DNA from: Paenibacillus sp. FSL K6-3182
Lineage (GTDB): Bacteria; Bacillota; Bacilli; Paenibacillales; Paenibacillaceae
Direction: 5' to 3'
DNA: 64,000 bases
NCBI RefSeq assembly: GCF_037976325.1
Contig: NZ_CP150265.1
Span: 4,769,501 to 4,833,500 of the forward strand
The notes beneath the pieces are model-generated. The model saw nothing but the letters and a program-made list of their open reading frames with translations. It was not told the origin of the DNA and did not search any database. Below, in pieces: positions 1-64,000 of the stretch. A program made the translations under genes and the position numbers. How positions within the stretch are numbered: the first letter of the stretch is position 1; each line of letters begins with the position of its first letter.

Positions 1-694
1 CGGCGCAAACCTCTGCCGTTAACTGTCCAATCTTCGTACCCGGATGAATCGGATCAAGAAACAACCGATTTGGAATGCCCAGCTCATCCATTAACTCTAT
101 ATTCCATTGCTGTTCCTTAGGCTTGTATAGCTGCGTAGTCGTCGCCATGGTAAACTCGCACACCTTCACGCCTGTTAAGAAATAAGCAAGCAAATCAGGC
201 GTAAGCAGCAGCGTTCTAGCTGCCGCAAGCTTCGGCGATGCCGCCTTCTTCATCGCATACAGCTGGTTTATCGTATTAAAGGGCATAAACTGCAAGCCGC
301 CCTGCTCATATAATCGGTCTTTGCCAAACCGTTCGAGCAGCTCTTCTACTATTCCATCTGTTTGCGAATCACGGTAATGATATGGATTGCCAAGCAGCTC
401 GCCATTATTATCGAGCAGCCCAAAGTCTACGCCCCATGTATCAATGCCTAACGTTTGCGGAGCGTAGCCTTCTTGAAAGGCTTTGCGAATGGCAAACTTC
501 AGCTCATGCAGCAGGCGCAAAATATCCCAGTGCAAATGACCGTGTACAGAAACCGGCTGATTCGGAAAACGATGAATTTCCGTCACCTTCAGCAAGCGCT
601 GACCGCTTGCCTTATCAAGCAGCAGCTCGCCGATTAACGCCCTGCCGCTGCTTGCGCCCAAATCAAACGCGAGCACAGTCGCAAGCTTCGTCAT
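1..694 (-). CDS. FGGY-family sugar kinase, rhamnulokinase/fuculokinase-like (C-terminus outside window)
   Basis: The N-terminal 231 residues of a FGGY carbohydrate kinase are visible; the gene runs off the left edge. The start ATG at 694 follows AAAGGAGG. The protein opens with the ATP-binding motif of the family (AFDLGASSGRA, near residues 9-19), which is the RhaB form rather than the FucK form, and continues with the sugar-pocket stretch TWGVDFGLLD. It would phosphorylate the ketose made by the isomerase encoded upstream (L-fuculose or L-rhamnulose), in the cytoplasm. It is the third gene of an operon behind fucI and the aldolase, separated by about 50 bp. Substrate (fuculose versus rhamnulose) cannot be decided from sequence; the FucI partner argues for fuculose or for shared use. 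Confidence 0.85.
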   Translation of the reverse strand, partial: MTKLATVLAFDLGASSGRALIGELLLDKASGQRLLKVTEIHRFPNQPVSVHGHLHWDILRLLHELKFAIRKAFQEGYAPQTLGIDTWGVDFGLLDNNGELLGNPYHYRDSQTDGIVEELLERFGKDRLYEQGGLQFMPFNTINQLYAMKKAASPKLAAARTLLLTPDLLAYFLTGVKVCEFTMATTTQLYKPKEQQWNIELMDELGIPNRLFLDPIHPGTKIGQLTAEVCA

Positions 695-744
695 GCTTAA
701 AGCCTCCTTTAACTAAAGCTAGCGCTTCACGAATGGGCACCGAA

Positions 745-1404
745 TCACTTCATCTTTTGCAGTAATTCGATGCGGTAAGCTTCGCTCTCCAGCGATGCGA
801 TCTCTTCAAACTCTTCTGTCGTCAGCACCTTAGGCTCACGAATCGCCTTGGCAATCAAATAAATTTTTGTGCTTTCCTCAACGACCTCCGTACGATAGTA
901 AGCCTCGCGTAAATTGCGACCAGACGTTACTAAGCCATGGTTGCCAAGCAGTACTGAGCTTGCTTCATTTACTTTCGCTACGTATGCATCAGCGAGCTTA
1001 TCCGTCGTCGGAAGCACATATGGAACGTACACCGTCTTGCCAACGAGCGCTGCTTGATCTGGAAACATAATTGGAAGCTCCTGCTCAACTAAAGTGAATG
1101 CAATGCAATAAGGCGGATGCGTATGGACGATTGCTCCAATATCCGGATTAGCACGATAGGCATATAGATGCATCAGCACCTCAGATGATGGACGAAGACC
1201 GATATCTGTTATTTCCCCAGTCTCAATATCTACCTCGACCCATTGATGCGGCTCAACCTCATCAAGAGCAAATCCGCTTGGCGAAAGATACATTTTGCCT
1301 TCAAACTTTGCGCTAATATTGCCGCCTGGCCCTACAACCAGCTTGTTCGTTACTGTTTTGCGAGCATATTTGCATAGCTCGTTGCGAATGTCCGTGCTGC
1401 TCAT
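745..1404 (-). CDS. Class II aldolase, L-fuculose-phosphate aldolase type
   Basis: 219 residues, the usual length for FucA/AraD-type zinc aldolases. Visible family signatures are GGNISAK near residue 27, the SSEVLMH stretch holding the catalytic acidic residue, the zinc-binding HTHPP motif, and a second histidine in LLGNHGLVTSG. It should split L-fuculose-1-phosphate (or rhamnulose-1-phosphate) into dihydroxyacetone phosphate and L-lactaldehyde in the cytoplasm. It lies 15 bp after fucI and 50 bp before the kinase, so isomerase, aldolase and kinase are almost certainly co-transcribed. The family also includes ribulose-5-phosphate epimerases, but the neighbours favour a deoxyhexose pathway. 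Confidence 0.85.
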   Translation of the reverse strand: MSSTDIRNELCKYARKTVTNKLVVGPGGNISAKFEGKMYLSPSGFALDEVEPHQWVEVDIETGEITDIGLRPSSEVLMHLYAYRANPDIGAIVHTHPPYCIAFTLVEQELPIMFPDQAALVGKTVYVPYVLPTTDKLADAYVAKVNEASSVLLGNHGLVTSGRNLREAYYRTEVVEESTKIYLIAKAIREPKVLTTEEFEEIASLESEAYRIELLQKMK

Positions 1405-1419
1405 TGTAAAACCTCCGAT

Positions 1420-3210
1420 TTATTTGTAGATAGGCCCGAAATTTTGACAAGCTAGGTAATCGGCATTCTCTGGATTTGCCGTACCGAACAATCCCCATGC
1501 TCTTGGGCGGAATACACGTTCTCTTGAAACGTTATGCATATTAACCGGAATCCGCAGCATCGAAGCGAGCGTAATTAAATCAGCGCCGATGTGTCCATAG
1601 CTGATAGATCCGTGATTTGCCCCCCAATTATCCATTACCTCATAAACGGAACTGAAAGCCCCTTCACCCGTCAAGATTGGTGCAAACCATGTTGTCGGCC
1701 ACGTCGAATCGGTACGTTTGTCGAGTGTGTCATGGACATCCTGCGGCAATTCTACCGAATAACCTTCTGCGATTTGTAGTACGGGGCCAATGCCCTTCAC
1801 CAAATTAATGCGAGACATTGTCATCGGCATGCCGCCGCGCGTTAAGAAATCAGAGGAGTAACCGCCTCCGCGGAAATATTCGACCGAAGCTGGCCGCCAT
1901 GACGTAGCATCCAAACATTTTTGCGCTTCTTCCTCCGATATTTCCCAGAACGGCTTCATGACCGGTTCGCCATCCTTCGTCTGCTCTCCTGTTCCGTCAA
2001 GCGTTGCTGAACCGGAGTTGATCAGATGGAGCAAACCGTTCTCAGCTGCACCCGCCAGCTTGTGTCCCGTGACTCGCTCCACAGATTCTGGGCTCCAATA
2101 CGTGCGGACATCGGCAAAAATTTGAGCGGTATTCGTAAGCAAATATCCGAAGAGCATTACCACGCCATTTAAGCTGTCATTTTCCGTAGCTACCATATAA
2201 GGCGCCCTTATGCCGTTCCAATCGAATGATGAGTTAAGTATGGATTCCATGAAATCACCGTTTGGAAAATGATCCGTCCACTGCCGCTGCCCTTGGAATC
2301 CAGCGACGATCGCGTTATGGCCGCCAGCTTCCTCGCCGAAGCCCAGTTTGGCAAGCTCAGGGTTGCCAATCATCAGATCACGGGCGATTTGCGTCATTTT
2401 CACAACTGTTTCCCAGTCCTCATCTTTACGCTCTCTTGACGTCTGGATATCCGCAGCATTGTTATCTGCTCCTTCGATACAGTTCTCCTTCACCCAGGTA
2501 AGCGCTTTCTCGAACTCTGCTGTATCATATATGTTCTCTTCCATACGGCGTACAAATTCAGTCATATCGATGTACTCAGTACGCATGCCAAGATATTCTT
2601 GGAAGAAAGCGTCATTTACGATTGAACCGGCGATACCCATAGATACAGAACCCATCGACAAATACGATTTACCGCGCATATAAGCAACCGCCAGGCCTGC
2701 TTTCGCAAATCCAATCAGTTTGTCTTTAACATCAAACGGAACGGAAGTATCGCCAGAATCTTGAACATGCTCACCATAGATGCCAAAGGCTGGAAGCCCT
2801 TTTTGCGCGTAACCTGATAGTACAGCTGCCAGATACACCGCGCCTGGGCGTTCTGTCCCATTAAAGCCCCATACGGCCTTCGGAATGCTTGCATCCATAT
2901 CCATCGTTTCCGTGCCATAGCACCAGCAAGGCGTTACCGTTATCGATACCCCTACGCCAGAGGTTGCAAATTTTTGCGCACAGGCTGCTGCTTCAGCTAC
3001 TCCGCCAATGCAGCTGTCAGCGATGACACATTCAACCGGTTCGCCGTTTGGATAACGCAAATTGTCCGATAAAAGCTTAGCAGTCGCGATTGCCATGTTC
3101 ATGGTTTGTTCTTCCAACGATTCGCGAACGCCTTTTCTTCTTCCGTCAATTGTTGGTCGAATACCTATCTTTGGAAACCCTGATTGAAAACGAAAGCTAG
3201 TATCTGTCAT
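1420..3210 (-). CDS. fucI: L-fucose isomerase
   Basis: 596 residues, matching the roughly 590-residue FucI family. Recognisable stretches are the N-terminal [34 protein letters not shown], and the C-terminal [19 protein letters not shown] with the metal/substrate region. It interconverts L-fucose and L-fuculose (D-arabinose to D-ribulose as a side activity) in the cytoplasm, using Mn2+. It is the first gene of the isomerase-aldolase-kinase operon, divergent from a LacI regulator; a perfect inverted repeat sits just upstream. No signs of truncation. Confidence 0.93.
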
Positions 3211-3235
3211 ATTAAAACCTCCATTATGTTATAAT

Positions 3236-3253
3236 AATGTTACCGATAACATT
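3236..3253. promoter_or_regulatory. Candidate LacI-family operator between fucI and its regulator
   Basis: An 18-bp perfect inverted repeat, AATGTTA-CCGA-TAACATT, lies 26 bp upstream of the fucI start and about 84 bp upstream of the divergent LacI gene. Its 7-bp arms and the presence of CG in the centre fit operators of LacI/GalR proteins. Its closeness to fucI suggests repression of the fuc operon. Inference; no binding data. Confidence 0.65.
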
Positions 3254-3336
3254 AAAATAACAACAATAAGGCTTGCTGTCAATGACTACTTTTTTGTATG
3301 ATAGAATCTACGATTTATCCATAAGGGGATTACGAA

Positions 3337-4356
3337 ATGGTAACGATATATGATGTAGCCGCTAAGGCAGGCGTCTCCGCTATGACCGTCTCCAGAGTTA
3401 TCAATAACACTGGTAAAATAAGCGAAAAAACGAGAACGAAGGTAACTCGTGTTATGGAGGAGCTGGGTTATGTTCCGAATCAAACGGCGCGAAGCCTCGT
3501 ACTCCAGCAAACGAAGCTGCTATTCCTGCTCATAACTGATATTATGAACCCTTTCTATACAACGCTCGCACGCGGCGCGGAAGATGCTGCCAAACGTTCG
3601 GGTTATCGTCTGCTGTTTGGGAACAGCGACGAAAATCTGGAAAAAGAAGCTGATTATGTGACGACCATCTTAACGACTCGCGTTGACGGCGTTCTTGTCG
3701 CTCCTGCTGGCGATCCTTCTCTTCCTCATTTAAATTCGCTGCGCAAGCATAATGTGCCATTTGTACTGCTTGACCGTGAGGTGCCGGGCATTGACTGCGA
3801 TATCGTGCTTGGTGACAGCAGAGACGGTGCAAGAAGGCTTGTTGAGCATCTAGCCTCACAAGGGCATTCCACAATAGCGATGGTGAATGGTTCTTCCTCC
3901 ATCTCCAGTGCGAGATTAAGACTGCAAGGCTATCAAGACGGCATGAAGCTCAATGACCTGGAATACAACGAGAAATATGTATTTGAGACCAGCTTTGGTC
4001 CTTTAAACGATTTGACCGAAATGGGGCAGTGGTTCGATCAGCTCTCCCCTCCTCCAACGGCTATCGTTGCGGGCAACAATGTGCTTGCTGTAGAAATTTT
4101 ACGACTGTTCCGTGAACGCGGAATGAGCGTTCCTGACAATATGTCCATCGTTTGCTTTGATGATCTTGGACCTTATTCAGAAGTAGAACCATTCCTTACC
4201 GTAGCCGCTCAGCAGGCTTATCAGTTCGGCTACATGGGCATGCAAATGCTAGTTGACCGCATACAAGAGCGTGAAGCAGCGCTGCCATGGAAAAAAATCG
4301 TTTTGCCGGCAGAGCTGATTATTCGTCGATCCGTGAAGGAAATCACTTCACTCTAG
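3337..4356 (+). CDS. LacI-family transcriptional regulator of the fuc operon
   Basis: 339 residues. The N-terminal helix-turn-helix (VTIYDVAAKAGVSAMTVSRV, residues 2-21) and hinge helix ending NQTARSL are typical of LacI/GalR, followed by a periplasmic-binding-protein-like effector domain (LLITDIMNPFYTTLARGAED, GVLVAPAG, VCFDDLG). The start follows AAGGGGATTACGAA. Divergent placement next to fucI with a palindrome between them makes it the likely local repressor, released by an L-fucose-pathway sugar. Its gene ends in a strong terminator shared with the convergent C1q-like gene. Confidence 0.92.
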   Translation: MVTIYDVAAKAGVSAMTVSRVINNTGKISEKTRTKVTRVMEELGYVPNQTARSLVLQQTKLLFLLITDIMNPFYTTLARGAEDAAKRSGYRLLFGNSDENLEKEADYVTTILTTRVDGVLVAPAGDPSLPHLNSLRKHNVPFVLLDREVPGIDCDIVLGDSRDGARRLVEHLASQGHSTIAMVNGSSSISSARLRLQGYQDGMKLNDLEYNEKYVFETSFGPLNDLTEMGQWFDQLSPPPTAIVAGNNVLAVEILRLFRERGMSVPDNMSIVCFDDLGPYSEVEPFLTVAAQQAYQFGYMGMQMLVDRIQEREAALPWKKIVLPAELIIRRSVKEITSL

Positions 4357-4366
4357 CTAATCTTGT

Positions 4367-4403
4367 AAAAAAGTGCCTAGAGGAAACCTCCAGGCACTTT
4401 TTT
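4367..4403. terminator. Bidirectional rho-independent terminator
   Basis: Long A/T-flanked stem AAAAAAGTGCCT-(AGAGG-AAA-CCTCC)-AGGCACTTTTTT between the convergent LacI and C1q-like genes; it has U-runs in both directions. Confidence 0.9.
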
Positions 4404-4923
4404 AGTTTATTCTTGCTCCTTCAAAACGAGTAGCTAAACCGCTTTGGATTTGGACATTCTTATTCAAAACGGTAGCAAAAACCTGTACTCGATCACGAGC
4501 CTGCAATTGTACAAGACCACTGGCCTCTATAATGCCGCTTGTATTTGTAAAATCTTCTTGATCTGAAATTCTTGGCACGCCATTTACTCTTATCTCCAAA
4601 TCAAGCGTAAAGGTTGTGACCGTAACCGTTTGAAAGAAGACACTTGCAAAAAGAGCGTAAACGCCTTTTTGTTTTGGACGAAAAGTTGAGTTAGCCGGGT
4701 TGTATTCATTGTTGAGATCCAGCTCTTCCACTTGATAAAGAACTTTAGCAGTTGTACCATCAAGAAGATTCTGATCGATTCCAGAAACAGCTCTGAACGC
4801 GGATTTGCGTCTTCTCACTGGCTTACAGATCAATTTCTTGCTGACAGGTCGCTTGCAGACAACCTCTTTGCAGATAAGCCTTTTACTGCTTTGTTTTACC
4901 TTCCTTGCTCTTGTAACAGTCAT
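4402..4923 (-). CDS. C1q/TNF-like jelly-roll protein with basic Cys-rich N-terminus (possible spore surface protein)
   Basis: 173 residues, start ATG after GGAGGG. Residues 1-40 are very basic and contain repeated K-x-x-C-K blocks (LICKEVVCK, KLICKPV). From about residue 42 the sequence follows the C1q pattern: AFRAV, then F/V-x-V near the start, NNEYNPANSTF, KQKGVYALFASVFF, and a closing GLATRFEGARI strand. There is no signal peptide and no collagen Gly-x-y repeat. In Bacillus relatives similar jelly-roll domains form exosporium or spore-coat filaments, and the glycosyltransferase downstream would fit a glycosylated surface protein. The spore assignment is inference; the fold assignment is by pattern. 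Confidence 0.75.
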   Translation of the reverse strand: MTVTRARKVKQSSKRLICKEVVCKRPVSKKLICKPVRRRKSAFRAVSGIDQNLLDGTTAKVLYQVEELDLNNEYNPANSTFRPKQKGVYALFASVFFQTVTVTTFTLDLEIRVNGVPRISDQEDFTNTSGIIEASGLVQLQARDRVQVFATVLNKNVQIQSGLATRFEGARIN

Positions 4924-5088
4924 GCTTTTCCCTCCTTCTAACCCTATTTATTTAGCTAGTAACAAAACTAGTTGTTCTAGCAATACATTATTATATGGAT
5001 CGAATCGATTAATAGAGACGGTACTTGTCTAGCAAAGATGAATCAGGCTGTTTTATTAAAAATAAAGAGTAACATAGTTATGATCCTG

Positions 5089-6177
5089 CTAGCTTCCAGC
5101 CTTTCTTTTGCCCAGTCGTTTCTCTAGCAATTGTTTGTTGTCTAATAGGTTAGTATCCGTGGGAGCATACGAAAGAGCAATCTCATTATGTTTATACGCA
5201 TGCTCTAGTTTCCCTAACTTGCCGTAACAGGCCACTAGCTGCAAATGGGGAAACCATGTCCAACCCATGTGATTAATGCCAAGCAGACGTTTTTCCGGTT
5301 TTTCCAGCTTCAGTGCCAATTGGTACCAGTTAATCGCTTTCTCATAATCATAGTTTTCCTGAAAATAATAAGCGATACGGCATACGTAATCAGCACGCGG
5401 GATATCATAGTTGAATGTTTTTATAAGTGAATGCAGCTCCTGCTCTTTATTGCCAAGCTCATGATGACAATGAGCCATTCGATCACAAGCTAGCAATTGA
5501 TCTTCAAAGTAGCTTGCGCGATTAGAAATAATAGCTTCATAAATCTCAATTGCCTTTTCAAAATAATTATTAGCGGTTAACTCCATTGCATAGTGCAGCA
5601 ATTGCCGATTGGAGAGAACGTCTCCTTTCGCAAGCATTCTTTCATAAATACGCAAATTTCGTTCCGAGTTTGTATGCACGCGCCCGTGACTCACAGCAAT
5701 ATCGGAGAAGACAACATGCCCCTCAACTGCCAAATATTCATGCACGGGATCATGCCACTGAAATTGCTTGGAACGCTTCACCAGCCGATTTCTTTGAATG
5801 ACAGCTGTAGGCTGTCCAAGAGGATCGAATCCAACATAATAATCCATGCTGACGGAGTCAACAGTTGAATCTATCGTTTGTTTAAGCAAGCTGAGCTTCG
5901 TTCTATCGTTTTCTTGAAGCCAATCGTCTGCATCCAGCCATAAAATATAATCTTGAGCAGCATGGCTGAAAGAGTAATTTCTCGCAGCCGAAAAATCATC
6001 ATTCCAATCCATATGAAAGATTCGACTTGTGTAGTTAGCTGCAATTTCCTTTGTCTTATCTGTTGATCCCGTATCTACAATTATGATCTCTTCAACTAGG
6101 TCTTTGACGGAGTTTAAGCATTTTTCCAGTACCTGCTCCTCGTTTTTTACAATCATGCATAAACTAATCGTAATCAT
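5089..6177 (-). CDS. Glycosyltransferase family 2 with C-terminal TPR repeats
   Basis: The chosen start (ATG at 6177, protein beginning MITISLCMIVKNEEQ) has a GGAGGTG ribosome site; an upstream ATG at 6252 has none. The protein is about 362 residues. Residues 1-230 are a GT2 fold: LCMIVKNEE, IIIVDTGSTDKT, and the metal/nucleotide motif LWLDADDW. The rest is helical with TPR-like units (FEKAIEIYEAIISN, YEKAINWYQLALKL, LEHAYKHNEIALSY). This architecture is common in Bacillota near surface or peptide glycosylation genes. Cytoplasmic; acceptor unknown, with the adjacent C1q-like protein or the Pro/Glu-rich peptide the obvious candidates by position. Confidence 0.88.
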   Translation of the reverse strand: MITISLCMIVKNEEQVLEKCLNSVKDLVEEIIIVDTGSTDKTKEIAANYTSRIFHMDWNDDFSAARNYSFSHAAQDYILWLDADDWLQENDRTKLSLLKQTIDSTVDSVSMDYYVGFDPLGQPTAVIQRNRLVKRSKQFQWHDPVHEYLAVEGHVVFSDIAVSHGRVHTNSERNLRIYERMLAKGDVLSNRQLLHYAMELTANNYFEKAIEIYEAIISNRASYFEDQLLACDRMAHCHHELGNKEQELHSLIKTFNYDIPRADYVCRIAYYFQENYDYEKAINWYQLALKLEKPEKRLLGINHMGWTWFPHLQLVACYGKLGKLEHAYKHNEIALSYAPTDTNLLDNKQLLEKRLGKRKAGS

Positions 6178-6254
6178 TGCTTCACACCTCCATAACCTAT
6201 TCTCTAAGCAGTATATGGAGCCATAACTTGTGGTGTTTGGACAAATATACAAAC

Positions 6255-6300
6255 AAAAAAAGGCCTGGAGCTCCTCCTTTTACGGAGAAATCCGGCCTTA
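6255..6300 (-). terminator. Rho-independent terminator of the Pro/Glu-rich peptide gene
   Basis: On the minus strand an AAGGCCGGA stem pairs with TCCAGGCCTT, with an inner CTCC/GGAG pairing, followed by a T-rich tail. It separates the small gene from the glycosyltransferase. Confidence 0.8.
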
Positions 6301-6327
6301 ATTGTTGATTGCATATGAACGTTAACT

Positions 6328-6534
6328 CTAGTATTGCTTTGGTGGAACCTCAGGCGGAATGTCCGGCTTGATCTCAGGTTCAACCTCCGGTTTAATTTCC
6401 GGGATCGTCTGCGGCTCAATTTCCGGAATAGGCTGGTCGGGCTTAATTACCGGCGAATCCGGGGGGATAATTTCCGGCTCCTGTCCTGGATTTGTCTCAG
6501 GAACCTCCTGCGGCTTGTTTTCATTATCTAACAT
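6328..6534 (-). CDS. Pro/Glu-rich low-complexity small protein
   Basis: 68 residues with an AAGGAG site 10 bp before ATG. Almost the whole protein is a degenerate proline repeat alternating with Glu, Ile and Lys/Asp (units like PEIKP, PEVEP, PEIEP, PDIPP), ending PPKQY. There is no signal peptide, cysteine or membrane segment. Such extended acidic Pro-rich tracts usually act as stiff spacers or unstructured surface polymers. It has its own terminator and sits beside a glycosyltransferase and a C1q-like protein. Function unknown; coding status is supported by the ribosome site, terminator and repetitive protein pattern. Confidence 0.6.
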   Translation of the reverse strand: MLDNENKPQEVPETNPGQEPEIIPPDSPVIKPDQPIPEIEPQTIPEIKPEVEPEIKPDIPPEVPPKQY

Positions 6535-6631
6535 GCTTCATCAGCTCCTTTCGCTTATAAGCATGTTTACCCCAAAACAGTCCTAAAATAACGTTCAACG
6601 TATAATTTTTTTCTCAGACTCGACTTTCCTT

Positions 6632-7489
6632 TTACCCGTTGACGTAATCGCGCCATTGATGTTTTGGCTTCCAGTTGAGTAGACGTTTAGCCTTTTCATT
6701 GCAGAGCAATGTTTCGTTCCCCTCCAGCGGCTTGCGGAAATCATTGACCTCCGGGAAACGAGCTGCCATTAGCGCACGGCTTGGCAGCGCCATGCTGCTA
6801 TCATCCGCTGCAAGATTAAGCGCCACGCTTCCGAGCCCCTCTGCTTCAATAGCGAGCTGACAAGCTTCCGCCGCATCTCTCGTATCAATGTAGCTCCATA
6901 GAATGCGCTCGCGCTGCTCGGGATCATGGATAAATGACTCGAATCGCTCATACGCTTCTGGTGCAATAACATTGCCTAGGCGGAATGAAACAACCTGCAT
7001 GCCTGTTCTACGGTTTATCATATCCGCTGTTTGTTCATTTACAATTTTGGACAAGCCATAGCTGTCCTCAGGAAGCTGCGGATGCTCTTCATCGACGGGA
7101 ACATACTTAGGCCCGAACTTCTCTTTGGCAAATACGAGGCCATAAGAGGATTCGCTCGAAGCAATAACTGCCTTGCGGATGCCAAGACCCGCTGCAGCTT
7201 CCAATATGTTGTAGGTAGACATCACATTGTTGTGAAAGGTAATCTCATTCGGATGCGAGTACGCAACTGGAATGGCAGCCAAATGCACAACGGCATCCGC
7301 CCCAGCCAATACGCCGTACACTTCACCCAAATGGTTCAAATCAACGATTACGGTACGGCATAGCGGTTCGGCTGGATGTTTCACATCCGCATTCACAACC
7401 ACGTATCCCTGCTCAACAAAATGCTTAACTACCCATTTCCCCAGCATGCCGCTGCCGCCTGTAACAACTACTTTCGGCACTTCATTCAC
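6632..7489 (-). CDS. NAD(P)-dependent sugar epimerase/dehydratase, extended SDR
   Basis: 285 residues. Rossmann motif VVVTGGSGMLGKWVV at the N-terminus, AVVHLAAIP, and the catalytic pair in EDSYGLSKIVNE (Y-x3-K). It is 6 bp downstream of an aldo/keto reductase, so the two form an operon for a sugar or polyol oxidation/reduction step. The ATG at 7489 is very close to its AAGGAG site, so a GTG three codons in (7480; MPKVVVTGGSG) is a plausible true start. Substrate not predictable. Confidence 0.87.
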   Translation of the reverse strand: MNEVPKVVVTGGSGMLGKWVVKHFVEQGYVVVNADVKHPAEPLCRTVIVDLNHLGEVYGVLAGADAVVHLAAIPVAYSHPNEITFHNNVMSTYNILEAAAGLGIRKAVIASSESSYGLVFAKEKFGPKYVPVDEEHPQLPEDSYGLSKIVNEQTADMINRRTGMQVVSFRLGNVIAPEAYERFESFIHDPEQRERILWSYIDTRDAAEACQLAIEAEGLGSVALNLAADDSSMALPSRALMAARFPEVNDFRKPLEGNETLLCNEKAKRLLNWKPKHQWRDYVNG

Positions 7490-7495
7490 TCCTTC

Positions 7496-8437
7496 TTATG
7501 CTCCTAATATTTGTTCAATCCGCTCCGTAATATCAGCGCTTAGCACGACACCCGATGCCTTCACGTTCTCTTCCACCTGTGCAGGATTGCTAGCTCCAAC
7601 GAGTGCACTAGATACATTCGGCTGGCGCAAAATCCAAGCAAGCGCCAGCTGACCAACCGTTAATTCCAGCTCTGCTGCCACCACGCTCAGCTCGCGCACT
7701 TTATTGATTTTCTCTTCCGTCACACCTTTGCGCATGCCATCAAGCTTCGCTGCACGGCTGTCCGCAGGCACATCATTCACGGAACTGTATTTGCCCGTCA
7801 GTAGTCCCTGAGCGAGCGGCGAGAACACGACTTGTCCAATACCGCCGCGCTCTCCGTAAGGAATGACTTCCTTCTCGATATAACGGTTAAACATATTATA
7901 AATCGGTTGGTTAACTACGATTCGGTCGAGCAAGTAACGATCAGCAATTGCATGCGCTTCCACCATTTGCGCGGTTGTCCATTCGCTAACGCCAACGTAC
8001 AGCACTTTGCCTTGGCGTACCAGATCATCAAGCGCACGAAGCGTCTCTTCCATAGGCGTACTTGGATCATGGCGGTGGCAGTAATATAGATCCACATAAT
8101 CTGCTCCAAGCCGTTTCAGGCTGGCATTGCACTGCTCCATAATATGTTTGCGGGATAGTCCCCGATCATTTGGACCATCACCCATCTGTCCAAACACTTT
8201 CGTTGCGAGCACATAGGATTCCCGTGGAAAAGCACGAAGCGCTTCTCCCATCAGCTTCTCTGCTTCCCCTCTCTCATATACATTCGCTGTATCAAAAAAA
8301 TTAATGCCAAGCCCGTAGGCTGTTTGAATCGCTTTCACCGCATTTTCACGTTCTACGTAACCGCCGTATGTCAACCAGCTTCCTAGACTGATTTCACTAA
8401 CCTTCAATCCACTTTTCCCTAAATGACGAAATTGCAT
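7496..8437 (-). CDS. Aldo/keto reductase, potassium-channel beta-subunit-like family
   Basis: 313 residues, full length. The catalytic tetrad is visible: Asp and Tyr in NFFDTANVYERGEAE, Lys in VLATKVFG, His in DLYYCHRHDP; the NADPH-binding C-terminus has FSPLAQGLLTGKY and SALVGASNPAQVEEN. A GAGGAG site precedes the ATG. It should reduce an aldehyde or ketose with NADPH in the cytoplasm. It precedes the epimerase gene by 6 bp. A short inverted repeat about 100 bp upstream may be its operator. Confidence 0.9.
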   Translation of the reverse strand: MQFRHLGKSGLKVSEISLGSWLTYGGYVERENAVKAIQTAYGLGINFFDTANVYERGEAEKLMGEALRAFPRESYVLATKVFGQMGDGPNDRGLSRKHIMEQCNASLKRLGADYVDLYYCHRHDPSTPMEETLRALDDLVRQGKVLYVGVSEWTTAQMVEAHAIADRYLLDRIVVNQPIYNMFNRYIEKEVIPYGERGGIGQVVFSPLAQGLLTGKYSSVNDVPADSRAAKLDGMRKGVTEEKINKVRELSVVAAELELTVGQLALAWILRQPNVSSALVGASNPAQVEENVKASGVVLSADITERIEQILGA

Positions 8438-8535
8438 CTCTACTCATCTCCTCATGAATTGTAAAATAGCAATCGAAATGCTGCCTTAAGCACGCTCGCA
8501 TCTCTATTCTAGAGAAGTTTGTATCATTATGTAAG

Positions 8536-8555
8536 TAGTGAAAAAAAGGTCACTA
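8536..8555. promoter_or_regulatory. Inverted repeat upstream of the aldo/keto reductase operon
   Basis: TAGTGA-(8 bp)-TCACTA, a perfect 6-bp inverted repeat in an AT-rich stretch about 100 bp upstream of the reductase start. Position fits a regulator site; no regulator gene is adjacent. Confidence 0.35.
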
Positions 8556-8622
8556 TATTATATGAAATATACATACTATACTTAAAGTAACTGCTAGTTT
8601 CTTGATTTTCATCTTAAAATAA

Positions 8623-8638
8623 ACCCGTTGGGACGGGT
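8623..8638 (-). terminator. Probable terminator of the lipoprotein gene
   Basis: ACCCGT-CCCA-ACGGGT hairpin followed by TTATTTT on the minus strand, 12 bp after the lipoprotein stop codon. Confidence 0.55.
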
Positions 8639-8649
8639 GATTCGCAGTA

Positions 8650-9207
8650 CTATTCGTCCAACCATTGCTGCACTTTATTGTCCATTTCTTTTTGCAAATT
8701 CTCTAAAATGCCGCTTTTATTATGCAGCATATCCAAATACTTTTTGGGAAACATTTTTTTCAACGAAGATTGATAAAGACTGCCGTCTTTCGGTTCAGTA
8801 TATTCGGTTACAACATATCCCTCTGCTTTTTTCTTCAAGCGAATGACCGCAGGCAAGGAATGCCCTGCTTGAATTTCTAGCCCCGAAAATTTATTAAATC
8901 CGCCAAAATAGGAATACATATACACCGTAATGATACCCGATGATTCGCTTGTGCCATAAACCTCATGCACCTCAAACTGTTTTTCCGTTTGATAGTAAAT
9001 TGAATCGTATTTTTGAATAATATAATTTGAAATAACTTCGTTCATATCATCTGATAACTGTTTTTCTTGATTGGAAGATTGCATCTCCTCAGACACGCTA
9101 GAGACCACTTTCCCACTGCTATTCGTTGTTCCATTATTCTCTTCCTTTTCGCAAGCACTAAGAATGCAAACCGCTGCTAGCAAAACAAACCAAATCTTGA
9201 ACCTCAC
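8650..9207 (-). CDS. Hypothetical lipoprotein
   Basis: About 185 residues. The likely start is the GTG at 9207, seven bases after GGAGGG. A signal peptide with a lipobox (ILSAC) is followed by a Ser/Glu/Asn-rich linker, so the mature protein should be tethered to the outer face of the membrane. The C-terminal half (GYVVTEYTEPKDGSLY, then a LKKMFPKKY stretch) resembles a small domain found in Bacillota lipoproteins and after BlaR-type peptidases, but I cannot name the family with confidence. No operon partner; it has its own terminator. Confidence 0.8.
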   Translation of the reverse strand: MRFKIWFVLLAAVCILSACEKEENNGTTNSSGKVVSSVSEEMQSSNQEKQLSDDMNEVISNYIIQKYDSIYYQTEKQFEVHEVYGTSESSGIITVYMYSYFGGFNKFSGLEIQAGHSLPAVIRLKKKAEGYVVTEYTEPKDGSLYQSSLKKMFPKKYLDMLHNKSGILENLQKEMDNKVQQWLDE

Positions 9208-9331
9208 CAAAAATCCCTCCTCTTCATCCTCATCATCATAGACTCTTTAATGATTACTTAGGTTGCATTTATGGAGAAATTATCCACTGCATTCGAATGC
9301 CCATCTATCTATTTTCCGCTCGTTTATCGTT

Positions 9332-10186
9332 CTATTGCTTATTCAAGTTCTTCCGAAATTCCGTAGGCGATTGTCCGCTCCATTTGTGAAATTGCTTCGT
9401 AAAAAAGAGCGGGTCATTAAATCCAACAGATGAGGCAATCTGGGCGATCGTAAGCTCGCCTTCAAGCAGCTCCTCTGCTTTCTTCATTCGTACCTTTTGT
9501 AAATATTGCATGGGCGGCAGCCCCGTCGCATCCTTGAACAGCCTCGTTAAATGCGCGCGATGATAGCCGAGTGTTTGAGCGATTCCTTCAATAGAGAGCT
9601 GCTGTCCATATTGGAGCGATATGAGGCGAATTGCCTGATCAATTTGGCGGTAAGAACGAGATTCTGGTACGATCTCTTCGGTTATTCTCGTAAGGTTCAT
9701 TCGTCCAAGCTCATGAAATATTAATCTCAGCCAGCCCGAAGCTTCCATATTGCCAAGCGCTGGGGCATTCGTTTTCTCCATACCTTTGCGTATTTTCCGA
9801 AACATCCGATAAATCGTCGGCAGCGAGAATCCACGTATAACAGCAAGGTCTGGCGTGATCCCAATCGAACGAAGAGAAGCTTCCACGATATCTCCCGAGA
9901 AGGCTACCCATGTATATTTCCAAGGATTGTGCAGGCTTGCCTCGTATTTGACCAGAATATCCGGAAAAATGATGAAGGCATCCCCCGCGCTGCAAGAGTA
10001 CGTCTTCCCCAGCGCTTCAAATGTGCCTTCCCCATCCAGTACAATGTGAATTAAATAATAATCATGAACAGCCGGTCCTATAAAATGGCCCGCGACCGGT
10101 TCGCCGATTCCGCTGAACAAGACCGACATTTCGCCTTTCAGCGGAGCTGTATTAATACTCATGGTTATACGATGATGCGTTTCCAT
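9332..10186 (-). CDS. AraC-family transcriptional regulator of the GH4 gene
   Basis: 284 residues. The N-terminus is a cupin-like sugar-sensing domain (HDYYLIHIVLDGEGTFE, SCSAGDAFIIFPD). The C-terminal 100 residues carry the two helix-turn-helix motifs of AraC/XylS: IEGIAQTLGYHRAHLTRLFK, and IAQIASSVGFNDPLFFTKQF with the closing SGQSPTEFRK. It is divergent from the alpha-galactosidase gene, with about 150 bp between them, so it probably activates that gene in response to galactosides or melibiose. Confidence 0.92.
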   Translation of the reverse strand: METHHRITMSINTAPLKGEMSVLFSGIGEPVAGHFIGPAVHDYYLIHIVLDGEGTFEALGKTYSCSAGDAFIIFPDILVKYEASLHNPWKYTWVAFSGDIVEASLRSIGITPDLAVIRGFSLPTIYRMFRKIRKGMEKTNAPALGNMEASGWLRLIFHELGRMNLTRITEEIVPESRSYRQIDQAIRLISLQYGQQLSIEGIAQTLGYHRAHLTRLFKDATGLPPMQYLQKVRMKKAEELLEGELTIAQIASSVGFNDPLFFTKQFHKWSGQSPTEFRKNLNKQ

Positions 10187-10334
10187 CCATGCACCTCCAA
10201 TAAGCTGACTTCTCTAAGCATACTAAATGATGCAACATTTCTCCATATAATGCTTCGTTCCTTCCATATTCATTTGCAGTTGTTCTCCTTATACTAAAAG
10301 AGTCAGCAATCATCCAATAGGAGGCTATTGTCTA

Positions 10335-11633
10335 ATGTCTAAAATTACTTTTATCGGCGCAGGAAGCAGTGTTTTTGCCAAAAACATTCTTGGAGATGTC
10401 ATGCAAACACCTGCACTGCAAGGTTTTGAAATCGCTTTATTTGACATTGATGCGGAGCGTCTTCTCGATTCCGAGCAAATGCTGCTTAATATTAAAAAAA
10501 CAAGTGAAAGCACTTGCCAAATTAAAGCTTATACCGACCGGAAAGAAGCGCTTCGCGGTGCCAAATACATCGTAAACGCCATTCAAGTAGGCGGCTATGA
10601 TCCGTGTACGATTACCGATTTCGAGATTCCAAAAAAATACGGCTTGCGCCAAACGATTGCCGATACCGTAGGCATTGGCGGCATTTTCCGTAATCTACGC
10701 ACGATTCCTGTGATGCTGGATTTCGCTCGCGATATTAACGAGGTTTGTCCAGATGCCCTGTTCCTTAACTACACCAACCCAATGGCCGTGCTCACGAATG
10801 TCATGAACACCTATGGCGGCGTGAAAACGGTTGGCTTATGCCACAGTGTACAAGTTTGTGTACCGCATTTATTTGATCATTTGGGTATGGACACAACGGG
10901 CGTTAAGTACAAAATTGCAGGCATCAACCATATGGCATGGCTGCTTGAAGCAAGCAAAGACGGAGTTGATCTTTACCCGGAAATCAAACGCCGTGCAGCC
11001 GAGAAGCAATTGGAGAAACATCATGATATGGTTCGTTACGAGCTCATGCTGAAATTCGGCTACTATATCACCGAATCTTCCGAGCACAATGCGGAATACC
11101 ATCCATACTTCATCAAACGGAACTATCCAGAGCTGATCGAGCGTTTCAACATTCCTCTCGATGAGTATCCTCGCCGCTGTGTTAGTCAAATTGAAGGCTG
11201 GAAATCCATGCGCGATTCACTTATTAATGACAGCAAGCTTGAGCACTGCCGCAGCCATGAATATGCTTCTTACATTCTCGAAGCAATTGAAACGAACAAC
11301 CCGTTCAAAATTGGCGGCAACGTGATGAATACTGGACTTATTACGAATCTGCCGAAGGAAGCATGCGTAGAAGTGCCATGCCTCGTTGATGCGAATGGCG
11401 TTACACCAACCTATGTTGGCGACCTTCCGCCACAGCTTGCAGCATTAAACCGTACGAACATCAACACGCAGCTATTAACGATCGAAGCGGCAATTACTGG
11501 CAAGCGGGATCATATTTATCACGCTGCAATGCTTGATCCGCATACCTCAGCAGAATTGTCTATGGATGACATTGTATCGCTTTGTGATGAGCTCATCGAA
11601 GCTCATGGCAGCTGGCTCCCAAGCTATAAATAA
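10335..11633 (+). CDS. melA: Alpha-galactosidase, glycoside hydrolase family 4
   Basis: 432 residues, full length for GH4. The NAD+-binding Rossmann motif FIGAGSSVFAKNILGD is at the N-terminus. The metal-binding Cys and His of GH4 are in VGLCHSVQ and GINHMAW, and NYTNPMA is also typical. The overall sequence matches the MelA branch. GH4 enzymes cleave by an NAD+- and Mn2+-dependent oxidation-elimination mechanism in the cytoplasm. AGGAGG lies 10 bp before ATG. It would remove alpha-1,6-galactose from imported melibiose-type or galactomannan oligosaccharides, which fits the mannan locus further along. GH4 also contains alpha-glucosidases and alpha-galacturonidases, so specificity is probable, not proven. 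Confidence 0.9.
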   Translation: MSKITFIGAGSSVFAKNILGDVMQTPALQGFEIALFDIDAERLLDSEQMLLNIKKTSESTCQIKAYTDRKEALRGAKYIVNAIQVGGYDPCTITDFEIPKKYGLRQTIADTVGIGGIFRNLRTIPVMLDFARDINEVCPDALFLNYTNPMAVLTNVMNTYGGVKTVGLCHSVQVCVPHLFDHLGMDTTGVKYKIAGINHMAWLLEASKDGVDLYPEIKRRAAEKQLEKHHDMVRYELMLKFGYYITESSEHNAEYHPYFIKRNYPELIERFNIPLDEYPRRCVSQIEGWKSMRDSLINDSKLEHCRSHEYASYILEAIETNNPFKIGGNVMNTGLITNLPKEACVEVPCLVDANGVTPTYVGDLPPQLAALNRTNINTQLLTIEAAITGKRDHIYHAAMLDPHTSAELSMDDIVSLCDELIEAHGSWLPSYK

Positions 11634-11639
11634 ACGAAT

Positions 11640-11688
11640 AGGCAGACGAGTGCATCGTTATTCATGCACTTGTCTGCCTTGTTTTTTT
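11640..11688 (+). terminator. Strong rho-independent terminator after GH4
   Basis: 16-bp stem AGGCAGACGAGTGCAT / ATGCACTTGTCTGCCT with one G-T pair, followed by a T-run. Confidence 0.9.
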
Positions 11689-11776
11689 CCAGTAACCTTC
11701 ACCATCATATGGGCAAACACATATCCTATCCCAGTAAACATTTAACCAGCTAATGAAAGAGGGGCAGGATTTACAA

Positions 11777-12550
11777 ATGACTTCTTATATGGACTATACG
11801 TCTCCACAAACGGAATTTGCTTATGATTTGAACAATAGTACTTTTTTCAAAAAAGATCCATACAACTACATCAACTTGCTTTCAGTGAAGCAATTGAATA
11901 CGTTAGGGAATTCGTCGCTTCTTGATATCTACCTTAGCAAAAGCAATGTCGTTGAGCCTCATTACCATCAGAATGCCTCTGAACTCGTATATTGCATATC
12001 AGGATCAGCAGAAATAGCGCTTATGAACCCTTTTACGAACGAGTTCCTTCATTACTTGGTACAACCTGCTCAAGTCGTCAACATTCCGCAAGGCTGGTGG
12101 CACTATGAAATGGCGACCGTCGATAATACTCATCTGCTAGCCATCTTTGATGCGCCAATCCCAGAAGTTATTTTTGGCTCCGATATTTTAAGATTAACTC
12201 CAACCAACATCCTTGCGTATACCTACTGCTTAGATCAAGAAAAATTAGAAAATGCGTTAGCACCTTTAAAGGACACCGTTATTTTGGGACCTCCGAGCAA
12301 TTGCAGCTATAATCCCGTACAAGGCCAAAGCAAAAATATGCAAAAGCCTAATCAAGCTCCAATACAGCAGCAAGCTCCAGTGCAATCGAATCAAGTATTG
12401 CAATCCAATCAAGTATTGCAGCCAAACCAAACGTTGCCGTCCAATAAAGCATATCAGCCTAATCAAGCTATTCAATCTAACCAAGCTAAACCTAACCAAG
12501 GCTATTACAATCAAATGTATGGCCATCAGTATTATCAGCATCCATATTAA
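11777..12550 (+). CDS. Cupin-domain protein with Asn/Gln-rich C-terminal tail
   Basis: About 257 residues from the ATG at 11777, preceded by AGAGGGGCAGGA; an ATG at 11753 lacks a ribosome site. Residues 40-150 are a single cupin barrel: HYHQNASELVYCISGSAEI holds the metal-binding H-x-H and E, and VNIPQGWWHYEM the second motif. The last 80 residues are low complexity, with repeated QSNQ, QPNQ and PNQA blocks ending in a Tyr/His-rich tail (YNQMYGHQYYQ). There is no signal peptide. Oxalate-decarboxylase-like cupins with sticky Gln/Asn/Tyr tails occur in spore coats, so a coat or spore-associated role is possible. Function unproven. Confidence 0.8.
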   Translation: MTSYMDYTSPQTEFAYDLNNSTFFKKDPYNYINLLSVKQLNTLGNSSLLDIYLSKSNVVEPHYHQNASELVYCISGSAEIALMNPFTNEFLHYLVQPAQVVNIPQGWWHYEMATVDNTHLLAIFDAPIPEVIFGSDILRLTPTNILAYTYCLDQEKLENALAPLKDTVILGPPSNCSYNPVQGQSKNMQKPNQAPIQQQAPVQSNQVLQSNQVLQPNQTLPSNKAYQPNQAIQSNQAKPNQGYYNQMYGHQYYQHPY

Positions 12551-12576
12551 TAACTTAAACCCACAAAAGCCGACAA

Positions 12577-12628
12577 AAAAAAGAGGGAACCCAAGCAGTC
12601 CGTTGCTTCGGGTCACCCTCTTCTTTAT
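12577..12628. terminator. Bidirectional terminator between the cupin gene and the GH2 gene
   Basis: AAGAGGG-(A)-ACCC-AAGCA ... TGCTT-(C)-GGGT-(CA)-CCCTCTT stem flanked by A-run and T-rich tract; it serves the convergent cupin and GH2 genes. Confidence 0.85.
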
Positions 12629-12651
12629 TGTAAGCAGAATCTAACGAAATG

Positions 12652-15600
12652 TTACCCCAGAATCCATCTTGCAAGCATCGCGATATCCACAATATCAATT
12701 TTGCCATCCGCATTTAGATCGGATTTCTTATATTGCGACCAATTCGGATCTGCGCTTGTTTTGCCATATGCAGATGCTACGATGCCGAGGTCGCCAATCG
12801 ATACCTTATTGTCGTTATTAATATCGCCTGACAATTTGGAAGCTTGGAACGTCGTCACTGCCGCACTTAGCTGAGCAATAGCTGCGCTCACTTGCGCTTC
12901 GCTTGCATTCGGGTTAACGGCAACGGCTTTCGCTGTGGCAATGGCTTCACCAAACGCTGCTTTTGCTGCTGCCGGATATTGACCAGGCTGTGTGCCGACT
13001 ACCGCTCCATCGTAAATGGCTTCCGCTGCGGCTATCACCTGATTTAAGCCCGTCACATCAACAACGGCACTAATTTGCAGCGTATGGGATGCTGATTTTG
13101 CTTCAAGTTCTTCTCCCAAGCTATTAGCAACTGTAAAGTCGCTAATTTGAATGGCTGTATTGCCTGTGCTCCCCGTAACAGCTGCCAAGAAGCTCAGCTT
13201 CAGCCATTCCGAATTGGCATCAATGCCTTTGCCTTGACCTGCAGCTACAATCCTCACCTTGCCGGGCTCGATAACCTTTTGCTCAAGGATGCTGAAATCC
13301 TGCTGCAAGGAGGTTGCGCCAGTCAGCGTTAATTTCGCAGCATCGAAGCTAACTGTTAAAATTTGCGCATACAGCTTTGAATATTTCTCCTCCGTTACGC
13401 CTGACAATCCAACCGTTGCATCGAAGGATTGACCCGCTTTCACCAGTGCCGCTACGGCAATCGTAGCTGTCGCGTCTTTCACAGCAGGAGGTACTACAGA
13501 AGCTGCGAAGTCAGCAACCGATTTGCCGAGTGCCGCCAACGCTGCATCTACTGCCGCTTGATCTGCAGTTGCAAGAGCCAATACGTCTTTAGCTGTTGCG
13601 ATTGAAGCAGCAAATGCATCTTTTGCAGACTGCGGATATTGACCGGGCTCTGTACCTGCAACAGCGGAATTAAGTTTGGCTTCAGCAGATACAACTGCCG
13701 CTTGAAGCGCTGTTTTATCCGACAATTGAGCAGGACCAACCGAGAAATAATCGAAATTCGCTTGGATTGACGTTTTATCACCCGAAGATAAACCATAGAA
13801 GCCGATTTTCAAATTGCTTAAATTAACAGTCATCGGGTCTGCCGCAGGTTTCCATGCGCTGCCATCCCAATAGAAAGTAGAAACGACATTGCCTACCTTC
13901 TTGATTTGCAAATAGGACGTATCGTAACCTGGATGGCTGACCATGTTTGTCGCTTTAACATAAACCGCATTTTTCTCATATGCGGTTTCGAGGCTTTTGC
14001 CAGTTGTAGCTTCCGTATCCCAAACATGGCCCAGCTTAACGTAATTGTCCTCATTTTGCCAAATGAACAGTCCCGCTTGCTGGAAGTTTTTGCGTACAGG
14101 AGCTTCCACTTTTGTTGTAATGACGAAGTCGCCTGCTGGCGCATCCTTTAAAAATATGTTCGGCAAGTTATTTGAATTTCCGAATGTGTCGCCTGGTGAA
14201 GTGTCCAAGCTTAAAAAGCCTGGTTTGCGTGTCAGCGACCATTTGGAGTTGTCTGCTTTAAAGACAGACCAAGCTCTGTCTAGCGTCGCCTCATTAAACG
14301 GATCAACGGAAGAACCCGCCGGAATGGGATCGTTTACCGATACAAAAAATTGCTCACGCGCGTTTTGGAGAGATTTAAGGACTGTTTGAATTTGTGCAGG
14401 CATTGCAGCCTCATCTTGAGCTGTCTCGCGAGCTAAATCAATGACAGCCTTAAAGGAATCAGCAGTCGATTTCTCATATTCGCCGGCTCCTGCGCCTATT
14501 TTCGCGAGATTCAGCATTCCTTCTGCTCTGGCAATTTCAGCGAGCAAATCCCCTTTGGTTGCTGTGCCGATGAGCTCACGGTGCGCGGTCGCAATTCGAT
14601 CAAAATCCATTTTTTCAACCTTGCGATCGTAAGACAATAAGCCGTTAATTTCATATTCCACATCTGTAATTTGTGTGTAAATGGCTGCGCTCAGGCCTGA
14701 TTCCTTCAGCTGCTTCAGCCTGTTGATGTAGGCGATATAAGTAGAAGTCAGCTGTTCTTTGCTATTCATTAATTGATAGGAGAATACGAGTGGGCTCCAT
14801 TCATGCCCTGGGACATGCAAGCCTAAACCGCCATATTCGCCAAGCACAGCTGCCCTTGTATCGCTGTAATTCGGAGCGCCGGGATCAGGATAGCGATGAA
14901 TATCATTCAAATCGCCGACGCCCGCATCCCACCAGCCGCTTGTGCTGTTAACGAGCCTAGTCGAATCAAGGCTTTTTACATAGCTGGTAGCATCCTTCGT
15001 CATTTGCCCGCCTTGATCAAATTGTCCCCAGCCTTCATTAAACACCGTCCACACAATGATCGATGTCACGCTGCGCAATTGATCGACCATCTCTTTGTAT
15101 TCTTTAAACCACTGCGTCTTCGTTGCTTGTGTAATATCTGACCCTTTATTTCCTTGACGATCCTCAAGGCTAGGCATATCCTGCCATACGAGTACGCCTA
15201 GCTTATCTGCCCAATAATACCAGCGTGCAGGCTCCACCTTAATATGCTTGCGAATCGTATTCATGCCGACGCGTTTAACCGCCTCGATATCAAATTTCAA
15301 TGCTTCGTCCGTAGGTGCCGTGTATATGCCGTCCGGCCAAAAACCTTGATCAAGCGGACCCATCTGGAAGACGAATTTCCCATTTACTAGCGGCCTTGTT
15401 ATACCGTCTACCTTGCCGAGCGTAATCTCTCTCATGCCAAAATAGCTTGAAACCTCGTCTACCGTTTGTGCTCCATCCTTCAGATACACCTTTAAATCAT
15501 ATAGATAAGGATCATCTGGGGACCAAAGCCGTGCATTTGGAACTGCCACTGCAATCTCAGCTCCAGCTGCTCCTGTTGCGGTTCCCACCACTTTTCCATT

Positions 15601-17169
15601 TTCCAAAACAACTGCTTCAATCGTTTGTCCTTCAACGCCGATAGCAGCTGCCTTCAGCTTCAAGATGCCGTTTTGAATATCTGTTACCATGTCGAGTTTA
15701 TCGATATGTGCAGCGGCTACAGGCTCAAGCCACACCGTTTGCCATATACCCGATACGGAGGTATACCAAATGCCGCCGAGTTTTTTGACCGTTTGCTTGC
15801 CAACCGCTTGGTCTGCTCCCATATCCGTCTCATCCAGTACATGGACGATAAGCTCATTTTCCCCAGGCACAAGATAATCCGTAATATCAAAGCTAAATGA
15901 GGTATAACCTCCCTTATGGCTGCCTACCGATTGTCCATTGACATACACCGTTGCCAAGTAATCAACCGCGCCAAAATTCAGCTTCACTCGCTCACCATCC
16001 CAGCTCTCAGGTACGGTAAAGGAGCGCTTATACCACATGAGATCCTCAACGCGGTTAATGCCCGAAAGCTTTGCTTCTGCTGCAAACGGAACAAGAATTT
16101 TCTCCTTCAGCACTTGACCTACAGGAACAGCTTCTCCTTTCTGGGCTGCTTGGAACTCCCATTCCCCATTCAAATTCATCCATTTTTCACGCGCTAATTG
16201 TGGTCTTGGGTATTCAGGCAGTACGTTTTCTTTGTCTACATCCTCCGCCCAAGGGGACATGATCTGATATTTCGAACCATTGTAGACAGGTTTATCGAAG
16301 CTAGCTACAGCAGCTCCCGCCACCGTTTCCAGTCCGCCTTTGCCATCGTAGATTACTTTAACATTGCCTACATCCTTAGAGTACATTGGATCTTTCAGCA
16401 GTACGGTGACGACTTTATCGTCCCCATCCTTCAAAGCTGCCGACAGAATAGGCAAATCGCCCGTCACGATACGCAATTTCAGATGCTTAACAAATTCAGC
16501 AGTGATTGGCTTCAAAGATTGTTGGAATGGCAGCTCAACTTGCAAACCATCCTCGGACACGATACCTCCAAGCGCGAAACCGTCTGGCAAGTAAAACGCT
16601 TCTGTTGGAACTGCCTCCTTCGCTAAGCTCTTGCTAGACCAGCGCAGGTGAACATTCGAGCCGCCCGTGTCTTCGAACAACTCCAGCTTAATGCTGTATT
16701 TCTGACCTGCAACCAAAGTGACAGGCTTTGAAGTTTGCTCTTTGTCCCAGTCCGCTATCCAGTGGTCGATCGTAAGCTTATTATCAACCCAAAGTCGGAA
16801 GCCATTATCACCTGTAATGTAAAAGGTATAGTCCTCAGAAAGCTTAGGCTGAATGAAACCAGTCCATCTGATGCCGACGCGATCTTCTTGTCCTGTAAAC
16901 ATTTTGATAGCCGGCTCTAAATTGGAAATATCCAAATTCGAATCGTAGCCAGCTCCTTTAAAGGTTCCAAAAGCAAAATTGGGCGGCCCTCCCGCAGTGA
17001 AATATTCAGCCATCAGCCCATGCTGCTGCGAAGCTGCCATCCCCCCTGCATCTGCTGCCGCAGCCCGGGGTGCAAAGGAGATTGCGGAAGCTACTATACT
17101 AAATATCATAGATAATGCCACAAGCGTACTCATTGTTTTTCTTATATTCAACATGAACGGAACCTCCAA
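12652..17169 (-). CDS. Giant secreted GH2 glycosidase: PA14-GH2-FIVAR-LamG-like-FIVAR-cohesin-FIVAR-dockerin
   Basis: 1505 residues. Order of parts: signal peptide (to about 40); PA14 carbohydrate-binding domain (about 50-190, LWVDNKLTIDHW); GH2 sugar-binding, Ig-like and TIM-barrel domains (about 320-870) with probable acid/base E712 in FNEGWGQFD and nucleophile E778 in LGEYGG; a FIVAR-like helical segment; a concanavalin-like domain (about 960-1150); a second FIVAR (GTEPGQYPQSAK); a cohesin-like beta-sandwich (about 1228-1367, DNA 13069-13488); a third FIVAR (GTQPGQYPAAAK); and a type I-like dockerin (1448-1505) with two intact calcium loops, DINNDNKVSIGD and DLNADGKIDIVD. Substrate is probably a beta-galactoside or related plant glycan; the GH2 subgroup is uncertain. 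It is the last gene of the operon that starts with the cohesin-SLH gene and lies 63 bp after GH127. Confidence 0.9.
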   Translation of the reverse strand: MEVPFMLNIRKTMSTLVALSMIFSIVASAISFAPRAAAADAGGMAASQQHGLMAEYFTAGGPPNFAFGTFKGAGYDSNLDISNLEPAIKMFTGQEDRVGIRWTGFIQPKLSEDYTFYITGDNGFRLWVDNKLTIDHWIADWDKEQTSKPVTLVAGQKYSIKLELFEDTGGSNVHLRWSSKSLAKEAVPTEAFYLPDGFALGGIVSEDGLQVELPFQQSLKPITAEFVKHLKLRIVTGDLPILSAALKDGDDKVVTVLLKDPMYSKDVGNVKVIYDGKGGLETVAGAAVASFDKPVYNGSKYQIMSPWAEDVDKENVLPEYPRPQLAREKWMNLNGEWEFQAAQKGEAVPVGQVLKEKILVPFAAEAKLSGINRVEDLMWYKRSFTVPESWDGERVKLNFGAVDYLATVYVNGQSVGSHKGGYTSFSFDITDYLVPGENELIVHVLDETDMGADQAVGKQTVKKLGGIWYTSVSGIWQTVWLEPVAAAHIDKLDMVTDIQNGILKLKAAAIGVEGQTIEAVVLENGKVVGTATGAAGAEIAVAVPNARLWSPDDPYLYDLKVYLKDGAQTVDEVSSYFGMREITLGKVDGITRPLVNGKFVFQMGPLDQGFWPDGIYTAPTDEALKFDIEAVKRVGMNTIRKHIKVEPARWYYWADKLGVLVWQDMPSLEDRQGNKGSDITQATKTQWFKEYKEMVDQLRSVTSIIVWTVFNEGWGQFDQGGQMTKDATSYVKSLDSTRLVNSTSGWWDAGVGDLNDIHRYPDPGAPNYSDTRAAVLGEYGGLGLHVPGHEWSPLVFSYQLMNSKEQLTSTYIAYINRLKQLKESGLSAAIYTQITDVEYEINGLLSYDRKVEKMDFDRIATAHRELIGTATKGDLLAEIARAEGMLNLAKIGAGAGEYEKSTADSFKAVIDLARETAQDEAAMPAQIQTVLKSLQNAREQFFVSVNDPIPAGSSVDPFNEATLDRAWSVFKADNSKWSLTRKPGFLSLDTSPGDTFGNSNNLPNIFLKDAPAGDFVITTKVEAPVRKNFQQAGLFIWQNEDNYVKLGHVWDTEATTGKSLETAYEKNAVYVKATNMVSHPGYDTSYLQIKKVGNVVSTFYWDGSAWKPAADPMTVNLSNLKIGFYGLSSGDKTSIQANFDYFSVGPAQLSDKTALQAAVVSAEAKLNSAVAGTEPGQYPQSAKDAFAASIATAKDVLALATADQAAVDAALAALGKSVADFAASVVPPAVKDATATIAVAALVKAGQSFDATVGLSGVTEEKYSKLYAQILTVSFDAAKLTLTGATSLQQDFSILEQKVIEPGKVRIVAAGQGKGIDANSEWLKLSFLAAVTGSTGNTAIQISDFTVANSLGEELEAKSASHTLQISAVVDVTGLNQVIAAAEAIYDGAVVGTQPGQYPAAAKAAFGEAIATAKAVAVNPNASEAQVSAAIAQLSAAVTTFQASKLSGDINNDNKVSIGDLGIVASAYGKTSADPNWSQYKKSDLNADGKIDIVDIAMLARWILG

Positions 17170-17232
17170 AGATTCATAGTATCGATACCCAAATCTAGTG
17201 GAGGAAGTGATGCGCCTTCCCCCTTGTACCGT

Positions 17233-20200
17233 TTAGCCAAGAATCAAACGAGCGAGTAATGCAAGATCCTCAATATCCACTTTGCCATCATGATTCAAAT
17301 CTGCCTTTTGGAACTGCTGCCAATTCGGATCGCTGCTGGATTTGCCATACGAATAAGCTACAATCGCCAAATCGCCAACAGTAATTTTATTATCATGATT
17401 CACGTCACCGTTACTTGGCTTGATGACACCGGCAAGGAAATCTTCTACTGCAGCATTCAGCTTCGTCATCGCGGCTGCAATTTCAGCTTTCGTTGCCTTC
17501 TCGTCATCAGCAACCAGCTTTGCTTTGTTGATAGCCGATTGCAGCTGCTGCTTCATCGCAGGAGGATATTGTCCCGGTTCTGTTCCTGTTTCCGCTCCAT
17601 CATACAAAGCCTGCGCTTGCGTTAACGCCGCCAGCAGTGCAGACTTATCACCCGGAGCTGCCTGTATCTGAAGATGATGCTGAGCTTCAAGCAGCAGCTG
17701 CTCCTGCCCTTCTGCGTTTGCAAGCTTAACGTCGGTTACCGTTATAGAGGTATTTACCGTTTCATCTGCTATGCCAGCTCGGAAAGTCAGCTTCAGCCAG
17801 TCTTCGTTTGGTGAAAGGGCTGCCCCCTCTCCAAAGGCTAATATCCGAATTTTGCCCGGCTCAAGCTCTTTGGGTTCAAGTACATTCAGCCCCTCTCGTA
17901 GTGATGCCGCACCCGAGAAGCTTAGTTTGCTTGGATCAAAGGTTACCGTAACGTCCTGCGCATAAACGCTCTGATACACACTGTCCGTAACATTTCGAAC
18001 CGCTAAGGTAAGATTCAGATCAGCACCGCTCGGTACGCTTGCAGCACCTGTCAGTACAGCTGTCCCTTGATCCGAAGGCTCAACAGCTTCTTTACTAGCT
18101 GCTGACAATGCGATGTAGTCTAGCTCATAAAAGCCTGGATTTGGTCCAGAACCCCGCATAAACTTGATCGAGTTAACCCCTTCCTTCAGCTCAACGTTGA
18201 CGCTTGAAGCCATAAATCGGCCCCAATTAATCGTCCCTGCGAGCTGCAAGGACTGCTCTTCGCCTTCATTAACCATAATTTTTGCAGCAGCTGGCTGATA
18301 ATTCCCCGTATTTTGTGCGTACCAAATGAACATTTTGTACGTCCCTGCTGCTGGAACCTCAACCTGATTAAAGTTAACGTAGCTGTCGGCATAATCGATG
18401 CCGCCAACGTAGCTTGAGCCTGATGCATGCACATTATTGCTGCGAGCCGTCGCCTTGAACAGCTGGGCGTTTTCCGCCTCATATTTATAAGGTTGAATGC
18501 CCGTTTCCTCAGTCACCTCAGGGAAATAAGTAACCCGCAGGTTTTCTGCTCCAAACGGAACAAGCGTAATTTCCTCCGTAGGCTCTGCGGAAAATACAGG
18601 ACCAACCGGCGGCTCTGCGGCTGATACCCCGTTAGCTGCTTTGCCCCATGACGGGATTCTCTTCCCTTTTGCAATTAGCTTTATCGGGGTAGTCTCCTGT
18701 ATGAACGGATTATCCGGCATATCGGATACGACGACCTGAATCGAATCTGCTGGGTTGTCGCGATCAAGCAGCAAACCATAATTCCAAGGGGACTGCGCAT
18801 TGATGCTGTATTCCTTGAAGCCAGGCGCCTTCACTTGCGGCGCTGGATTAGACTGCTCTACCCAGTTCTCATCGATTTTCAGAGAGAATACGAGCGGTCC
18901 TCGTTCGATGCCAATTGAATTGTTGACCCAAGACGACGTTTTGAGCTCCATTGGCAGCGTCAATACAACGGTATCGCCTTTTGTCCATTGCCGATCAATC
19001 GTAAAATATTGGCCGGATACTACTGCCTCTTGCGGCTGCCCATTCACCGTGATAACTGCTTTGTCCGTCCATTCCGGAATACGCAGCTTCAGCGGGAAAT
19101 TCACACTCTTGGACGCTTCCTCAATCGTAAACCGAATTTGATCCTCGAACGGATAGTTCGTCGTTTCCTTAACGGTTACATTCGCTCCATTGATTTTGGC
19201 TGATACACGGCTCGGTCCATAGGCAATAACGCCAAGCCCGCCATCCGAAGTACCCGCCCACATGTCCTTCACAAAATAAGGCCAGCCCATATGCATATTG
19301 AAACGACAGCAAGGATAACCCGAATAAGGCGATTGTACGGTGCCATTTCCGTAATTTTGCTTATAGCCATGATCGGTTAAGCCGCTTTGCACTTGATTCG
19401 GCAGCGAATAGTATTGATGGGTTTTAATATCCTTGCTCATTGCACCCGGAAGCGAATTAAAAGTAATTTTCTCCAGCGCATCTCCGATTGCCGGATCACC
19501 GGTAATCATGGCTGCAACCGCGTTGCTGTGTACCCGCTCCACAATGGCACAAAGCTCAACCCCTTGCGTTGAAGCTAACCCTGCGAGCATCTCTGTTCCT
19601 GAATTCATGCCGGTAATTTGATTGTGTGATTGATTCAGATGCTCTACGCCTGCTTGAAATGCAAGCTTATCTGCTTCATTGTTCGATAGTTGATAATAAA
19701 TAGAGGGGGTTTTAATCGATTGATTTACGTTGACTGTATGCTGCGAGTAAAAGTTATCAGGATTAATCTTAGCGGCTGTTAAAAAATGGTCGTTCGTAAA
19801 AATGTCAGTCTCATCACCGCCTTGCTTATGCAGCTTCTCAGCGAGCTGCAGCAGAAACACATCTCCTGTACGGTTGTACAGCCAGAGGACGATATTCATA
19901 TTGTCGCCGCTGCGGATTTGTCCCCAATCCCTAAGCGGACGCTGGTCTAGATTGTTCAGCTGGTAATGAAAATAGTTCGTAAGAAAAGAAATCACTCTCT
20001 TATCATTTGTCGCCTCGTAATAATCCTTGAGCACATAAATAGCAACCATGCGCGGCCACCAATCATTGTCGCTGGCAGGACCGAAGAAGCCGTCATCACG
20101 CTGGCTATTCAACATCCAATTGACCCATTTTTGCGACTTTGCAATCAGCTCCGGATCGTCAAGCGTATAAGCGAGCGCGACCAACCCCTTCACATAATAG

Positions 20201-21615
20201 ATAGGGCGTTCCCAGTTCGATTCTGGCGCTGTTCCACCCAGCCACTCCGAATTTGTGCTGAGCTCTCCGTATAAATCCTCTGCGTATCCGGTTGCACCAT
20301 CCTTCATTAGTTCTAATTGCTTAAGCAGCCAACCATCAGCTTTGACCGATCCAAGCGGAAGCGGCACAAACGGTGTTTGTACAAGCGGATCTTTATTTTT
20401 GACCAGCTCTTGGAACGACTCCGCCGGTACGGCATAGTCAGTTGCAATAAAATTGTCAAATAGCGGCTCAGACTCATCCGCCCATACCCCAATGCCGCCT
20501 GAGGTAAACTTTTGTTCACTGTCATCGGTGTATTCCAGAATGGAATTATGCATATCGTCCACATATATTTTGATGCCATTCCCATAGGTTACCACCTTCA
20601 ATTGATAAAACTTGTTCGCAGTGACCGTATCCAGCGCCTTAACGACTTTCAGATCGGTCCACTTATCCGTTAGCCGGCGAAGAACCAAGTTTCCATCATT
20701 TCGCAGTCCTGCAAAATAACCTTGGAGCACCTTTCCCTCACCGCTTAGCTTAGTTCGAAACAAAAGTCCTGCAGTACCCGTAGCTAGCGGTAGCTTAATA
20801 TCAGTCTCCACTGTAAAATCGGTGAACACCGTATCTTTTACGAGCAAAGCCTGATTTGCGCCAGCGTTTACGGTTATCCCGCCCGATTGCAATTCCCACT
20901 CGCCTTGAGCAGCATGCCAACTCGGCAATGTGAGCCCATCCGCTGGGGCATCAAATGAATCCGTAAATGCGAGCTCCCCCTTATCATTTGAAAGTTTGAG
21001 ATTGTCATAGGTCGGCTGGGATTGGTAAAGCCTTACGCCGACCTGACCTTTCGTATAGGTCGTATCCGATTGTTCCAACACCAGCTTCTCATTGACATAA
21101 AACTTAATTTGCGATCCGGCAACGCTAACTTTAAAGTGATAAACTACATTAGGATTAATCGCTATCGAAGTTCGCTTCAGCTCAGTCCATTTGTTGTCCA
21201 TACGGCCTAGAAATACGCTGCCCGTTCCTTGCGCGGAAATGCCTGCGTAATAACCTTTCACATTGTCCGCCCCTGGCGCTGCGCTAACCGTTCGGAAAAG
21301 CAATCCCGCATCACCGTTGCGACTGGCAAGGCTTATATCTGCCTCCACGGTGCCATCTTGTATTTCGGTTTGCTTAACCAAAGCTTTAGATCCCGATCCG
21401 CTTTCTCCGGTCATTTTGCCATTTGCCGTTGACCATATTCCATCGATGACCGTCCAATTTTCATTAATGATGGAACGATTGAAATGATCCTCGAAAAAAA
21501 CCGGCTCTGCTCCAGTCGCAGCTTCTACATGAACTGCTGGCAGAAAAATGCTAACATACATTGAAAAAATGAGCGGTAAAACAATCATTGATTTCAGCCT
21601 GGCACTGAACCGCAT
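17233..21615 (-). CDS. Giant secreted GH127/GH146 beta-L-arabinofuranosidase with CBM, cohesin, FIVAR and dockerin
   Basis: 1460 residues. Signal peptide; two tandem concanavalin-like (DUF1080-type) domains (about 35-210 and 215-395, both with a GLLFRT strand); a GH127/146 catalytic domain (about 410-1000); a CBM35/CBM6-like domain (about 1045-1170, ending GFYELDYIAL); cohesin-like domain (about 1185-1318, DNA 17665-18063); FIVAR (GTEPGQYPPAMK); dockerin (1403-1460) with loops DVNHDNKITVGD and DLNHDGKVDIED. The zinc/catalytic residues of GH127 are all present: E687 and C689 in GVELCAIVE, C769-C770 in YPCCRFN. The spacing matches the known E-x-C...CC arrangement, in which the first Cys of the CC pair is the nucleophile. 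It would release terminal beta-L-arabinofuranose from plant glycans outside the cell. It follows the TlpA gene by 88 bp. Confidence 0.92.
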   Translation of the reverse strand: MRFSARLKSMIVLPLIFSMYVSIFLPAVHVEAATGAEPVFFEDHFNRSIINENWTVIDGIWSTANGKMTGESGSGSKALVKQTEIQDGTVEADISLASRNGDAGLLFRTVSAAPGADNVKGYYAGISAQGTGSVFLGRMDNKWTELKRTSIAINPNVVYHFKVSVAGSQIKFYVNEKLVLEQSDTTYTKGQVGVRLYQSQPTYDNLKLSNDKGELAFTDSFDAPADGLTLPSWHAAQGEWELQSGGITVNAGANQALLVKDTVFTDFTVETDIKLPLATGTAGLLFRTKLSGEGKVLQGYFAGLRNDGNLVLRRLTDKWTDLKVVKALDTVTANKFYQLKVVTYGNGIKIYVDDMHNSILEYTDDSEQKFTSGGIGVWADESEPLFDNFIATDYAVPAESFQELVKNKDPLVQTPFVPLPLGSVKADGWLLKQLELMKDGATGYAEDLYGELSTNSEWLGGTAPESNWERPIYYVKGLVALAYTLDDPELIAKSQKWVNWMLNSQRDDGFFGPASDNDWWPRMVAIYVLKDYYEATNDKRVISFLTNYFHYQLNNLDQRPLRDWGQIRSGDNMNIVLWLYNRTGDVFLLQLAEKLHKQGGDETDIFTNDHFLTAAKINPDNFYSQHTVNVNQSIKTPSIYYQLSNNEADKLAFQAGVEHLNQSHNQITGMNSGTEMLAGLASTQGVELCAIVERVHSNAVAAMITGDPAIGDALEKITFNSLPGAMSKDIKTHQYYSLPNQVQSGLTDHGYKQNYGNGTVQSPYSGYPCCRFNMHMGWPYFVKDMWAGTSDGGLGVIAYGPSRVSAKINGANVTVKETTNYPFEDQIRFTIEEASKSVNFPLKLRIPEWTDKAVITVNGQPQEAVVSGQYFTIDRQWTKGDTVVLTLPMELKTSSWVNNSIGIERGPLVFSLKIDENWVEQSNPAPQVKAPGFKEYSINAQSPWNYGLLLDRDNPADSIQVVVSDMPDNPFIQETTPIKLIAKGKRIPSWGKAANGVSAAEPPVGPVFSAEPTEEITLVPFGAENLRVTYFPEVTEETGIQPYKYEAENAQLFKATARSNNVHASGSSYVGGIDYADSYVNFNQVEVPAAGTYKMFIWYAQNTGNYQPAAAKIMVNEGEEQSLQLAGTINWGRFMASSVNVELKEGVNSIKFMRGSGPNPGFYELDYIALSAASKEAVEPSDQGTAVLTGAASVPSGADLNLTLAVRNVTDSVYQSVYAQDVTVTFDPSKLSFSGAASLREGLNVLEPKELEPGKIRILAFGEGAALSPNEDWLKLTFRAGIADETVNTSITVTDVKLANAEGQEQLLLEAQHHLQIQAAPGDKSALLAALTQAQALYDGAETGTEPGQYPPAMKQQLQSAINKAKLVADDEKATKAEIAAAMTKLNAAVEDFLAGVIKPSNGDVNHDNKITVGDLAIVAYSYGKSSSDPNWQQFQKADLNHDGKVDIEDLALLARLILG

Positions 21616-21703
21616 CCAGCTTCACTCCTCAATCTTAGTTCTTGCAATCGCAAGCTCATGCTAAGCTTGCGTTTCAATTCAGCTGCTAGTATATGATGCA
21701 AGC

Positions 21704-22300
21704 TCACCTCCCCTCCGTTAACATATCCAGCTTGCTCTCAAACTCCATCGGATCTATCAAATGAAATGTATCCAGTACCGTGGCATCCGTATCGATAATA
21801 AACGTAGTTGGCAGCGAATGCAGCTCGTATAAATAAGAGGCACGTTTATTGGCATCCAGTAAATTCGTAAACCGCCATTCATTTTCCTCGATGAACGTTT
21901 CAATTGCGCTTGCTTGTTTTTCTTCTGATGATAGATTCACGCCATAAAAATCGACCTTATCTTCGTATTTCTCATGCAGCTTCTTTAAGGTGGGGGCTTC
22001 AACACTGCATGCCTCACACCAGCTCGCCCAAAACTGCAATACAATCGGTTTATCTTCTGCACCCGCTACGGTATGGGTCGTTCCGTTCAGATCCTTGAGC
22101 GTAAAGGCAGGCGCCTTCACTCCTGAAGTCGCTTTGCGGTGCAAAGCAGCTTCCTGATTCACACTTAATACGCTCTCCAGCGCGGATGCATCCAGCTTAT
22201 CGCCTGCATTGCCGCTCGTTTGATCCGAATTTAATATGAAAAACAAACCCAAGACCGTAGCTGACAAAAAAACGGAAATCACTAGAATCGTTTTTTTCAT
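21704..22300 (-). CDS. TlpA/ResA-like membrane-tethered thioredoxin
   Basis: 198 residues. The N-terminal hydrophobic segment (residues 4-24) lacks a lipobox and should anchor the protein with the thioredoxin domain outside. The active site is WASWCEAC (C95, C98), the TlpA/ResA spacing, with the cis-Pro region LPTTFIID. Its ATG overlaps the stop codon of the cohesin-SLH gene by 4 bp (ATGA), implying translational coupling, and GH127 follows. TlpA-type proteins usually reduce extracytoplasmic disulfides. The only obviously thiol-dependent client here is GH127, whose Zn-binding and catalytic cysteines must stay reduced; that link is inference. Confidence 0.88.
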   Translation of the reverse strand: MKKTILVISVFLSATVLGLFFILNSDQTSGNAGDKLDASALESVLSVNQEAALHRKATSGVKAPAFTLKDLNGTTHTVAGAEDKPIVLQFWASWCEACSVEAPTLKKLHEKYEDKVDFYGVNLSSEEKQASAIETFIEENEWRFTNLLDANKRASYLYELHSLPTTFIIDTDATVLDTFHLIDPMEFESKLDMLTEGR

Positions 22301-23328
22301 TGCTTTGAGTCAATCAAAGTAAGCAAGAGAGTAACGGCTTCAGCTCGAGTCGCATTAGCGCTTGGTGCAAACTTATTTTCGCCTCTGCCTTTGATGATGC
22401 CCGCTTCGGCAGCCATCGCAACAAAAGGCTCCGCCCAAGCTGGAATTTGGCTCCGATCTGCAAACGACGATTTTTTCGCCTGATCAACCTTCCATTCGAG
22501 CGCTCTAACGACCATTACCGCAATCTCCGCGCGATTAATTGGCTTGCTAGGGCGGATTGTATTGTCCTCGTACCCTGTTATAATGCCAGCTTTTACTGCA
22601 ATTCCAACGAAAGCGGAAGCCCAGCTTGGTATGCTGCCTGCATCTTTGAACGATATATCTGCTGCAAGATCAGCCTTCAAATCTAGTGCTCGGACGAGCA
22701 TCGCTGCAAATTCCGCGCGGGTAACCTGTGCATTTGGTTTGAAGGTTCCGTCCGTATAACCGTTAACAAAACCTAGATTAACAGCTCGTTCAATGGATCC
22801 TTTTGCCCAGTGCCCCGCAATATCTTTGAATGAAAATGCTGAATTTCCTAGGTTAGCGGTAAGCTTCACATTAGGCTTCAGCGTACTGGAATCGAGGGTA
22901 CTTTTTACAAGCTTCGCATCTGTGAGCAATACCTCGGTATCTCCATTTCCTATTGGCTCGAATAGAAAGCTTGATAATACGCTTTTACCATTTTCTCCTG
23001 CTTTGTTCCCTATCTTCGTCGCAGCAAACATAATTTGATTGCCTTCGACGATCGGCGATATCGAGAATCCTGCAATGCTGCTGCTGGCACTCTTAAAACG
23101 AAGCTTCTTTGCATCAAATGACAGCTTCACCTCATAAGCGTACATATCGGTTAGCTTATCGGCAGTAACGACGATTTTAATATCCTTATCCGATTTCTCC
23201 TGAGTAAGTGCGAACACCGGCGTATCCGCTGCAAACGCAAAGCTTGGGAGTGCCATAGCAAGCAATAAAACGATCAAACCAGCCGACATAAAACGCTTAC
23301 ATTTCTTCAATGAAATCGTCCCTTTCAT
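22297..23328 (-). CDS. Cohesin-domain protein with three SLH repeats (putative surface anchoring scaffoldin)
   Basis: 343 residues. Signal peptide ending around FAFAAD (residue 34); residues 35-160 form a cohesin-like beta-sandwich (FALTQEKSDKDIKIVV, YEVKLSFDAKKLRFKSAS, LSSFLFEPIGNGDTEV); residues 165-343 are three S-layer-homology repeats (FKDIAGHWAKGSIERAVNLG, FKDAGSIPSWASAFVGIAVK, FADRSQIPAWAEPFVAMAAE), with TRAEFAAML, NRAEIAVMV and TRAEAVTLL motifs. SLH repeats bind pyruvylated secondary cell-wall polymer, so the cohesin would be displayed on the cell surface. It is the first gene of the operon that encodes two dockerin-bearing enzymes, which makes it a natural docking base for them. The ribosome site before the ATG is weak. 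Confidence 0.88.
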   Translation of the reverse strand: MKGTISLKKCKRFMSAGLIVLLLAMALPSFAFAADTPVFALTQEKSDKDIKIVVTADKLTDMYAYEVKLSFDAKKLRFKSASSSIAGFSISPIVEGNQIMFAATKIGNKAGENGKSVLSSFLFEPIGNGDTEVLLTDAKLVKSTLDSSTLKPNVKLTANLGNSAFSFKDIAGHWAKGSIERAVNLGFVNGYTDGTFKPNAQVTRAEFAAMLVRALDLKADLAADISFKDAGSIPSWASAFVGIAVKAGIITGYEDNTIRPSKPINRAEIAVMVVRALEWKVDQAKKSSFADRSQIPAWAEPFVAMAAEAGIIKGRGENKFAPSANATRAEAVTLLLTLIDSKQ

Positions 23329-23465
23329 CTACATAGAATAGTAATGAGAGATGTGCATAACCATTTAGCAATCCAATCGATAGTTTTATTGTACAAAGAT
23401 GAATTTGGAATGTATTTGCAATATCAGGTTAAAAGTTATGAATTTCCGCCGTTCCTTTTTAAAAA

Positions 23466-23505
23466 TAAATAGAGCTGCTCTCTATATAGACAGAGAGCAG
23501 CTCTA
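23466..23505 (-). terminator. Terminator of the GH51-DUF6171 operon
   Basis: Perfect 13-bp stem AGAGCTGCTCTCT / AGAGAGCAGCTCT with an 8-base loop, followed on the minus strand by ATTTATTTTT. It isolates the GH51 operon from the cohesin-SLH operon, which must have its own promoter between 23329 and 23465. Confidence 0.85.
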
Positions 23506-23525
23506 AGATTCTTAATCATATATTT

Positions 23526-23798
23526 TCATGCATATTTTGGCCAGCGGCTATCCCCAGGATTCGGACAAGCACGTTCTTTATATTTGGCGGCAATACGTAC
23601 GAAACACCCGCATACGGTACATGTCGTACCATATTGAAACTTCGGGCAGCCTCTACATTGCTGTAGGCGCTGCTCGTACACATCATCCGGCACACTAATT
23701 TCGGACTGGAACATCGGCGCCGCCAAAATCCGATCGATCTGCTCATCAGTGACAAGGTAATCATCACGACAGCCTTTGCACGCATTTTTGCTGCTCAT
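23526..23798 (-). CDS. Small Cys-rich zinc-ribbon-like protein (DUF6171-type)
   Basis: 90 residues with nine cysteines in CxxC-like groups: CKGCRDD near the N-terminus, QQCRGCPKF, TCTVCGCFV, and a final ACPNPGDSRW. This is the pattern of the DUF6171 family of Bacillota, usually thought to bind metal. There is no signal peptide. It starts 14 bp after the GH51 stop codon and ends before a terminator, so it is the second gene of that operon. Role unknown. Confidence 0.75.
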   Translation of the reverse strand: MSSKNACKGCRDDYLVTDEQIDRILAAPMFQSEISVPDDVYEQRLQQCRGCPKFQYGTTCTVCGCFVRIAAKYKERACPNPGDSRWPKYA

Positions 23799-23812
23799 CG
23801 CTGGAGGTATCC

Positions 23813-25306
23813 CTATTCCGAGATCAGCTCTAGCACCGTTACCGACATTGGGGAGAGCTTCGCGCTAATTTTTGATCCATTAACAGTGAAAGCTTGGAAT
23901 GCGGTTGGCGCAACAGCTTCCGGATTTTCAAAATTGTTGTGCGCGTCCTTAACGGAAGCTGTAAGCTCTGTACCCGAAACCTTAAGCCCTGCACCTGCTA
24001 GGCCGCGAAGATCAATCTCCACATCCGCTTCGGACTGATTGTCCAAATTACACAAGCTTACATGGATGCGGCCACTCGCGTCCTTCGAAGCAGATACGGA
24101 TACTTGCGGAATCTTCTGGTCATTGTGCGCATAATCCTGACTGTCAATCGAAGTGGTAAGAAGCGTTGCATCCTGATGCACCTTATACATATCAAAAACG
24201 TGATATGTTGGCGTCAGCACCATTTTCTCACCCTCAGTCAAAATGACCGATTGCAGCACATTGATCACCTGAGCAATGTTAGCCATTTGTACCCGGTCAC
24301 AATGATCGTGGAAGATATGAAGCGTAATTCCAGCAACCAGCGCATCACGAATTGTGTTTTGCTGATACAGGAACCCTGGATTTGTACCCGGCTCCACATC
24401 GTACCACGTACCCCATTCATCAACCATAAGGCCTACCCGCTTCTTCGGATCATAACGATCCATAATAGCCGAATGGCGTGTAATCAGCTCGTCCATATAA
24501 AAGGTTTTCTTTAATGTACCGTACCATTCATCCTCGGAGAAGCCTGTTGCAGCACCTTTTTGCGTCCAAAACTCACCCGGAATGGTGTAATAATGCAGCG
24601 ATATCGCATCCATCATCCCATGCGCTTCCCGCATGACAACGTCCATCCAGCCGTAATCATCTACGTTTGGACCACAAGCGATCTTATGGATTTTGTTATC
24701 GCCATAATTGCGCACATAGGTTTGATATCTGCGATACAGATCCGCATAATATTCAGGACGCATGTTGCCGCCGCAGCCCCAGTTCTCGTTGCCGACGCCA
24801 AAATATTTCACGTTCCACGGCTTTTCCCTGCCGTTTTCTGTACGCAGTTCTGCCATTGGCGATACGCCGTCAAATGTCATGTACTCCACCCACTCCGACA
24901 TTTCCTGAACGGTGCCGCTGCCCACGTTTCCTGATATGTAAGGCTCGCATTCCAGCATTTCACACAGCATCAAAAACTCATGCGTGCCAAAATGATTGTT
25001 CTCAACAACACCGCCCCAGTGGGTGTTGATCATCCGCTTGCGCGACTCGCGCGGCCCAATGCCATCCTTCCAATGATATTCGTCCGCGAAGCAGCCCCCC
25101 GGCCAACGAAGAACTGGAATTTTCAGCTGCTTAAGCGCTGCAACTACATCATTGCGAATCCCGTTTGTGTTCGGAATAGGAGAATCCTCTCCTACCCATA
25201 TCCCTTCATAAATACAACGTCCCAAATGCTCAGAGAAATGTCCATAAATATTGCGATTAATCGTACCTGCAGCCAAATCAGCGTTAATGGTTATGCGGTT
25301 TGCCAA
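23813..25306 (-). CDS. Alpha-L-arabinofuranosidase, GH51
   Basis: 497 residues from a TTG start at 25306 (preceded by GCGAGG at 8 bp), giving [14 protein letters not shown]; this matches the usual N-terminus and length of GH51. The longer reading from 25369 adds an unlikely hydrophobic leader. The acid/base is E174 in [10 protein letters not shown] and the nucleophile E297 in VDEWGTW, the expected positions. There is no signal peptide, so it acts in the cytoplasm on imported arabino-oligosaccharides, complementing the extracellular GH127 enzyme next door. It is the first gene of a two-gene operon with the DUF6171-type protein. Confidence 0.93.
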
Positions 25307-25357
25307 ATGAATCGACCTCGCTTCAATATAATAGAATAAATAGACTTTGATAAATAG

Positions 25358-25401
25358 TTGGATTAACATATTTATTTATCCAAATACTTAAACGTTAATC
25401 C
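25358..25401. promoter_or_regulatory. Inverted repeats upstream of GH51
   Basis: Two overlapping inverted repeats: TTGGAT (25358-25363) with ATCCAA (25378-25383), and GGATTAAC (25360-25367) with GTTAATCC (25394-25401). They lie about 50-95 bp upstream of the GH51 start in a region that should hold its promoter. They do not look like an AraR site. Regulator unknown. Confidence 0.4.
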
Positions 25402-25447
25402 TAACCAAATCATAATGGTAGCGGATACATTTTGCAACCCTTCGAAT

Positions 25448-25482
25448 AAAAAAAAGCTACCAGCCTCTCGGCATGATAGCTT
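25448..25482 (-). terminator. Terminator of the esterase gene
   Basis: Minus-strand AAGCTA...GCC-GAGA-GGC...TAGCTT hairpin followed by a run of T, just after the esterase stop codon. Confidence 0.75.
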
Positions 25483-25487
25483 CCTTC

Positions 25488-26276
25488 TTATTCGTTTTGT
25501 TTTGGCAGCCATTCTAAGAACTGCTGGATATGCGTGTCCCAATAGCTCCATTCATGATTGCCTGGGCCTTCAATATAAGTTAAAGGATAATTTGCCTGCT
25601 CGCTCGCATTACGGAAGGCGATATTATCATTGTATAGAAAATCCTCCGTACCACAGCACTGATAGAGCAGAGGCTTAGCCGCCGAATCCAGCTTGGCACT
25701 CCCCGCTACAAGATGCAGCAAATCATCATCCGTGCCTTTAATTTCTTTATCACCATATATGAGATGGAACAGACGCTTCAGATCAGTCATTTCGCTCCGT
25801 TTCACCATATCCGCCATATCCAGCGCACCGGATAAGCTGCCAGCTGCGGCAAAACGATCCGGATGCCTTAATGCCCATTTGAATGCTCCATAACCGCCCA
25901 TCGATAAGCCCGCGACAAAATTATCTTCACGGGCATCAGATAGAGGGAAGAAAGAACGAGCAACGGCCGGAAGCTCTTCGGTTAGAAACGTCCAATATTT
26001 ATTGCCATATGCCATATCCGTATAAAAGCTTTGATGCACATTCGGCATGATAACCGCAAAACCTTGCTCGGCTACATAACGTTCGATAGAAGTTCTGCGC
26101 ATCCAAATGGTATCATCATCAGACAAGCCATGCAGTAAATATAACGTTTTATGAAGCTTCTGACTGCTGCGATTATTCATACCAATTTGCGATGTCGTCT
26201 GCTGCGGCAAAATAACGGTCATCGATGTACTGAGGCCCAGTGCCTCAGAAAAAAAGTTGCAAGTAATGAGTGCCAA
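25488..26276 (-). CDS. Esterase of the S-formylglutathione-hydrolase/acetyl-esterase (esterase D-like) family
   Basis: 262 residues, alpha/beta hydrolase. KTLYLLHGLSDDDTIW near residue 45, the nucleophile elbow GLSMGGYGAFKWAL, DFLYNDN for the acid, and GNHEWSYWDTHIQQFL holding the catalytic His. This subgroup (tributyrin esterase/EstA-like) often acts on acetylated or feruloylated sugars. No signal peptide, so cytoplasmic. It is a single-gene unit upstream of the GH51 operon with its own terminator; a cre-like palindrome lies about 85 bp upstream. Confidence 0.88.
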   Translation of the reverse strand: MALITCNFFSEALGLSTSMTVILPQQTTSQIGMNNRSSQKLHKTLYLLHGLSDDDTIWMRRTSIERYVAEQGFAVIMPNVHQSFYTDMAYGNKYWTFLTEELPAVARSFFPLSDAREDNFVAGLSMGGYGAFKWALRHPDRFAAAGSLSGALDMADMVKRSEMTDLKRLFHLIYGDKEIKGTDDDLLHLVAGSAKLDSAAKPLLYQCCGTEDFLYNDNIAFRNASEQANYPLTYIEGPGNHEWSYWDTHIQQFLEWLPKQNE

Positions 26277-26358
26277 ACGATATTCCTCCTATTAATAGAT
26301 ATGCTTTTTTTATCAACTTACTCTAATGATATGTAATACTAGTAATGTAGCATCTATA

Positions 26359-26371
26359 TGAAGCGCTTGCA
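26359..26371. promoter_or_regulatory. Weak cre-like palindrome upstream of the esterase
   Basis: TGAAGCGCTTGCA, centred on the palindrome AAGCGCTT, between the divergent esterase and aldo/keto reductase genes. It has about two mismatches to the CcpA site TGWAARCGYTWNCW, so only a tentative call. Confidence 0.3.
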
Positions 26372-26519
26372 ATCTATCATATGAAACGGTGATGCTTCCA
26401 TGTCCTATACGCCCTAAGGTTAGTTAGTGAACTTTTTTTCAGTGCTTATATGTACAGAAATAGAAAGGTATAATAGAAATCGTCACAGAGCGAATATAAA
26501 TTTTGGAGGTTGATTACGA

Positions 26520-27500
26520 ATGAAAATGATGCCTTTAGAGCGTCGTGGAATATCCGATAGCCGTCTCGTGTTAGGCTGTATGGGTTTTGGCGGAAGCTGG
26601 GATCTTGCAGACCCGATTACCCCTAGTCATATCAAGCAAGCAGAGGAAGCGATAGAAGCCGCGCTATCAATCGGCATTACGATGTATGATCATGCGGACA
26701 TTTACACAAGAGGCAAAGCAGAATCCGTATTCGGTCAAATTCTTAAACAGCAGCCCAAGCTTCGTGAGCAGCTCGTCATTCAATCCAAAGTAGGCATTCA
26801 GCTCTCGGATGGCATTTTACCTGGTCGCTTCAATTTCTCGCAAGAGCATATATTATCGTCTGTTGATGGCATATTGGAGAGGCTTGGCACAGAATACTTA
26901 GATGTTTTGCTGCTTCATCGTCCTGATCCGCTTATGGAGCCGGATGAAATTGCAGAAGCTTTTACGAAGCTGAAATTATCCGGCAAGGTTCGCAACTTTG
27001 GCGTATCCAATATGAGCCCGGGACAAATTCGTTTCCTGCAGCGCTCGCTGCCCGATCCTATTGTCGTAAATCAGCTGGAGATGAGTCTACTTCGTCATGA
27101 TTTCATCGATCAAGGTGTGCATGTCAACCAAAAGGCAGGTTTAAAAGACAACTTTGCTGAAGGTCTTATGGAATTGATGCAAATGGAAAATATACAAATT
27201 CAAGCATGGGGGCCACTGGCGCAGGGGAAATTTTCTGGAAGAGTATCCGAGAACGCATCGGAGTCAGAATTGAAAACAGCTGCTCTCGTACAACAAATAG
27301 CTGAAGAAAATGAAACGACACCGGAAGCCATCGTACTAGCTTGGTTAATGAAGCATCCCGCTCGTATTCAGCCTGTAATCGGCACTGTAAATCCTAAGCG
27401 GATAGCAGCCTGTAAGGATGCGGTGAAGCAATCGGAACTTATGACGAGAGAGCAATGGTACACGCTTCTAGTAAGCGCAAGAGGCATAAATATGCCTTAA
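26520..27500 (+). CDS. Aldo/keto reductase, YdhF-like
   Basis: 326 residues. Catalytic Asp/Tyr in TMYDHADIYTRGKAE, Lys in LVIQSKVGI, His in LLLHRPDPLMEPDE; VRNFGVSNMSPGQIRFLQ and QAWGPLAQGKF are typical of the YdhF branch. A GGAGG site lies 9 bp before the ATG. NADPH-dependent reduction of a small carbonyl compound in the cytoplasm is expected. It is a single gene divergent from the esterase; no pathway partner is apparent. Confidence 0.9.
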   Translation: MKMMPLERRGISDSRLVLGCMGFGGSWDLADPITPSHIKQAEEAIEAALSIGITMYDHADIYTRGKAESVFGQILKQQPKLREQLVIQSKVGIQLSDGILPGRFNFSQEHILSSVDGILERLGTEYLDVLLLHRPDPLMEPDEIAEAFTKLKLSGKVRNFGVSNMSPGQIRFLQRSLPDPIVVNQLEMSLLRHDFIDQGVHVNQKAGLKDNFAEGLMELMQMENIQIQAWGPLAQGKFSGRVSENASESELKTAALVQQIAEENETTPEAIVLAWLMKHPARIQPVIGTVNPKRIAACKDAVKQSELMTREQWYTLLVSARGINMP

Positions 27501-27665
27501 TTCGCGGGAATACGCGGATTATTAATATTTTTTCATTTAATTCTCATAATCGCTCATAATCCTTATTATACCTGCCCTTTTGTTCTCATGAGTGAAAATA
27601 GCCCTTTTGCGGATGTGTTATAGTCATAATACATAAAACGAAACGCGGAGGGACAACCTGACAGC

Positions 27666-28151
27666 ATGAGAAAATTACACCTACTGAAATCGATTGCCAA
27701 AGCAGGCATTTGCAGCGCTATCGTCATATCGGCATTCACAATCGGAACTTTTGCTCCAAAGGCACATGCAGCTACACCTGAAACACTTAATCTTGTTTCT
27801 ACAGGAAAAGAATTTATCGGCACTCCATATAAATTCGGTGCACCGGCAGGCGTTACATACGCTTTTGACTGTTCATCTTTCACTCAATTTTTGTTCAAAG
27901 GACTTGATGTTTCTCTTCCACGCACATCTGTAGCACAAGCTACGGTTGGCGAGAAGGTTCCTAAGGGTTCACTCAGCATGGGCGATCTTGTTTTCTTTAA
28001 AACGAATGGCAAGACGATCAGCCATGTCGCTATTTATGCAGGCAACAACAAAATTATCCACAGCGCTACAAGCACTGGCGTTACCGTGTCGGACATGACC
28101 TCCAGCTACTGGTCCAAAAGTTATGTTACAGCAAGACGCGTCACAAATTAA
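27666..28151 (+). CDS. Secreted NlpC/P60 endopeptidase (C40)
   Basis: 161 residues. Signal peptide ending AKAHA-type (around residue 35 in APKAHAATPE), then a single NlpC/P60 domain with catalytic Cys in YAFDCSSFTQF, His in ISHVAIYAGN and the third polar residue in KIIHSATSTG. No SH3 or LysM binding domain, so it is a minimal D-gamma-glutamyl-diamino-acid endopeptidase that trims peptidoglycan stem peptides. Single gene with its own terminator. Confidence 0.92.
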   Translation: MRKLHLLKSIAKAGICSAIVISAFTIGTFAPKAHAATPETLNLVSTGKEFIGTPYKFGAPAGVTYAFDCSSFTQFLFKGLDVSLPRTSVAQATVGEKVPKGSLSMGDLVFFKTNGKTISHVAIYAGNNKIIHSATSTGVTVSDMTSSYWSKSYVTARRVTN

Positions 28152-28169
28152 TTTTATAATATAGAATTT

Positions 28170-28206
28170 GGCTGTTATCGCCCTTTGCGATAGCAGCTTT
28201 TTTTCT
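28170..28206 (+). terminator. Terminator of the NlpC/P60 gene
   Basis: GCTGTTATCGC / GCGATAGCAGC stem followed by TTTTTTT. Confidence 0.9.
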
Positions 28207-28300
28207 GTTTATCGTGAATCAATCGCAAGCTTCAATAACATTCTTAACCATATATAAGGGATATGAAACAACTTAATAGAAAACGAAATAGAAAACGAAA

Positions 28301-29161
28301 TCACTTTCTTAGAAATTGCAGCGTTAAATCATTTACTATTTCCGCTTGCTCCATCGTTAGTGAATGACTTGCTCCTTCGATTAAATGAGTTTCAAGGCCT
28401 GGAATCGCTTTTTTCGCATAGGCTATTGCCTTCAAAGCAGGATAAATGACCTCTTTATCTCCAACAAGAAGCAAAGTAGAAACTTTGAAGTTATGAAATT
28501 CCTCTATAGGAAATACGGAAGGCATTACCTGCAAAAGAGGCTTGGCATGGCGATACCCTGCAATAACTTGAGTGCGAAAGATAGGTGTTAACTGCTCCCC
28601 CCTGCCCGAGAACCAACGAAAAGCATTATCGACCCATTTCTCTGATTGAAACAATAACGCAGGGTAAACCTTCATAAAAAACTTATAGCTTATTTTATGG
28701 AAGGTACCCGCAGGGGCATAAAGAATGAGCTTGGAAACGCGGTCTGGGTAAGCGATTGAAAAATTAAGCGCTAAAAAGCCGCCCATAGAATGACCAGCGA
28801 TGTCTACCTTGTCAAATAGGAGCGCGTTCAAAACTTCAAGAAGCCATTGCTGCGCAGCCTGCTTGTTTTTTATTACAGCTGTTGGTTTACTCTTCCCAAA
28901 ATCGCCCATTACATCGACTGCATATACACAGCGTTCTTGAGTCAGCTGCTTTATATTGGGATACCACATTGTACTGCTCATGGTCATTCCATGCAGAAGC
29001 AGCAATGGCTGCTTACTCGAATCGCCGAAGCATAACACATGGGTTTCTCCGAAGGATGTCGGGAGGTACAGTGATTTGTATTCCATTTCAAACATGTCCA
29101 AGCTTTTCTCATAACAAAGACAATATTCTTTCTCGACAATTTCATTCTTAAAAATAGACAT
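28301..29161 (-). CDS. Alpha/beta hydrolase
   Basis: About 286 residues from ATG 29161 (a TTG immediately upstream is the other option; ribosome site weak). LLLHGMTMSSTMW oxyanion region, nucleophile elbow GHSMGGFLALNF, acid in LLLVGDKEVIYP and His in GASHSLTMEQ. No signal peptide. Resembles general esterase/haloperoxidase-type hydrolases; the substrate cannot be assigned. Single gene, convergent with NlpC/P60. Confidence 0.85.
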   Translation of the reverse strand: MSIFKNEIVEKEYCLCYEKSLDMFEMEYKSLYLPTSFGETHVLCFGDSSKQPLLLLHGMTMSSTMWYPNIKQLTQERCVYAVDVMGDFGKSKPTAVIKNKQAAQQWLLEVLNALLFDKVDIAGHSMGGFLALNFSIAYPDRVSKLILYAPAGTFHKISYKFFMKVYPALLFQSEKWVDNAFRWFSGRGEQLTPIFRTQVIAGYRHAKPLLQVMPSVFPIEEFHNFKVSTLLLVGDKEVIYPALKAIAYAKKAIPGLETHLIEGASHSLTMEQAEIVNDLTLQFLRK

Positions 29162-29209
29162 CAAAATGAAGTCACGTCCTGTTCTGCTTTAATGAATAAC
29201 CACGCTATC

Positions 29210-29431
29210 TTACATGTATTCAATAAGATGATCATATTTTCCTTTTATGGATGAAATGAATAAAAAAATAAACATGCCTTTCTCATTGGATTTGATTTTG
29301 CTCTGGTTTGCACTATCCAAGGTAATCTGAACGGGTTCTGTATTACCTTCAGCAGCCACAATTAATGGTGCAGGTACAAGCAATAAGCAAACAAGTACCA
29401 ATGCAAGCAGTTTGCTAAAATATTTGAACAT
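29210..29431 (-). CDS. Small secreted protein of unknown function
   Basis: 73 residues with a good AGGGGAG ribosome site 7 bp before ATG. Residues 1-27 form a clear signal peptide (KLLALVLVCLLLVPAPLIVAAEG); the remaining 45 residues contain no cysteines or known motif and end KGKYDHLIEYM. Not recognised. It could be a secreted peptide or a fragment of a larger protein; no relative is visible nearby. Confidence 0.5.
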   Translation of the reverse strand: MFKYFSKLLALVLVCLLLVPAPLIVAAEGNTEPVQITLDSANQSKIKSNEKGMFIFLFISSIKGKYDHLIEYM

Positions 29432-29504
29432 CGCATAACTCCCCTTTCGATTGAAAACCGTTTTTCATAGGCAGTATTTCATTCCTTCGTTAAAGAAATA
29501 AACG

Positions 29505-29538
29505 CAAAAAAATGCCATCAGCTTTTGCCGACAGCATT
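29505..29538 (-). terminator. Terminator of the ligase-like gene
   Basis: Minus-strand AATGC...TCGGC-AAAA-GCTGA...GCATT hairpin (one G-U pair) followed by TTTTTTT. Confidence 0.65.
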
Positions 29539-29604
29539 CATCTCACTCCATATAAAATCATCTACGCAAATTCGTTGTTATTAATAAGAATATTAATAAT
29601 ACCT

Positions 29605-30246
29605 TTACTCAGCAATTGAGGTTTTTTTCTGATCTGAAGCCATCGATAACGATTTATAATCATCATTTATCACCTTTAGCCAGCTCTCCTGACGTCCCTC
29701 AGCGTAGGTGCTATCCTTGCGCTTGCAGGCAATGCCCTCCAAATCCGATCTTCTTACAAGATCAAATATAGCTGCACCCTCTCGCTCCACGTACAGCATC
29801 TTTTTGAAATAGGCATTATCCTCCAAAATATATTCCAGCAGCCGCTTTCGCTCAAGCAGCGGTTTTTGCCTTAAATCAAGCCCGTTGTAATAAAGAATAT
29901 CAAATACAAAAAACTGGACCGGCTTCGTCCTTTTGGCTTCACGGATACTCGGCTCCTTCTTCAACCTGTAACGTTCCTGCAGCGACTCGAACTCAATCGC
30001 TCCTGTAAATGGGTTTACATAGGTTACCTCGCCATCTAACAGAACATCCGCAGGCTCCCTCAGCGGTACATTATGTAATTCGGGATACTGCCGCGTAACT
30101 TCATTGAAATGCCGAGTATATAAAGCAGCCTTGCTTCCCATAAAGGAGAGCTGCAGGCGATGTCCATCCAATAGGGGTTCAAATATAAAATCATCATCAT
30201 CAAAAGGTTTTTCATATTCCGTTAATAACATGGGTTCCACGAACAT
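29605..30246 (-). CDS. ATP-dependent DNA ligase-like adenylation domain lacking the motif I lysine
   Basis: 213 residues from ATG 30246, preceded by AAAGGGGG at 7 bp. Only a nucleotidyltransferase domain is present; there is no OB-fold domain. Motif III (LLDGEV), IIIa (FFVFDILYY), IV (LEGIACKRKDS) and V-like (SWLKV) of ATP-dependent ligases are all visible. Motif I, normally E-P-K-x-D-G-x-R, reads EPLLDGHR: the lysine that takes AMP is a leucine (residue 25). The usual reaction (AMP transfer to the enzyme, then nick sealing) should therefore be impossible unless another residue substitutes. No Ku or LigD parts are adjacent. It may be a regulatory or nucleic-acid-binding relative. Confidence 0.8.
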   Translation of the reverse strand: MFVEPMLLTEYEKPFDDDDFIFEPLLDGHRLQLSFMGSKAALYTRHFNEVTRQYPELHNVPLREPADVLLDGEVTYVNPFTGAIEFESLQERYRLKKEPSIREAKRTKPVQFFVFDILYYNGLDLRQKPLLERKRLLEYILEDNAYFKKMLYVEREGAAIFDLVRRSDLEGIACKRKDSTYAEGRQESWLKVINDDYKSLSMASDQKKTSIAE

Positions 30247-30379
30247 TACGGCGCCCCCTTTCCGTTTAACCATTTTAGCATGATTTCACTTCAAAAATAG
30301 GAGGTAAATTTAGGTGAATGATATGAATAAACTCTCCCTCGTATCCACATAATAGGTTCAAGAAGGAGGCTGAGAAAAG

Positions 30380-30589
30380 ATGGCAAATCGTACGAATCAA
30401 CTTCTTATACCGCAAGCCCGTGCAGCTCTAGAGCAGCTTAAATATGAAGTGGCCCAAGAGCTTGGCATTCAACTTCCGCAAGACGGATATTATGGCAATA
30501 TGACCACTCGCGATATGGGCTCTATCGGCGGATTAATTACACGCCGGCTCGTTCAAATGGCTGAACAGCAGCTGTCAGGACGTCGTTAA
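30380..30589 (+). CDS. Small acid-soluble spore protein, alpha/beta type
   Basis: 69 residues with GGAGG before ATG. Matches the alpha/beta SASP pattern: ARAALEQLKYEVAQELGI, then YYGNMTTRDMGSIGG and a helical C-terminus ITRRLVQMAEQQL. These proteins coat and protect spore DNA and are cut at germination by the Gpr protease at a conserved E-[IL] site (here within the QELGI region). Expected to be expressed in the forespore. Single gene with a strong terminator. Confidence 0.95.
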   Translation: MANRTNQLLIPQARAALEQLKYEVAQELGIQLPQDGYYGNMTTRDMGSIGGLITRRLVQMAEQQLSGRR

Positions 30590-30600
30590 TTTCTACATAA

Positions 30601-30640
30601 ATAAGCGCCAAGAATGCAGAGATGCTTTCTTGGCGCTTAT
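30601..30640 (+). terminator. Terminator of the SASP gene
   Basis: Perfect 14-bp stem ATAAGCGCCAAGAA / TTCTTGGCGCTTAT followed by TTATTT. Confidence 0.88.
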
Positions 30641-30793
30641 TTATTTGAGAAAAAATAAGAAATTGTGCAAATAAATGCTTTTGTCACGAATGGAGAACTT
30701 CCCTTCTTCCATAAAAATCGGTAAAATGGGAGAGAGTTGTCCCGTTACATAACGCATACAAACAAATTCCATTATGGAAAGGAATATTCTAAT

Positions 30794-31984
30794 ATGATTA
30801 TTCAACCAAAAACACGTGGCTTTATTTGTACGACAGCACATCCTGAGGGCTGCGCACAACAAGTACAACGTCAAATCGATTACGTAAACGCTCAACCAAG
30901 CATTGAAGGCCCGCGCAACGTGCTCGTCATTGGAGCTTCAACAGGTTATGGTCTTGCTTCACGTATCGTTTCTTCTTTCGCTGCTGGCGCTAATACAATT
31001 GGCGTTTATTTTGACAAAGCTGCTGAAGGCGCACGCACAGCATCCGCTGGCTGGTACAATTCCGCTGCTTTCGAGGAAGCTGCTGCAGCTGCTGGACGCA
31101 AATCTTTCAGCATCGTTGGAGATGCTTTCTCTGATGAAATTAAAGCAAAAACAATCGACTTGATCCGTACGGAACTAGGTCAAATTGATCTCGTTGTCTA
31201 CAGCGTTGCTTCTCCGCGCCGTACGCATCCAAAAACAGGCGAAACGTTTTCTTCCGTTATCAAGCCGCTTGGCGGCACGTATTCGAACAAAACCGTTAAC
31301 TTCCATAACGGCGATGTAACGCAAGCTACAATCGAGCCGGCAACAGAAGACGAGCTTCGTCAAACGATTGCTGTTATGGGCGGCGAGGACTGGCAGATGT
31401 GGATTGACGAGCTTGAGAAAGCTGGAGCACTTGCTGAAGGCGCAACTACAGTTGCTTACTCTTACATTGGACCTGAAATTACACATGCAGTATATCGTGA
31501 AGGTACAATTGGCGCTGCTAAAAATGATCTGGAAGCTACGGCTCACCGCCTTAATGAACAGCTCAGCACAAATGGCGGTCGCGCATTCGTTTCCGTTAAC
31601 AAAGCGCTCGTAACGCAATCAAGCTCCGCGATTCCAGTGGTGCCGCTTTATATTTCCGCCCTTTATAAAGTGATGAAAGAAAAAGGCATTCATGAGGGCT
31701 GCATTGAACAAATGTATCGTTTATTCTCAGAACGTCTATACGGCAAAAATGAAACGCTGGTTGATGAAAAAGGCCTTATCCGCGTTGATGATTGGGAGAT
31801 GAGACCAGAAATCCAAGCTGAGGTTGCCGATGTTTGGGCTAAGCTCTCTACAGAAAATGTATATGATCTTTCTGATCTTGAAGGTTATCGTCGTGAATTT
31901 TTTCAGCTGTTCGGTTTCGAGACAGATGGCATCGATTATGAAGCAGACGTTAATCCAGAAGTAAACATTCCAAATCTTCGTTAA
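30794..31984 (+). CDS. fabV: FabV-type enoyl-ACP / trans-2-enoyl-CoA reductase
   Basis: 396 residues from the ATG at 30794 (MIIQPKTRGFICTTAHPEGC), the standard FabV N-terminus; an upstream in-frame ATG at 30737 has no ribosome site. The NADH-binding motif VLVIGASTGYGLASR and the catalytic Y-x8-K (Y234, K243 in VYREGTIGAAK) are intact. It reduces the enoyl double bond in fatty-acid elongation (or crotonyl-CoA type substrates); FabV proteins are typically insensitive to triclosan. Single gene flanked by terminators. Confidence 0.93.
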   Translation: MIIQPKTRGFICTTAHPEGCAQQVQRQIDYVNAQPSIEGPRNVLVIGASTGYGLASRIVSSFAAGANTIGVYFDKAAEGARTASAGWYNSAAFEEAAAAAGRKSFSIVGDAFSDEIKAKTIDLIRTELGQIDLVVYSVASPRRTHPKTGETFSSVIKPLGGTYSNKTVNFHNGDVTQATIEPATEDELRQTIAVMGGEDWQMWIDELEKAGALAEGATTVAYSYIGPEITHAVYREGTIGAAKNDLEATAHRLNEQLSTNGGRAFVSVNKALVTQSSSAIPVVPLYISALYKVMKEKGIHEGCIEQMYRLFSERLYGKNETLVDEKGLIRVDDWEMRPEIQAEVADVWAKLSTENVYDLSDLEGYRREFFQLFGFETDGIDYEADVNPEVNIPNLR

Positions 31985-31997
31985 TATTTCCACTGTA

Positions 31998-32038
31998 AAA
32001 CCAATTCGAGCGTTTATTCACTCGAGTTGGTTTTTTTG
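31998..32038 (+). terminator. Terminator of fabV
   Basis: ACCAATTCGAG / CTCGAGTTGGT stem followed by TTTTTTTG. Confidence 0.88.
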
Positions 32039-32109
32039 TGTTTGCTGGTGCAAATACATTACTGGTATAGCCACTGCTATAAGGATCATTTATAATTTGA
32101 TTAATGTAT

Positions 32110-32144
32110 AAAAAAAACCCCTTAACCGAAGTTAAGGGGTTTTG
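32110..32144 (-). terminator. Terminator of the cold-shock gene
   Basis: AAAACCCCTTAAC-CGAA... perfect stem CCCCTTAAC / GTTAAGGGG flanked by A-run and T-run, just after the csp stop codon. Confidence 0.9.
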
Positions 32145-32152
32145 ATTTGATA

Positions 32153-32353
32153 CTATAGTTTTACAACGTTTTCTGCTTGTGGTCCACGGTTGCCTTGAGT
32201 TACGTTGAACTCAACGCGTTGACCTTCGTCAAGTGATTTGAAACCGTCGCCTTGGATTGCGGAGAAATGTACGAATACGTCATTGCCGCCTTCAACTTCG
32301 ATAAAACCGAAGCCTTTCTCTGCGTTAAACCATTTTACTGTACCTTGTTCCAT
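32153..32353 (-). CDS. Cold-shock protein (CspA/CspB family)
   Basis: 66 residues, a single cold-shock domain. RNP1 (KGFGFIEV) and RNP2 (DVFVHFSAI) motifs are both intact, as is the N-terminal [11 protein letters not shown]. It binds single-stranded RNA/DNA and acts as an RNA chaperone. The leader of more than 200 bp upstream contains an inverted repeat, as expected for cold-regulated csp mRNAs. Confidence 0.96.
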
Positions 32354-32409
32354 AATTGATTACCTCCAAAAGTATATTAACATGTTTTTTCCAGAAAAAC
32401 TAAAAATCA

Positions 32410-32458
32410 CACATTGAAAAAGATATCATCATACAAATGACAACCTTTTCAATATGTG
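32410..32458 (-). promoter_or_regulatory. Inverted repeat in the csp upstream/leader region
   Basis: CACATTGAAAA (32410-32420) pairs with TTTTCAATATGTG (32446-32458) with a 2-base bulge, 57-105 bp upstream of the csp start. In the transcript this would form a long hairpin; csp leaders are known to fold temperature-dependently. Could equally be a terminator-like or chance structure in AT-rich DNA. Confidence 0.35.
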
Positions 32459-32632
32459 AATTCAAGGTTAAATTTGTTGTTTGTATTGATAATATACCAT
32501 AGGCATTTGTAATAAGCAAGTCTTTTTTAAAAAAAAGATTAAATCCCTTTTTTCTCCGGGATAACAACAGCTTGGTCAGGAAATTATATATCGGGTAGCA
32601 AGCACACTATTCTAACGTTGAGGAGTATGTAC

Positions 32633-33412
32633 ATGCGGAAATTTTTCATTTTAGCTTTACTTATTTTAGCTGTAGGCTGTTCGTCAAATCCAAGGATGTC
32701 AACCAATAAGCACTCTGCTCTTGGTTACACATCAACCAAAACACCTATTATTACGTCAACTCCACACACAACCCAGGCCTCTTCAATCTCTACACCGATG
32801 ATGAAGAATCCTACCGTTTCAATGAAGGGCTCGCAGTACAACAACATTCCAGATTGGCTGTTGGGCGATGGAGCAAATGGACTCGTGAATAAGTATCCTT
32901 ATCCATTTCCGTCTCAGTACCCAGGTCAATACCCAGCTCAACAACCAACGACACAGAATCCAACAACTCAAAATCCGACCACTCAAAATCCAACGACTCA
33001 AAATCCAACGACTCAAAATCCAGCGGAGAAAGCTCCTTCTTCCTCTGGACAATATGAACAGCAGGTGCTCCAACTCGTCAATTCTGAACGATCAAAATCA
33101 GGATTGCCAGCACTCAGCATGGATGGATCTTTATCCAAAATGGCTTTGGTTAAAGCACAGGATATGATAAACAACAACTACTTTGATCATAATTCACCAA
33201 CTTATGGTTCTCCCTTCGACATGATGAAACAATTCAATATTACGTACAGTTCTGCTGGTGAAAATATTGCTAAAGGCCAGCCAACTCCTGATCAAGTAAT
33301 GAAGGATTGGATGAACAGCCCTGGGCACCGCGCAAATATTTTGAAATCCAGTTTCACTAAAATTGGAGTTGGATATTACAAAGGGGCATGGGTTCAAGAA
33401 TTTACTGGTTAA
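32633..33412 (+). CDS. CAP-domain (SCP/YkwD-like) lipoprotein with TTQNP repeats
   Basis: About 259 residues from ATG 32633, seven bases after AGGAG; an ATG at 32618 is less likely. A lipoprotein signal (ILAVGCSS) is followed by a Thr/Pro-rich linker containing five TTQNP repeats, then a CAP domain (about 145-259). CAP motifs are LVNSERSKSGLPALSMD, NNNYFDHNSP and ENIAKGQPTPDQVMKDWMNS with the GHRANIL stretch. It should sit on the outer membrane face with the CAP domain held off by the linker. CAP proteins of spore formers are of unclear function; a calcium-dependent wall or spore role is often suggested. Confidence 0.9.
   Translation: MRKFFILALLILAVGCSSNPRMSTNKHSALGYTSTKTPIITSTPHTTQASSISTPMMKNPTVSMKGSQYNNIPDWLLGDGANGLVNKYPYPFPSQYPGQYPAQQPTTQNPTTQNPTTQNPTTQNPTTQNPAEKAPSSSGQYEQQVLQLVNSERSKSGLPALSMDGSLSKMALVKAQDMINNNYFDHNSPTYGSPFDMMKQFNITYSSAGENIAKGQPTPDQVMKDWMNSPGHRANILKSSFTKIGVGYYKGAWVQEFTG
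32945..33019 (+). repeat. Five 15-bp tandem repeats encoding PTTQN
   Basis: Five near-identical 15-bp units (type CCAACGACTCAAAAT) inside the CAP lipoprotein linker. The third codon positions differ slightly between units. Such repeats expand or contract by slippage without a frameshift, changing linker length. Confidence 0.9.
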
Positions 33413-33423
33413 TCGCATCGACC

Positions 33424-33466
33424 AAAAAAAGAGCAGCCGACGAATTTCCACTCGTTGGCTGCTCTT
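33424..33466. terminator. Bidirectional terminator between the CAP gene and hisC
   Basis: AAGAGCAGCCGACGA / TCGTTGGCTGCTCTT stem with one mismatch, preceded by an A-run and followed by a short T-rich tract; it serves convergent genes. Confidence 0.88.
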
Positions 33467-33498
33467 ACTAACATCGCAGCATAATTATTAACTAAAGA

Positions 33499-34608
33499 TT
33501 AAACCGAACCAAGTATTTCGCTTAATGCGGCAATAAACTGATCATTTTCTTCCGGCATACCTATTGAGATACGCAAATGGAGCGGCAAGCCCCACGTTTT
33601 TCCGTGGCGAACGATAATCCCTTTAGCCATTAAACGCATGTAGATGGACTCCGATTCCGGCCCAAGCTCAGCAAGTACAAAGTTGGTCATACTTTGCGTA
33701 TATTTGATTCCAAGCTGGTCAAATGAAGCGTACATGCGCTCACGTTCCTTGGCAACCAGTGCTTGCGATCTTAAAACATGCTCTTCATCACCGATCGCTG
33801 ATGCTGCTGCTGTCTGGGCAAGTGCATTAACATTAAACGGCTCCTTCACTTGAAGAATGCTCTGAATAATTTTCTGAGGGGCAGCCCCATAGCCTACTCG
33901 AATACCTGCAAGACCGTAAATTTTCGAAAAGGTTTTTAGCACGATGAGCGGGTAGCCTGCTCTTACAAATTCCATTCCATCCGAATACAGCTCCTCCGAA
34001 ACGTAGTGGCTGTAAGCTGTATCGAGCATAACCATGATACGTTTTGGGATTGTATCGAGGATATATTTCAAATCTTTTTGAGCTACATAAGTACCTGTTG
34101 GATTATTTGGAGAACATAGATATATAATTTTGGTACGATCAGTCACTGCAGCAACAATAGCTTCTGCATCATATTGAAAAGCATCATTGAGCGGGACAAC
34201 GATTGTTTTAGCTCCCATCAACTGAGCACCAAACTCATATTCACTGAATGTAGGTCCCGGCACAATAATCTCATCACCAGCATCCAAAAAAGCTTCTGCT
34301 ACAAGCGTGATGAGCTCATCTCCGCCGTTAGTAACAATGACTTGATCTGCATGCAGGTCGTAATAATCGGCAATGGTTTTCTTCAATAGCTGAGACTGGT
34401 TGTCAGGATAACGATGAAGATCTTTCAAGGCGATTTGAATGGCTTCTATCGCTTTTGGAGAAGGCCCTAACGGATTTTCATTAGAGGCCAGCTTAATTAC
34501 ATGCTGCAGGCCATATTCGCTCTGAACCTCCCAAATTGGTTTACCTGGCGAGTAGGGCTTCATCACTTCCAATGCCTTTCGTGGTTTAACTTCAATTTTC
34601 TCGTTCAT
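33499..34608 (-). CDS. hisC: Histidinol-phosphate aminotransferase
   Basis: About 369 residues from ATG 34608, eight bases after AAGGG; a GTG at 34617 is the alternative. Class I/II aminotransferase: LASNENPLGPSPKAIEAI, TNGGDELI, LCSPNNPTGTY, and the PLP lysine in LKTFSKIYGLAGIRVGYG; C-terminal LRISIGMPEENDQF is typical of HisC. It converts imidazole-acetol phosphate to histidinol phosphate with glutamate, and many HisC also act on aromatic amino acids. No other his genes are nearby, so it is a stand-alone copy, possibly with an aromatic aminotransferase role. Confidence 0.9.
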   Translation of the reverse strand: MNEKIEVKPRKALEVMKPYSPGKPIWEVQSEYGLQHVIKLASNENPLGPSPKAIEAIQIALKDLHRYPDNQSQLLKKTIADYYDLHADQVIVTNGGDELITLVAEAFLDAGDEIIVPGPTFSEYEFGAQLMGAKTIVVPLNDAFQYDAEAIVAAVTDRTKIIYLCSPNNPTGTYVAQKDLKYILDTIPKRIMVMLDTAYSHYVSEELYSDGMEFVRAGYPLIVLKTFSKIYGLAGIRVGYGAAPQKIIQSILQVKEPFNVNALAQTAAASAIGDEEHVLRSQALVAKERERMYASFDQLGIKYTQSMTNFVLAELGPESESIYMRLMAKGIIVRHGKTWGLPLHLRISIGMPEENDQFIAALSEILGSV

Positions 34609-34752
34609 ACATTTCACCCTTACTAAATAAAGTCAAAACCTTTATTACGATAATACATTAATCCTTTCTCGCAGTAAAGAGTTAATGCGAGACAAGATTG
34701 TCGAAATAATGACTATATTCCCGCTCAAGCAGTATCGTATTGAACATTAAGA

Positions 34753-34798
34753 AAAGGAGGCACCCCTTATAGGCGCCTCCTATTATCTGTTTTTTTCA
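34753..34798. terminator. Terminator at the end of the mannan operon
   Basis: AGGAGGC...GCCTCCT hairpin between the beta-mannosidase stop and hisC; T-run on the plus side and a short TTTT on the minus side. Confidence 0.65.
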
Positions 34799-34805
34799 CT
34801 TCGTT

Positions 34806-37355
34806 TTATTTGTCCTCAGCCAAAAAATCGATCATTGAACGAGCTTGTACCTTGCCCGCTGCAATTGGCTTACTTGCTGCTTCTCCACTTTCGCGCAAGC
34901 GGAACTCTACGATTTTAGCTACACCCGGTATCAAATCAAAGAAATTGTCCGTGAACATGCCCTCGTGCTCTGCAGTAATCCAGACCTGCTTAGCAAGCAC
35001 ATCCGTCTCCAGCGAGAACGACGTACCGTTGCTGCCTTCAACCTCTGAAATTCGAATAACAGCTGAAGCAAGCTTCTGTTCTTTCGCTTTCACGAAATAA
35101 TGTTCCTTGCTGTCTATCAGCTTACCGCCTTGGGTCAGCTCTGCATACAATACAACACGGTTTGCTTCGCAGCCTGTCAGCCATTCCAGCTCGTTTATCG
35201 AGCTTACAATTGCTGCACTATTTCCTGTTATGGACACTTGAGTGGTTTCCTGCTTAATTAACACGCCTGCAAAGTCGTATAGCGATAATCTGAGCTCGCC
35301 TTTCAACGATTCCAGCAAATCCGTTACTGCATGAATGTTGATGACGCCGTCATCTGTCTTGTCAAAAGACAGCATTGTATCGGCGAAGCTCCTTTTCGCA
35401 TAATACTGCATAGCTTTCCATTTCCCGTAATAATCCATGCCTGCCCAAGAAGCTACTGGCCAGCAATCATTCATTTGCCAGTATAACGTTCCCATGCAAT
35501 ATGGCATGCTGCGACGATGCGCCTCAATCGCCATCTTCATCGCTTCTGCTTGCAGCACCTGACTCATATAAAGAAAAGCAGGGAAGTCCTTAGGCTCGCT
35601 CATATAAATATCCATGTATTCTTTAATGAGACGGTTGCCGTCGCCATTCTTCTGATGCGCGCGCATTACCTTAGAATCCAGAGCCAAATCCTGCTCCGTT
35701 GCGAATTTCATCACCGTATCATACTCAGGGAATGACTGGAAGCCGTATTCACTCATAAAACGGCCGATTTTCAGGTTGTAGTTCTCGAATGGCTCAACTG
35801 CGTGCCATACTCCCCAGTAATGAACATCTCCCTCTGTAGATAGCGGATGCGCATGCTGGTTAATGTCCCCCGACAGCGATATAAGCGGTGAGGATGGCCA
35901 ATATTGTGTTCCTGGCGCATAGGCTTCAACCGCATCAGGTAAAATGTCATGGAAAACCGCCTCGTAGTCCGACCAAATGACAGCGCGCTGCTCCGATGTA
36001 TATTCTTTTTTCCAGCCCCAGCCGCCCTTCTCATCAAATTGTGCCCAAGCCGAATCAATCTCGTTATTGCCGCACCACAGCACGATGGAAGGATGATTGC
36101 GCAGCCGCTTCACATTTTCTTCTGCTTCCAAGCGAACATTTTCTAGAAAGGCCTCATCGCCAGGATACATGCTGCATGCGAACATAAAGTCCTGCCACAC
36201 CAAGATGCCGTACTCATCACAAAGCTCATAGAACACCGACTGCTCATATATACCGCCGCCCCATACCCGAAGCATATTCATATTCGATTCCGCAGCTGAA
36301 ACAATTTCATGTCTATATCGCTCATCCGTTACTTCTGTTATGAAGCTGTCATTAGGGATATGGTTTGCACCTTTCGCAAACACAGGAACGCCATTAAGCT
36401 CAAAATAAAACGAGGCTCCTACCTCATCCTTGTCTCGTACCAATCGAATGGAGCGAAGACCCGTACGAACGGACTTTGCAGCTATCAACTCTTCTTCCTT
36501 GCAAAGCTCTGCTGTAAATGTATATAAATGAGCATCGCCAAGTCCTCTGCTCCACCAAAGCTTCGGATTCTCGATATCAACAGGCAGTTGAATCACATTG
36601 ATCCCTTGCTTTAAGTGCGCAGCCTGCTCCCAAGTTTGTCCCCCTGCACTTAACTTCACTAAGCCGTTCCATTCATGCTCCGACTCAATTTCCACATCTA
36701 CTGTTAAGCTAGCTTTCGAAGCCTTTACCTGATCCTGCTTCACATATACATCGGTAATTTTGCTGTCGGACCAGCCCTCTAGTCTAGCTTCACGCCAAAT
36801 ACCGCTCGTAACGAATCGTGGACCCCAGTCCCAGCCATAATGATAAGGCGCTTTTCTTGCAAAAATACTTATCTTCTGAGCACCCAGTCCGCCAAGTTCT
36901 GATTGATCATTACTAGCTGGTAGATTATAGCCAAGCTTCTCGATTTTCGGCAAATCCTCTTGCACAGGGGAGCGGAATTTAATCAACAATACATTATCTT
37001 TGGCATTCACCATAGACGCTACATTTGCTTTCCATGTTCTGAACATATTGTCTGCTGACAATACATGATTGCCATTTACATAAACGTCTGCATACGTATC
37101 TAATCCATCGAATACGAGTTCAATACTTGAGGCATTTAACATTTGATCATTTACGTCGAAATGAGTCTCGTATTCCCAATCTATTTTGTCAATCCATTGC
37201 AAGTCATGCTCATTTGTTTTATAGAAAGGATCTTTAATGATGCCATTGCGCAGCAAATCCGTATGAACGCAGCCAGGCACGATGGCTTCCATCCATTCTT
37301 GCTCCTGACAAGCTTTGAATTTCCAATTACTTAGCACTAGTTGTGTTTCTCTCAT
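34806..37355 (-). CDS. Beta-mannosidase, GH2
   Basis: 849 residues, full-length cytoplasmic GH2 beta-mannosidase. The N-terminal sugar-binding domain begins LVLSNWKFKACQEQEW and has VPGCVHTDLL, the signature of mannosidases. Acid/base E432 lies in WCGNNEIDSAW and nucleophile E536 in FMSEYGFQSFPE; CMGTLYWQMNDCWP is also typical. It removes mannose from the non-reducing end of beta-1,4-manno-oligosaccharides. It is the last gene of the mannan operon, 37 bp after the membrane-anchored GH26, followed by a terminator. Confidence 0.94.
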   Translation of the reverse strand: MRETQLVLSNWKFKACQEQEWMEAIVPGCVHTDLLRNGIIKDPFYKTNEHDLQWIDKIDWEYETHFDVNDQMLNASSIELVFDGLDTYADVYVNGNHVLSADNMFRTWKANVASMVNAKDNVLLIKFRSPVQEDLPKIEKLGYNLPASNDQSELGGLGAQKISIFARKAPYHYGWDWGPRFVTSGIWREARLEGWSDSKITDVYVKQDQVKASKASLTVDVEIESEHEWNGLVKLSAGGQTWEQAAHLKQGINVIQLPVDIENPKLWWSRGLGDAHLYTFTAELCKEEELIAAKSVRTGLRSIRLVRDKDEVGASFYFELNGVPVFAKGANHIPNDSFITEVTDERYRHEIVSAAESNMNMLRVWGGGIYEQSVFYELCDEYGILVWQDFMFACSMYPGDEAFLENVRLEAEENVKRLRNHPSIVLWCGNNEIDSAWAQFDEKGGWGWKKEYTSEQRAVIWSDYEAVFHDILPDAVEAYAPGTQYWPSSPLISLSGDINQHAHPLSTEGDVHYWGVWHAVEPFENYNLKIGRFMSEYGFQSFPEYDTVMKFATEQDLALDSKVMRAHQKNGDGNRLIKEYMDIYMSEPKDFPAFLYMSQVLQAEAMKMAIEAHRRSMPYCMGTLYWQMNDCWPVASWAGMDYYGKWKAMQYYAKRSFADTMLSFDKTDDGVINIHAVTDLLESLKGELRLSLYDFAGVLIKQETTQVSITGNSAAIVSSINELEWLTGCEANRVVLYAELTQGGKLIDSKEHYFVKAKEQKLASAVIRISEVEGSNGTSFSLETDVLAKQVWITAEHEGMFTDNFFDLIPGVAKIVEFRLRESGEAASKPIAAGKVQARSMIDFLAEDK

Positions 37356-37392
37356 TTTGTCCTCCTAAGAATATGTGTCTTCCTATCGCTTG

Positions 37393-38871
37393 TCATTCTT
37401 CTTTATCTACAGCTTTCTTCATACCAAACAAGTCTGGAAGTTCATCCAGTGTTGTCACATTTGAATGATTATAGATTTTTTTCAAAATCTCTTGGCTGTT
37501 ATGTTTTCCATCGTTTAAATAATCGCCTTCCCAGGTGACAAACCAGCTCCAATTCGCACCATACGCTTTCATTAAGTCCGGGTCAGGAATGGAACCATTT
37601 TCGGTCATTGCAACAAGTTTTTTATTGCTGACTAGAGCGACGAGATTATCAAAATAATTAATGGCTGGAGAATGATCTCCAGGGGTTGGATAACTATCTA
37701 CACTAACGATATCCACTACGTCATCTCCTGGATACCATTCGGGCAGGACCGAATTCCAGATCCATATGAGATTGTTTAATTCATGCTTATTGACCAGTCG
37801 ATCGTATACGATTCGGTAAAGCTGCTTTGCCGGCTCAGGACCCTTTGCTCCCCACCAGAACCACCCGCCTTCTGCTTCATGAAGCGGTCTAAACAATATG
37901 GGTACATGGGCGTCCTTTAACCTTTGAAGCTGCACGGCAATCGTATCGATATCAGCTAGCAGCAGCTTGTACTCCTCCGATTCGGTGTCACTCAAAGCTT
38001 TCTCCAAATCAAAGGTTACCGAATCAGCATAAAAGCCCCGCCACCATTCTTTTCCCGGCTCGTCAATTATGCCGGTGGGAGCGTTCCAATGCCATAAGAA
38101 GGTTGTAATGCCGCCCTGCTTATGCCAGCCAATTGCTTTTTCCACTTCATACGAGATAGCTCCGTGCTCTGCTCTTGTTTTGGAATAATCGATTAAATCA
38201 AACCCGACCATCGCTGGTTCTTTACCGGTAACCTTTTCAATCCAAGAAACATTATCCAGTTCGGTTTGACCCGACAACATCGACTTGCCATAGTTTTTCA
38301 CCAAATAATTCATTAGCTTTTTGGCTTCTGCAGAAGCATTCCCATTCACTAATTCACCAGAGACCTGATGTTTCGTTTCAGGCTTCGTCTTTTGCAGCTT
38401 AATATAGTCGATATCGTAATAACCCCAGCCTCGAGTCAGGCTAATCGTATTCGTGCCCTCTTGTAAAAGCAGCTTCCCTGCCTTGAGCTCCGAAAATTGA
38501 TCATTGGGCTGTAAAACCAATTCGCCGTGGGGCTGATTATTCAATGAAATGCCAGCTACTTTATTGCCATTTGGCGCCCGGTAGCTGACCCATACATTGT
38601 ATAATACTGCCTTTGGAGCAACAACCTCAAACGTTAACTGGTCCTGCTCATCCGTAAAATCAGTAACGAAGCCTGAGCCAGAGAAGCCCTCCCCTTCTTG
38701 AGAAACCATAGTACCTTGAAGCAGCCCGGACTCCGCTTCGTATTTCAAAAATGGTTCTTCCTTGTTTGAGCTTGGCAGCACAGCCAATGTAACGACTAAA
38801 GCGGCGCCTAGAAGCGCTAAGCAGACAGCCAGCGCACTAATGACAACTCGCCTGCTCCTTAGGGCGGTCAC
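37393..38871 (-). CDS. Membrane-anchored CBM35-GH26 beta-mannanase
   Basis: 492 residues. A single N-terminal hydrophobic segment (about 9-32, ISALAVCLALLGAALVV) without lipobox or clear cleavage site suggests a membrane anchor. Residues 42-160 form a CBM35-like module (YEAESG...GWGYYDIDYIKL). The GH26 domain (about 175-480) has acid/base E332 in RPLHEAEGGWFWWG and nucleophile E424 in AMTENGSIPDPD. It would cut beta-1,4-mannan at the outer face of the membrane. Its ATG overlaps the stop codon of the SGNH gene by 4 bp. It is clearly a paralogue of the two other GH26 genes here. Confidence 0.92.
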   Translation of the reverse strand: MTALRSRRVVISALAVCLALLGAALVVTLAVLPSSNKEEPFLKYEAESGLLQGTMVSQEGEGFSGSGFVTDFTDEQDQLTFEVVAPKAVLYNVWVSYRAPNGNKVAGISLNNQPHGELVLQPNDQFSELKAGKLLLQEGTNTISLTRGWGYYDIDYIKLQKTKPETKHQVSGELVNGNASAEAKKLMNYLVKNYGKSMLSGQTELDNVSWIEKVTGKEPAMVGFDLIDYSKTRAEHGAISYEVEKAIGWHKQGGITTFLWHWNAPTGIIDEPGKEWWRGFYADSVTFDLEKALSDTESEEYKLLLADIDTIAVQLQRLKDAHVPILFRPLHEAEGGWFWWGAKGPEPAKQLYRIVYDRLVNKHELNNLIWIWNSVLPEWYPGDDVVDIVSVDSYPTPGDHSPAINYFDNLVALVSNKKLVAMTENGSIPDPDLMKAYGANWSWFVTWEGDYLNDGKHNSQEILKKIYNHSNVTTLDELPDLFGMKKAVDKEE

Positions 38872-39968
38872 CTGATAATCCCCACTTTCGCGAGTCGGAA
38901 ATTAGTGCCTGTGCATTCTGGTCGATTGCCATGAATGACTTCAAGCTCGAAGCGGTGACGGCCGCTCACCCAATCATCTCCGAAACAGTTTAAGCGATAC
39001 CACCCATCATCCTGGACCCATGATGGCCTCTCCCGCTCCATCACTTGCCACTCCCCATCATCTATTCGGTATCGAAACTCAGCTGAGCTTCTCCCGAAGT
39101 CAAAGCCAAGAACGAGTCCTCTTCCCTCGAAGGAGAAGGACAACTCTGCTCCAATGGCCGATGTCTCGAGCACTTGATCGATCCACTCCAGATGAGGCCA
39201 TCTCCTTATGGCCCAAGAACCTCTCGTATGAATGTGATGAAAAGATAAGTCGAATACATCATCCCAGCATTGTGTATCCAGCGGCTTTGGTATCAAGTAT
39301 GAAACCTGATCAGCCTCCACCGCGTGATCCGCGTGCGATAATTCCTTCTGGAGATACGCAATTACACTTTGCCCATAGCTCAAGCTTCCTCTGCTTGTCG
39401 GATGAAGACCATCTGGCAGCCATTCTTCAAAGCGCAGCTTGCCTTTCTTGACTTCCTCAAATGTATACAATCCCATCCATACCGAGCTTAGCTCATAATG
39501 CTCTGCTATCCGCTCAAATTCATTAATCGTATCCGGTACCAAGCCCTGTGTAATGGCGTTGTACATATTTTGCGAATACGTGTATACGATGACGATATCG
39601 CGCTGGCCATCAGCGAGCAATTGCCTTATTAATCCTTCGCGCGAGCGATTGCGCTTCAAGGTTGGCTCGCCTTCATCATTAACTGCATATTCAATAAAAA
39701 CCAAATCGCAATTCGTATCAATTAGATCACGTTTGGCGCGGAAAGCAGCTAAATCGCTGCCCGTTGCTCCGATCGCTGCATTTTCAACCGTGATACGCAG
39801 TTCCGGATATTGCTCCGTGAACCAGGCAATGACTGGCTCCGGCCAGTTATGACGCGGCCTTGCATCGGTGATCGAGCCTCCAATAAAACCCACCGTCAAA
39901 CGTCCTTCTTGGATTCCGCGCCGCGTTCGATGCAGATTGCTTCGGTGATTCCAAATCGACAAAGTCAT
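38868..39968 (-). CDS. SGNH/GDSL hydrolase, probable carbohydrate acetyl esterase
   Basis: About 366 residues from ATG 39968, ten bases after AAGGAG; an ATG at 40016 is the other possibility. SGNH blocks are visible: block I GFIGGSITD (Ser), block II with Gly in AAIGATGS, block III YAVNDEG (Asn), block V DGLHPTSRGS (Asp, His). The C-terminal 120 residues are a beta-rich domain (FEGRGLVLGFDFGRSSAEF). No signal peptide. Located between two GH26 genes and before beta-mannosidase, it most likely removes acetyl groups from imported acetylated manno-oligosaccharides. Substrate is inference from context. Confidence 0.88.
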   Translation of the reverse strand: MTLSIWNHRSNLHRTRRGIQEGRLTVGFIGGSITDARPRHNWPEPVIAWFTEQYPELRITVENAAIGATGSDLAAFRAKRDLIDTNCDLVFIEYAVNDEGEPTLKRNRSREGLIRQLLADGQRDIVIVYTYSQNMYNAITQGLVPDTINEFERIAEHYELSSVWMGLYTFEEVKKGKLRFEEWLPDGLHPTSRGSLSYGQSVIAYLQKELSHADHAVEADQVSYLIPKPLDTQCWDDVFDLSFHHIHTRGSWAIRRWPHLEWIDQVLETSAIGAELSFSFEGRGLVLGFDFGRSSAEFRYRIDDGEWQVMERERPSWVQDDGWYRLNCFGDDWVSGRHRFELEVIHGNRPECTGTNFRLAKVGIIR

Positions 39969-40023
39969 AAATGGCGTGCTCCTTGCACAAGTATTAGTCC
40001 TTGCGATGAATGTCATCCACCCG

Positions 40024-41058
40024 CTATTCTCGCAGCTGATAATTTTTCAAATCAGGCAGCTCATCCTTCGTTAACGAGAAAGGGTGATTATAAAATTTGA
40101 TAAGCTGTTCCCTATCTGTAAATTTCTCGGCATACACACGGTGCCCATCCACAATATTGTAGACAAAATTGCCATACCACGTGCAATTCCATGCCCATAG
40201 TGCACGATCCTGAAGCATAAGATCAGGATCAGGAATCGGTCCATTTTCCGACAAAGCAATAATTTTGTTCATGCTTGTGTAAGCGAGTGCCTTCTCAAAA
40301 CGATCAAGCTGCGACTCGTAATTTTGCTCAGGGGGATAAATATCTTCTCCAATAATATCGACGTACTCATCGCCCGGATACCAATCCGCATGCTGTCCAT
40401 TCCATACCCAAATCAAATGGTTCAACTTATGCACGTTCGTCATTCGGTCATACATCAGCTTCCACAATTGCACGCAGGGCTCAGCCCCTTTGCTGCCCCA
40501 CCAGAACCAGCCTCCTGAAGCCTCGTGCAGAGGTCTCCATAATACCGGTACCCCTGCATCCTGCAGCCGTTTCAGCTCGGAGGAAATCGCATCAATATCT
40601 CTGATCAGCAGCTTATAATCCTCTGACTCTTTATCATTCATCGCCTTCTGCACATCAAACGTCGTTGCTTTTGTATAGAAACCGCTGCCCCACGTTCGGT
40701 CAGGGGGCAAATCAATTAAATCCTTAGGCGCATTCCAGTGCCAGCAAAAAGTTACGATGCCGCCGCTTTGCCACCAATCAATCGCAATGTCTGTATCGGA
40801 GCATGTGGCCCCGCGCTCTGTGCGCGAGGGTGAATAATTCATGAAATCAAAGCCATAAACAGCTGGGTATTTCCCAGTCACTTCATGCAATATTTCAAGC
40901 TCAGGTGTTGATACTACACCGATTTGCTGACCGGTCAATATACGAGTTCCATAAATGTCGCATAAATAGGTCATCAGCCTTTTCGCCTGATCGTCTGCAT
41001 TCGGGTTTATGAGCTTAGGCTCCACTATGAAACGGGATTGCTGCTTCACATTCAACAT
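40024..41058 (-). CDS. Cytoplasmic GH26 beta-mannanase/mannobiohydrolase-type enzyme
   Basis: 344 residues, catalytic domain only, no signal peptide or binding module. Acid/base E179 in RPLHEASGGWFWWG and nucleophile E271 in ALSENGPIPDPD. It lacks any export signal and shares the operon with cytoplasmic beta-mannosidase, so it should shorten manno-oligosaccharides after uptake. This implies that fairly long chains enter the cell. It follows the MalG-like permease gene by about 60 bp. Confidence 0.93.
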   Translation of the reverse strand: MLNVKQQSRFIVEPKLINPNADDQAKRLMTYLCDIYGTRILTGQQIGVVSTPELEILHEVTGKYPAVYGFDFMNYSPSRTERGATCSDTDIAIDWWQSGGIVTFCWHWNAPKDLIDLPPDRTWGSGFYTKATTFDVQKAMNDKESEDYKLLIRDIDAISSELKRLQDAGVPVLWRPLHEASGGWFWWGSKGAEPCVQLWKLMYDRMTNVHKLNHLIWVWNGQHADWYPGDEYVDIIGEDIYPPEQNYESQLDRFEKALAYTSMNKIIALSENGPIPDPDLMLQDRALWAWNCTWYGNFVYNIVDGHRVYAEKFTDREQLIKFYNHPFSLTKDELPDLKNYQLRE

Positions 41059-41119
41059 TTATGGTTTCTCTCCTTCTTTGACATTTCTTTTTGTATACCC
41101 TCACTTAACCTACTGCCTG

Positions 41120-42124
41120 CTAACCGATAATACCGCTCCGCTCCACACTTTCAACGAAATAACGCTGAACGACTAAGTACAAAATGATTAGCGGTATGAT
41201 AGCAAGCAAAATACCCGTATCAATAATCATTGCCACATGGTTCGGATCAGCCTTAACATTACCGCCTCCGGCCGCTACCCCCAGCAAACCTGGAAGCAAC
41301 GCATTCGCTTGGGCTGACAATGTCGAAATCTTAATCGGCATAAGTGCGGATTCACTCATGAACAGCGAAGTGAAAAAGGTATCATTATACTGCCAAACGA
41401 AACAGAACAGCACGACAGTAATGATTGGCGGAACGGCGTTCGGCAGCATGATTTTCAAAAATGTTTTCACTCCGCCAGCGCCATCAATCAATGCCGCTTC
41501 CTCTATCTCTTTAGGCATTCCTTTAAAAAACTGGCGGAAAATATAAATGAACAGTCCCGCTTTCAATCCGATTGCCGTCGCAGACGTTATAATAGAAGGC
41601 CAATACGTATTGAGCAAATTAACGCCTTCCTTACCCGTCACAAGATGAATGACTCCGAGTATGTCAAAGCTTCTAAAATGAAGATACATCGGAACCATCA
41701 ACGTGCTTGTCGGAACTAGAATCGTTAATATGACCAGAGCGAACAGCACATTGCTGCCTGGGAAGTTAAAACGGGCGAAACCGTACCCAGCAAGCGCGCA
41801 AGAAGCTGTCGTTAGCAGCGTAGTCACAATAACAAAGACAAGCGTATTTCCTAGAAGAGGAAAGTAGTGTAAAATATCCATCGCCATTTTGATGTTGTCG
41901 AGCGTAAAGTGAACAGGCACCATATAAATTGTCGGATTGTAAATATCGACTTTGTCTTTAAAAGCGACAGAAAACTTCATAAGCAGCGGATAAATGATGA
42001 TGTACGAGATGCCAATGACAAGCGCGTAACGAAAAATGGCGTACAACGTATCGATCGTCTTATTTTTCATTTTCTGCAGCCGATATTTATTGTCCTCGTT
42101 GCGAACAGCCTGTGAAGCCTCCAT
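41120..42124 (-). CDS. Carbohydrate ABC transporter permease, MalG type
   Basis: 334 residues with six predicted membrane helices and the EAA loop (EEAALIDGAGGVKTFLKIMLP) that docks the ATPase. The loop region matches the CUT1 sugar transporter family. Preceded in the operon by its MalF-type partner (26 bp upstream). Together with a solute-binding protein, most simply the lipoprotein at the head of the operon, it would import manno-oligosaccharides. There is no ATPase gene nearby; CUT1 systems in Bacillota commonly share an MsmX/MsmK-type ATPase. Confidence 0.92.
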   Translation of the reverse strand: MEASQAVRNEDNKYRLQKMKNKTIDTLYAIFRYALVIGISYIIIYPLLMKFSVAFKDKVDIYNPTIYMVPVHFTLDNIKMAMDILHYFPLLGNTLVFVIVTTLLTTASCALAGYGFARFNFPGSNVLFALVILTILVPTSTLMVPMYLHFRSFDILGVIHLVTGKEGVNLLNTYWPSIITSATAIGLKAGLFIYIFRQFFKGMPKEIEEAALIDGAGGVKTFLKIMLPNAVPPIITVVLFCFVWQYNDTFFTSLFMSESALMPIKISTLSAQANALLPGLLGVAAGGGNVKADPNHVAMIIDTGILLAIIPLIILYLVVQRYFVESVERSGIIG

Positions 42125-42150
42125 ATGCAGCTTCCTCCTTTGTTAATTAC

Positions 42151-43050
42151 TCAGTTGTAATGTACTCTTCTCGATAGCAGCACTCCGATAATGACCAAAA
42201 CAACGCTTATAATCAACGTGTAAACCCAAGACATCGCTGCGCTGAGCCCAAAGTTTTGCGTGGTGAATGCCGTCGAGAAAATCATATCCGTAACCGCGCT
42301 GCCCGAGAATGAATCAATAATCGTATAGATGACATTGGTCAAAATGAGCGGGCTAACTAATGGAAATGTGATTTTCCAGAACGATTCATAGGCTGTAGCG
42401 CCTTCCATCTTAGCCACCTCATACATGGCACCTGGAACGGACTGCAAAGCAGCTAGAAAAATAAGAATTTGCACACCTGAGCTTGTAATAATCTCATAGA
42501 TTCTAGTAATCGCCTGAACGATGTAGTCAACGAACGATAGCGGCAATCCTATTTCACTAAGTATCATGACCATTGACATAATATTATAGGTTGAAGAAGC
42601 TTCACCCATTTCACTTACGACCGATGAATCGCCTACGAGATTAATAAGACCCGCTGTTTCTGCAGCTGAAATCGCATTGGAAGCGAGTATGACCGGAAGG
42701 AAAAATATCGCTCTTGCGAGTATTCTGCCACGAAACTTCTGATTAAGCAGCGTAGCAGAGAAAAGGCTGAAAAATAATATCATCGGTACATTCAAAACCA
42801 TTTCTGAAACGGATTGGGTCAAAATCCGATTAAAGGTAGCATCTACGAACAACGCTTCTTTAAAATTCGCCCAACCAACCGATTCCAATATAAATCCAGT
42901 CGGTTCCACCGTTAGCTTACTGAAGCTGAATTTAATAGATTGGATAAGCGGCGTCGCAAACATAAATATGAAGCCCAGCAGCCATGGGAAAATAAATGCT
43001 ACGCCTAGAAGTGAGCGCTTGTGCCGCAGAGCTAGCTTATATCCATTCAT
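42151..43050 (-). CDS. Sugar ABC transporter permease, MalF type
   Basis: 299 residues, six hydrophobic helices, and the EAA loop region MYEVAKMEGATAYESFWKITFP. Its ATG shares one base with the stop codon of the DUF5696 gene (TAATG), indicating translational coupling. Pairs with the MalG-like permease downstream to form the membrane channel of a CUT1 importer. Confidence 0.92.
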   Translation of the reverse strand: MNGYKLALRHKRSLLGVAFIFPWLLGFIFMFATPLIQSIKFSFSKLTVEPTGFILESVGWANFKEALFVDATFNRILTQSVSEMVLNVPMILFFSLFSATLLNQKFRGRILARAIFFLPVILASNAISAAETAGLINLVGDSSVVSEMGEASSTYNIMSMVMILSEIGLPLSFVDYIVQAITRIYEIITSSGVQILIFLAALQSVPGAMYEVAKMEGATAYESFWKITFPLVSPLILTNVIYTIIDSFSGSAVTDMIFSTAFTTQNFGLSAAMSWVYTLIISVVLVIIGVLLSRRVHYN

Positions 43051-45626
43051 TAACGCTCACCTCCTACCCAATAGTTTTGAGCTTCAACTTTGTTTCCGTT
43101 AATGCTGACTTGCTTATCTGTGTAATTGACAATAATCGATTTCCCATTGCTGTATTGCATCTCTACGACACCTTCTTGATGGAGAATATGCTTCACCATT
43201 TGAGCGTTTCTCACACCGGAGAGCACATCGTTTGCTTCCTTATACATCGACAGCGCTTGATCATACCAGTCTTTGTAATGGGTAGAGAACAGCTTGTCAA
43301 AATGAGTGAATTTCAGTTTAGACGATGGTTCATAGCTCCATGAAAAATGCGGCGCTGAGCCAAGCTCTACCGAACGAAGCAGCTGCTGCTGAATATCCTG
43401 CTCATCCTCTAAGTTAATCGCACCGCCAGCATAATCGACATATCCATGAATAACCATTTGATAAAATGGAACTTCCTCATCCGTTAGCACGAAGCCGCTG
43501 GATGACGTTGGCACATTTATAAGATGATCTGCGTATGGCCATACATAAGCATTTCCGCCCGTAAGCATCGTTTGATCGACGCGCTCATCCACCTTGCTCA
43601 GCTCATCCTCAACGATTTTTTTAGCCGTTTCGCGTTGAATGACTCTGCTCGTACGGAAGTCCGAGCTCAGTACGTTTCCAAGATCCCGCAGCGATATTCC
43701 CCGCATGCCAAGCGAATCATATTTCTTCATAAACGTATCAACGAAGTAGGGAAGCTTTGCCGGTGACAACAAATAATACGAGCCTAATAGCATATCCATT
43801 CGATTAAGCGCTCGGTTATAAGGATAAAGCTCTGCTTCCTCCCGTGTAACGAACCGCGATGCATCAGAGGATGGAACAAAACCTCCATCATCATGATAAA
43901 TTTGCTGAAAGGCTACATCTGGGAACAACATCCCGCCGGATTGCTCCAGTTGATTCGCTAGCTTAATGAAGCTGGACTTGCTTCCGAGCTCACTGTCCAC
44001 TTTCAGCTTTACTGGTGTCTGATGATTGACGCCGTTGCCGAACCAGCCTGTGTAACGCATGAGCAATCGATCAACCCCATCCGACTTCAGTTGTTCAGCC
44101 ATTTGTGAGGCTTGCTCAAAGGATGTCATGGAAACGACGGAGCTGTACGGTACGCCAAGGAATGATTTCCGCTTGTCGACCGTTCCTAGAATATCCAAAT
44201 AAAATGGAAGCCTATCATCATCTTTTAATGGCTGAAGCTTGTTTTCAGCTACAAGCCTGTTACGATAAAGCTCTGCCATTCCTGAATAGCTCGCCTTATC
44301 GCCAGAGAGAAAGCTGTACCTAATTTGAATATCGCCTTTATAAATCTCTTCACTCAACAGCTGGATTTCTTGAATCTTTGAGCCTGTGTAAAGCTCAAGC
44401 TCATCTTCTCCACGCAATGAGTAGCTGCTGTGAATATAATTGTAGGAATTTTTTTTACCGCTGATATCAGCAGCGATGCTGGCAACAGCATCACCTTCTT
44501 CAATCACCGCAAACCATGCTGCGCTCCCTGCCTTCATCCCAAATACCGGCATTCTAGCACTCTCGCTTACTTGACCGCGGCGGTAGCTGTTATCGTTCGG
44601 ATCAAGGCCATATACTCTTTGTACGTATTGCTCTTCCTTTACCTTGCCGTTGTTAAGATGGATCAAGCTTCCGGTTCCATCCGGCACGAACATATATCCT
44701 TCGTTTTCCTTATCTGCAGCGCCAAAGAAATTAAGCATCTCGATGCTGCGAATTTGATAGCCTCCGCTTTCTTTGACCTGATTGACTGGAACGGATGCAA
44801 CCAGCGAACCGCCATCAATGCGGTATTCCAAAGGAATAACGAAGTTTGGTTTGCTCGATTCGCCGCCGCCTGCAACGCCATTTTCCTCATTGTCGAAAGC
44901 AAGATCCTCATCGGAATAACCAGCCTTGACGAATGCCGCCGTCATTTTGCTCAATACAAGCGGCTTGGAAACCTGCGCATCTAGTCTCTCTAATACTTCC
45001 TTATTGTCCGCTTTGGGATAATAGCGCAATCCCACATATTTGGCCGTCGGCGCATCCAGCTTGGAGAGCACCTTCTCTTCCAATCGCACTTTGCTTATAT
45101 ACCTTGGCAAGGCATCCACGCCGATTGACGTATCGCCAATCGTATAGGTGATACGAATGCCGTTCTCAATGCTCTCAGCTGTAAATTGCTTATTTGCGAT
45201 ACTTTCCGTGAAGTTGGTGAATGTATCCAGCGTACCGATTGAATCCCGGAACAGTACCGTCAACTGAGAAGACAATATTTCCTTCTCGAAGCCCGATGCG
45301 ATAGCATCCTCACTCCGATTGGGCGGATTGCTGTACCAGATTTGGCCTTGCCGTTTATCCCTCACAGCGACCTCTGTCGTTTCGGCGCTGTAGTATAACG
45401 ATAATTCGGAATTGTCCGCTACAAGCTGCATGCCTGGCACACCTTTTGAAGAATCAGGCATTTCCTTAATTGCGGCTCCAGCTTCCAGCTCAGTTGTCAT
45501 TTTCATATAAGCGGCTGCTTTAACGGCTTTAGCTCCACGACTGGTGAATAGCAATACGGAGCAGACCAAGATACAAATTGCTGCGGTACAGGCCAGCACC
45601 GCAACCAGCTTTTTACGATTTTTCAC
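43050..45626 (-). CDS. DUF5696-family large membrane-tethered protein
   Basis: 858 residues. A single N-terminal membrane segment (about 7-29, VAVLACTAAICILVCSVLLF) puts the rest outside. The body shows beta-sandwich-like features in the first 350 residues (NSELSLYYSAETTEVAVRDK, GYMFVPDGTGSLIHLNNG). The second half looks like a barrel of the glycosidase-like superfamily (DRLLMRYTGWFGNG, LFPDVAFQQIYHD, GISLRDLGNVLSSDF). I recognise it as the DUF5696 family seen beside sugar ABC transporters in Paenibacillus; no enzymatic activity is established to my knowledge. It sits between the Yip1 gene and a permease pair. It could be a surface receptor or an oligosaccharide-processing enzyme. Confidence 0.8.
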   Translation of the reverse strand: MKNRKKLVAVLACTAAICILVCSVLLFTSRGAKAVKAAAYMKMTTELEAGAAIKEMPDSSKGVPGMQLVADNSELSLYYSAETTEVAVRDKRQGQIWYSNPPNRSEDAIASGFEKEILSSQLTVLFRDSIGTLDTFTNFTESIANKQFTAESIENGIRITYTIGDTSIGVDALPRYISKVRLEEKVLSKLDAPTAKYVGLRYYPKADNKEVLERLDAQVSKPLVLSKMTAAFVKAGYSDEDLAFDNEENGVAGGGESSKPNFVIPLEYRIDGGSLVASVPVNQVKESGGYQIRSIEMLNFFGAADKENEGYMFVPDGTGSLIHLNNGKVKEEQYVQRVYGLDPNDNSYRRGQVSESARMPVFGMKAGSAAWFAVIEEGDAVASIAADISGKKNSYNYIHSSYSLRGEDELELYTGSKIQEIQLLSEEIYKGDIQIRYSFLSGDKASYSGMAELYRNRLVAENKLQPLKDDDRLPFYLDILGTVDKRKSFLGVPYSSVVSMTSFEQASQMAEQLKSDGVDRLLMRYTGWFGNGVNHQTPVKLKVDSELGSKSSFIKLANQLEQSGGMLFPDVAFQQIYHDDGGFVPSSDASRFVTREEAELYPYNRALNRMDMLLGSYYLLSPAKLPYFVDTFMKKYDSLGMRGISLRDLGNVLSSDFRTSRVIQRETAKKIVEDELSKVDERVDQTMLTGGNAYVWPYADHLINVPTSSSGFVLTDEEVPFYQMVIHGYVDYAGGAINLEDEQDIQQQLLRSVELGSAPHFSWSYEPSSKLKFTHFDKLFSTHYKDWYDQALSMYKEANDVLSGVRNAQMVKHILHQEGVVEMQYSNGKSIIVNYTDKQVSINGNKVEAQNYWVGGER

Positions 45627-45640
45627 GGGTGCGGCCTCCT

Positions 45641-46261
45641 TTACGTACGGAAAATGATTTCACGATAAATATTGATAATAAAATCGATAATTTGCTGCAT
45701 CATACTCAGCACTAGCGTCCCAAGGAATACGATAATGCCCATTACGATTACCGTCAGCAGCATCGTAATAATCGTTTTGAACGCCGAATATTGATGAACC
45801 GTCATCGTACCGACAAATAGAAGCGCTAGAAACCAAATGGTGGATATAGACATGACTAAATAATAAAAAGCCGTTTCTTCCTGTACCATAAACCGGCTCG
45901 CAATGGTCATGGGCACATAAAGAATGACCATAGGAACGAGCGCATAACCCGTCGCCATAACAATTTCCTTGAATTTGCCTTCGCCATCCATTAAGGTTGT
46001 AATCGCCCAATTGGATATACACCAAAGAAAGAAAGGAAATACAATCGTAACGAGCTGAGTCAGGCTGTTCAAATGACGTGGATCATTATAGTTCACCAGA
46101 AAACCTGCAAACTGATTTTGTAAAATAACAGAAACGATGACGAGCAGCAAAATAGCTAATGCGACCTTTACTTTTCCTTTCCCGTCATACTTCATATCCC
46201 AGAAGCCGTCAAAAGGATGAACGATTAAATGCAGCGGAAACTTGATGAAATCCTGCTTCAT
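45641..46261 (-). CDS. Yip1-family membrane protein
   Basis: 206 residues with five predicted membrane helices in the Yip1-domain pattern (FPLHLIVHPFDGFWDMKYD at the N-terminus, WAITTLMDGEGKFKEIVMAT in the middle, and a long hydrophobic C-terminus). Its start overlaps the NHL-repeat gene by 4 bp and it ends 14 bp before DUF5696, so the three are translated together. Bacterial Yip1 proteins have no settled function. Here it may be the membrane hub of the DUF5696/NHL-TPR complex. Confidence 0.82.
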   Translation of the reverse strand: MKQDFIKFPLHLIVHPFDGFWDMKYDGKGKVKVALAILLLVIVSVILQNQFAGFLVNYNDPRHLNSLTQLVTIVFPFFLWCISNWAITTLMDGEGKFKEIVMATGYALVPMVILYVPMTIASRFMVQEETAFYYLVMSISTIWFLALLFVGTMTVHQYSAFKTIITMLLTVIVMGIIVFLGTLVLSMMQQIIDFIINIYREIIFRT

Positions 46262-47757
46262 AGCGATCTGCCCTCCTTAGCGGTTTGCGATGCAAAGTCC
46301 GACATCATAAGCTTCCTCTTTTTCATTCGAGAGCTTACCAGCTTGAACGCAAGCCATGCAGCTGCTAGGACGATCAGCATTGTTAGAAAGGTTCCTGAAT
46401 GTTCCTTCATTACTTCCCTGCGGTACCTTTTGTAAGCTACGGAATAACTATCGCGGTCCATGCCTAGCTTGAAATACTCAAGCGCTTCCCCGTTCTTCCG
46501 CTCCATCAGCAATGATTTGCCAATGCCTATATACGCAATATCGTAGTTGCTGTTTAACCGAAGCACTTCTTGCCAAATCGGTACCGCCAGCTTATCCTCA
46601 CCGGTGTAATGCAGCTTCACCGCCTCGTTTACGCTGGCACCAAACTTCGTTGGCTCAAATACGACAATATTGCTTTTCCCACGATCAAGCACCAGTTGTT
46701 TTTCACCCAAATGCTCGACGGCGACCGGTATTTTAAACGTACCGAGCTGATTTCCCTTACCGCCATACACATAGAGCAAATCGCCTTCGTCATTGTAGGT
46801 AAATACTTTGCCTTGATTTCCGTCAAGCACGCTGTACATTCCGTTTTCGAGTACCTTTACATCAATTAGCTTGGAAGGGCCAACAGCGCGCCTGAACAAA
46901 ATATCCCCTAGCACATCGAAGTAACCAAAGCGCTTCAGCACATCCTCACCTGATGGATTAAGTCTTTTTACTGGTTCCTTAGAGTCAGGATCGATGTTCG
47001 TTGCATAGACAAATCCTTTGGCATCGATATCGATATTCGAAAACTCGGTTGGAATAAACAGCACCATTTGCGCTTTCTGTGCTTTGGTTGAAAGCAAGCG
47101 CCAGATAACTTCCGTATAGTCCCGCTGCACTTTGTTTGTCCCTACATATCCGATAAACTGGCCTTTCTCATCAAACTGCATGATGCCTTCGTAGATGCCT
47201 TGCGCTACGACATAAACCCGTTTGGCTTTATCTACCGTTACCTTTAACGGAATAAATTTAAAATCACTTGCCAAAACATCAGATTTGGGCTGCTCGATTG
47301 TTCGAAGCAATTCACCGTCGCTCGATAACACGACAACTCGCCCGTTGTCCGTATCCGCAACATAAAGCTGCTCCTCCTCATCAACGAATAGTCCCGACGG
47401 ATTTTTAAAACCGATCTTCTCCCCGTCCTTCTCGTACTCGCTAATGATGTTTTTCACTTTCCACTGATCATCTAAAATAACGACCCGGCCATTGCCGCTG
47501 TCCACAATGTAGATCAGCCCGCTTGCAGACACGACCATATCCTTTGGCTCTAAAAAGTCTCCGATGCCGATATCAGCTCCGGATATGGAGAGTTTGGGTA
47601 CATAAGCCGCCGGTGCTGGAACTGCTTCTTCCCAATAGTTATAGTTGTAGCTCTCATATGGCGTCGACGCTGCAGCCGCCGGTGCCGGCGCTGCGGTAAT
47701 AAACAATAGGGAAGCCGCCGCGATGACGAGAAACCATTTTTTCGCTGACAAGTGCAT
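46258..47757 (-). CDS. Extracytoplasmic NHL beta-propeller with TPR and C-terminal membrane anchor
   Basis: 499 residues. Signal peptide (1-30), then six or so NHL repeats (LEPKDMVVSASGLIYIVDSG, NPSGLFVDEEEQLYVADTDN, and later units ending in VLDGNQGKV and VLDRGKSN). A TPR-like pair follows (about 400-460: AVPIWQEVLRLNSNYDIAY, KNGEALEYFKLGMDRD), and then one membrane helix (about 465-485) and a basic tail. The propeller and TPR would be outside, anchored at the C-terminus. No catalytic motif. NHL propellers are usually scaffolds or ligand-binding platforms. It is translationally coupled to Yip1 (4-bp overlap). Confidence 0.85.
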   Translation of the reverse strand: MHLSAKKWFLVIAAASLLFITAAPAPAAAASTPYESYNYNYWEEAVPAPAAYVPKLSISGADIGIGDFLEPKDMVVSASGLIYIVDSGNGRVVILDDQWKVKNIISEYEKDGEKIGFKNPSGLFVDEEEQLYVADTDNGRVVVLSSDGELLRTIEQPKSDVLASDFKFIPLKVTVDKAKRVYVVAQGIYEGIMQFDEKGQFIGYVGTNKVQRDYTEVIWRLLSTKAQKAQMVLFIPTEFSNIDIDAKGFVYATNIDPDSKEPVKRLNPSGEDVLKRFGYFDVLGDILFRRAVGPSKLIDVKVLENGMYSVLDGNQGKVFTYNDEGDLLYVYGGKGNQLGTFKIPVAVEHLGEKQLVLDRGKSNIVVFEPTKFGASVNEAVKLHYTGEDKLAVPIWQEVLRLNSNYDIAYIGIGKSLLMERKNGEALEYFKLGMDRDSYSVAYKRYRREVMKEHSGTFLTMLIVLAAAWLAFKLVSSRMKKRKLMMSDFASQTAKEGRSL

Positions 47758-47767
47758 TCCCCCCCTT

Positions 47768-48646
47768 TTAATCTTTCATTCCTGAAGTCGCCATCGTTTC
47801 AATAATTCGACTTTGCGAGAAAACGAACAGCGTAATCGGAACGCTCATCAGAATGAGTGCTACTGCTGCCGCCGCTCCTGCGCGAGCAATACCGCCTGCC
47901 ACAACTTGATTAGCTGCAAAATGCAGCGATTTAAGCTGTTCGCTGTAAATGAAGCCATTCCCATCGCTGCCCCAAAGAATTTGGAAAAGCAAAATAATTA
48001 GCGTCAGCCATGCCGGTTTTACATTGGGCATTACGATGGTCCAGAAAATACGATATTCGCTTGCTCCATCAATTTTTGCCGCCTCTAACAGCACATCAGG
48101 AATTTGCTCCATAAATTGCTTCATTAAATAGAGACCAAGCGAATAAGCAAAAGCAGGAATGATGACTGCCCAATACGTGTCGATCAAGCCTAACCATGAC
48201 ATGATCATATAGTTTGGAATAGCTGTTACGGCTGGCGTAAACATCAAGGATAAAACGACAATGCTGAACATGAAGCTTTTACCTGGAAACTTATGCTTGG
48301 CTAGCGGATAAGCAGCTGCCGACGCTAACAGTACATGTCCAATGATACCCATGCCGGTAATGAAAACCGTGTTGAAAATATACCTTGAAAAAGGAACCCA
48401 TGAATTGCCTAACAATGCAAATAAATCGATAAAGTTGTTCATGGTCGGGTTTCGAACAAATAATGTCGGAGGAAACATAAATATTTCATCCAACGGTTTA
48501 AAGGCATTATTGATCGCATAGATTAGCGGCACGATCATGAACGCACCAAACGCCGTAAGCAAAACAAAAAGCGAGAAGCTGCCCCAGAACGATCGATTTA
48601 CCCGTTTCCTCGGGATTCGAAAGGAGAAGTTCATGAACTTATTCAC
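47768..48646 (-). CDS. Carbohydrate ABC transporter permease, MalG type (second system)
   Basis: 292 residues, six membrane helices, EAA loop LLEAAKIDGASEYRIFWTIVMP. It overlaps its MalF-type partner by 8 bp and is 10 bp upstream of the NHL gene. This is the second complete permease pair in the same operon, and it lies directly beside the large CBM-fused solute-binding protein. Confidence 0.92.
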   Translation of the reverse strand: MNKFMNFSFRIPRKRVNRSFWGSFSLFVLLTAFGAFMIVPLIYAINNAFKPLDEIFMFPPTLFVRNPTMNNFIDLFALLGNSWVPFSRYIFNTVFITGMGIIGHVLLASAAAYPLAKHKFPGKSFMFSIVVLSLMFTPAVTAIPNYMIMSWLGLIDTYWAVIIPAFAYSLGLYLMKQFMEQIPDVLLEAAKIDGASEYRIFWTIVMPNVKPAWLTLIILLFQILWGSDGNGFIYSEQLKSLHFAANQVVAGGIARAGAAAAVALILMSVPITLFVFSQSRIIETMATSGMKD

Positions 48647-49562
48647 CTACCCTGCGAAGAAGTTTTTGAACGATGAGATTCGATCCCACCATAATCATGA
48701 ATAACACTGAAGCAATGGCAGAAGCGTAACCCATCTCAAAACGGGTAGTACCGAAATCGATTAAGTGAGTAACTATCGTCTCAGCTGCATAGTTGACGCT
48801 TGGGAACCCTGCGAGTGCAATCGAAACATCAGCCACTGCAAATGCCGTCGTAATCTGAATGACTGCCCCGAACATCAGCTGCGGCCGCATCGAAGGCAAT
48901 GTGATGTACCAAAGCTCCTGCCAGCGATTCTTCACGCCATCGACTGCGCCAGCCTCATATAATGTCCGGTCAACGGTTTGTAAACCTGCAATAAAAGCAA
49001 GGAAACCCGTTCCAAGACTAAGCCAAAGCTGAACAAGAATGATGATCGGCAAAATGTATTCCTCTTTTTTCAACCATTGAAGCGGCTCCAAGATGATGCC
49101 CAGCTTCAATAAAAAACCGTTGGCAATACCATAACGATCGCCGGAGAAAATCATCAGCCATATAAAATACACGTTTCCGGATATCGATGGCGCATAAAAT
49201 ACGAGTGTCATTATCGCTCTCAGCTTTGGAGACAGCTCATTAATAATCCATGCAAAAACAAAACACGCGATATAACTAATCGGTCCTGTTATTACAGCGA
49301 ACAACAGCGTGTTCTTAACGGCAATGAGGAAAACATCATCATCTAGAAATAAGCGCGTATAGTTCTGCCAGCCAACAAACTTTGGAAACTCTAGCATATT
49401 GAAGTACGTAAAGCTAAGCACCACCGACACCAAAACCGGAAGTACTGTAAACACGGCGAACAAAACCATGTAAGGCGCCAGCAATATGTAGGAGTGTTTG
49501 TTTGCTTTCACTTCCCGCAGCTTCAGGTTCCACCAATTTTGCACGCTTGACCCTCCCTCCAT
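48639..49562 (-). CDS. Sugar ABC transporter permease, MalF type (second system)
   Basis: 307 residues, six membrane helices, EAA loop LYEAGAVDGVKNRWQELWYITLP. The first base of its ATG region overlaps the stop codon of the 976-residue binding protein (TAATG), so binding protein and permease are coupled. Works with the permease encoded downstream. Confidence 0.92.
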   Translation of the reverse strand: MEGGSSVQNWWNLKLREVKANKHSYILLAPYMVLFAVFTVLPVLVSVVLSFTYFNMLEFPKFVGWQNYTRLFLDDDVFLIAVKNTLLFAVITGPISYIACFVFAWIINELSPKLRAIMTLVFYAPSISGNVYFIWLMIFSGDRYGIANGFLLKLGIILEPLQWLKKEEYILPIIILVQLWLSLGTGFLAFIAGLQTVDRTLYEAGAVDGVKNRWQELWYITLPSMRPQLMFGAVIQITTAFAVADVSIALAGFPSVNYAAETIVTHLIDFGTTRFEMGYASAIASVLFMIMVGSNLIVQKLLRRVGE

Positions 49563-52492
49563 TATTGCGGCAACCCGAACTCTTTTCGTTTCGTCGTAAT
49601 TTCATCCTGCATATATTGGACATAGTCCATAATCGATTCGCGCGCCTGCACTTGACCAACAACCGTCTTATAGAATGCATTAAACAAATGTCGGCCTGTG
49701 AAATATCCGCCTGGCACTTCGGGCACCCCTTGTACCCATTCAAATTGCGCCTTCAAGTTTTCGTAATCGGCAACCGGCCATGGCAAGCTGTCGAGTGCCT
49801 TAATATTGGCAGTCGGATAACGGGCTGCTGCGCCCATCAAACCTTCCATTTCACGACCAAACACCGTTTGTGTCGCTTCGCTGGTCCACCATTTCATGAA
49901 CTCCCATGATGCTTCCTTGTCCTTCGCCTTCTTCATCATTACGACAGCACTGCCTCCGCTTGGCACCTCACGATTAATGGAGCCATCCTTCTGTATGGTT
50001 CCCGGAACAGGGGCGAAACCCCACATGCCGCGAATTTCTGGCGCAAATACAGAAAGCTGGTTATAGGTTGTATAATCTGCAATGCCTATTGGCATCTGCC
50101 CCGTACGGAAGCGATTGGAGAAATCATATTCCCGTTCTAATTTATAGTCGGTATAAAACTCCGTCCATTGCTTGAATGTTTCGATGCCAATGCGTGAATC
50201 CAGATCGGATTCTTTGCCATCATTGCGGTAAAGCTGTCCGCCATTCTGAAATAATAGTGCCGCATACATCGAGTTTGGCGGTATGTTTTGCCCTTGAACA
50301 GCAGCTTGTGCCACAACTGGCAAACCGAATTGCATATGATTTTTACTTAGAACGGCTAGTAAATTAGAAACTTCATCCCAAGTTTGCGGAATTTCCAGAT
50401 CCAGCTGATCAAGCACATCCTTACGGTAAAAGAGCATGTTGAACGTTTGTGTTTCCGGCAACGCATAAACCCCGCCATCATAGCTGTATGGAACAACTGC
50501 GCTTGGACGGAAACGTTCCCTCACCTCTTCGAAATCAGCAAACTGTGTCAAATCAGTTGAAGCGTTGCGCATCGCAAAGTTAACAGGCAAATCATTTTCA
50601 ATCTGCATGGCGATGTCGGGACCTTGGCCCGCCAGCGTTGCAGGCAGCAGTGTTCCCATGTTTACCAGCTTCAAGTTGACATTAATGCCGGTAACGGATG
50701 TAAAGGTTTCGTCAATCATCGCCTTCATCGTGTTGGCTTGATCCCGTCCGCTTCCGATCCATACGGTAATCGACCTTTGGTCGGCGTCCTCAGAAATATT
50801 TCCGATCTGATTGTAATCCGTAAAGAAAGAAGAAATAAAAGTGGCAGATTGATGCTTAAGATTCGCGGCGAAGCCCATCCCTTTTTTAGGGAATTTCTTA
50901 TCTGGTGAGGCGACATACAGCGCATCGATCTCAAGCGGCTGCTGCCTTGCTTGCTGAACCCAAGTTCCTAGTCCGCCCGTGTTAGTCTTGTAGGCTCCAA
51001 GCCTTCTCGGAATGGTATCCGGCTTCTCAACCATCTCATCCAATTGCAGTGACATCGTCTTTAGAAGAGCCTCTTGGTCACTGGATTGTCCTGATAATTT
51101 GACGAGCTGCGCGGCAATCGTTTTAAGGCGTTCACTTTCTTCTTCAAAAACGTTAAGTATGTTGGGAACTTTTTTCTCAATCTGATAATCACGGTATTCA
51201 TCGGGCTTTGTTCCCGTAATCATCAATATTTTGCGATACATCTCATTCAAATTATAAAGACTGCTTTCAACCTCACGAATGAGCGGGGCAAACTCGCCTA
51301 GGCTTACCTCAAGCCTGAGTGTATGCTTTCCTTTTTCCAGGCGGTATAAATAAGGAGACTTTCCACCCATCACATCAAGCCGATAGGAGCTCTTATAACG
51401 AAACGCAACCTTTTCCATTTCCTTAAAAGGAATTTCGCCGTCAATGGTTAATGTACGAGTTGAATAAATGCCTCTAACGAAGTTTTGCTGCGTTTTAAAG
51501 GCAATTTGGTAAAGCCCCGTTTCAGGGACATCAATTTCCCATTCCATCCATTGACCAGGTAGACGCCAATTCAAGCCGCCAATCGTATTAATTTTTATTT
51601 TTGAAGAGCTGTAAGGATATACTGCAGCACTTGAACGCTCGCTTAGCGGATACAAGGTAGGTGAAGACTTTGCTGTGGAAGCCTCGCCTTCAATCGTAAT
51701 CAAATGGCCGCTCGTCGCCTTCATACCATCTGCTTCATACTGCTTAAGCAACTGTTCATAGGTTAGTGGAGCAGGCTGTTGAAATAGTTTCAATTGTTTA
51801 ACGACCATCGGTTCCCGTGTAGATTCAAGCGTAATCGTATGTTTGCCCTGCGAAAAATAAAATAAGAAGGGTTCATTCTCGTAACCATCGGAATCTTGAA
51901 ATGTTTTCTCGCTCCATCTCGGCTTCTCCACTTGCTTTGGTCTGAGATCATTGCCTTGATTGTCCTGAACAACTTGAGCTGCTTGATTATCCCAAACACG
52001 GTCAAACTGCAGGAAAGCAGCTTCTCTGAACGGACGTTTTCCGTCAATGAATAAATCCCGTTCAATCGCTGAGCTTTTTCCTTCAATGGGATAATAGAGC
52101 AAAGAAAGATTATAAAGACCCGCATCAGTCACATCAAATGACCATTCCACTTTGCCCGATTCGCCTGTTAACAAGGAAGATCCGTCCATGCCCTCGTAGT
52201 TGTTAAGCTTCTCGAACTCAGCACCCTCTACATGGCTGTAATTGATTGCTTCTAATACGATTTCACGCTCTGGACGGGCAGCCGCCTCATATTGCGAGAC
52301 ATATTCATGATATTTTTGTTCATTATAAGCCGAGATGTTCGTCGATCCGGATTGAACGGACTCCTCCGTCAGCGCATTATCCGAACTGCCGACTGCATGC
52401 GCCTTAGGCACTGACGGAAGCACCATTAAAACTGCCAAAACAAAAGGGACTAGCTTCCTTGCCATATTGGTTAGCCGCAAATTGCTTATCAC
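49562..52492 (-). CDS. Extracellular solute-binding protein fused to N-terminal carbohydrate-binding-like domains
   Basis: 976 residues, GTG start at 52492 with AAGGAGG. The signal peptide ends PKAHAVG and has no lipobox cysteine, unlike typical Gram-positive binding proteins. Residues about 60-240 and 265-410 look like two CBM-like beta-sandwich modules (EAINYSHVEGAEFEKLNNYE, LITIEGEASTAKSSPTLYP, each with a GLY-N/Q-I/L core strand). A helical linker follows, and then a full CUT1 solute-binding domain (about 575-970: ITVWIGSGRDQANTMKAMID, FNMLFYRKDVLDQLDLEIPQ, PSGGSAVVMMKKAKDKEASW). It could grip polysaccharide while presenting ends to its permeases. Retention at the cell is unexplained because no anchor is visible. 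Confidence 0.88.
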   Translation of the reverse strand: MISNLRLTNMARKLVPFVLAVLMVLPSVPKAHAVGSSDNALTEESVQSGSTNISAYNEQKYHEYVSQYEAAARPEREIVLEAINYSHVEGAEFEKLNNYEGMDGSSLLTGESGKVEWSFDVTDAGLYNLSLLYYPIEGKSSAIERDLFIDGKRPFREAAFLQFDRVWDNQAAQVVQDNQGNDLRPKQVEKPRWSEKTFQDSDGYENEPFLFYFSQGKHTITLESTREPMVVKQLKLFQQPAPLTYEQLLKQYEADGMKATSGHLITIEGEASTAKSSPTLYPLSERSSAAVYPYSSSKIKINTIGGLNWRLPGQWMEWEIDVPETGLYQIAFKTQQNFVRGIYSTRTLTIDGEIPFKEMEKVAFRYKSSYRLDVMGGKSPYLYRLEKGKHTLRLEVSLGEFAPLIREVESSLYNLNEMYRKILMITGTKPDEYRDYQIEKKVPNILNVFEEESERLKTIAAQLVKLSGQSSDQEALLKTMSLQLDEMVEKPDTIPRRLGAYKTNTGGLGTWVQQARQQPLEIDALYVASPDKKFPKKGMGFAANLKHQSATFISSFFTDYNQIGNISEDADQRSITVWIGSGRDQANTMKAMIDETFTSVTGINVNLKLVNMGTLLPATLAGQGPDIAMQIENDLPVNFAMRNASTDLTQFADFEEVRERFRPSAVVPYSYDGGVYALPETQTFNMLFYRKDVLDQLDLEIPQTWDEVSNLLAVLSKNHMQFGLPVVAQAAVQGQNIPPNSMYAALLFQNGGQLYRNDGKESDLDSRIGIETFKQWTEFYTDYKLEREYDFSNRFRTGQMPIGIADYTTYNQLSVFAPEIRGMWGFAPVPGTIQKDGSINREVPSGGSAVVMMKKAKDKEASWEFMKWWTSEATQTVFGREMEGLMGAAARYPTANIKALDSLPWPVADYENLKAQFEWVQGVPEVPGGYFTGRHLFNAFYKTVVGQVQARESIMDYVQYMQDEITTKRKEFGLPQ

Positions 52493-52611
52493 CAGAGGTC
52501 CTCCTTACATGCATAAACGGTTTCTCCGTCCATAGGCGGGGAAGCTCACGTTTGATGGTGAAATATAAGCCCATATATCTTCTAGCATTTATTTTCCTCG
52601 TTCTCATACAA

Positions 52612-52641
52612 TCGGGGGAAGTCATGAAAGACGTCCCCCGA
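52612..52641 (-). promoter_or_regulatory. Intercistronic hairpin without T-tract between the two binding-protein genes
   Basis: TCGGGGG...CCCCCGA stem with an inner GTC/GAC pairing, 27 bp after the SBP stop, followed by no run of T on the minus strand. This is the arrangement of processing/stabilising hairpins that raise binding-protein mRNA above the downstream permease genes. Partial termination is also possible. Confidence 0.55.
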
Positions 52642-52667
52642 CCTATACATTAAACCGCTGCCTTCAA

Positions 52668-54029
52668 TTACTTAGAAAGCTTGGCTATTGACGCTTCTGC
52701 TTCCGGCTTATACTTCTCTGCAGTCGCAGTCACTGATTGATTATTTACGATAATATCTGTAACGAACTTTCCAGTCGGGAATTCAGGATAAGCATCATCC
52801 AGCAAGATTTGGCCTGTGTTCGTAATATGATCACGCTGCATAGCTACATCTTCCTCGTGATTGTAGAGACCTTCCAGCCACTCTTGGCTAGGGAACTCTT
52901 CCGTTTGAGTAATATCAAATGTTTCTTCGTAAATTTGGTAAACCAATTGCGCGTCTTTTACGCCTTTTGGAATAAATTTAGCCGCTTGTCCTGGATTCGC
53001 ATACGTAACTTCTGGACTTCCTTGAGGTCCGTTCGGAATAGGCACAACGCCGATATCGAACGTTAAATCACCAATATTCCATACCGGTGCTTGGAACATC
53101 GCTACATCGCCGTCTTTAAACGTGTTGAATTCTTCATAATTCATTCTGTCGCCTGTTTTAATTTTCATAACGTTCTCAACGTTATATAGTCGGTTCACAA
53201 ACTCTGCCGCTTCAATCGTTTTTGGATCGGTTAAGCCTTGAACGCCTGTTCCTTCGTCAACGATTTTGCCGCCGTTTGCAGCAGTAAAGTTGCGGAAAAT
53301 ATCAATGGACCAGCCTGAGAAGCCATAAACGTCGATTTTTCCGTCATTGTCTGTATCCTTAGTTGCTAGCTTTGCAATTTCCAAAAACTTGTCCCAGTTC
53401 CATTGGCCGCCTGTGTAAAGCTCTTGAAGATCCGGAAGGCCAAGTTTTTTGAACAAATCGCGATTGTAGTGCATGGCTGTACCGCCTGAGCCTGGATTGT
53501 CAAATGCATATTCGCCGCCAGCAATAGCAGGCGCTTTAGCCATCAAGTTTGCATCGTTGTTGATGTTATTAGCTGAAGTTGTAAACTCGCTGATCGGAAG
53601 CAGCTGGCCTTTCAATACAGCCGGCAATGCTGCTTTGTATTCCATTTGAACGATGTCTGCAAAAGGCTCACCTGTCAGGACAGTAGCCGTAAACTTCGGC
53701 ATGTATTCTTCGAAAGGAACGTTTACGAATTCGATTTTCACATTATATTTTTTTTCAACTTCTTCGATCTTAGCGAGACGCTCTTTCTCGGAAGCCGTAG
53801 CTCCTGCTGGTGTCAAATCCCACCATGCGGCTACTTTAATAACGCGTCCACCCATATCGACAGGTTCTGGTGTTGCTGTTGATTCCTCAGGTGCTGCAGT
53901 CGGATCAGTGACAGCGCTTTCTTTTGGAGCGTTATTCGTTCCTTTATTTCCGCCGTTCCCGCTGCTGCAAGCTGTAAGTATGAGCATGAAACATAACACC
54001 AAAATGGACAAACCTTGTATTTTTCTCAT
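52668..54029 (-). CDS. Sugar ABC transporter solute-binding lipoprotein
   Basis: About 453 residues from ATG 54029 (GGGAGG at 7 bp; the longer reading to 54083 lacks a site). Lipoprotein signal with lipobox LTACSSG, then a CUT1 binding protein: VIKVAAWWDLTPAG, VPFEEYMPKFTATVLTGEPF, ALPAVLKGQLLPISEF, AMHYNRDLFKKLGLPDL. The head gene of the mannan operon, with a cre-like site about 55 bp upstream. Probably captures manno-oligosaccharides for one of the two permease pairs. A 175-bp spacer with a hairpin separates it from the next gene. Confidence 0.93.
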   Translation of the reverse strand: MRKIQGLSILVLCFMLILTACSSGNGGNKGTNNAPKESAVTDPTAAPEESTATPEPVDMGGRVIKVAAWWDLTPAGATASEKERLAKIEEVEKKYNVKIEFVNVPFEEYMPKFTATVLTGEPFADIVQMEYKAALPAVLKGQLLPISEFTTSANNINNDANLMAKAPAIAGGEYAFDNPGSGGTAMHYNRDLFKKLGLPDLQELYTGGQWNWDKFLEIAKLATKDTDNDGKIDVYGFSGWSIDIFRNFTAANGGKIVDEGTGVQGLTDPKTIEAAEFVNRLYNVENVMKIKTGDRMNYEEFNTFKDGDVAMFQAPVWNIGDLTFDIGVVPIPNGPQGSPEVTYANPGQAAKFIPKGVKDAQLVYQIYEETFDITQTEEFPSQEWLEGLYNHEEDVAMQRDHITNTGQILLDDAYPEFPTGKFVTDIIVNNQSVTATAEKYKPEAEASIAKLSK

Positions 54030-54084
54030 GACCGAACCTCCCATTTTTACATTCATCAGTTGGTATAAAGTAAAAATCCCCATT

Positions 54085-54098
54085 TAAAAGCGCTTTCA
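54085..54098 (-). promoter_or_regulatory. Candidate catabolite response element upstream of the mannan operon
   Basis: TGAAAGCGCTTTTA on the minus strand matches the CcpA consensus TGWAARCGYTWNCW with one mismatch, and lies about 55 bp upstream of the SBP start. Fits glucose repression of the mannan operon; a LacI-type operator role is also possible because of its near symmetry. Confidence 0.6.
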
Positions 54099-54170
54099 TT
54101 CCTAAACTTTGAAAAACCAAACAGCTAACCTCACCGCCTTTTCGTTATTTGATTTCCGTAATTTGTTATT

Positions 54171-54187
54171 TCGTTTTGCATAACGAA
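54171..54187. promoter_or_regulatory. Inverted repeat in the SBP/LacI intergenic region
   Basis: TTCGTT-(5-6 bp)-AACGAA perfect inverted repeat in the roughly 500-bp, very AT-rich spacer (54030-54546) between the divergent SBP and LacI genes. The spacer also holds several TTGTTATT-like words and no recognisable gene. A site for the adjacent LacI regulator is likely somewhere here; this repeat is one candidate. Coordinates may be off by one. Confidence 0.4.
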
Positions 54188-54546
54188 TATAACATCAAAA
54201 ACAAAACTGGTCAATTGTTTTTTATTTGTTATCTAAATGCACTAATATTTCTAAAAAAATAAGTTAAATTCCGTTTTATCGCTTGTATACCCTTGAAAAA
54301 ACAGCTATATTTATCTACATAACAAAATAACAAAAAGACAATAATAAAGCATTGAGGTGAATGAACTTCCTAAATAAAACTCTAAATAAAATAATGATGT
54401 TTAATGTTTTTTAGCAATTAAAAAACAAGTTTAATTGTTAGTAACAATACGGTAAAATAATGACTAGCATTTCTTCACATATAATAATGGACTTCTTTAC
54501 ATATAGATGGCTTGGCAAACTAACTAATTAAGGTAGGATGAAATTT

Positions 54547-55551
54547 ATGCGCCGGAAGGTAACGATTCAATCAATTGCCGATTATACAGGGTTGTCAAAA
54601 TTCGCAGTCTCACGAGGGTTATCCGGGAAATCGGGGGTTAGTCCACAAACAAGAGAAGTGATATTAAGAGCTGCAGGACAGCTCGGTTATTTTAAGGACG
54701 CTCAGACGCCTCCTGTTTCAAGCGAACTGATGGATACAGAATCACGAAGCTGGTCCGGAACCATTCTAGTGCTTTTCCCAAATGTTCGTTATCAAAATAC
54801 TGATTCCTTATATTGGGGTCCAATATTTAACGGCATATCTACAAGGCTGAACCAAAAGGGCATTAACATCCTTACATTAACCGAGCCTACTAACGACTCC
54901 ATGTTCTCACTTTTAAACCCAGAAGCCATTATGGGCATTATTACTGTAGGCTCTATTTCTACCTCTGTGTTGCTTGATATTAAACGGCTCGGCATTCCTG
55001 TCGTAATGGTCGATCATTACGATCCAAACTTTCACTGCGACTCGATTTTTACAGACAACTTGTCCAGCATGAGAGAAATAATGAACGCCGTCATTACAAA
55101 AGGCTACAAAAACTATCAATTTTTAGGAAATATTAGAGATGCGCAAAGCTTCTATGAACGATTCCTTGGTTTCCGTTCAGCTCTCGAGGACAATGATATT
55201 GAACTAAAGCAAATTCCTTCCCTAATGGGACCGGAAATTGAAAACTTTCACGATACATTCAAAGCTGCTATTGAGGAGCATGGTTTACCTGAAGTATTTG
55301 TTTGCGCCAATGATATATTTGCCTCTTTTGCGTTAGATACATTGAAAAATATCGGAATGTATATTCCAGAAACGCTCGTTTTCACCGGCTTTGACAATAC
55401 CCATCCTCAGATTCCTTTTTTGGCTACTGTTAATGTAGATAAGGAACTGCTCGGCAAACGTGCTGTTGATCAGATGCTTTGGAGAATACTCAACGCAACA
55501 ACGAGCTACGAGAGGACCCTTATCCAAGCTGAGATTATTTTCAGAAATTAA
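54547..55551 (+). CDS. LacI-family transcriptional regulator of the mannan locus
   Basis: About 334 residues from the ATG at 54547 (AGGTAGG at 9 bp); the ATG at 54538 is nearly as plausible. The HTH reads VTIQSIADYTGLSKFAVSRG, somewhat diverged from the LacI norm (SKFAVSRGLSG in place of S-x-x-TVSRVLN), followed by the effector domain (IFNGISTRLNQKGINILTLT, GIPVVMVDHYDPNFHCD, VFTGFDNTHPQIPF). Divergent from the mannan operon head gene, so probably its sugar-responsive regulator. It ends in a terminator shared with the convergent GH5 gene region. Confidence 0.9.
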   Translation: MRRKVTIQSIADYTGLSKFAVSRGLSGKSGVSPQTREVILRAAGQLGYFKDAQTPPVSSELMDTESRSWSGTILVLFPNVRYQNTDSLYWGPIFNGISTRLNQKGINILTLTEPTNDSMFSLLNPEAIMGIITVGSISTSVLLDIKRLGIPVVMVDHYDPNFHCDSIFTDNLSSMREIMNAVITKGYKNYQFLGNIRDAQSFYERFLGFRSALEDNDIELKQIPSLMGPEIENFHDTFKAAIEEHGLPEVFVCANDIFASFALDTLKNIGMYIPETLVFTGFDNTHPQIPFLATVNVDKELLGKRAVDQMLWRILNATTSYERTLIQAEIIFRN

Positions 55552-55556
55552 ACATA

Positions 55557-55590
55557 AAAAGAGGATGACCATCGCGGTCATCCTCTTTTC
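55557..55590. terminator. Bidirectional terminator after the LacI gene
   Basis: AAAAGAGGATGACC-ATCGC-GGTCATCCTCTTTT perfect stem; serves LacI on the plus strand and the GH5 region on the minus strand. Confidence 0.9.
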
Positions 55591-55605
55591 GCAGTAGTGC
55601 TTCGT

Positions 55606-55689
55606 TTAAAAATCCGTTCGAAATGGCGATGCGGGAAGTCCTGCTTTATTATACAAATTAATCGTCGGTGAATCGCTCCAGCCATTTCG
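55606..55689 (-). pseudogene. C-terminal remnant of a sialate O-acetylesterase-like gene, in frame behind GH5
   Basis: Directly after the GH5 stop codon the same reading frame continues for 27 codons to a TAA at 55606. The translated stretch includes NGWSDSPTINLYNKAGLPA and then SPFRTDF. I recognise the NLYN-x-x-GLPASPFRTD pattern as the C-terminal end of sialate O-acetylesterase-family (DUF303-type) carbohydrate esterases of Bacillota. There is no start codon or upstream body, so this is a fragment left after deletion or replacement of such a gene, with the GH5-CBM gene now abutting it. Recognition is by memory of the family and needs a search. Confidence 0.55.
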
Positions 55690-57144
55690 TTATTGCAGCA
55701 CAACACTGTCTACATAAACCGAAGTTGATCCGCTTGAGTTAGTAGGTGAAATGAACTGAACGCCTACTTCACGCACATCACCCAAATTGGCTACTCCAGA
55801 TAAGCTCAGTGAAATCGTAGATGACCCCGATGAATTGATGTTTACCGTTCCTGAGTCATACCAAGTGTAAGCGGAGCCCGTCTTAATAAACAGCTTCGCC
55901 TGCAGGCCGCTGCCAAAGCTTCCCCATGCAGTATGCTTCACTTTAACAGAAACAGAAGATTTGCCAATGAAATTATTAGCACCCGCATATTGCAAATAAA
56001 ATTGACCGCCGCCTAACGTAACGTCTGCTTTGAGCGAGCTGCTGCCGCTTGCCGCCCATTCCGTTACAGACCAAGGCCCGCCAGCAACGTTTGATGCCGT
56101 CCACCCTTGTGCATTTCCGCCTTCAAAATCGTACAACGTAGAGCTGCTGCTGCTGTTAAACACGGAAGCTTTTATAGAAGTAGCCCAAATGCCATTTGTT
56201 CCGTTAATGACAAGATTGCCCCATGAAGTTAGCGTCTGCCAATCACTTGTCGTCATATCCAGCCACGAATTGGCCGAATCATTTCCTGTCCATGACCATG
56301 CCATATAACCGATGCCTTTCGCCTGACTTTGGTTCATGACCTCTTGTGCATTAACTTGACTTCCCAAGTTGTTATTGCCGTTATTGTAGTTATAGCCAAA
56401 CTCTCCAACCATAACAGCCAAACCTAAATTTTTAATCGCTTGCAGCTCCGTGCCAATCCGAGAAGAGTCATTCCATGAGCCGTACATATGAATGGAGAAC
56501 ATGACATTATGATCCGGATCATGAGTAAGGAGTGCGTTGCCATATGCTTTGATTGGTGAAGAATTTTGTCCCCAGCCTGAGGCGTCAACGATTATCGTGT
56601 TATGAATTCCAGCATTTCGAATGGTTGAGATAGCCGTCTTGTACGCATCGCGCCAAGCGGTATCCGCAAGATTCCCATCGCCCCATTCATTAGCGATATT
56701 AACGAGCACATACTTTTCATTGCTCGTCAAAATCGTTTTAACCGCGCTGCTGGCAAAATAGTTAGCCATATTATTTAAAGCAGTTGCGCTGTTAGAGCCT
56801 GTTGCATCATGCAGTTCAACAATAGCAACCATGCCGAGCTGTTTGCAACGATCGATAATTTGCTGCAACCGCGATGCCGAACCGCTTGTCGTCCAGACGA
56901 TTCTAACAGCGTTCGCTTTTTTCGAGCTAATCGTGCTTAGCGCATCATACGCTTGTGTATCAAACCATGCGTGAGCATTATTGACACCTCGAATGACAAA
57001 GTTGTTCCCGTTTGCATCCTTCAAATTGTTGCCGCTTACATAAAAACCGTTAGCCGCATGGGTTTGCTCATTTGCGATAAAAGGCACTACCAAAGCCAGC
57101 ATAAGGACAAGCATAAACGTCATTTTCAATCTCCTGATCATCAT
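55690..57144 (-). CDS. Secreted GH5 (GH5_8-like) endo-beta-1,4-mannanase with C-terminal CBM
   Basis: 484 residues. Signal peptide ending QTHA-type (about residue 30). The GH5 domain (about 32-330) begins FYVSGNNLKDANGNNFVIRG; acid/base E153 in NIANEWGDG, nucleophile E248 in MVGEFGYNYN, and GYMAWSWTGNDSANSWLDM typical of Bacillus GH5_8 mannanases. A Ser-rich linker leads to a C-terminal mannan-binding module (about 345-484, LYDFEGGNAQGWTASNVAGG, CBM59-like). It would cut mannan outside the cell. Start codon follows GGAGGG. Located 145 bp downstream of the GH26-SLH gene on the same strand. Confidence 0.92.
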   Translation of the reverse strand: MMIRRLKMTFMLVLMLALVVPFIANEQTHAANGFYVSGNNLKDANGNNFVIRGVNNAHAWFDTQAYDALSTISSKKANAVRIVWTTSGSASRLQQIIDRCKQLGMVAIVELHDATGSNSATALNNMANYFASSAVKTILTSNEKYVLVNIANEWGDGNLADTAWRDAYKTAISTIRNAGIHNTIIVDASGWGQNSSPIKAYGNALLTHDPDHNVMFSIHMYGSWNDSSRIGTELQAIKNLGLAVMVGEFGYNYNNGNNNLGSQVNAQEVMNQSQAKGIGYMAWSWTGNDSANSWLDMTTSDWQTLTSWGNLVINGTNGIWATSIKASVFNSSSSSTLYDFEGGNAQGWTASNVAGGPWSVTEWAASGSSSLKADVTLGGGQFYLQYAGANNFIGKSSVSVKVKHTAWGSFGSGLQAKLFIKTGSAYTWYDSGTVNINSSGSSTISLSLSGVANLGDVREVGVQFISPTNSSGSTSVYVDSVVLQ

Positions 57145-57288
57145 AATAACTAATTCCCTCCAACTGTTTTTTTGTTTTGCAGTCTCGGTTCTTAGTGTTT
57201 GATCTGGCTGCCTGTTACTTTAAAGACGTTGACATATTTATGAGAGCCTACCACCCCCCTTCATCACCTGCTGCTTCCTTCGTTTTCC

Positions 57289-60200
57289 TTAATCGAGAAA
57301 CCGCATCAAATTCGAAACCATTTCAGCCGCTTGCTCACGGTTCACAACTGACTTTGCTAATAGGGAATCATTACTTTTGAATGCAGTATTTCCAATAAGC
57401 TTGGCGACGCGTTCCAACACTGCTGCCGCATCCTGCTTAGTCATGGCTTCGCGCGGACCAAAACTTCCGTTTTCTTTTCCTTTAATAAGCCCGAGCTTTT
57501 GAGCTGTTGAAACAGCCTTGGTATACCAACCATCACTCAGAACGTCGTTAAATGTGTTGCTGGCGGTATCGTCATTCAAATCAAACGCTTGAATAATGAT
57601 TTGAACAAACTCCGCTCTTGTCACAAGGTCAAGAGGCTTAAATAAACCATCGCCTTTTCCCTGTACGATGCCTCTTGCAGCCAAATAATCGATCGCGTCC
57701 TGGCTTGCTGCGGATGAGCCTTTATCCTTGAATGAAACATCTACTGCCGCAGCTGCATATTGACTGAAATGAGTGGGATGAAAAATAACTTTTTTTGTTG
57801 CTGCATCGTAATAGCTGTTTTTTACAACCTCAAGCTCGCCGTTTTCTTTGATGTGGTATGTCACGATCGTGTTTGGATTTGCGCCTGAGGCTAGTGAATA
57901 ATTCAAAGCAACTTTTAAAGATGCTGCTCTGAATGTAGTTATTCTCTTTCCGTCAATGTCAAGATTCAAATCATAAACCTGCGCGCCACCAATCTTAGCT
58001 TGGGCAAGATCGCTCATTTGGGATGGATCGACAATAGAGAATGTGAACGTAATCGTTGCAGATGTTCCGCTTAAATGGCTTGATAATTCGGAAAGTGAAA
58101 TTGTAATCGCAGCATAACCGATATTCACTTCTATCCGCTCAAGACCTTTGTCTATTGCTTTAGCTATTTGCTCAGCTGGAATATTGACCTTTACCTCCTT
58201 AGCTCCTGCTGCTGGAGTCCCGGTAACAAGGATTGTACCCTTTTGAGCTTTGGCGACAGCTCCCTCAAACTCCGCGCTATTAAGCTGAATCGTTTGTTTG
58301 CCGCCAGGTCCCGCTGCAGGAGGCTGGCTTGTGTCTGGATTAGACGGCGTTACGATGGGCTCAGACAAAGTGGTTACTTCAATCTGAGGGCCGCCAACGC
58401 TCCAAATTCCATCTCCTGTAGCCGCTTCTACTTTAAACGTATATTTTGTACCCGCTGCTAGTCCGCTAACCTCATAGCTGCTGCTGGAGCCATTCACCGC
58501 AGCCAGTTGAATACCGTCTTTATAGATCAAATAATTTATGATTTCCTGCTCGCTTGATGCACCGCTCCATGACAAGGTGGCGCTCGTTTGATTGACATTT
58601 GCTGCTTGTAACTCAGCATTGATCCACTCTGGCACTTTCAAGCCATAGGTTGACAAGTTGCTGGGCAGCTCATCGAGCGTAATGACATATTCATGGTTGA
58701 AGACATGAGTAAGATGCTCGGCCGAATTATAAATACCGTTCCTAATAAAATCACCTGTCCATGTGCTGAACCAGCTCCAGTCTGCACCATATAAAGGCAG
58801 CAAATCAGGATCTGGAATCGTTCCGGTCTCCGGTAGCGCCACAAGCTTGCGATCCTTGACGACCTCTACTAGACGATCATATTTATTAATATTTGGGCTA
58901 TAATCGCCTGCTTGGTTGTAAATGTCGGTGCTGATAATATCAACCACATCATCTCCTGGATACCAGTCCGATGACACGGAGTTCCACACCCAAATCAAAT
59001 TGTTCAATTGATGCTCGTTTGTTAACCGCTCATACATCAATCGATATAGCTGCTTGGCGGACTCTGGTCCTTTGGCGCCCCACCAGAACCAGCCTCCCTC
59101 TGCCTCATGCAGTGGTCTCCATAGAACAGGAATATTCGCATCCTGAAGCCTCTTCAGCTGAATGGCAATCACATCGATGTCACTGAGCAGCAGCTTATAC
59201 TCCTCTGAATCCGGATGACTAAGCGCATACTCAACATCAAACGTTGTGGAGTCGGTGTAGAAGGCTCTCCACCATTCTTTGCCCGGCACATCGATTAATC
59301 CGTTTGGCGAATTCCAATGCCAGCAAAGGGATACGATCCCGCCTTTCTCCGCCCACTGCATCATTTTTTCTGTTTCCTCTGACTTCGTACCATGAGCTAC
59401 CCGAGTAGGAGAATAGTCGATTAGGTCGAAGGAAACCATCGCAGGAAGCTTGCCGGTTTTTTCATAAATCCACTCCGCATCAGATAATTCCTGCTGGCCG
59501 GAAATGATGTTTTTGCCGTAGTTATCAACTAAATAATTCATGAGCGCACGCGCTTCCCTTGTTGCATTTGGGTTGATTAACGACTTTGGAACCTGATGCT
59601 CTTTATTCTCGATAGGCATTGGAGTGAGCTTTATATAATCAATGTCATACCAACTCCAATTGGCATCAAAGGTTATCGTGTTGTTTCCTGCATTCAAAAA
59701 AACCTTACCTGCCGATATTTCAACAAATTCAGTTGATTCATTAAGATCAACTTCAAACCCTGAAGCCCCGGCTTGATTTTTATTAACGGTTATTAGCGTT
59801 TTTTTGAAGCCGTAAGAAGCTCTGTAACCAAAATCCAGCGTATAAAAACCTTCAGCAGGAGCCGATACATTTAACTCAACAGATCCTCCAGGAATAAAAA
59901 CATAACCATCGCCGGAATAGCCGTTTCCAGTAGAGCGTATTTCCGCTCCACCCGCCAAAATCCCCGCTTCCGCTTCATATTGGCTGGTATCTGGCACAAT
60001 AACGGTATCCGCGGATTCAAGCGAAATGTATTCAATGCCATAATAACCCCAGCCTCTTTCAAAACGAATCGTATTGTCACCTTGCTTCAGCATAACTTTC
60101 CCTGCGGAAGCTTCTGCTGTAACGGAGCCCGGCTCCTCAATCGCAGGCAGCTCAATCTCCCCGTTGCTCTGACCGTTTACGAGCAGCGACGTTACCTTCC

Positions 60201-60510
60201 GTCCATAAGGCGAGTAATAACCAATGTTCAGCTTATATAAGCCAGCTGCTGCTTGAACATGAAAGGTTGCAGCTCCAGGATCACCAGTGAAAAATGAAAT
60301 GTAACCGTTTCCAATATATTGAATGTCACCTCCTGCAGTTGTAGTCAAGAATTGTGCAGCGCCCTCTACTTCTGCATTTGCTGCTTCATATTTAATAGCT
60401 GATGCAGTCGCGTTTACATAAGGGTAGAGAGGAATGGCACCCATAACATACGTTAGAATCAAAGCATAAAACAAAACCTTCCGTGTTCCCCATCGGTAGT
60501 TAAAACCCAT
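57289..60510 (-). CDS. Surface-anchored GH26 beta-mannanase: two CBM35-like, GH26, FN3, SLH
   Basis: About 1073 residues from ATG 60510 (AGAGGTGA at 8 bp; a GTG at 60522 is the alternative). Signal segment, two CBM35-like modules (about 43-172, ending GWGYYGIEYISL, and about 181-304, ending WSWYDIDYIKL), GH26 (about 310-640; acid/base E473 in LHEAEGGWFWWG and nucleophile E565 in ALPETGTIPDPD, numbered from the GTG), an FN3 domain (about 645-735), a roughly 190-residue domain common before SLH repeats in Paenibacillus, and two to three SLH repeats (FKDKGSSAASQDAIDYLAAR, FNDVLSDGWYTKAVSTAQKL, last one degenerate). It degrades mannan while bound to the cell wall. A perfect cre-type site lies upstream. 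Confidence 0.93.
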   Translation of the reverse strand: MGFNYRWGTRKVLFYALILTYVMGAIPLYPYVNATASAIKYEAANAEVEGAAQFLTTTAGGDIQYIGNGYISFFTGDPGAATFHVQAAAGLYKLNIGYYSPYGRKVTSLLVNGQSNGEIELPAIEEPGSVTAEASAGKVMLKQGDNTIRFERGWGYYGIEYISLESADTVIVPDTSQYEAEAGILAGGAEIRSTGNGYSGDGYVFIPGGSVELNVSAPAEGFYTLDFGYRASYGFKKTLITVNKNQAGASGFEVDLNESTEFVEISAGKVFLNAGNNTITFDANWSWYDIDYIKLTPMPIENKEHQVPKSLINPNATREARALMNYLVDNYGKNIISGQQELSDAEWIYEKTGKLPAMVSFDLIDYSPTRVAHGTKSEETEKMMQWAEKGGIVSLCWHWNSPNGLIDVPGKEWWRAFYTDSTTFDVEYALSHPDSEEYKLLLSDIDVIAIQLKRLQDANIPVLWRPLHEAEGGWFWWGAKGPESAKQLYRLMYERLTNEHQLNNLIWVWNSVSSDWYPGDDVVDIISTDIYNQAGDYSPNINKYDRLVEVVKDRKLVALPETGTIPDPDLLPLYGADWSWFSTWTGDFIRNGIYNSAEHLTHVFNHEYVITLDELPSNLSTYGLKVPEWINAELQAANVNQTSATLSWSGASSEQEIINYLIYKDGIQLAAVNGSSSSYEVSGLAAGTKYTFKVEAATGDGIWSVGGPQIEVTTLSEPIVTPSNPDTSQPPAAGPGGKQTIQLNSAEFEGAVAKAQKGTILVTGTPAAGAKEVKVNIPAEQIAKAIDKGLERIEVNIGYAAITISLSELSSHLSGTSATITFTFSIVDPSQMSDLAQAKIGGAQVYDLNLDIDGKRITTFRAASLKVALNYSLASGANPNTIVTYHIKENGELEVVKNSYYDAATKKVIFHPTHFSQYAAAAVDVSFKDKGSSAASQDAIDYLAARGIVQGKGDGLFKPLDLVTRAEFVQIIIQAFDLNDDTASNTFNDVLSDGWYTKAVSTAQKLGLIKGKENGSFGPREAMTKQDAAAVLERVAKLIGNTAFKSNDSLLAKSVVNREQAAEMVSNLMRFLD

Positions 60511-60590
60511 TTCATTCGTCACCTCTAATTCATAATGATGAAGCTATGCTTTTGGGACATTCGCCTTGCGATAGTATAATTAGTCCCGTC

Positions 60591-60604
60591 AGAAAACGCT
60601 TTCA
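60591..60604 (-). promoter_or_regulatory. Catabolite response element upstream of the GH26-SLH gene
   Basis: TGAAAGCGTTTTCT on the minus strand matches the CcpA consensus TGWAARCGYTWNCW at every position, about 80 bp upstream of the start codon. Together with the site at 54085 it suggests shared carbon catabolite repression of the mannan locus. Confidence 0.7.
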
Positions 60605-60992
60605 AAAATAAACCACCTCCTTTCTACGTTTAGTAGACGTAAGTAGCTAAGTTACTTGAACAGGAGCATCTTGCTGCATGGATAAATTTACAATCAGCAT
60701 TTCGTTATTGAGAAGATAACATAAATAACATTATTTTTGCAATAAAAATAATAAATAACTTTATAATAACAAACTATATTTTTGTTATTGTCGAATTTAG
60801 CCGTATAAATGCTGCACTTTGTCTCATTTGCTAGCTCAAACGAATAACAATTTTCATAAACCTTGCAAACAAAACCTACCCTTTCGACTAAAGTCTAGGT
60901 AACAATTAGACCAATGACTGATTTGATGAAACGGCGATTCCATTAAAGTTAAGAGGAAATAAATTACATATTACTCGAAAGGATGGAAATCA
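60605..60992. other. AT-rich intergenic region
   Basis: About 390 bp between the divergent GH26-SLH gene and the SLH serine-hydrolase gene. I see no gene. It is very AT-rich and includes several TTGTTATT / AATAACAA words (for example around 60690-60860) that also occur in the SBP/LacI spacer; promoters for both genes must lie here. Confidence 0.6.
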
Positions 60993-63011
60993 ATGATGTT
61001 GGTGTTTCAAGAAAGAAGGAAAAGCAGGAAAGCTTGGGCTCCCGCCCTGCTCGCAGCAGTGATCGCCTTTTCGGCCATCTCATTTCCTGCAAGGAGCGTT
61101 GAGGCAGCAGATGCAGCTGGCCCCAAGGATGCTAAGGAAGTTGAGGCGTTTGTCGATGAGTTCTTTAAACGTCCAGAGGTTGCGAGCTCGCTAGCTGGAA
61201 GTGCAGTGGTAGTGGTGGGCAATGATAAAGTGCTGCTGAACAAAGGTTATGGTTATGCCGATGTGGAGAGCAAGAAACCTGTTGATCCTGATAAAACCAT
61301 GTTCAGAATAGCTTCCATATCCAAAGTGTTTACAGCAACAGCCGTCATGCAGCTCGTAGAAGAAGGCAAAATAGATTTGGATCAGGATGTAAGCCCCTAT
61401 TTGAAAGGTGTGACGATTCCCAATAAGACCGGCAGCAAACTAACGATGCGACATTTATTGACTCATACAACAGGTTTCGACAAAACAGATGTGTTGACTG
61501 CTCCAGATGCGACCCGCAAAGACTATCCTCTCGAACAATATATTAAAGAGAATTTACCTACCATCGTGCGTAAGCCGGGAGCGGCTTATCGCTATGATAA
61601 TTTAGCTTTCAATTATCAAGGATTAATCGTGCAAAATGTGACTGGCAAGCCATTCGAACAAGTCATTGATGATCAAATATTCCGTCCGCTGCAAATGACA
61701 AACAGTGATTTCCGGATGACGGATAAAGTACTGGAAAACCTTGCTACAGGCTATAACCAATTAAAGGAGCCTTGGCCGCAATACCAGCTCATGCCTACAA
61801 TAGCGCCAGACGGGGGCATGTTCGCAACAGGCACGGATATGAGCAAATTTATGCTCGCTCAATTAAATGGCGGCAAGCTTGGTGAAAATCGTATTTTACA
61901 GGAAAATACAGTTAAGGAGATGCAGCGGGTACAGGTTGGCATTCATTCAGAAATTCCGAACATGGCTTTAGGTTTTGAGATGTTTTTCCAAGAACATTTC
62001 AATGGTGAGACTGTCATTGGAAAGGGCGGAGATTTGGAGGGCTATCATTCGTGGATGTGGCTGCTGCCTGAACAAAAGGTAGGCGGATTTGTTGTAACGA
62101 ACAGCGATGCCAGCGATATACGTGAGCAGCTGTTCGCCGCGTTTATGGATCATTATTACCCTAAAACAGAGAAAGAGCGGCCAGCTATTACACTTACCAA
62201 GGCACAATTAGCACACTTTGAAGGCAGCTACCAGTATTTGCGCGCCCCGCTCATTTATTACAAAGTAAAGGCTGAAGATGGTTATTTATCCGTTGCCGGA
62301 CCCAATAGCACCAGGAAACTAAAACCCGTTGGCGAGCTGCTGTTCCAAGATGAAGATGGAAAACTTGGCGCATTTAAAAAAGATGAAGCTGGCAATATCT
62401 CATACTTTTATTATTTACTTATTGATGCTTGGTGCGAACGCATAACCCCATCACCCAACTATTCAGACGTACCGCGCAATCATCCATATGCCGATGACAT
62501 TTATACTTTACGTGATTTGGGCGGGGTTTTGAATCAAACGTCTACTCTTTTCGAACCAGATGGAAAAACGACTCGTGCACAATTCGCAGCTCAGATTGTA
62601 CAACTAGCTGGTATTACCAAATCACACCAGCCCTCTAATTTCGCGGATCTAAAGGCTCATCCATATGAAACAGAAATTCAAACCTTGCTAGAGATTCACG
62701 TATTAAGCGGTACTTCAGCCCAGAGGTTTGAACCAGACCGAACGATTACAAGGGAAGAAGCTGCTGTCATTATCTATCGATTATCACGTTTTCTTGGTTT
62801 CCCTCCCATTCCAGCGAAGCTGAGCGGCAAGACTTCAGGTTGGGCTGAAGAAGCGGTTCAATTCATTGTTGGAGCTCGTTTATATGGACCAGAAATAAAA
62901 TCGACAGATGAAGGTACAGATTTTCGTTCGAAAGATCCGCTGCTCAAAAAGGAAGCTGCTGCGATTTTAAACCGTTTCGCTAAATTGTTTGCGTCAAGTG
63001 CAGGCATCTAA
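60993..63011 (+). CDS. Beta-lactamase-fold serine hydrolase with three C-terminal SLH repeats
   Basis: 672 residues, start after AAAGGATGG. Signal peptide (to about 38). Residues 45-385 are a class C beta-lactamase/PBP4*-type domain with S108-x-x-K111 in IASISKVF, Y201-x-N203 in YRYDNLAFN, and KGGDLEGYHSW in the KTG position. A linker domain follows (about 400-490), then three SLH repeats (NHPYADDIYTLRDLGG, AHPYETEIQTLLEIHVL, TSGWAEEAVQFIVGARL). It is therefore wall-anchored. The family includes esterases, D-aminopeptidases and peptidoglycan hydrolases as well as beta-lactamases; activity on wall or ester substrates is more likely than antibiotic resistance. Confidence 0.9.
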   Translation: MMLVFQERRKSRKAWAPALLAAVIAFSAISFPARSVEAADAAGPKDAKEVEAFVDEFFKRPEVASSLAGSAVVVVGNDKVLLNKGYGYADVESKKPVDPDKTMFRIASISKVFTATAVMQLVEEGKIDLDQDVSPYLKGVTIPNKTGSKLTMRHLLTHTTGFDKTDVLTAPDATRKDYPLEQYIKENLPTIVRKPGAAYRYDNLAFNYQGLIVQNVTGKPFEQVIDDQIFRPLQMTNSDFRMTDKVLENLATGYNQLKEPWPQYQLMPTIAPDGGMFATGTDMSKFMLAQLNGGKLGENRILQENTVKEMQRVQVGIHSEIPNMALGFEMFFQEHFNGETVIGKGGDLEGYHSWMWLLPEQKVGGFVVTNSDASDIREQLFAAFMDHYYPKTEKERPAITLTKAQLAHFEGSYQYLRAPLIYYKVKAEDGYLSVAGPNSTRKLKPVGELLFQDEDGKLGAFKKDEAGNISYFYYLLIDAWCERITPSPNYSDVPRNHPYADDIYTLRDLGGVLNQTSTLFEPDGKTTRAQFAAQIVQLAGITKSHQPSNFADLKAHPYETEIQTLLEIHVLSGTSAQRFEPDRTITREEAAVIIYRLSRFLGFPPIPAKLSGKTSGWAEEAVQFIVGARLYGPEIKSTDEGTDFRSKDPLLKKEAAAILNRFAKLFASSAGI

Positions 63012-63013
63012 TA

Positions 63014-63068
63014 CAAAAAAAGACTGCGTAGTCGCCCTTCATCAAGGCGAACTATGCAGTCTTTTTTT
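63014..63068. terminator. Terminator after the SLH serine-hydrolase gene
   Basis: AAAAAAAGACTGC...CGCC-loop-GGCG...GCAGTCTTTTTTT stem with flanking A- and T-runs, about 10 bp after the stop codon; also usable by the convergent HNH gene. Confidence 0.88.
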
Positions 63069-63133
63069 GTATAAACGTCAGTTGTTACGAAAGCAGTACA
63101 ACATACGGATCACTCAATCATTCATTAATGCTT

Positions 63134-63778
63134 CTAAGGAATAAGCTCATCACCGTTCATAAACGTTTGCAGGTCTTGATCCGCCTTCGATTGGTTGCAA
63201 GCATTGCAAGCACAGACGCAATTATCCGGCGTTGTATGCCCGCCCTTAGCGCGCGGCAGCATGTGATCGATCGTATCCCCCTGCTCCCCGCAAAAATAAC
63301 AAACGTGATGGTCACGCTCCAAGATGTAGCGCCGGAATTCCTTATTGCTGAACAATCGGCGTATCGTATGGCGATTGACGATAACCGCAGCATGCTCCTT
63401 CACCAGCGTTATCGCAAGTTCTGGCTCAATTTCTTGATACCAGCGCCGTCCTTTATCCGTCTTGCCTCTCATCCAAATCGTACCTTGACGCGTAGGCTTT
63501 AGTACTGCCGGATCATTCGGCAGCGTTATGGATGTCAACGGTGGAACCGGGAATGGTTTGCGGGGATGAGCTTTTCTTCGTATTGCTTTATAATCATTAA
63601 GTTGAACATCAGGCAATGAAGCTAAAGCCGCTTTCTCTTGCCTGCAAGCTCGGCATGCACCGCGCCTTGCACCAGCGCCGGCTCGTTTGCCCGTTCGCCG
63701 CAGAAACTCAGAGAGCGGTTTCGTTTCCTTGCAAATAACGCATGGTTTGGTAGCAAGAGGTTCTGTATCATCCATCAT
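63134..63778 (-). CDS. HNH endonuclease-domain protein with N-terminal zinc motif
   Basis: 214 residues. N-terminal Cys pairs (KPCVICKETKPLSEFLRR with RGACRACRQEK) look like a small zinc-binding recruit domain. The C-terminal HNH motif is complete: RDHHVCYFCGEQGDTIDHMLP, RAKGGHTTPDNCVCACNACN. HNH nucleases of this type are widespread stand-alone genes of uncertain role (phage-like, homing or repair). No partner methyltransferase or phage genes are visible, and none is seen within the window. Confidence 0.88.
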   Translation of the reverse strand: MMDDTEPLATKPCVICKETKPLSEFLRRTGKRAGAGARRGACRACRQEKAALASLPDVQLNDYKAIRRKAHPRKPFPVPPLTSITLPNDPAVLKPTRQGTIWMRGKTDKGRRWYQEIEPELAITLVKEHAAVIVNRHTIRRLFSNKEFRRYILERDHHVCYFCGEQGDTIDHMLPRAKGGHTTPDNCVCACNACNQSKADQDLQTFMNGDELIP

Positions 63779-63880
63779 TTTTTCCGGAGCATATAATTAG
63801 CTATGCAGCCGAATTCGTCCCCTCGTGTTTTTATACTATTGTAGCATTAATATAGGTTCGAGGGGGAAATGGCACATAAC

Positions 63881-64000
63881 CTATGATTCCAATAAACCGT
63901 ATTTCCTCTTGAAGCGCTGCAATATGGCAATCCAGCTGCTCCCAAACACGGCAAGAAAAAAAACATTGGACAGCGCATGCGCAAGATCAAAATAAAAGCT
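63881..64000 (-). CDS. C-terminal end of a probable ECF transporter S-component (truncated by window)
   Basis: The last 39 codons of a minus-strand gene that continues past the right edge. The sequence YFDLAHALSNVFFLAVFGSS then WIAILQRFKRKYG ends at TAG 63881. The pattern F-D-L-x-H-A-L-x-N followed by a final helix and basic tail is typical of the last helix of energy-coupling-factor S-components. The substrate (a vitamin or metal precursor) cannot be told from this fragment. Confidence 0.55.
   Translation of the reverse strand, partial: SFYFDLAHALSNVFFLAVFGSSWIAILQRFKRKYGLLES

Follow-up and report, generated by a model that had tools for sequence, protein, structure and literature searches.

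Complexes between X82 cohesin and FIVAR-dockerin modules of Clostridium perfringens (2ozn, 2jh2, 2vo8) were reportedly described by Adams in 2008. In C. perfringens ATCC 13124, the available text of one account places a cohesin on five glycoside hydrolase (GH) proteins, a dockerin on five, and both on one GH31 protein (PMC12997984). Cellulosomes have been described from four genera, with few exceptions, according to the accessible portion of a 2024 survey; the same portion reports for Paenibacillus guangzhouensis 28 proteins that each bear a single cohesin and a single dockerin, many of them with an N-terminal GH domain (GH2, GH20, GH29, GH31, GH43), together with five SLH-anchoring cohesin proteins onto which docking was suggested (PMC11557425). 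Other extracellular multienzyme complexes of Paenibacillaceae lack a cohesin-dockerin linkage in the accessible text of their descriptions: S1 of P. curdlanolyticus B-6 bears SLH repeats without a cohesin and Xyn11A has no dockerin (PMC6823336), while CelABC has neither dockerins nor a cohesin scaffoldin (PMC6794216). Nothing on Paenibacillus cohesins or dockerins appears in the available parts of three further papers (PMC12484212, PMC7157769, PMC5817068).

The window analysed here is a stretch of 64 kb from Paenibacillus sp. FSL K6-3182. The preliminary description of it had read one operon at 12652-23328, encoding a cohesin-SLH anchor, a thioredoxin and two giant secreted glycosidases, and this reading was borne out, with all four genes confirmed on the minus strand at those coordinates and by Pfam matches. 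Both enzymes end in the order cohesin-FIVAR-dockerin, and the thioredoxin gene overlaps the anchor gene by 4 bp. The features are as follows (eCoh, enzyme cohesin; aCoh, anchor cohesin).

12652..17169, minus: secreted GH2-type enzyme, 1505 aa (PA14, GH2, FIVAR, GH43_C2, FIVAR, eCoh, FIVAR, dockerin), from ORF and Pfam
12655..12831, minus: its dockerin, 33.2 bits, calcium-ligand positions 8/8
12844..13074, minus: FIVAR preceding that dockerin (FIVAR 44.1 bits for this enzyme)
13081..13479, minus: its eCoh, PF00963 36.3 bits in the genome search (cut-off 24.1)
14620..16194, minus: GH2 domains, PF02837, PF00703 and PF02836 above cut-off
17233..21615, minus: secreted GH127-type enzyme, 1460 aa, from ORF and Pfam
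17236..17415, minus: its dockerin, 33.8 bits, calcium-ligand positions 8/8
17437..17649, minus: its FIVAR, 22.8 bits, under the cut-off of 29.2
17677..18072, minus: its eCoh, PF00963 32.7 bits (cut-off 24.1); 2vo8, TMt 0.90
18826..20400, minus: GH127 catalytic and middle domains, PF07944 and PF20736 above cut-off; PDB relatives 5mqo, 4qjy
19306..19311, minus: Cys769-Cys770, matching the CC of GH127 structures in the alignment
19549..19551, minus: Cys689, matching the E-x-C site of GH127 structures in the alignment
21704..22300, minus: ResA/TlpA-like thioredoxin, AhpC-TSA E 8e-22; N-terminal membrane segment read by eye
22007..22018, minus: CxxC motif of the thioredoxin, Cys95-Cys98
22297..23328, minus: anchor protein, 343 aa, one aCoh and three SLH, from Pfam matches; signal peptide read by eye
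22324..22848, minus: three SLH repeats, TRAE/NRAE/TRAE at residues 203, 265 and 327; PF00395 155 bits in 3 stretches
22840..23235, minus: aCoh, residues 32-163; PF00963 18.0 bits, family profile, neighbours
23470..23505, minus: terminator-like hairpin, 16 pairs and a T run, in the interval separating the operon from the GH51 gene
23813..25369, minus: GH51-type gene, operon neighbour, PF06964 above cut-off

As read from the sequence, the 16-pair hairpin (23505-23470, minus) sets the operon apart from the upstream GH51 gene; it is distinguished by its length only, the window holding 15 terminator-like sites against a shuffle mean of 12.4. Promoter-like sites showed no excess (22 versus 20.3 by chance), and the 64-kb window contained no RNA element above Rfam thresholds and no tRNA. 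The GH51-type neighbour, which scores 267 bits against the ArfA model (cut-off 625), recurs in five other loci (L019, L020, L021, L067, L071).

Within the catalytic domain of the GH127-type enzyme, the Glu, the Cys and the CC are all present in alignment with 5mqo and 4qjy, and we take these residues to have catalytic roles. The enzyme falls under the cut-off of NF049879, aceric acid hydrolase (96.8 versus 950 bits). A target among arabinose- and galactose-containing glycans, as first proposed, is plausible given the GH127, GH2, GH51 and GH4 enzymes in or beside the operon, but no matched NCBIfam enzyme model reaches its cut-off. The two enzymes of the operon probably trim plant glycans containing arabinose and galactose, and the products probably pass on to the GH51 and GH4 enzymes.

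The Pfam check proposed for the modules was passed by the SLH repeats, three as claimed, by both dockerins, both enzyme cohesins and the FIVAR of the GH2-type enzyme, but not by the anchor cohesin or the FIVAR of the GH127-type enzyme. The GH2 eCoh is absent from the hmmscan listing despite its score in the genome search; it was among the six sequences that seeded the local cohesin profile. The window aCoh lies under the PF00963 cut-off of 24.1 bits (18.0 by hmmscan, 19.2 in the genome search), whereas related anchors exceed it (L015, 31.9 bits; L074, 32.1 bits) and the cohesin of the anchor at L017 falls on either side (23.4 bits; 25.1 in the genome search). A protein search with the window aCoh returned only 6 relatives, and its family profile found nothing significant among PDB sequences (best E 0.15). 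The predicted model of the relative at L039, an anchor cohesin 36% identical, matches PDB cohesins of types I and II; the best 50 of its 1617 fold matches are all cohesin, cohesin-complex or scaffoldin entries, the one exception by title being 2o4e, named only as a GH84 interaction module. A cohesin fold for the window aCoh is thus supported by way of this model. The earlier assignment of the beta-sandwich domains to the cohesin fold was supported for the GH127-type enzyme as well, the model of its eCoh matching 2jh2 and 2vo8.

The likeness to C. perfringens is partial. Related cohesin and FIVAR-dockerin modules are carried by enzymes, which would likewise be joined without a scaffoldin: the GH127 eCoh is structurally nearest to C. 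perfringens cohesins, of which 2ozn is one solved with a dockerin, and the FIVAR-dockerin of the same enzyme matches 2jnk/2ozn by sequence (E 3e-13). The arrangement of FIVAR and dockerin differs (rmsd 10.5 to 2ozn_B), and here, unlike in C. perfringens, the enzyme genes are accompanied by one for an SLH anchor. Whereas cohesin and dockerin lie mostly on different enzymes of that species in the available text (PMC12997984), 85 of the 87 dockerin ORFs in 12 Paenibacillaceae genomes also hold a cohesin. The clostridial cellulosome with its SLH anchoring scaffoldin shares the cohesin, dockerin and SLH modules, and the L039 aCoh matches type I and II cohesins, but a cellulosome is built on a non-catalytic multi-cohesin scaffoldin. 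None was found in the window genome, whose 10 cohesin matches lie in 10 separate ORFs; a cellulosome was ruled out on this ground, and the non-cellulosomal character claimed for the assembly agrees with it.

By sequence, this anchor-enzyme kit is widespread, and the window operon is a single instance of it. A survey of Paenibacillaceae, suggested at the outset, found an anchor cohesin at E<=1e-20 (a threshold chosen after the data had been seen) in 81 of 245 genomes, every one of which (81/81) also had a dockerin; 27 of 108 dockerin-bearing genomes were without a strong anchor cohesin. These scans took the best 15 or best 26 candidates per genome. A locus scan of at least 594 stretches gave at least 31 confirmed loci, and a dockerin gene lay within 3 kb of 31 of 34 anchors (gaps -24 to 737 bp); anchors without an adjoining dockerin gene were those of L015 and L033. 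Across the 12 genomes, 38 of 39 anchors had a dockerin within 12 kb where 1.2 were expected, which excludes chance as the cause of their proximity, and up to 7 dockerin ORFs lay within 40 kb of one anchor. Of 71 anchor-cohesin matches (E<1e-20), 39 entered this count, as did 88 of 114 enzyme-cohesin matches; the 26 enzyme-cohesin matches excluded comprise 23 on anchor ORFs and 3 on other ORFs, all three in genome G075. None of these counts represents independent events, since there is overlap, or there are close strains, among the 31 loci, the window genome and the G genomes: L019, L033, L043 and L049 come from one strain close to that of the window, and L022 and L072 are the same stretch. Kit enzymes across genomes belong to GH2, 3, 20, 43, 51, 78, 92, 101 and 127, PL8 and PL11. 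Some proteins combine cohesin and dockerin with no Pfam catalytic domain (L069 2955-3680, 241 aa; L073 6671-7948, 425 aa; L023 11003-13036, 677 aa, which adds fn3 and FIVAR), and L045 holds a natural fusion of the order PL8 enzyme-eCoh-dockerin-aCoh-SLH.

What the sequences show to be conserved as a set, in one operon, is a single-cohesin SLH protein together with enzymes that combine cohesin and dockerin; the enzymes carry both partners and therefore could link to each other. We consider it likely that these proteins form a scaffold-free assembly at the cell surface, in which the enzymes serve as their own scaffold and chain head to tail from the SLH anchor. The SLH repeats would fix the anchor to pyruvylated wall polymer; a CsaB pyruvyl transferase is present in the genome (270.5 bits, cut-off 213.1) and above cut-off also in 4 of 14 control genomes. 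The cohesin of the anchor would take the dockerin of one enzyme, whose own cohesin would take the dockerin of the next, giving a head-to-tail chain of a few enzymes per anchor with no scaffoldin. The operon would determine the composition, here one GH127-type and one GH2-type enzyme.

It is unlikely, in our judgement, that each anchor holds a single enzyme, the dockerin binding the anchor cohesin only and the enzyme cohesin binding some other dockerin protein or a glycan. Such an arrangement fits the adjoining positions of anchors and dockerins and the low scores of anchor and enzyme cohesins against each other's profile. The link-only proteins and the number of dockerin ORFs near one anchor, however, are easiest to account for if enzyme cohesins receive dockerins, and the nearest structural relatives of the GH127 eCoh include one solved in complex with a dockerin. 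A slimmer chance goes to a closed monomer in which the dockerin folds back on the cohesin of its own chain, the modules serving stability and opening being conditional. The sharing of one ORF by cohesin and dockerin agrees with this reading, as do an enzyme cohesin tree that divides exactly along dockerin class and a distance correlation between the two modules of r 0.793, a value confounded by their presence in one protein. Against it, the model of the window eCoh-FIVAR-dockerin, built on a shallow alignment of 14 sequences, gave no fixed placement (pTM 0.63), and a closed monomer leaves no role for the adjoining cohesin-SLH anchor or for proteins made of cohesin and dockerin only. That there is no assembly at all, the modules being leftovers or serving as spacers or for carbohydrate binding, beside an unrelated SLH surface protein, is very improbable: the sub-threshold Pfam score of the window aCoh speaks for it, while the retained calcium ligands, the dN/dS of dockerins in computable pairs (0.03-0.21) and the co-occurrence of anchor and dockerin in all 81 genomes speak against it.

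For the scaffold-free chain, the first joint is addressed by an AlphaFold2 model of the L039 dockerin tethered to its anchor cohesin (pTM 0.74; 195 of 272 residues with pLDDT>=70), in which two genes were joined by reading through the intervening stops; from the pTM alone, it is read as a confident predicted docking of the dockerin onto the anchor cohesin. A competitive one-chain model containing both cohesins was dropped, the alignment having put anchor cohesins onto enzyme cohesins. Distances between anchor cohesin and dockerin correlate at r 0.49, where the SLH control reaches 0.383 (partial r 0.337 once SLH is accounted for and 0.142 once enzyme cohesin is), suggesting a modest coevolution; label shuffles were beaten by all pairs, controls included. 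These correlations and the tree comparison cover 30 of 31 pairs, L024 being dropped because its nearest dockerin ORF has no enzyme cohesin. The two anchors of L025 hardly differ in their SLH parts (100/100), but their cohesins fall on different branches, and the branch of each cohesin fits the dockerin class of its neighbour.

Two intact calcium loops had been claimed for the dockerins of the window, and they are indeed both above the Pfam cut-off with Asp or Asn at all eight positions tested (1, 3, 5 and 12 in both loops, with position 9 left out), in agreement with the duplicated F-hand of a type I dockerin. Among 50 dockerins, 32 keep 8/8 of these positions and 4 keep 7/8, while 13 form a conserved class without calcium ligands. 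The window genome has its own example, a GH78 (rhamnosidase) locus, L017, whose dockerins keep 2/8 positions and are missed by the Pfam model. For ligand-free dockerins, one ortholog set (6 pairs) gave dN/dS of 0.03-0.21 and a second pair gave 0.10, covering 6 of the 13 proteins of the class, and decay was ruled out on these values. This class seems to do without calcium. Since the ligand-free dockerins of L017 go with a cohesin clade of their own, the two kits of this genome may be kept apart. Limited literature searches found no description of such a class, and the available text on the dockerin calcium-binding loop describes conserved ligands, not their loss.

The thioredoxin falls under the NCBIfam ResA cut-off (81 versus 170 bits). 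The extracellular GH127-type enzyme has no cysteines other than the three of its active site, and all 8 of 8 orthologues have only these three, in identical places. Thioredoxin orthologues (71-100% identity) occur in 5 of 245 genomes, and the same 5 hold the long GH127 ORF (85-100%), in scans of the best 15 or best 5 candidates per genome. All five belong to one genus. An extracellular GH127 with the CC motif at L075 (5069-9637) has no thioredoxin within the 20 kb read. Most likely the thioredoxin would hold the active-site cysteines reduced outside the cell. Limited literature searches found no description of a GH127 accompanied by a thioredoxin. Neither this link nor the ligand-free dockerins of the same genome had been remarked on in the preliminary description.

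The exact set had been thought undescribed in Paenibacillus. Its kind is already on record in the P. guangzhouensis 'scaffoldin-containing' set, which has GH-cohesin-dockerin proteins and SLH cohesin anchors alike; that account, in its accessible portion, concerns one Paenibacillus genome and is without anchor-enzyme operons, family spread, ligand-free dockerins or thioredoxin (PMC11557425). No account of the operon, the spread through the family, the ligand-free dockerin class or the pairing of thioredoxin with GH127 turned up in limited literature searches.

In summary, the marks of this kit occur in about one third of the sampled Paenibacillaceae genomes, with very different enzymes, and point to a simpler design than the cellulosome, in which no scaffold other than the enzymes themselves would be needed and a single small anchor gene would hold the cluster. 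The thioredoxin link raises the testable question of how an extracellular glycosidase that relies on a cysteine nucleophile is kept reduced. If the binding holds, the kits would provide small surface-display test systems, paired cohesin-dockerin codes and a seemingly calcium-free dockerin class. More tentatively, and with greater doubt than the chain itself, Paenibacillaceae may carry several orthogonal scaffold-free chains on one surface, each with a cluster-specific anchor and cohesin-dockerin code, one code being calcium-free and the arabinan-type kit having its own thioredoxin; if true, kits for different glycans would be kept from mixing.

The operon consists of four minus-strand genes in a complete genome of 7.56 Mb, encoding a cohesin-SLH anchor, a thioredoxin, a GH127-type enzyme and a GH2-type enzyme. 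The closest database relative of the anchor is from Paenibacillus sp. TAF43_2 (99% across the cohesin part). Signal peptides and the thioredoxin membrane segment were judged by eye from the N-termini.

Features of the operon and its upstream flank
22297-23328, minus strand: anchor; signal, cohesin, three SLH repeats
21704-22300, minus strand: thioredoxin, overlapping the anchor gene by 4 bp; membrane segment by eye
17233-21615, minus strand: GH127-type enzyme; two lectin-like domains, GH127, CBM35, cohesin, FIVAR, dockerin
12652-17169, minus strand: GH2-type enzyme; PA14, GH2, FIVAR, GH43_C2, FIVAR, cohesin, FIVAR, dockerin
23505-23470, minus strand: hairpin of 16 pairs with a T run, between the operon and the GH51 gene upstream

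GH4 and cupin genes (10335-12550) are convergent with the operon; the N-terminus of this GH4 recurs in an ORF beside the orthologous operons in L070 and L071, and a similar ORF is present in L067. Some 11 kb to the left of the window is a 661-aa ORF with GH127 (G000:C1:4756779-4758305).

Both enzyme cohesins score above the PF00963 cut-off of 24.1 bits (32.7 and 36.3), while the window anchor cohesin (18.0) and that of L017, another anchor locus of this genome (23.4 by hmmscan), fall below it; the related anchors L015 and L074 lie above (31.9 and 32.1). A model of the GH127-enzyme C-terminus (14 sequences; mean pLDDT 91.5) has as its top PDB matches the C. perfringens cohesins 2jh2 (TMt 0.82) and 2vo8 (TMt 0.90). 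The FIVAR-dockerin 2ozn_B is its sixth match, but at an rmsd of 10.5; at the sequence level, the FIVAR-dockerin segment hits 2jnk/2ozn with E 3e-13. When a profile of eight anchor cohesins was run against PDB sequences, no match was significant (best E 0.15), but the modeled anchor cohesin of the relative L039 matched PDB cohesins from E 1.4e-7, in all 50 matches listed. Since both models match cohesins, the beta-sandwiches do not fall outside the cohesin fold, as the preliminary description had allowed they might, the anchor being represented here by its L039 relative.

With the anchor cohesin as query, a scan of species genomes in GTDB returned at least 31 loci; among those listed, 30 of 31 belong to Paenibacillus, Cohnella and a single strain that bears the name Bacillus, and one to a Clostridiaceae MAG. 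In a set of 34 anchors (the 31 scan loci together with three from the genome of the window, excluding the L045 fusion), our own profiles placed a dockerin gene within 3 kb of 31. The remainder are L015 and L033, which represent one locus from closely related strains, and L026, whose contig stops 1.7 kb downstream. L015:15764-16831 is the third anchor of the window's genome, without an adjoining enzyme; 9.6 kb from it, the opposite strand encodes a cohesin-dockerin protein of phosphodiesterase type (L015:2897-6142). Searches of 12 genomes with alignments of the dockerin, the enzyme cohesin and the anchor cohesin found a cohesin in the same ORF for 85 of 87 dockerin matches, and a dockerin within 12 kb for 38 of 39 anchors, against 1.2 expected. 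One anchor (genome G053) has seven dockerin ORFs inside 40 kb. This cluster (L068 and L069; G053:C1:2202000-2240500) includes GH101 and GH20 enzymes, families linked with mucin-type glycans. Across 245 Paenibacillaceae genomes at E<=1e-6, the anchor cohesin was found in 104 and the dockerin in 108; 91 genomes had both, 13 the anchor alone, 17 the dockerin alone and 124 neither. When the anchor threshold was tightened to 1e-20, a value picked after the list was seen, these four counts became 81, 0, 27 and 137.

The dockerins fall into two classes. At the eight ligand positions tested (1, 3, 5 and 12 of each calcium loop), 36 of 50 dockerins retain seven or eight, 13 retain two to four, and one, that of the L045 fusion, retains six. 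All 13 ligand-poor dockerins share a conserved replacement sequence. Their dN/dS, which covers six of the 13, is 0.03-0.21 across six pairs from a single ortholog set and 0.10 for a further pair; the calcium-type set gives 0.07-0.09 (four computable pairs). The six testable ligand-free dockerins are thus under strong evolutionary constraint. The enzyme-cohesin tree splits exactly by dockerin class (100/100), and the anchor-cohesin tree places 10 of 11 ligand-free-class members on one branch (93/93), with L036 outside. The anchor-cohesin tree requires two class changes in total, against four for the SLH parts of these proteins. P. terricola (L025) encodes two anchors whose SLH parts are nearly identical (100/100) but whose cohesins sit on separate branches, one with L031 (94/94) and the other with L037 and L044 (92/89); each adjoins an enzyme of the matching dockerin class. 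Distances to the dockerin correlate at 0.49 for the anchor cohesin versus 0.383 for the SLH part; the partial correlations are 0.337 for cohesin given SLH and 0.072 for SLH given cohesin, but that for anchor cohesin given enzyme cohesin is only 0.142. The window's genome holds both classes, calcium-type at the window operon and ligand-free at the double GH78 locus L017; the two dockerin codes may be kept apart within it. At L017 (6008-18985; G000:C1:4106007-4118984), the second cohesin-SLH anchor has a GH78 enzyme on either side; most of the calcium ligands are gone from the dockerins of these two enzymes, a class that is conserved across other genomes too.

Each of the eight orthologous operons read encodes the thioredoxin (window, L019, L020, L021, L066, L067, L070 and L071). 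In all eight orthologues of the GH127 enzyme there are three cysteines and no others, at identical positions; in GH127 structures they align with the E-x-C and CC sites, which have a catalytic and metal-binding role. Cysteines are absent from the GH2 enzyme in six of seven orthologues, L071 having two. At locus L022, P. nanensis has an anchor and a GH2 enzyme without GH127 or thioredoxin; its genome, G111, yielded no GH127 at E<=1e-40 and a best thioredoxin of only 37%. Close thioredoxin relatives (71-100%) occur in five of the 245 genomes, and the same five hold a 1383-1468 aa GH127 ORF (85-100% identity), one of these two scans having taken the best five or fewer candidates per genome. All 62 remaining GH127 matches fall in ORFs of 302-706 aa; the 50 further genomes with such ORFs yielded no close thioredoxin relative. 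However, all five genomes come from one genus, and an extracellular GH127 at L075 (5069-9637) has no thioredoxin within the 20 kb read.

The preliminary description knew of no account of just this three-part set in Paenibacillus. For P. guangzhouensis, one paper reports 28 cohesin-dockerin proteins, many with GH domains, alongside five SLH anchors (PMC11557425), so this kind of system is already on record; another gives counts of cohesin and dockerin proteins in C. perfringens (PMC12997984). In searches of the open-access literature, neither the operon and its spread nor the ligand-free dockerins and the thioredoxin link were found described; therefore only the variant appears new.

In L045:5996-10891, a single ORF joins a PL8 enzyme to a cohesin, a dockerin, an anchor cohesin and SLH; the dockerin has a degenerate first calcium loop. 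At least five anchor-cohesin matches in the 245-genome scan, which may include L045, lie in ORFs of 1467-1660 aa. L018:5736-9497 encodes, in one 1253-aa ORF, a metallophosphoesterase with three SLH repeats and a borderline cohesin match, which scored 23.3 bits in one search and 29.2 in another. Among the link-only proteins are L069 2955-3680 (241 aa, one cohesin and one dockerin by Pfam), L073 6671-7948 (two dockerins, with Pfam finding one cohesin and our own profile two) and L023 11003-13036 (two cohesins, two dockerins, FIVARs and one fn3 by Pfam). L024:11108-11911 (267 aa), with fn3 between two dockerins and a mere cohesin stub at the ORF start, is a possible cross-linker.

A tethered L039 model (dockerin, read-through linker, anchor cohesin) reached pTM 0.74, with 195 of 272 residues at pLDDT >=70; by our estimate, about 0.46 would be expected were the cohesin alone fixed. 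From pTM alone, we read this as a confident predicted placement of dockerin relative to anchor cohesin. The cis model of the window's GH127 enzyme gave pTM 0.63, with pLDDT >=70 for 273 of its 282 residues, and therefore no fixed placement, a comparison weakened by the differing alignment depths (51 versus 14). With one socket (cohesin) and one plug (dockerin) each, the enzymes would probably be able to chain, the anchor supplying a socket and three SLH repeats, and the link-only cohesin-dockerin proteins probably acting as chain extenders.
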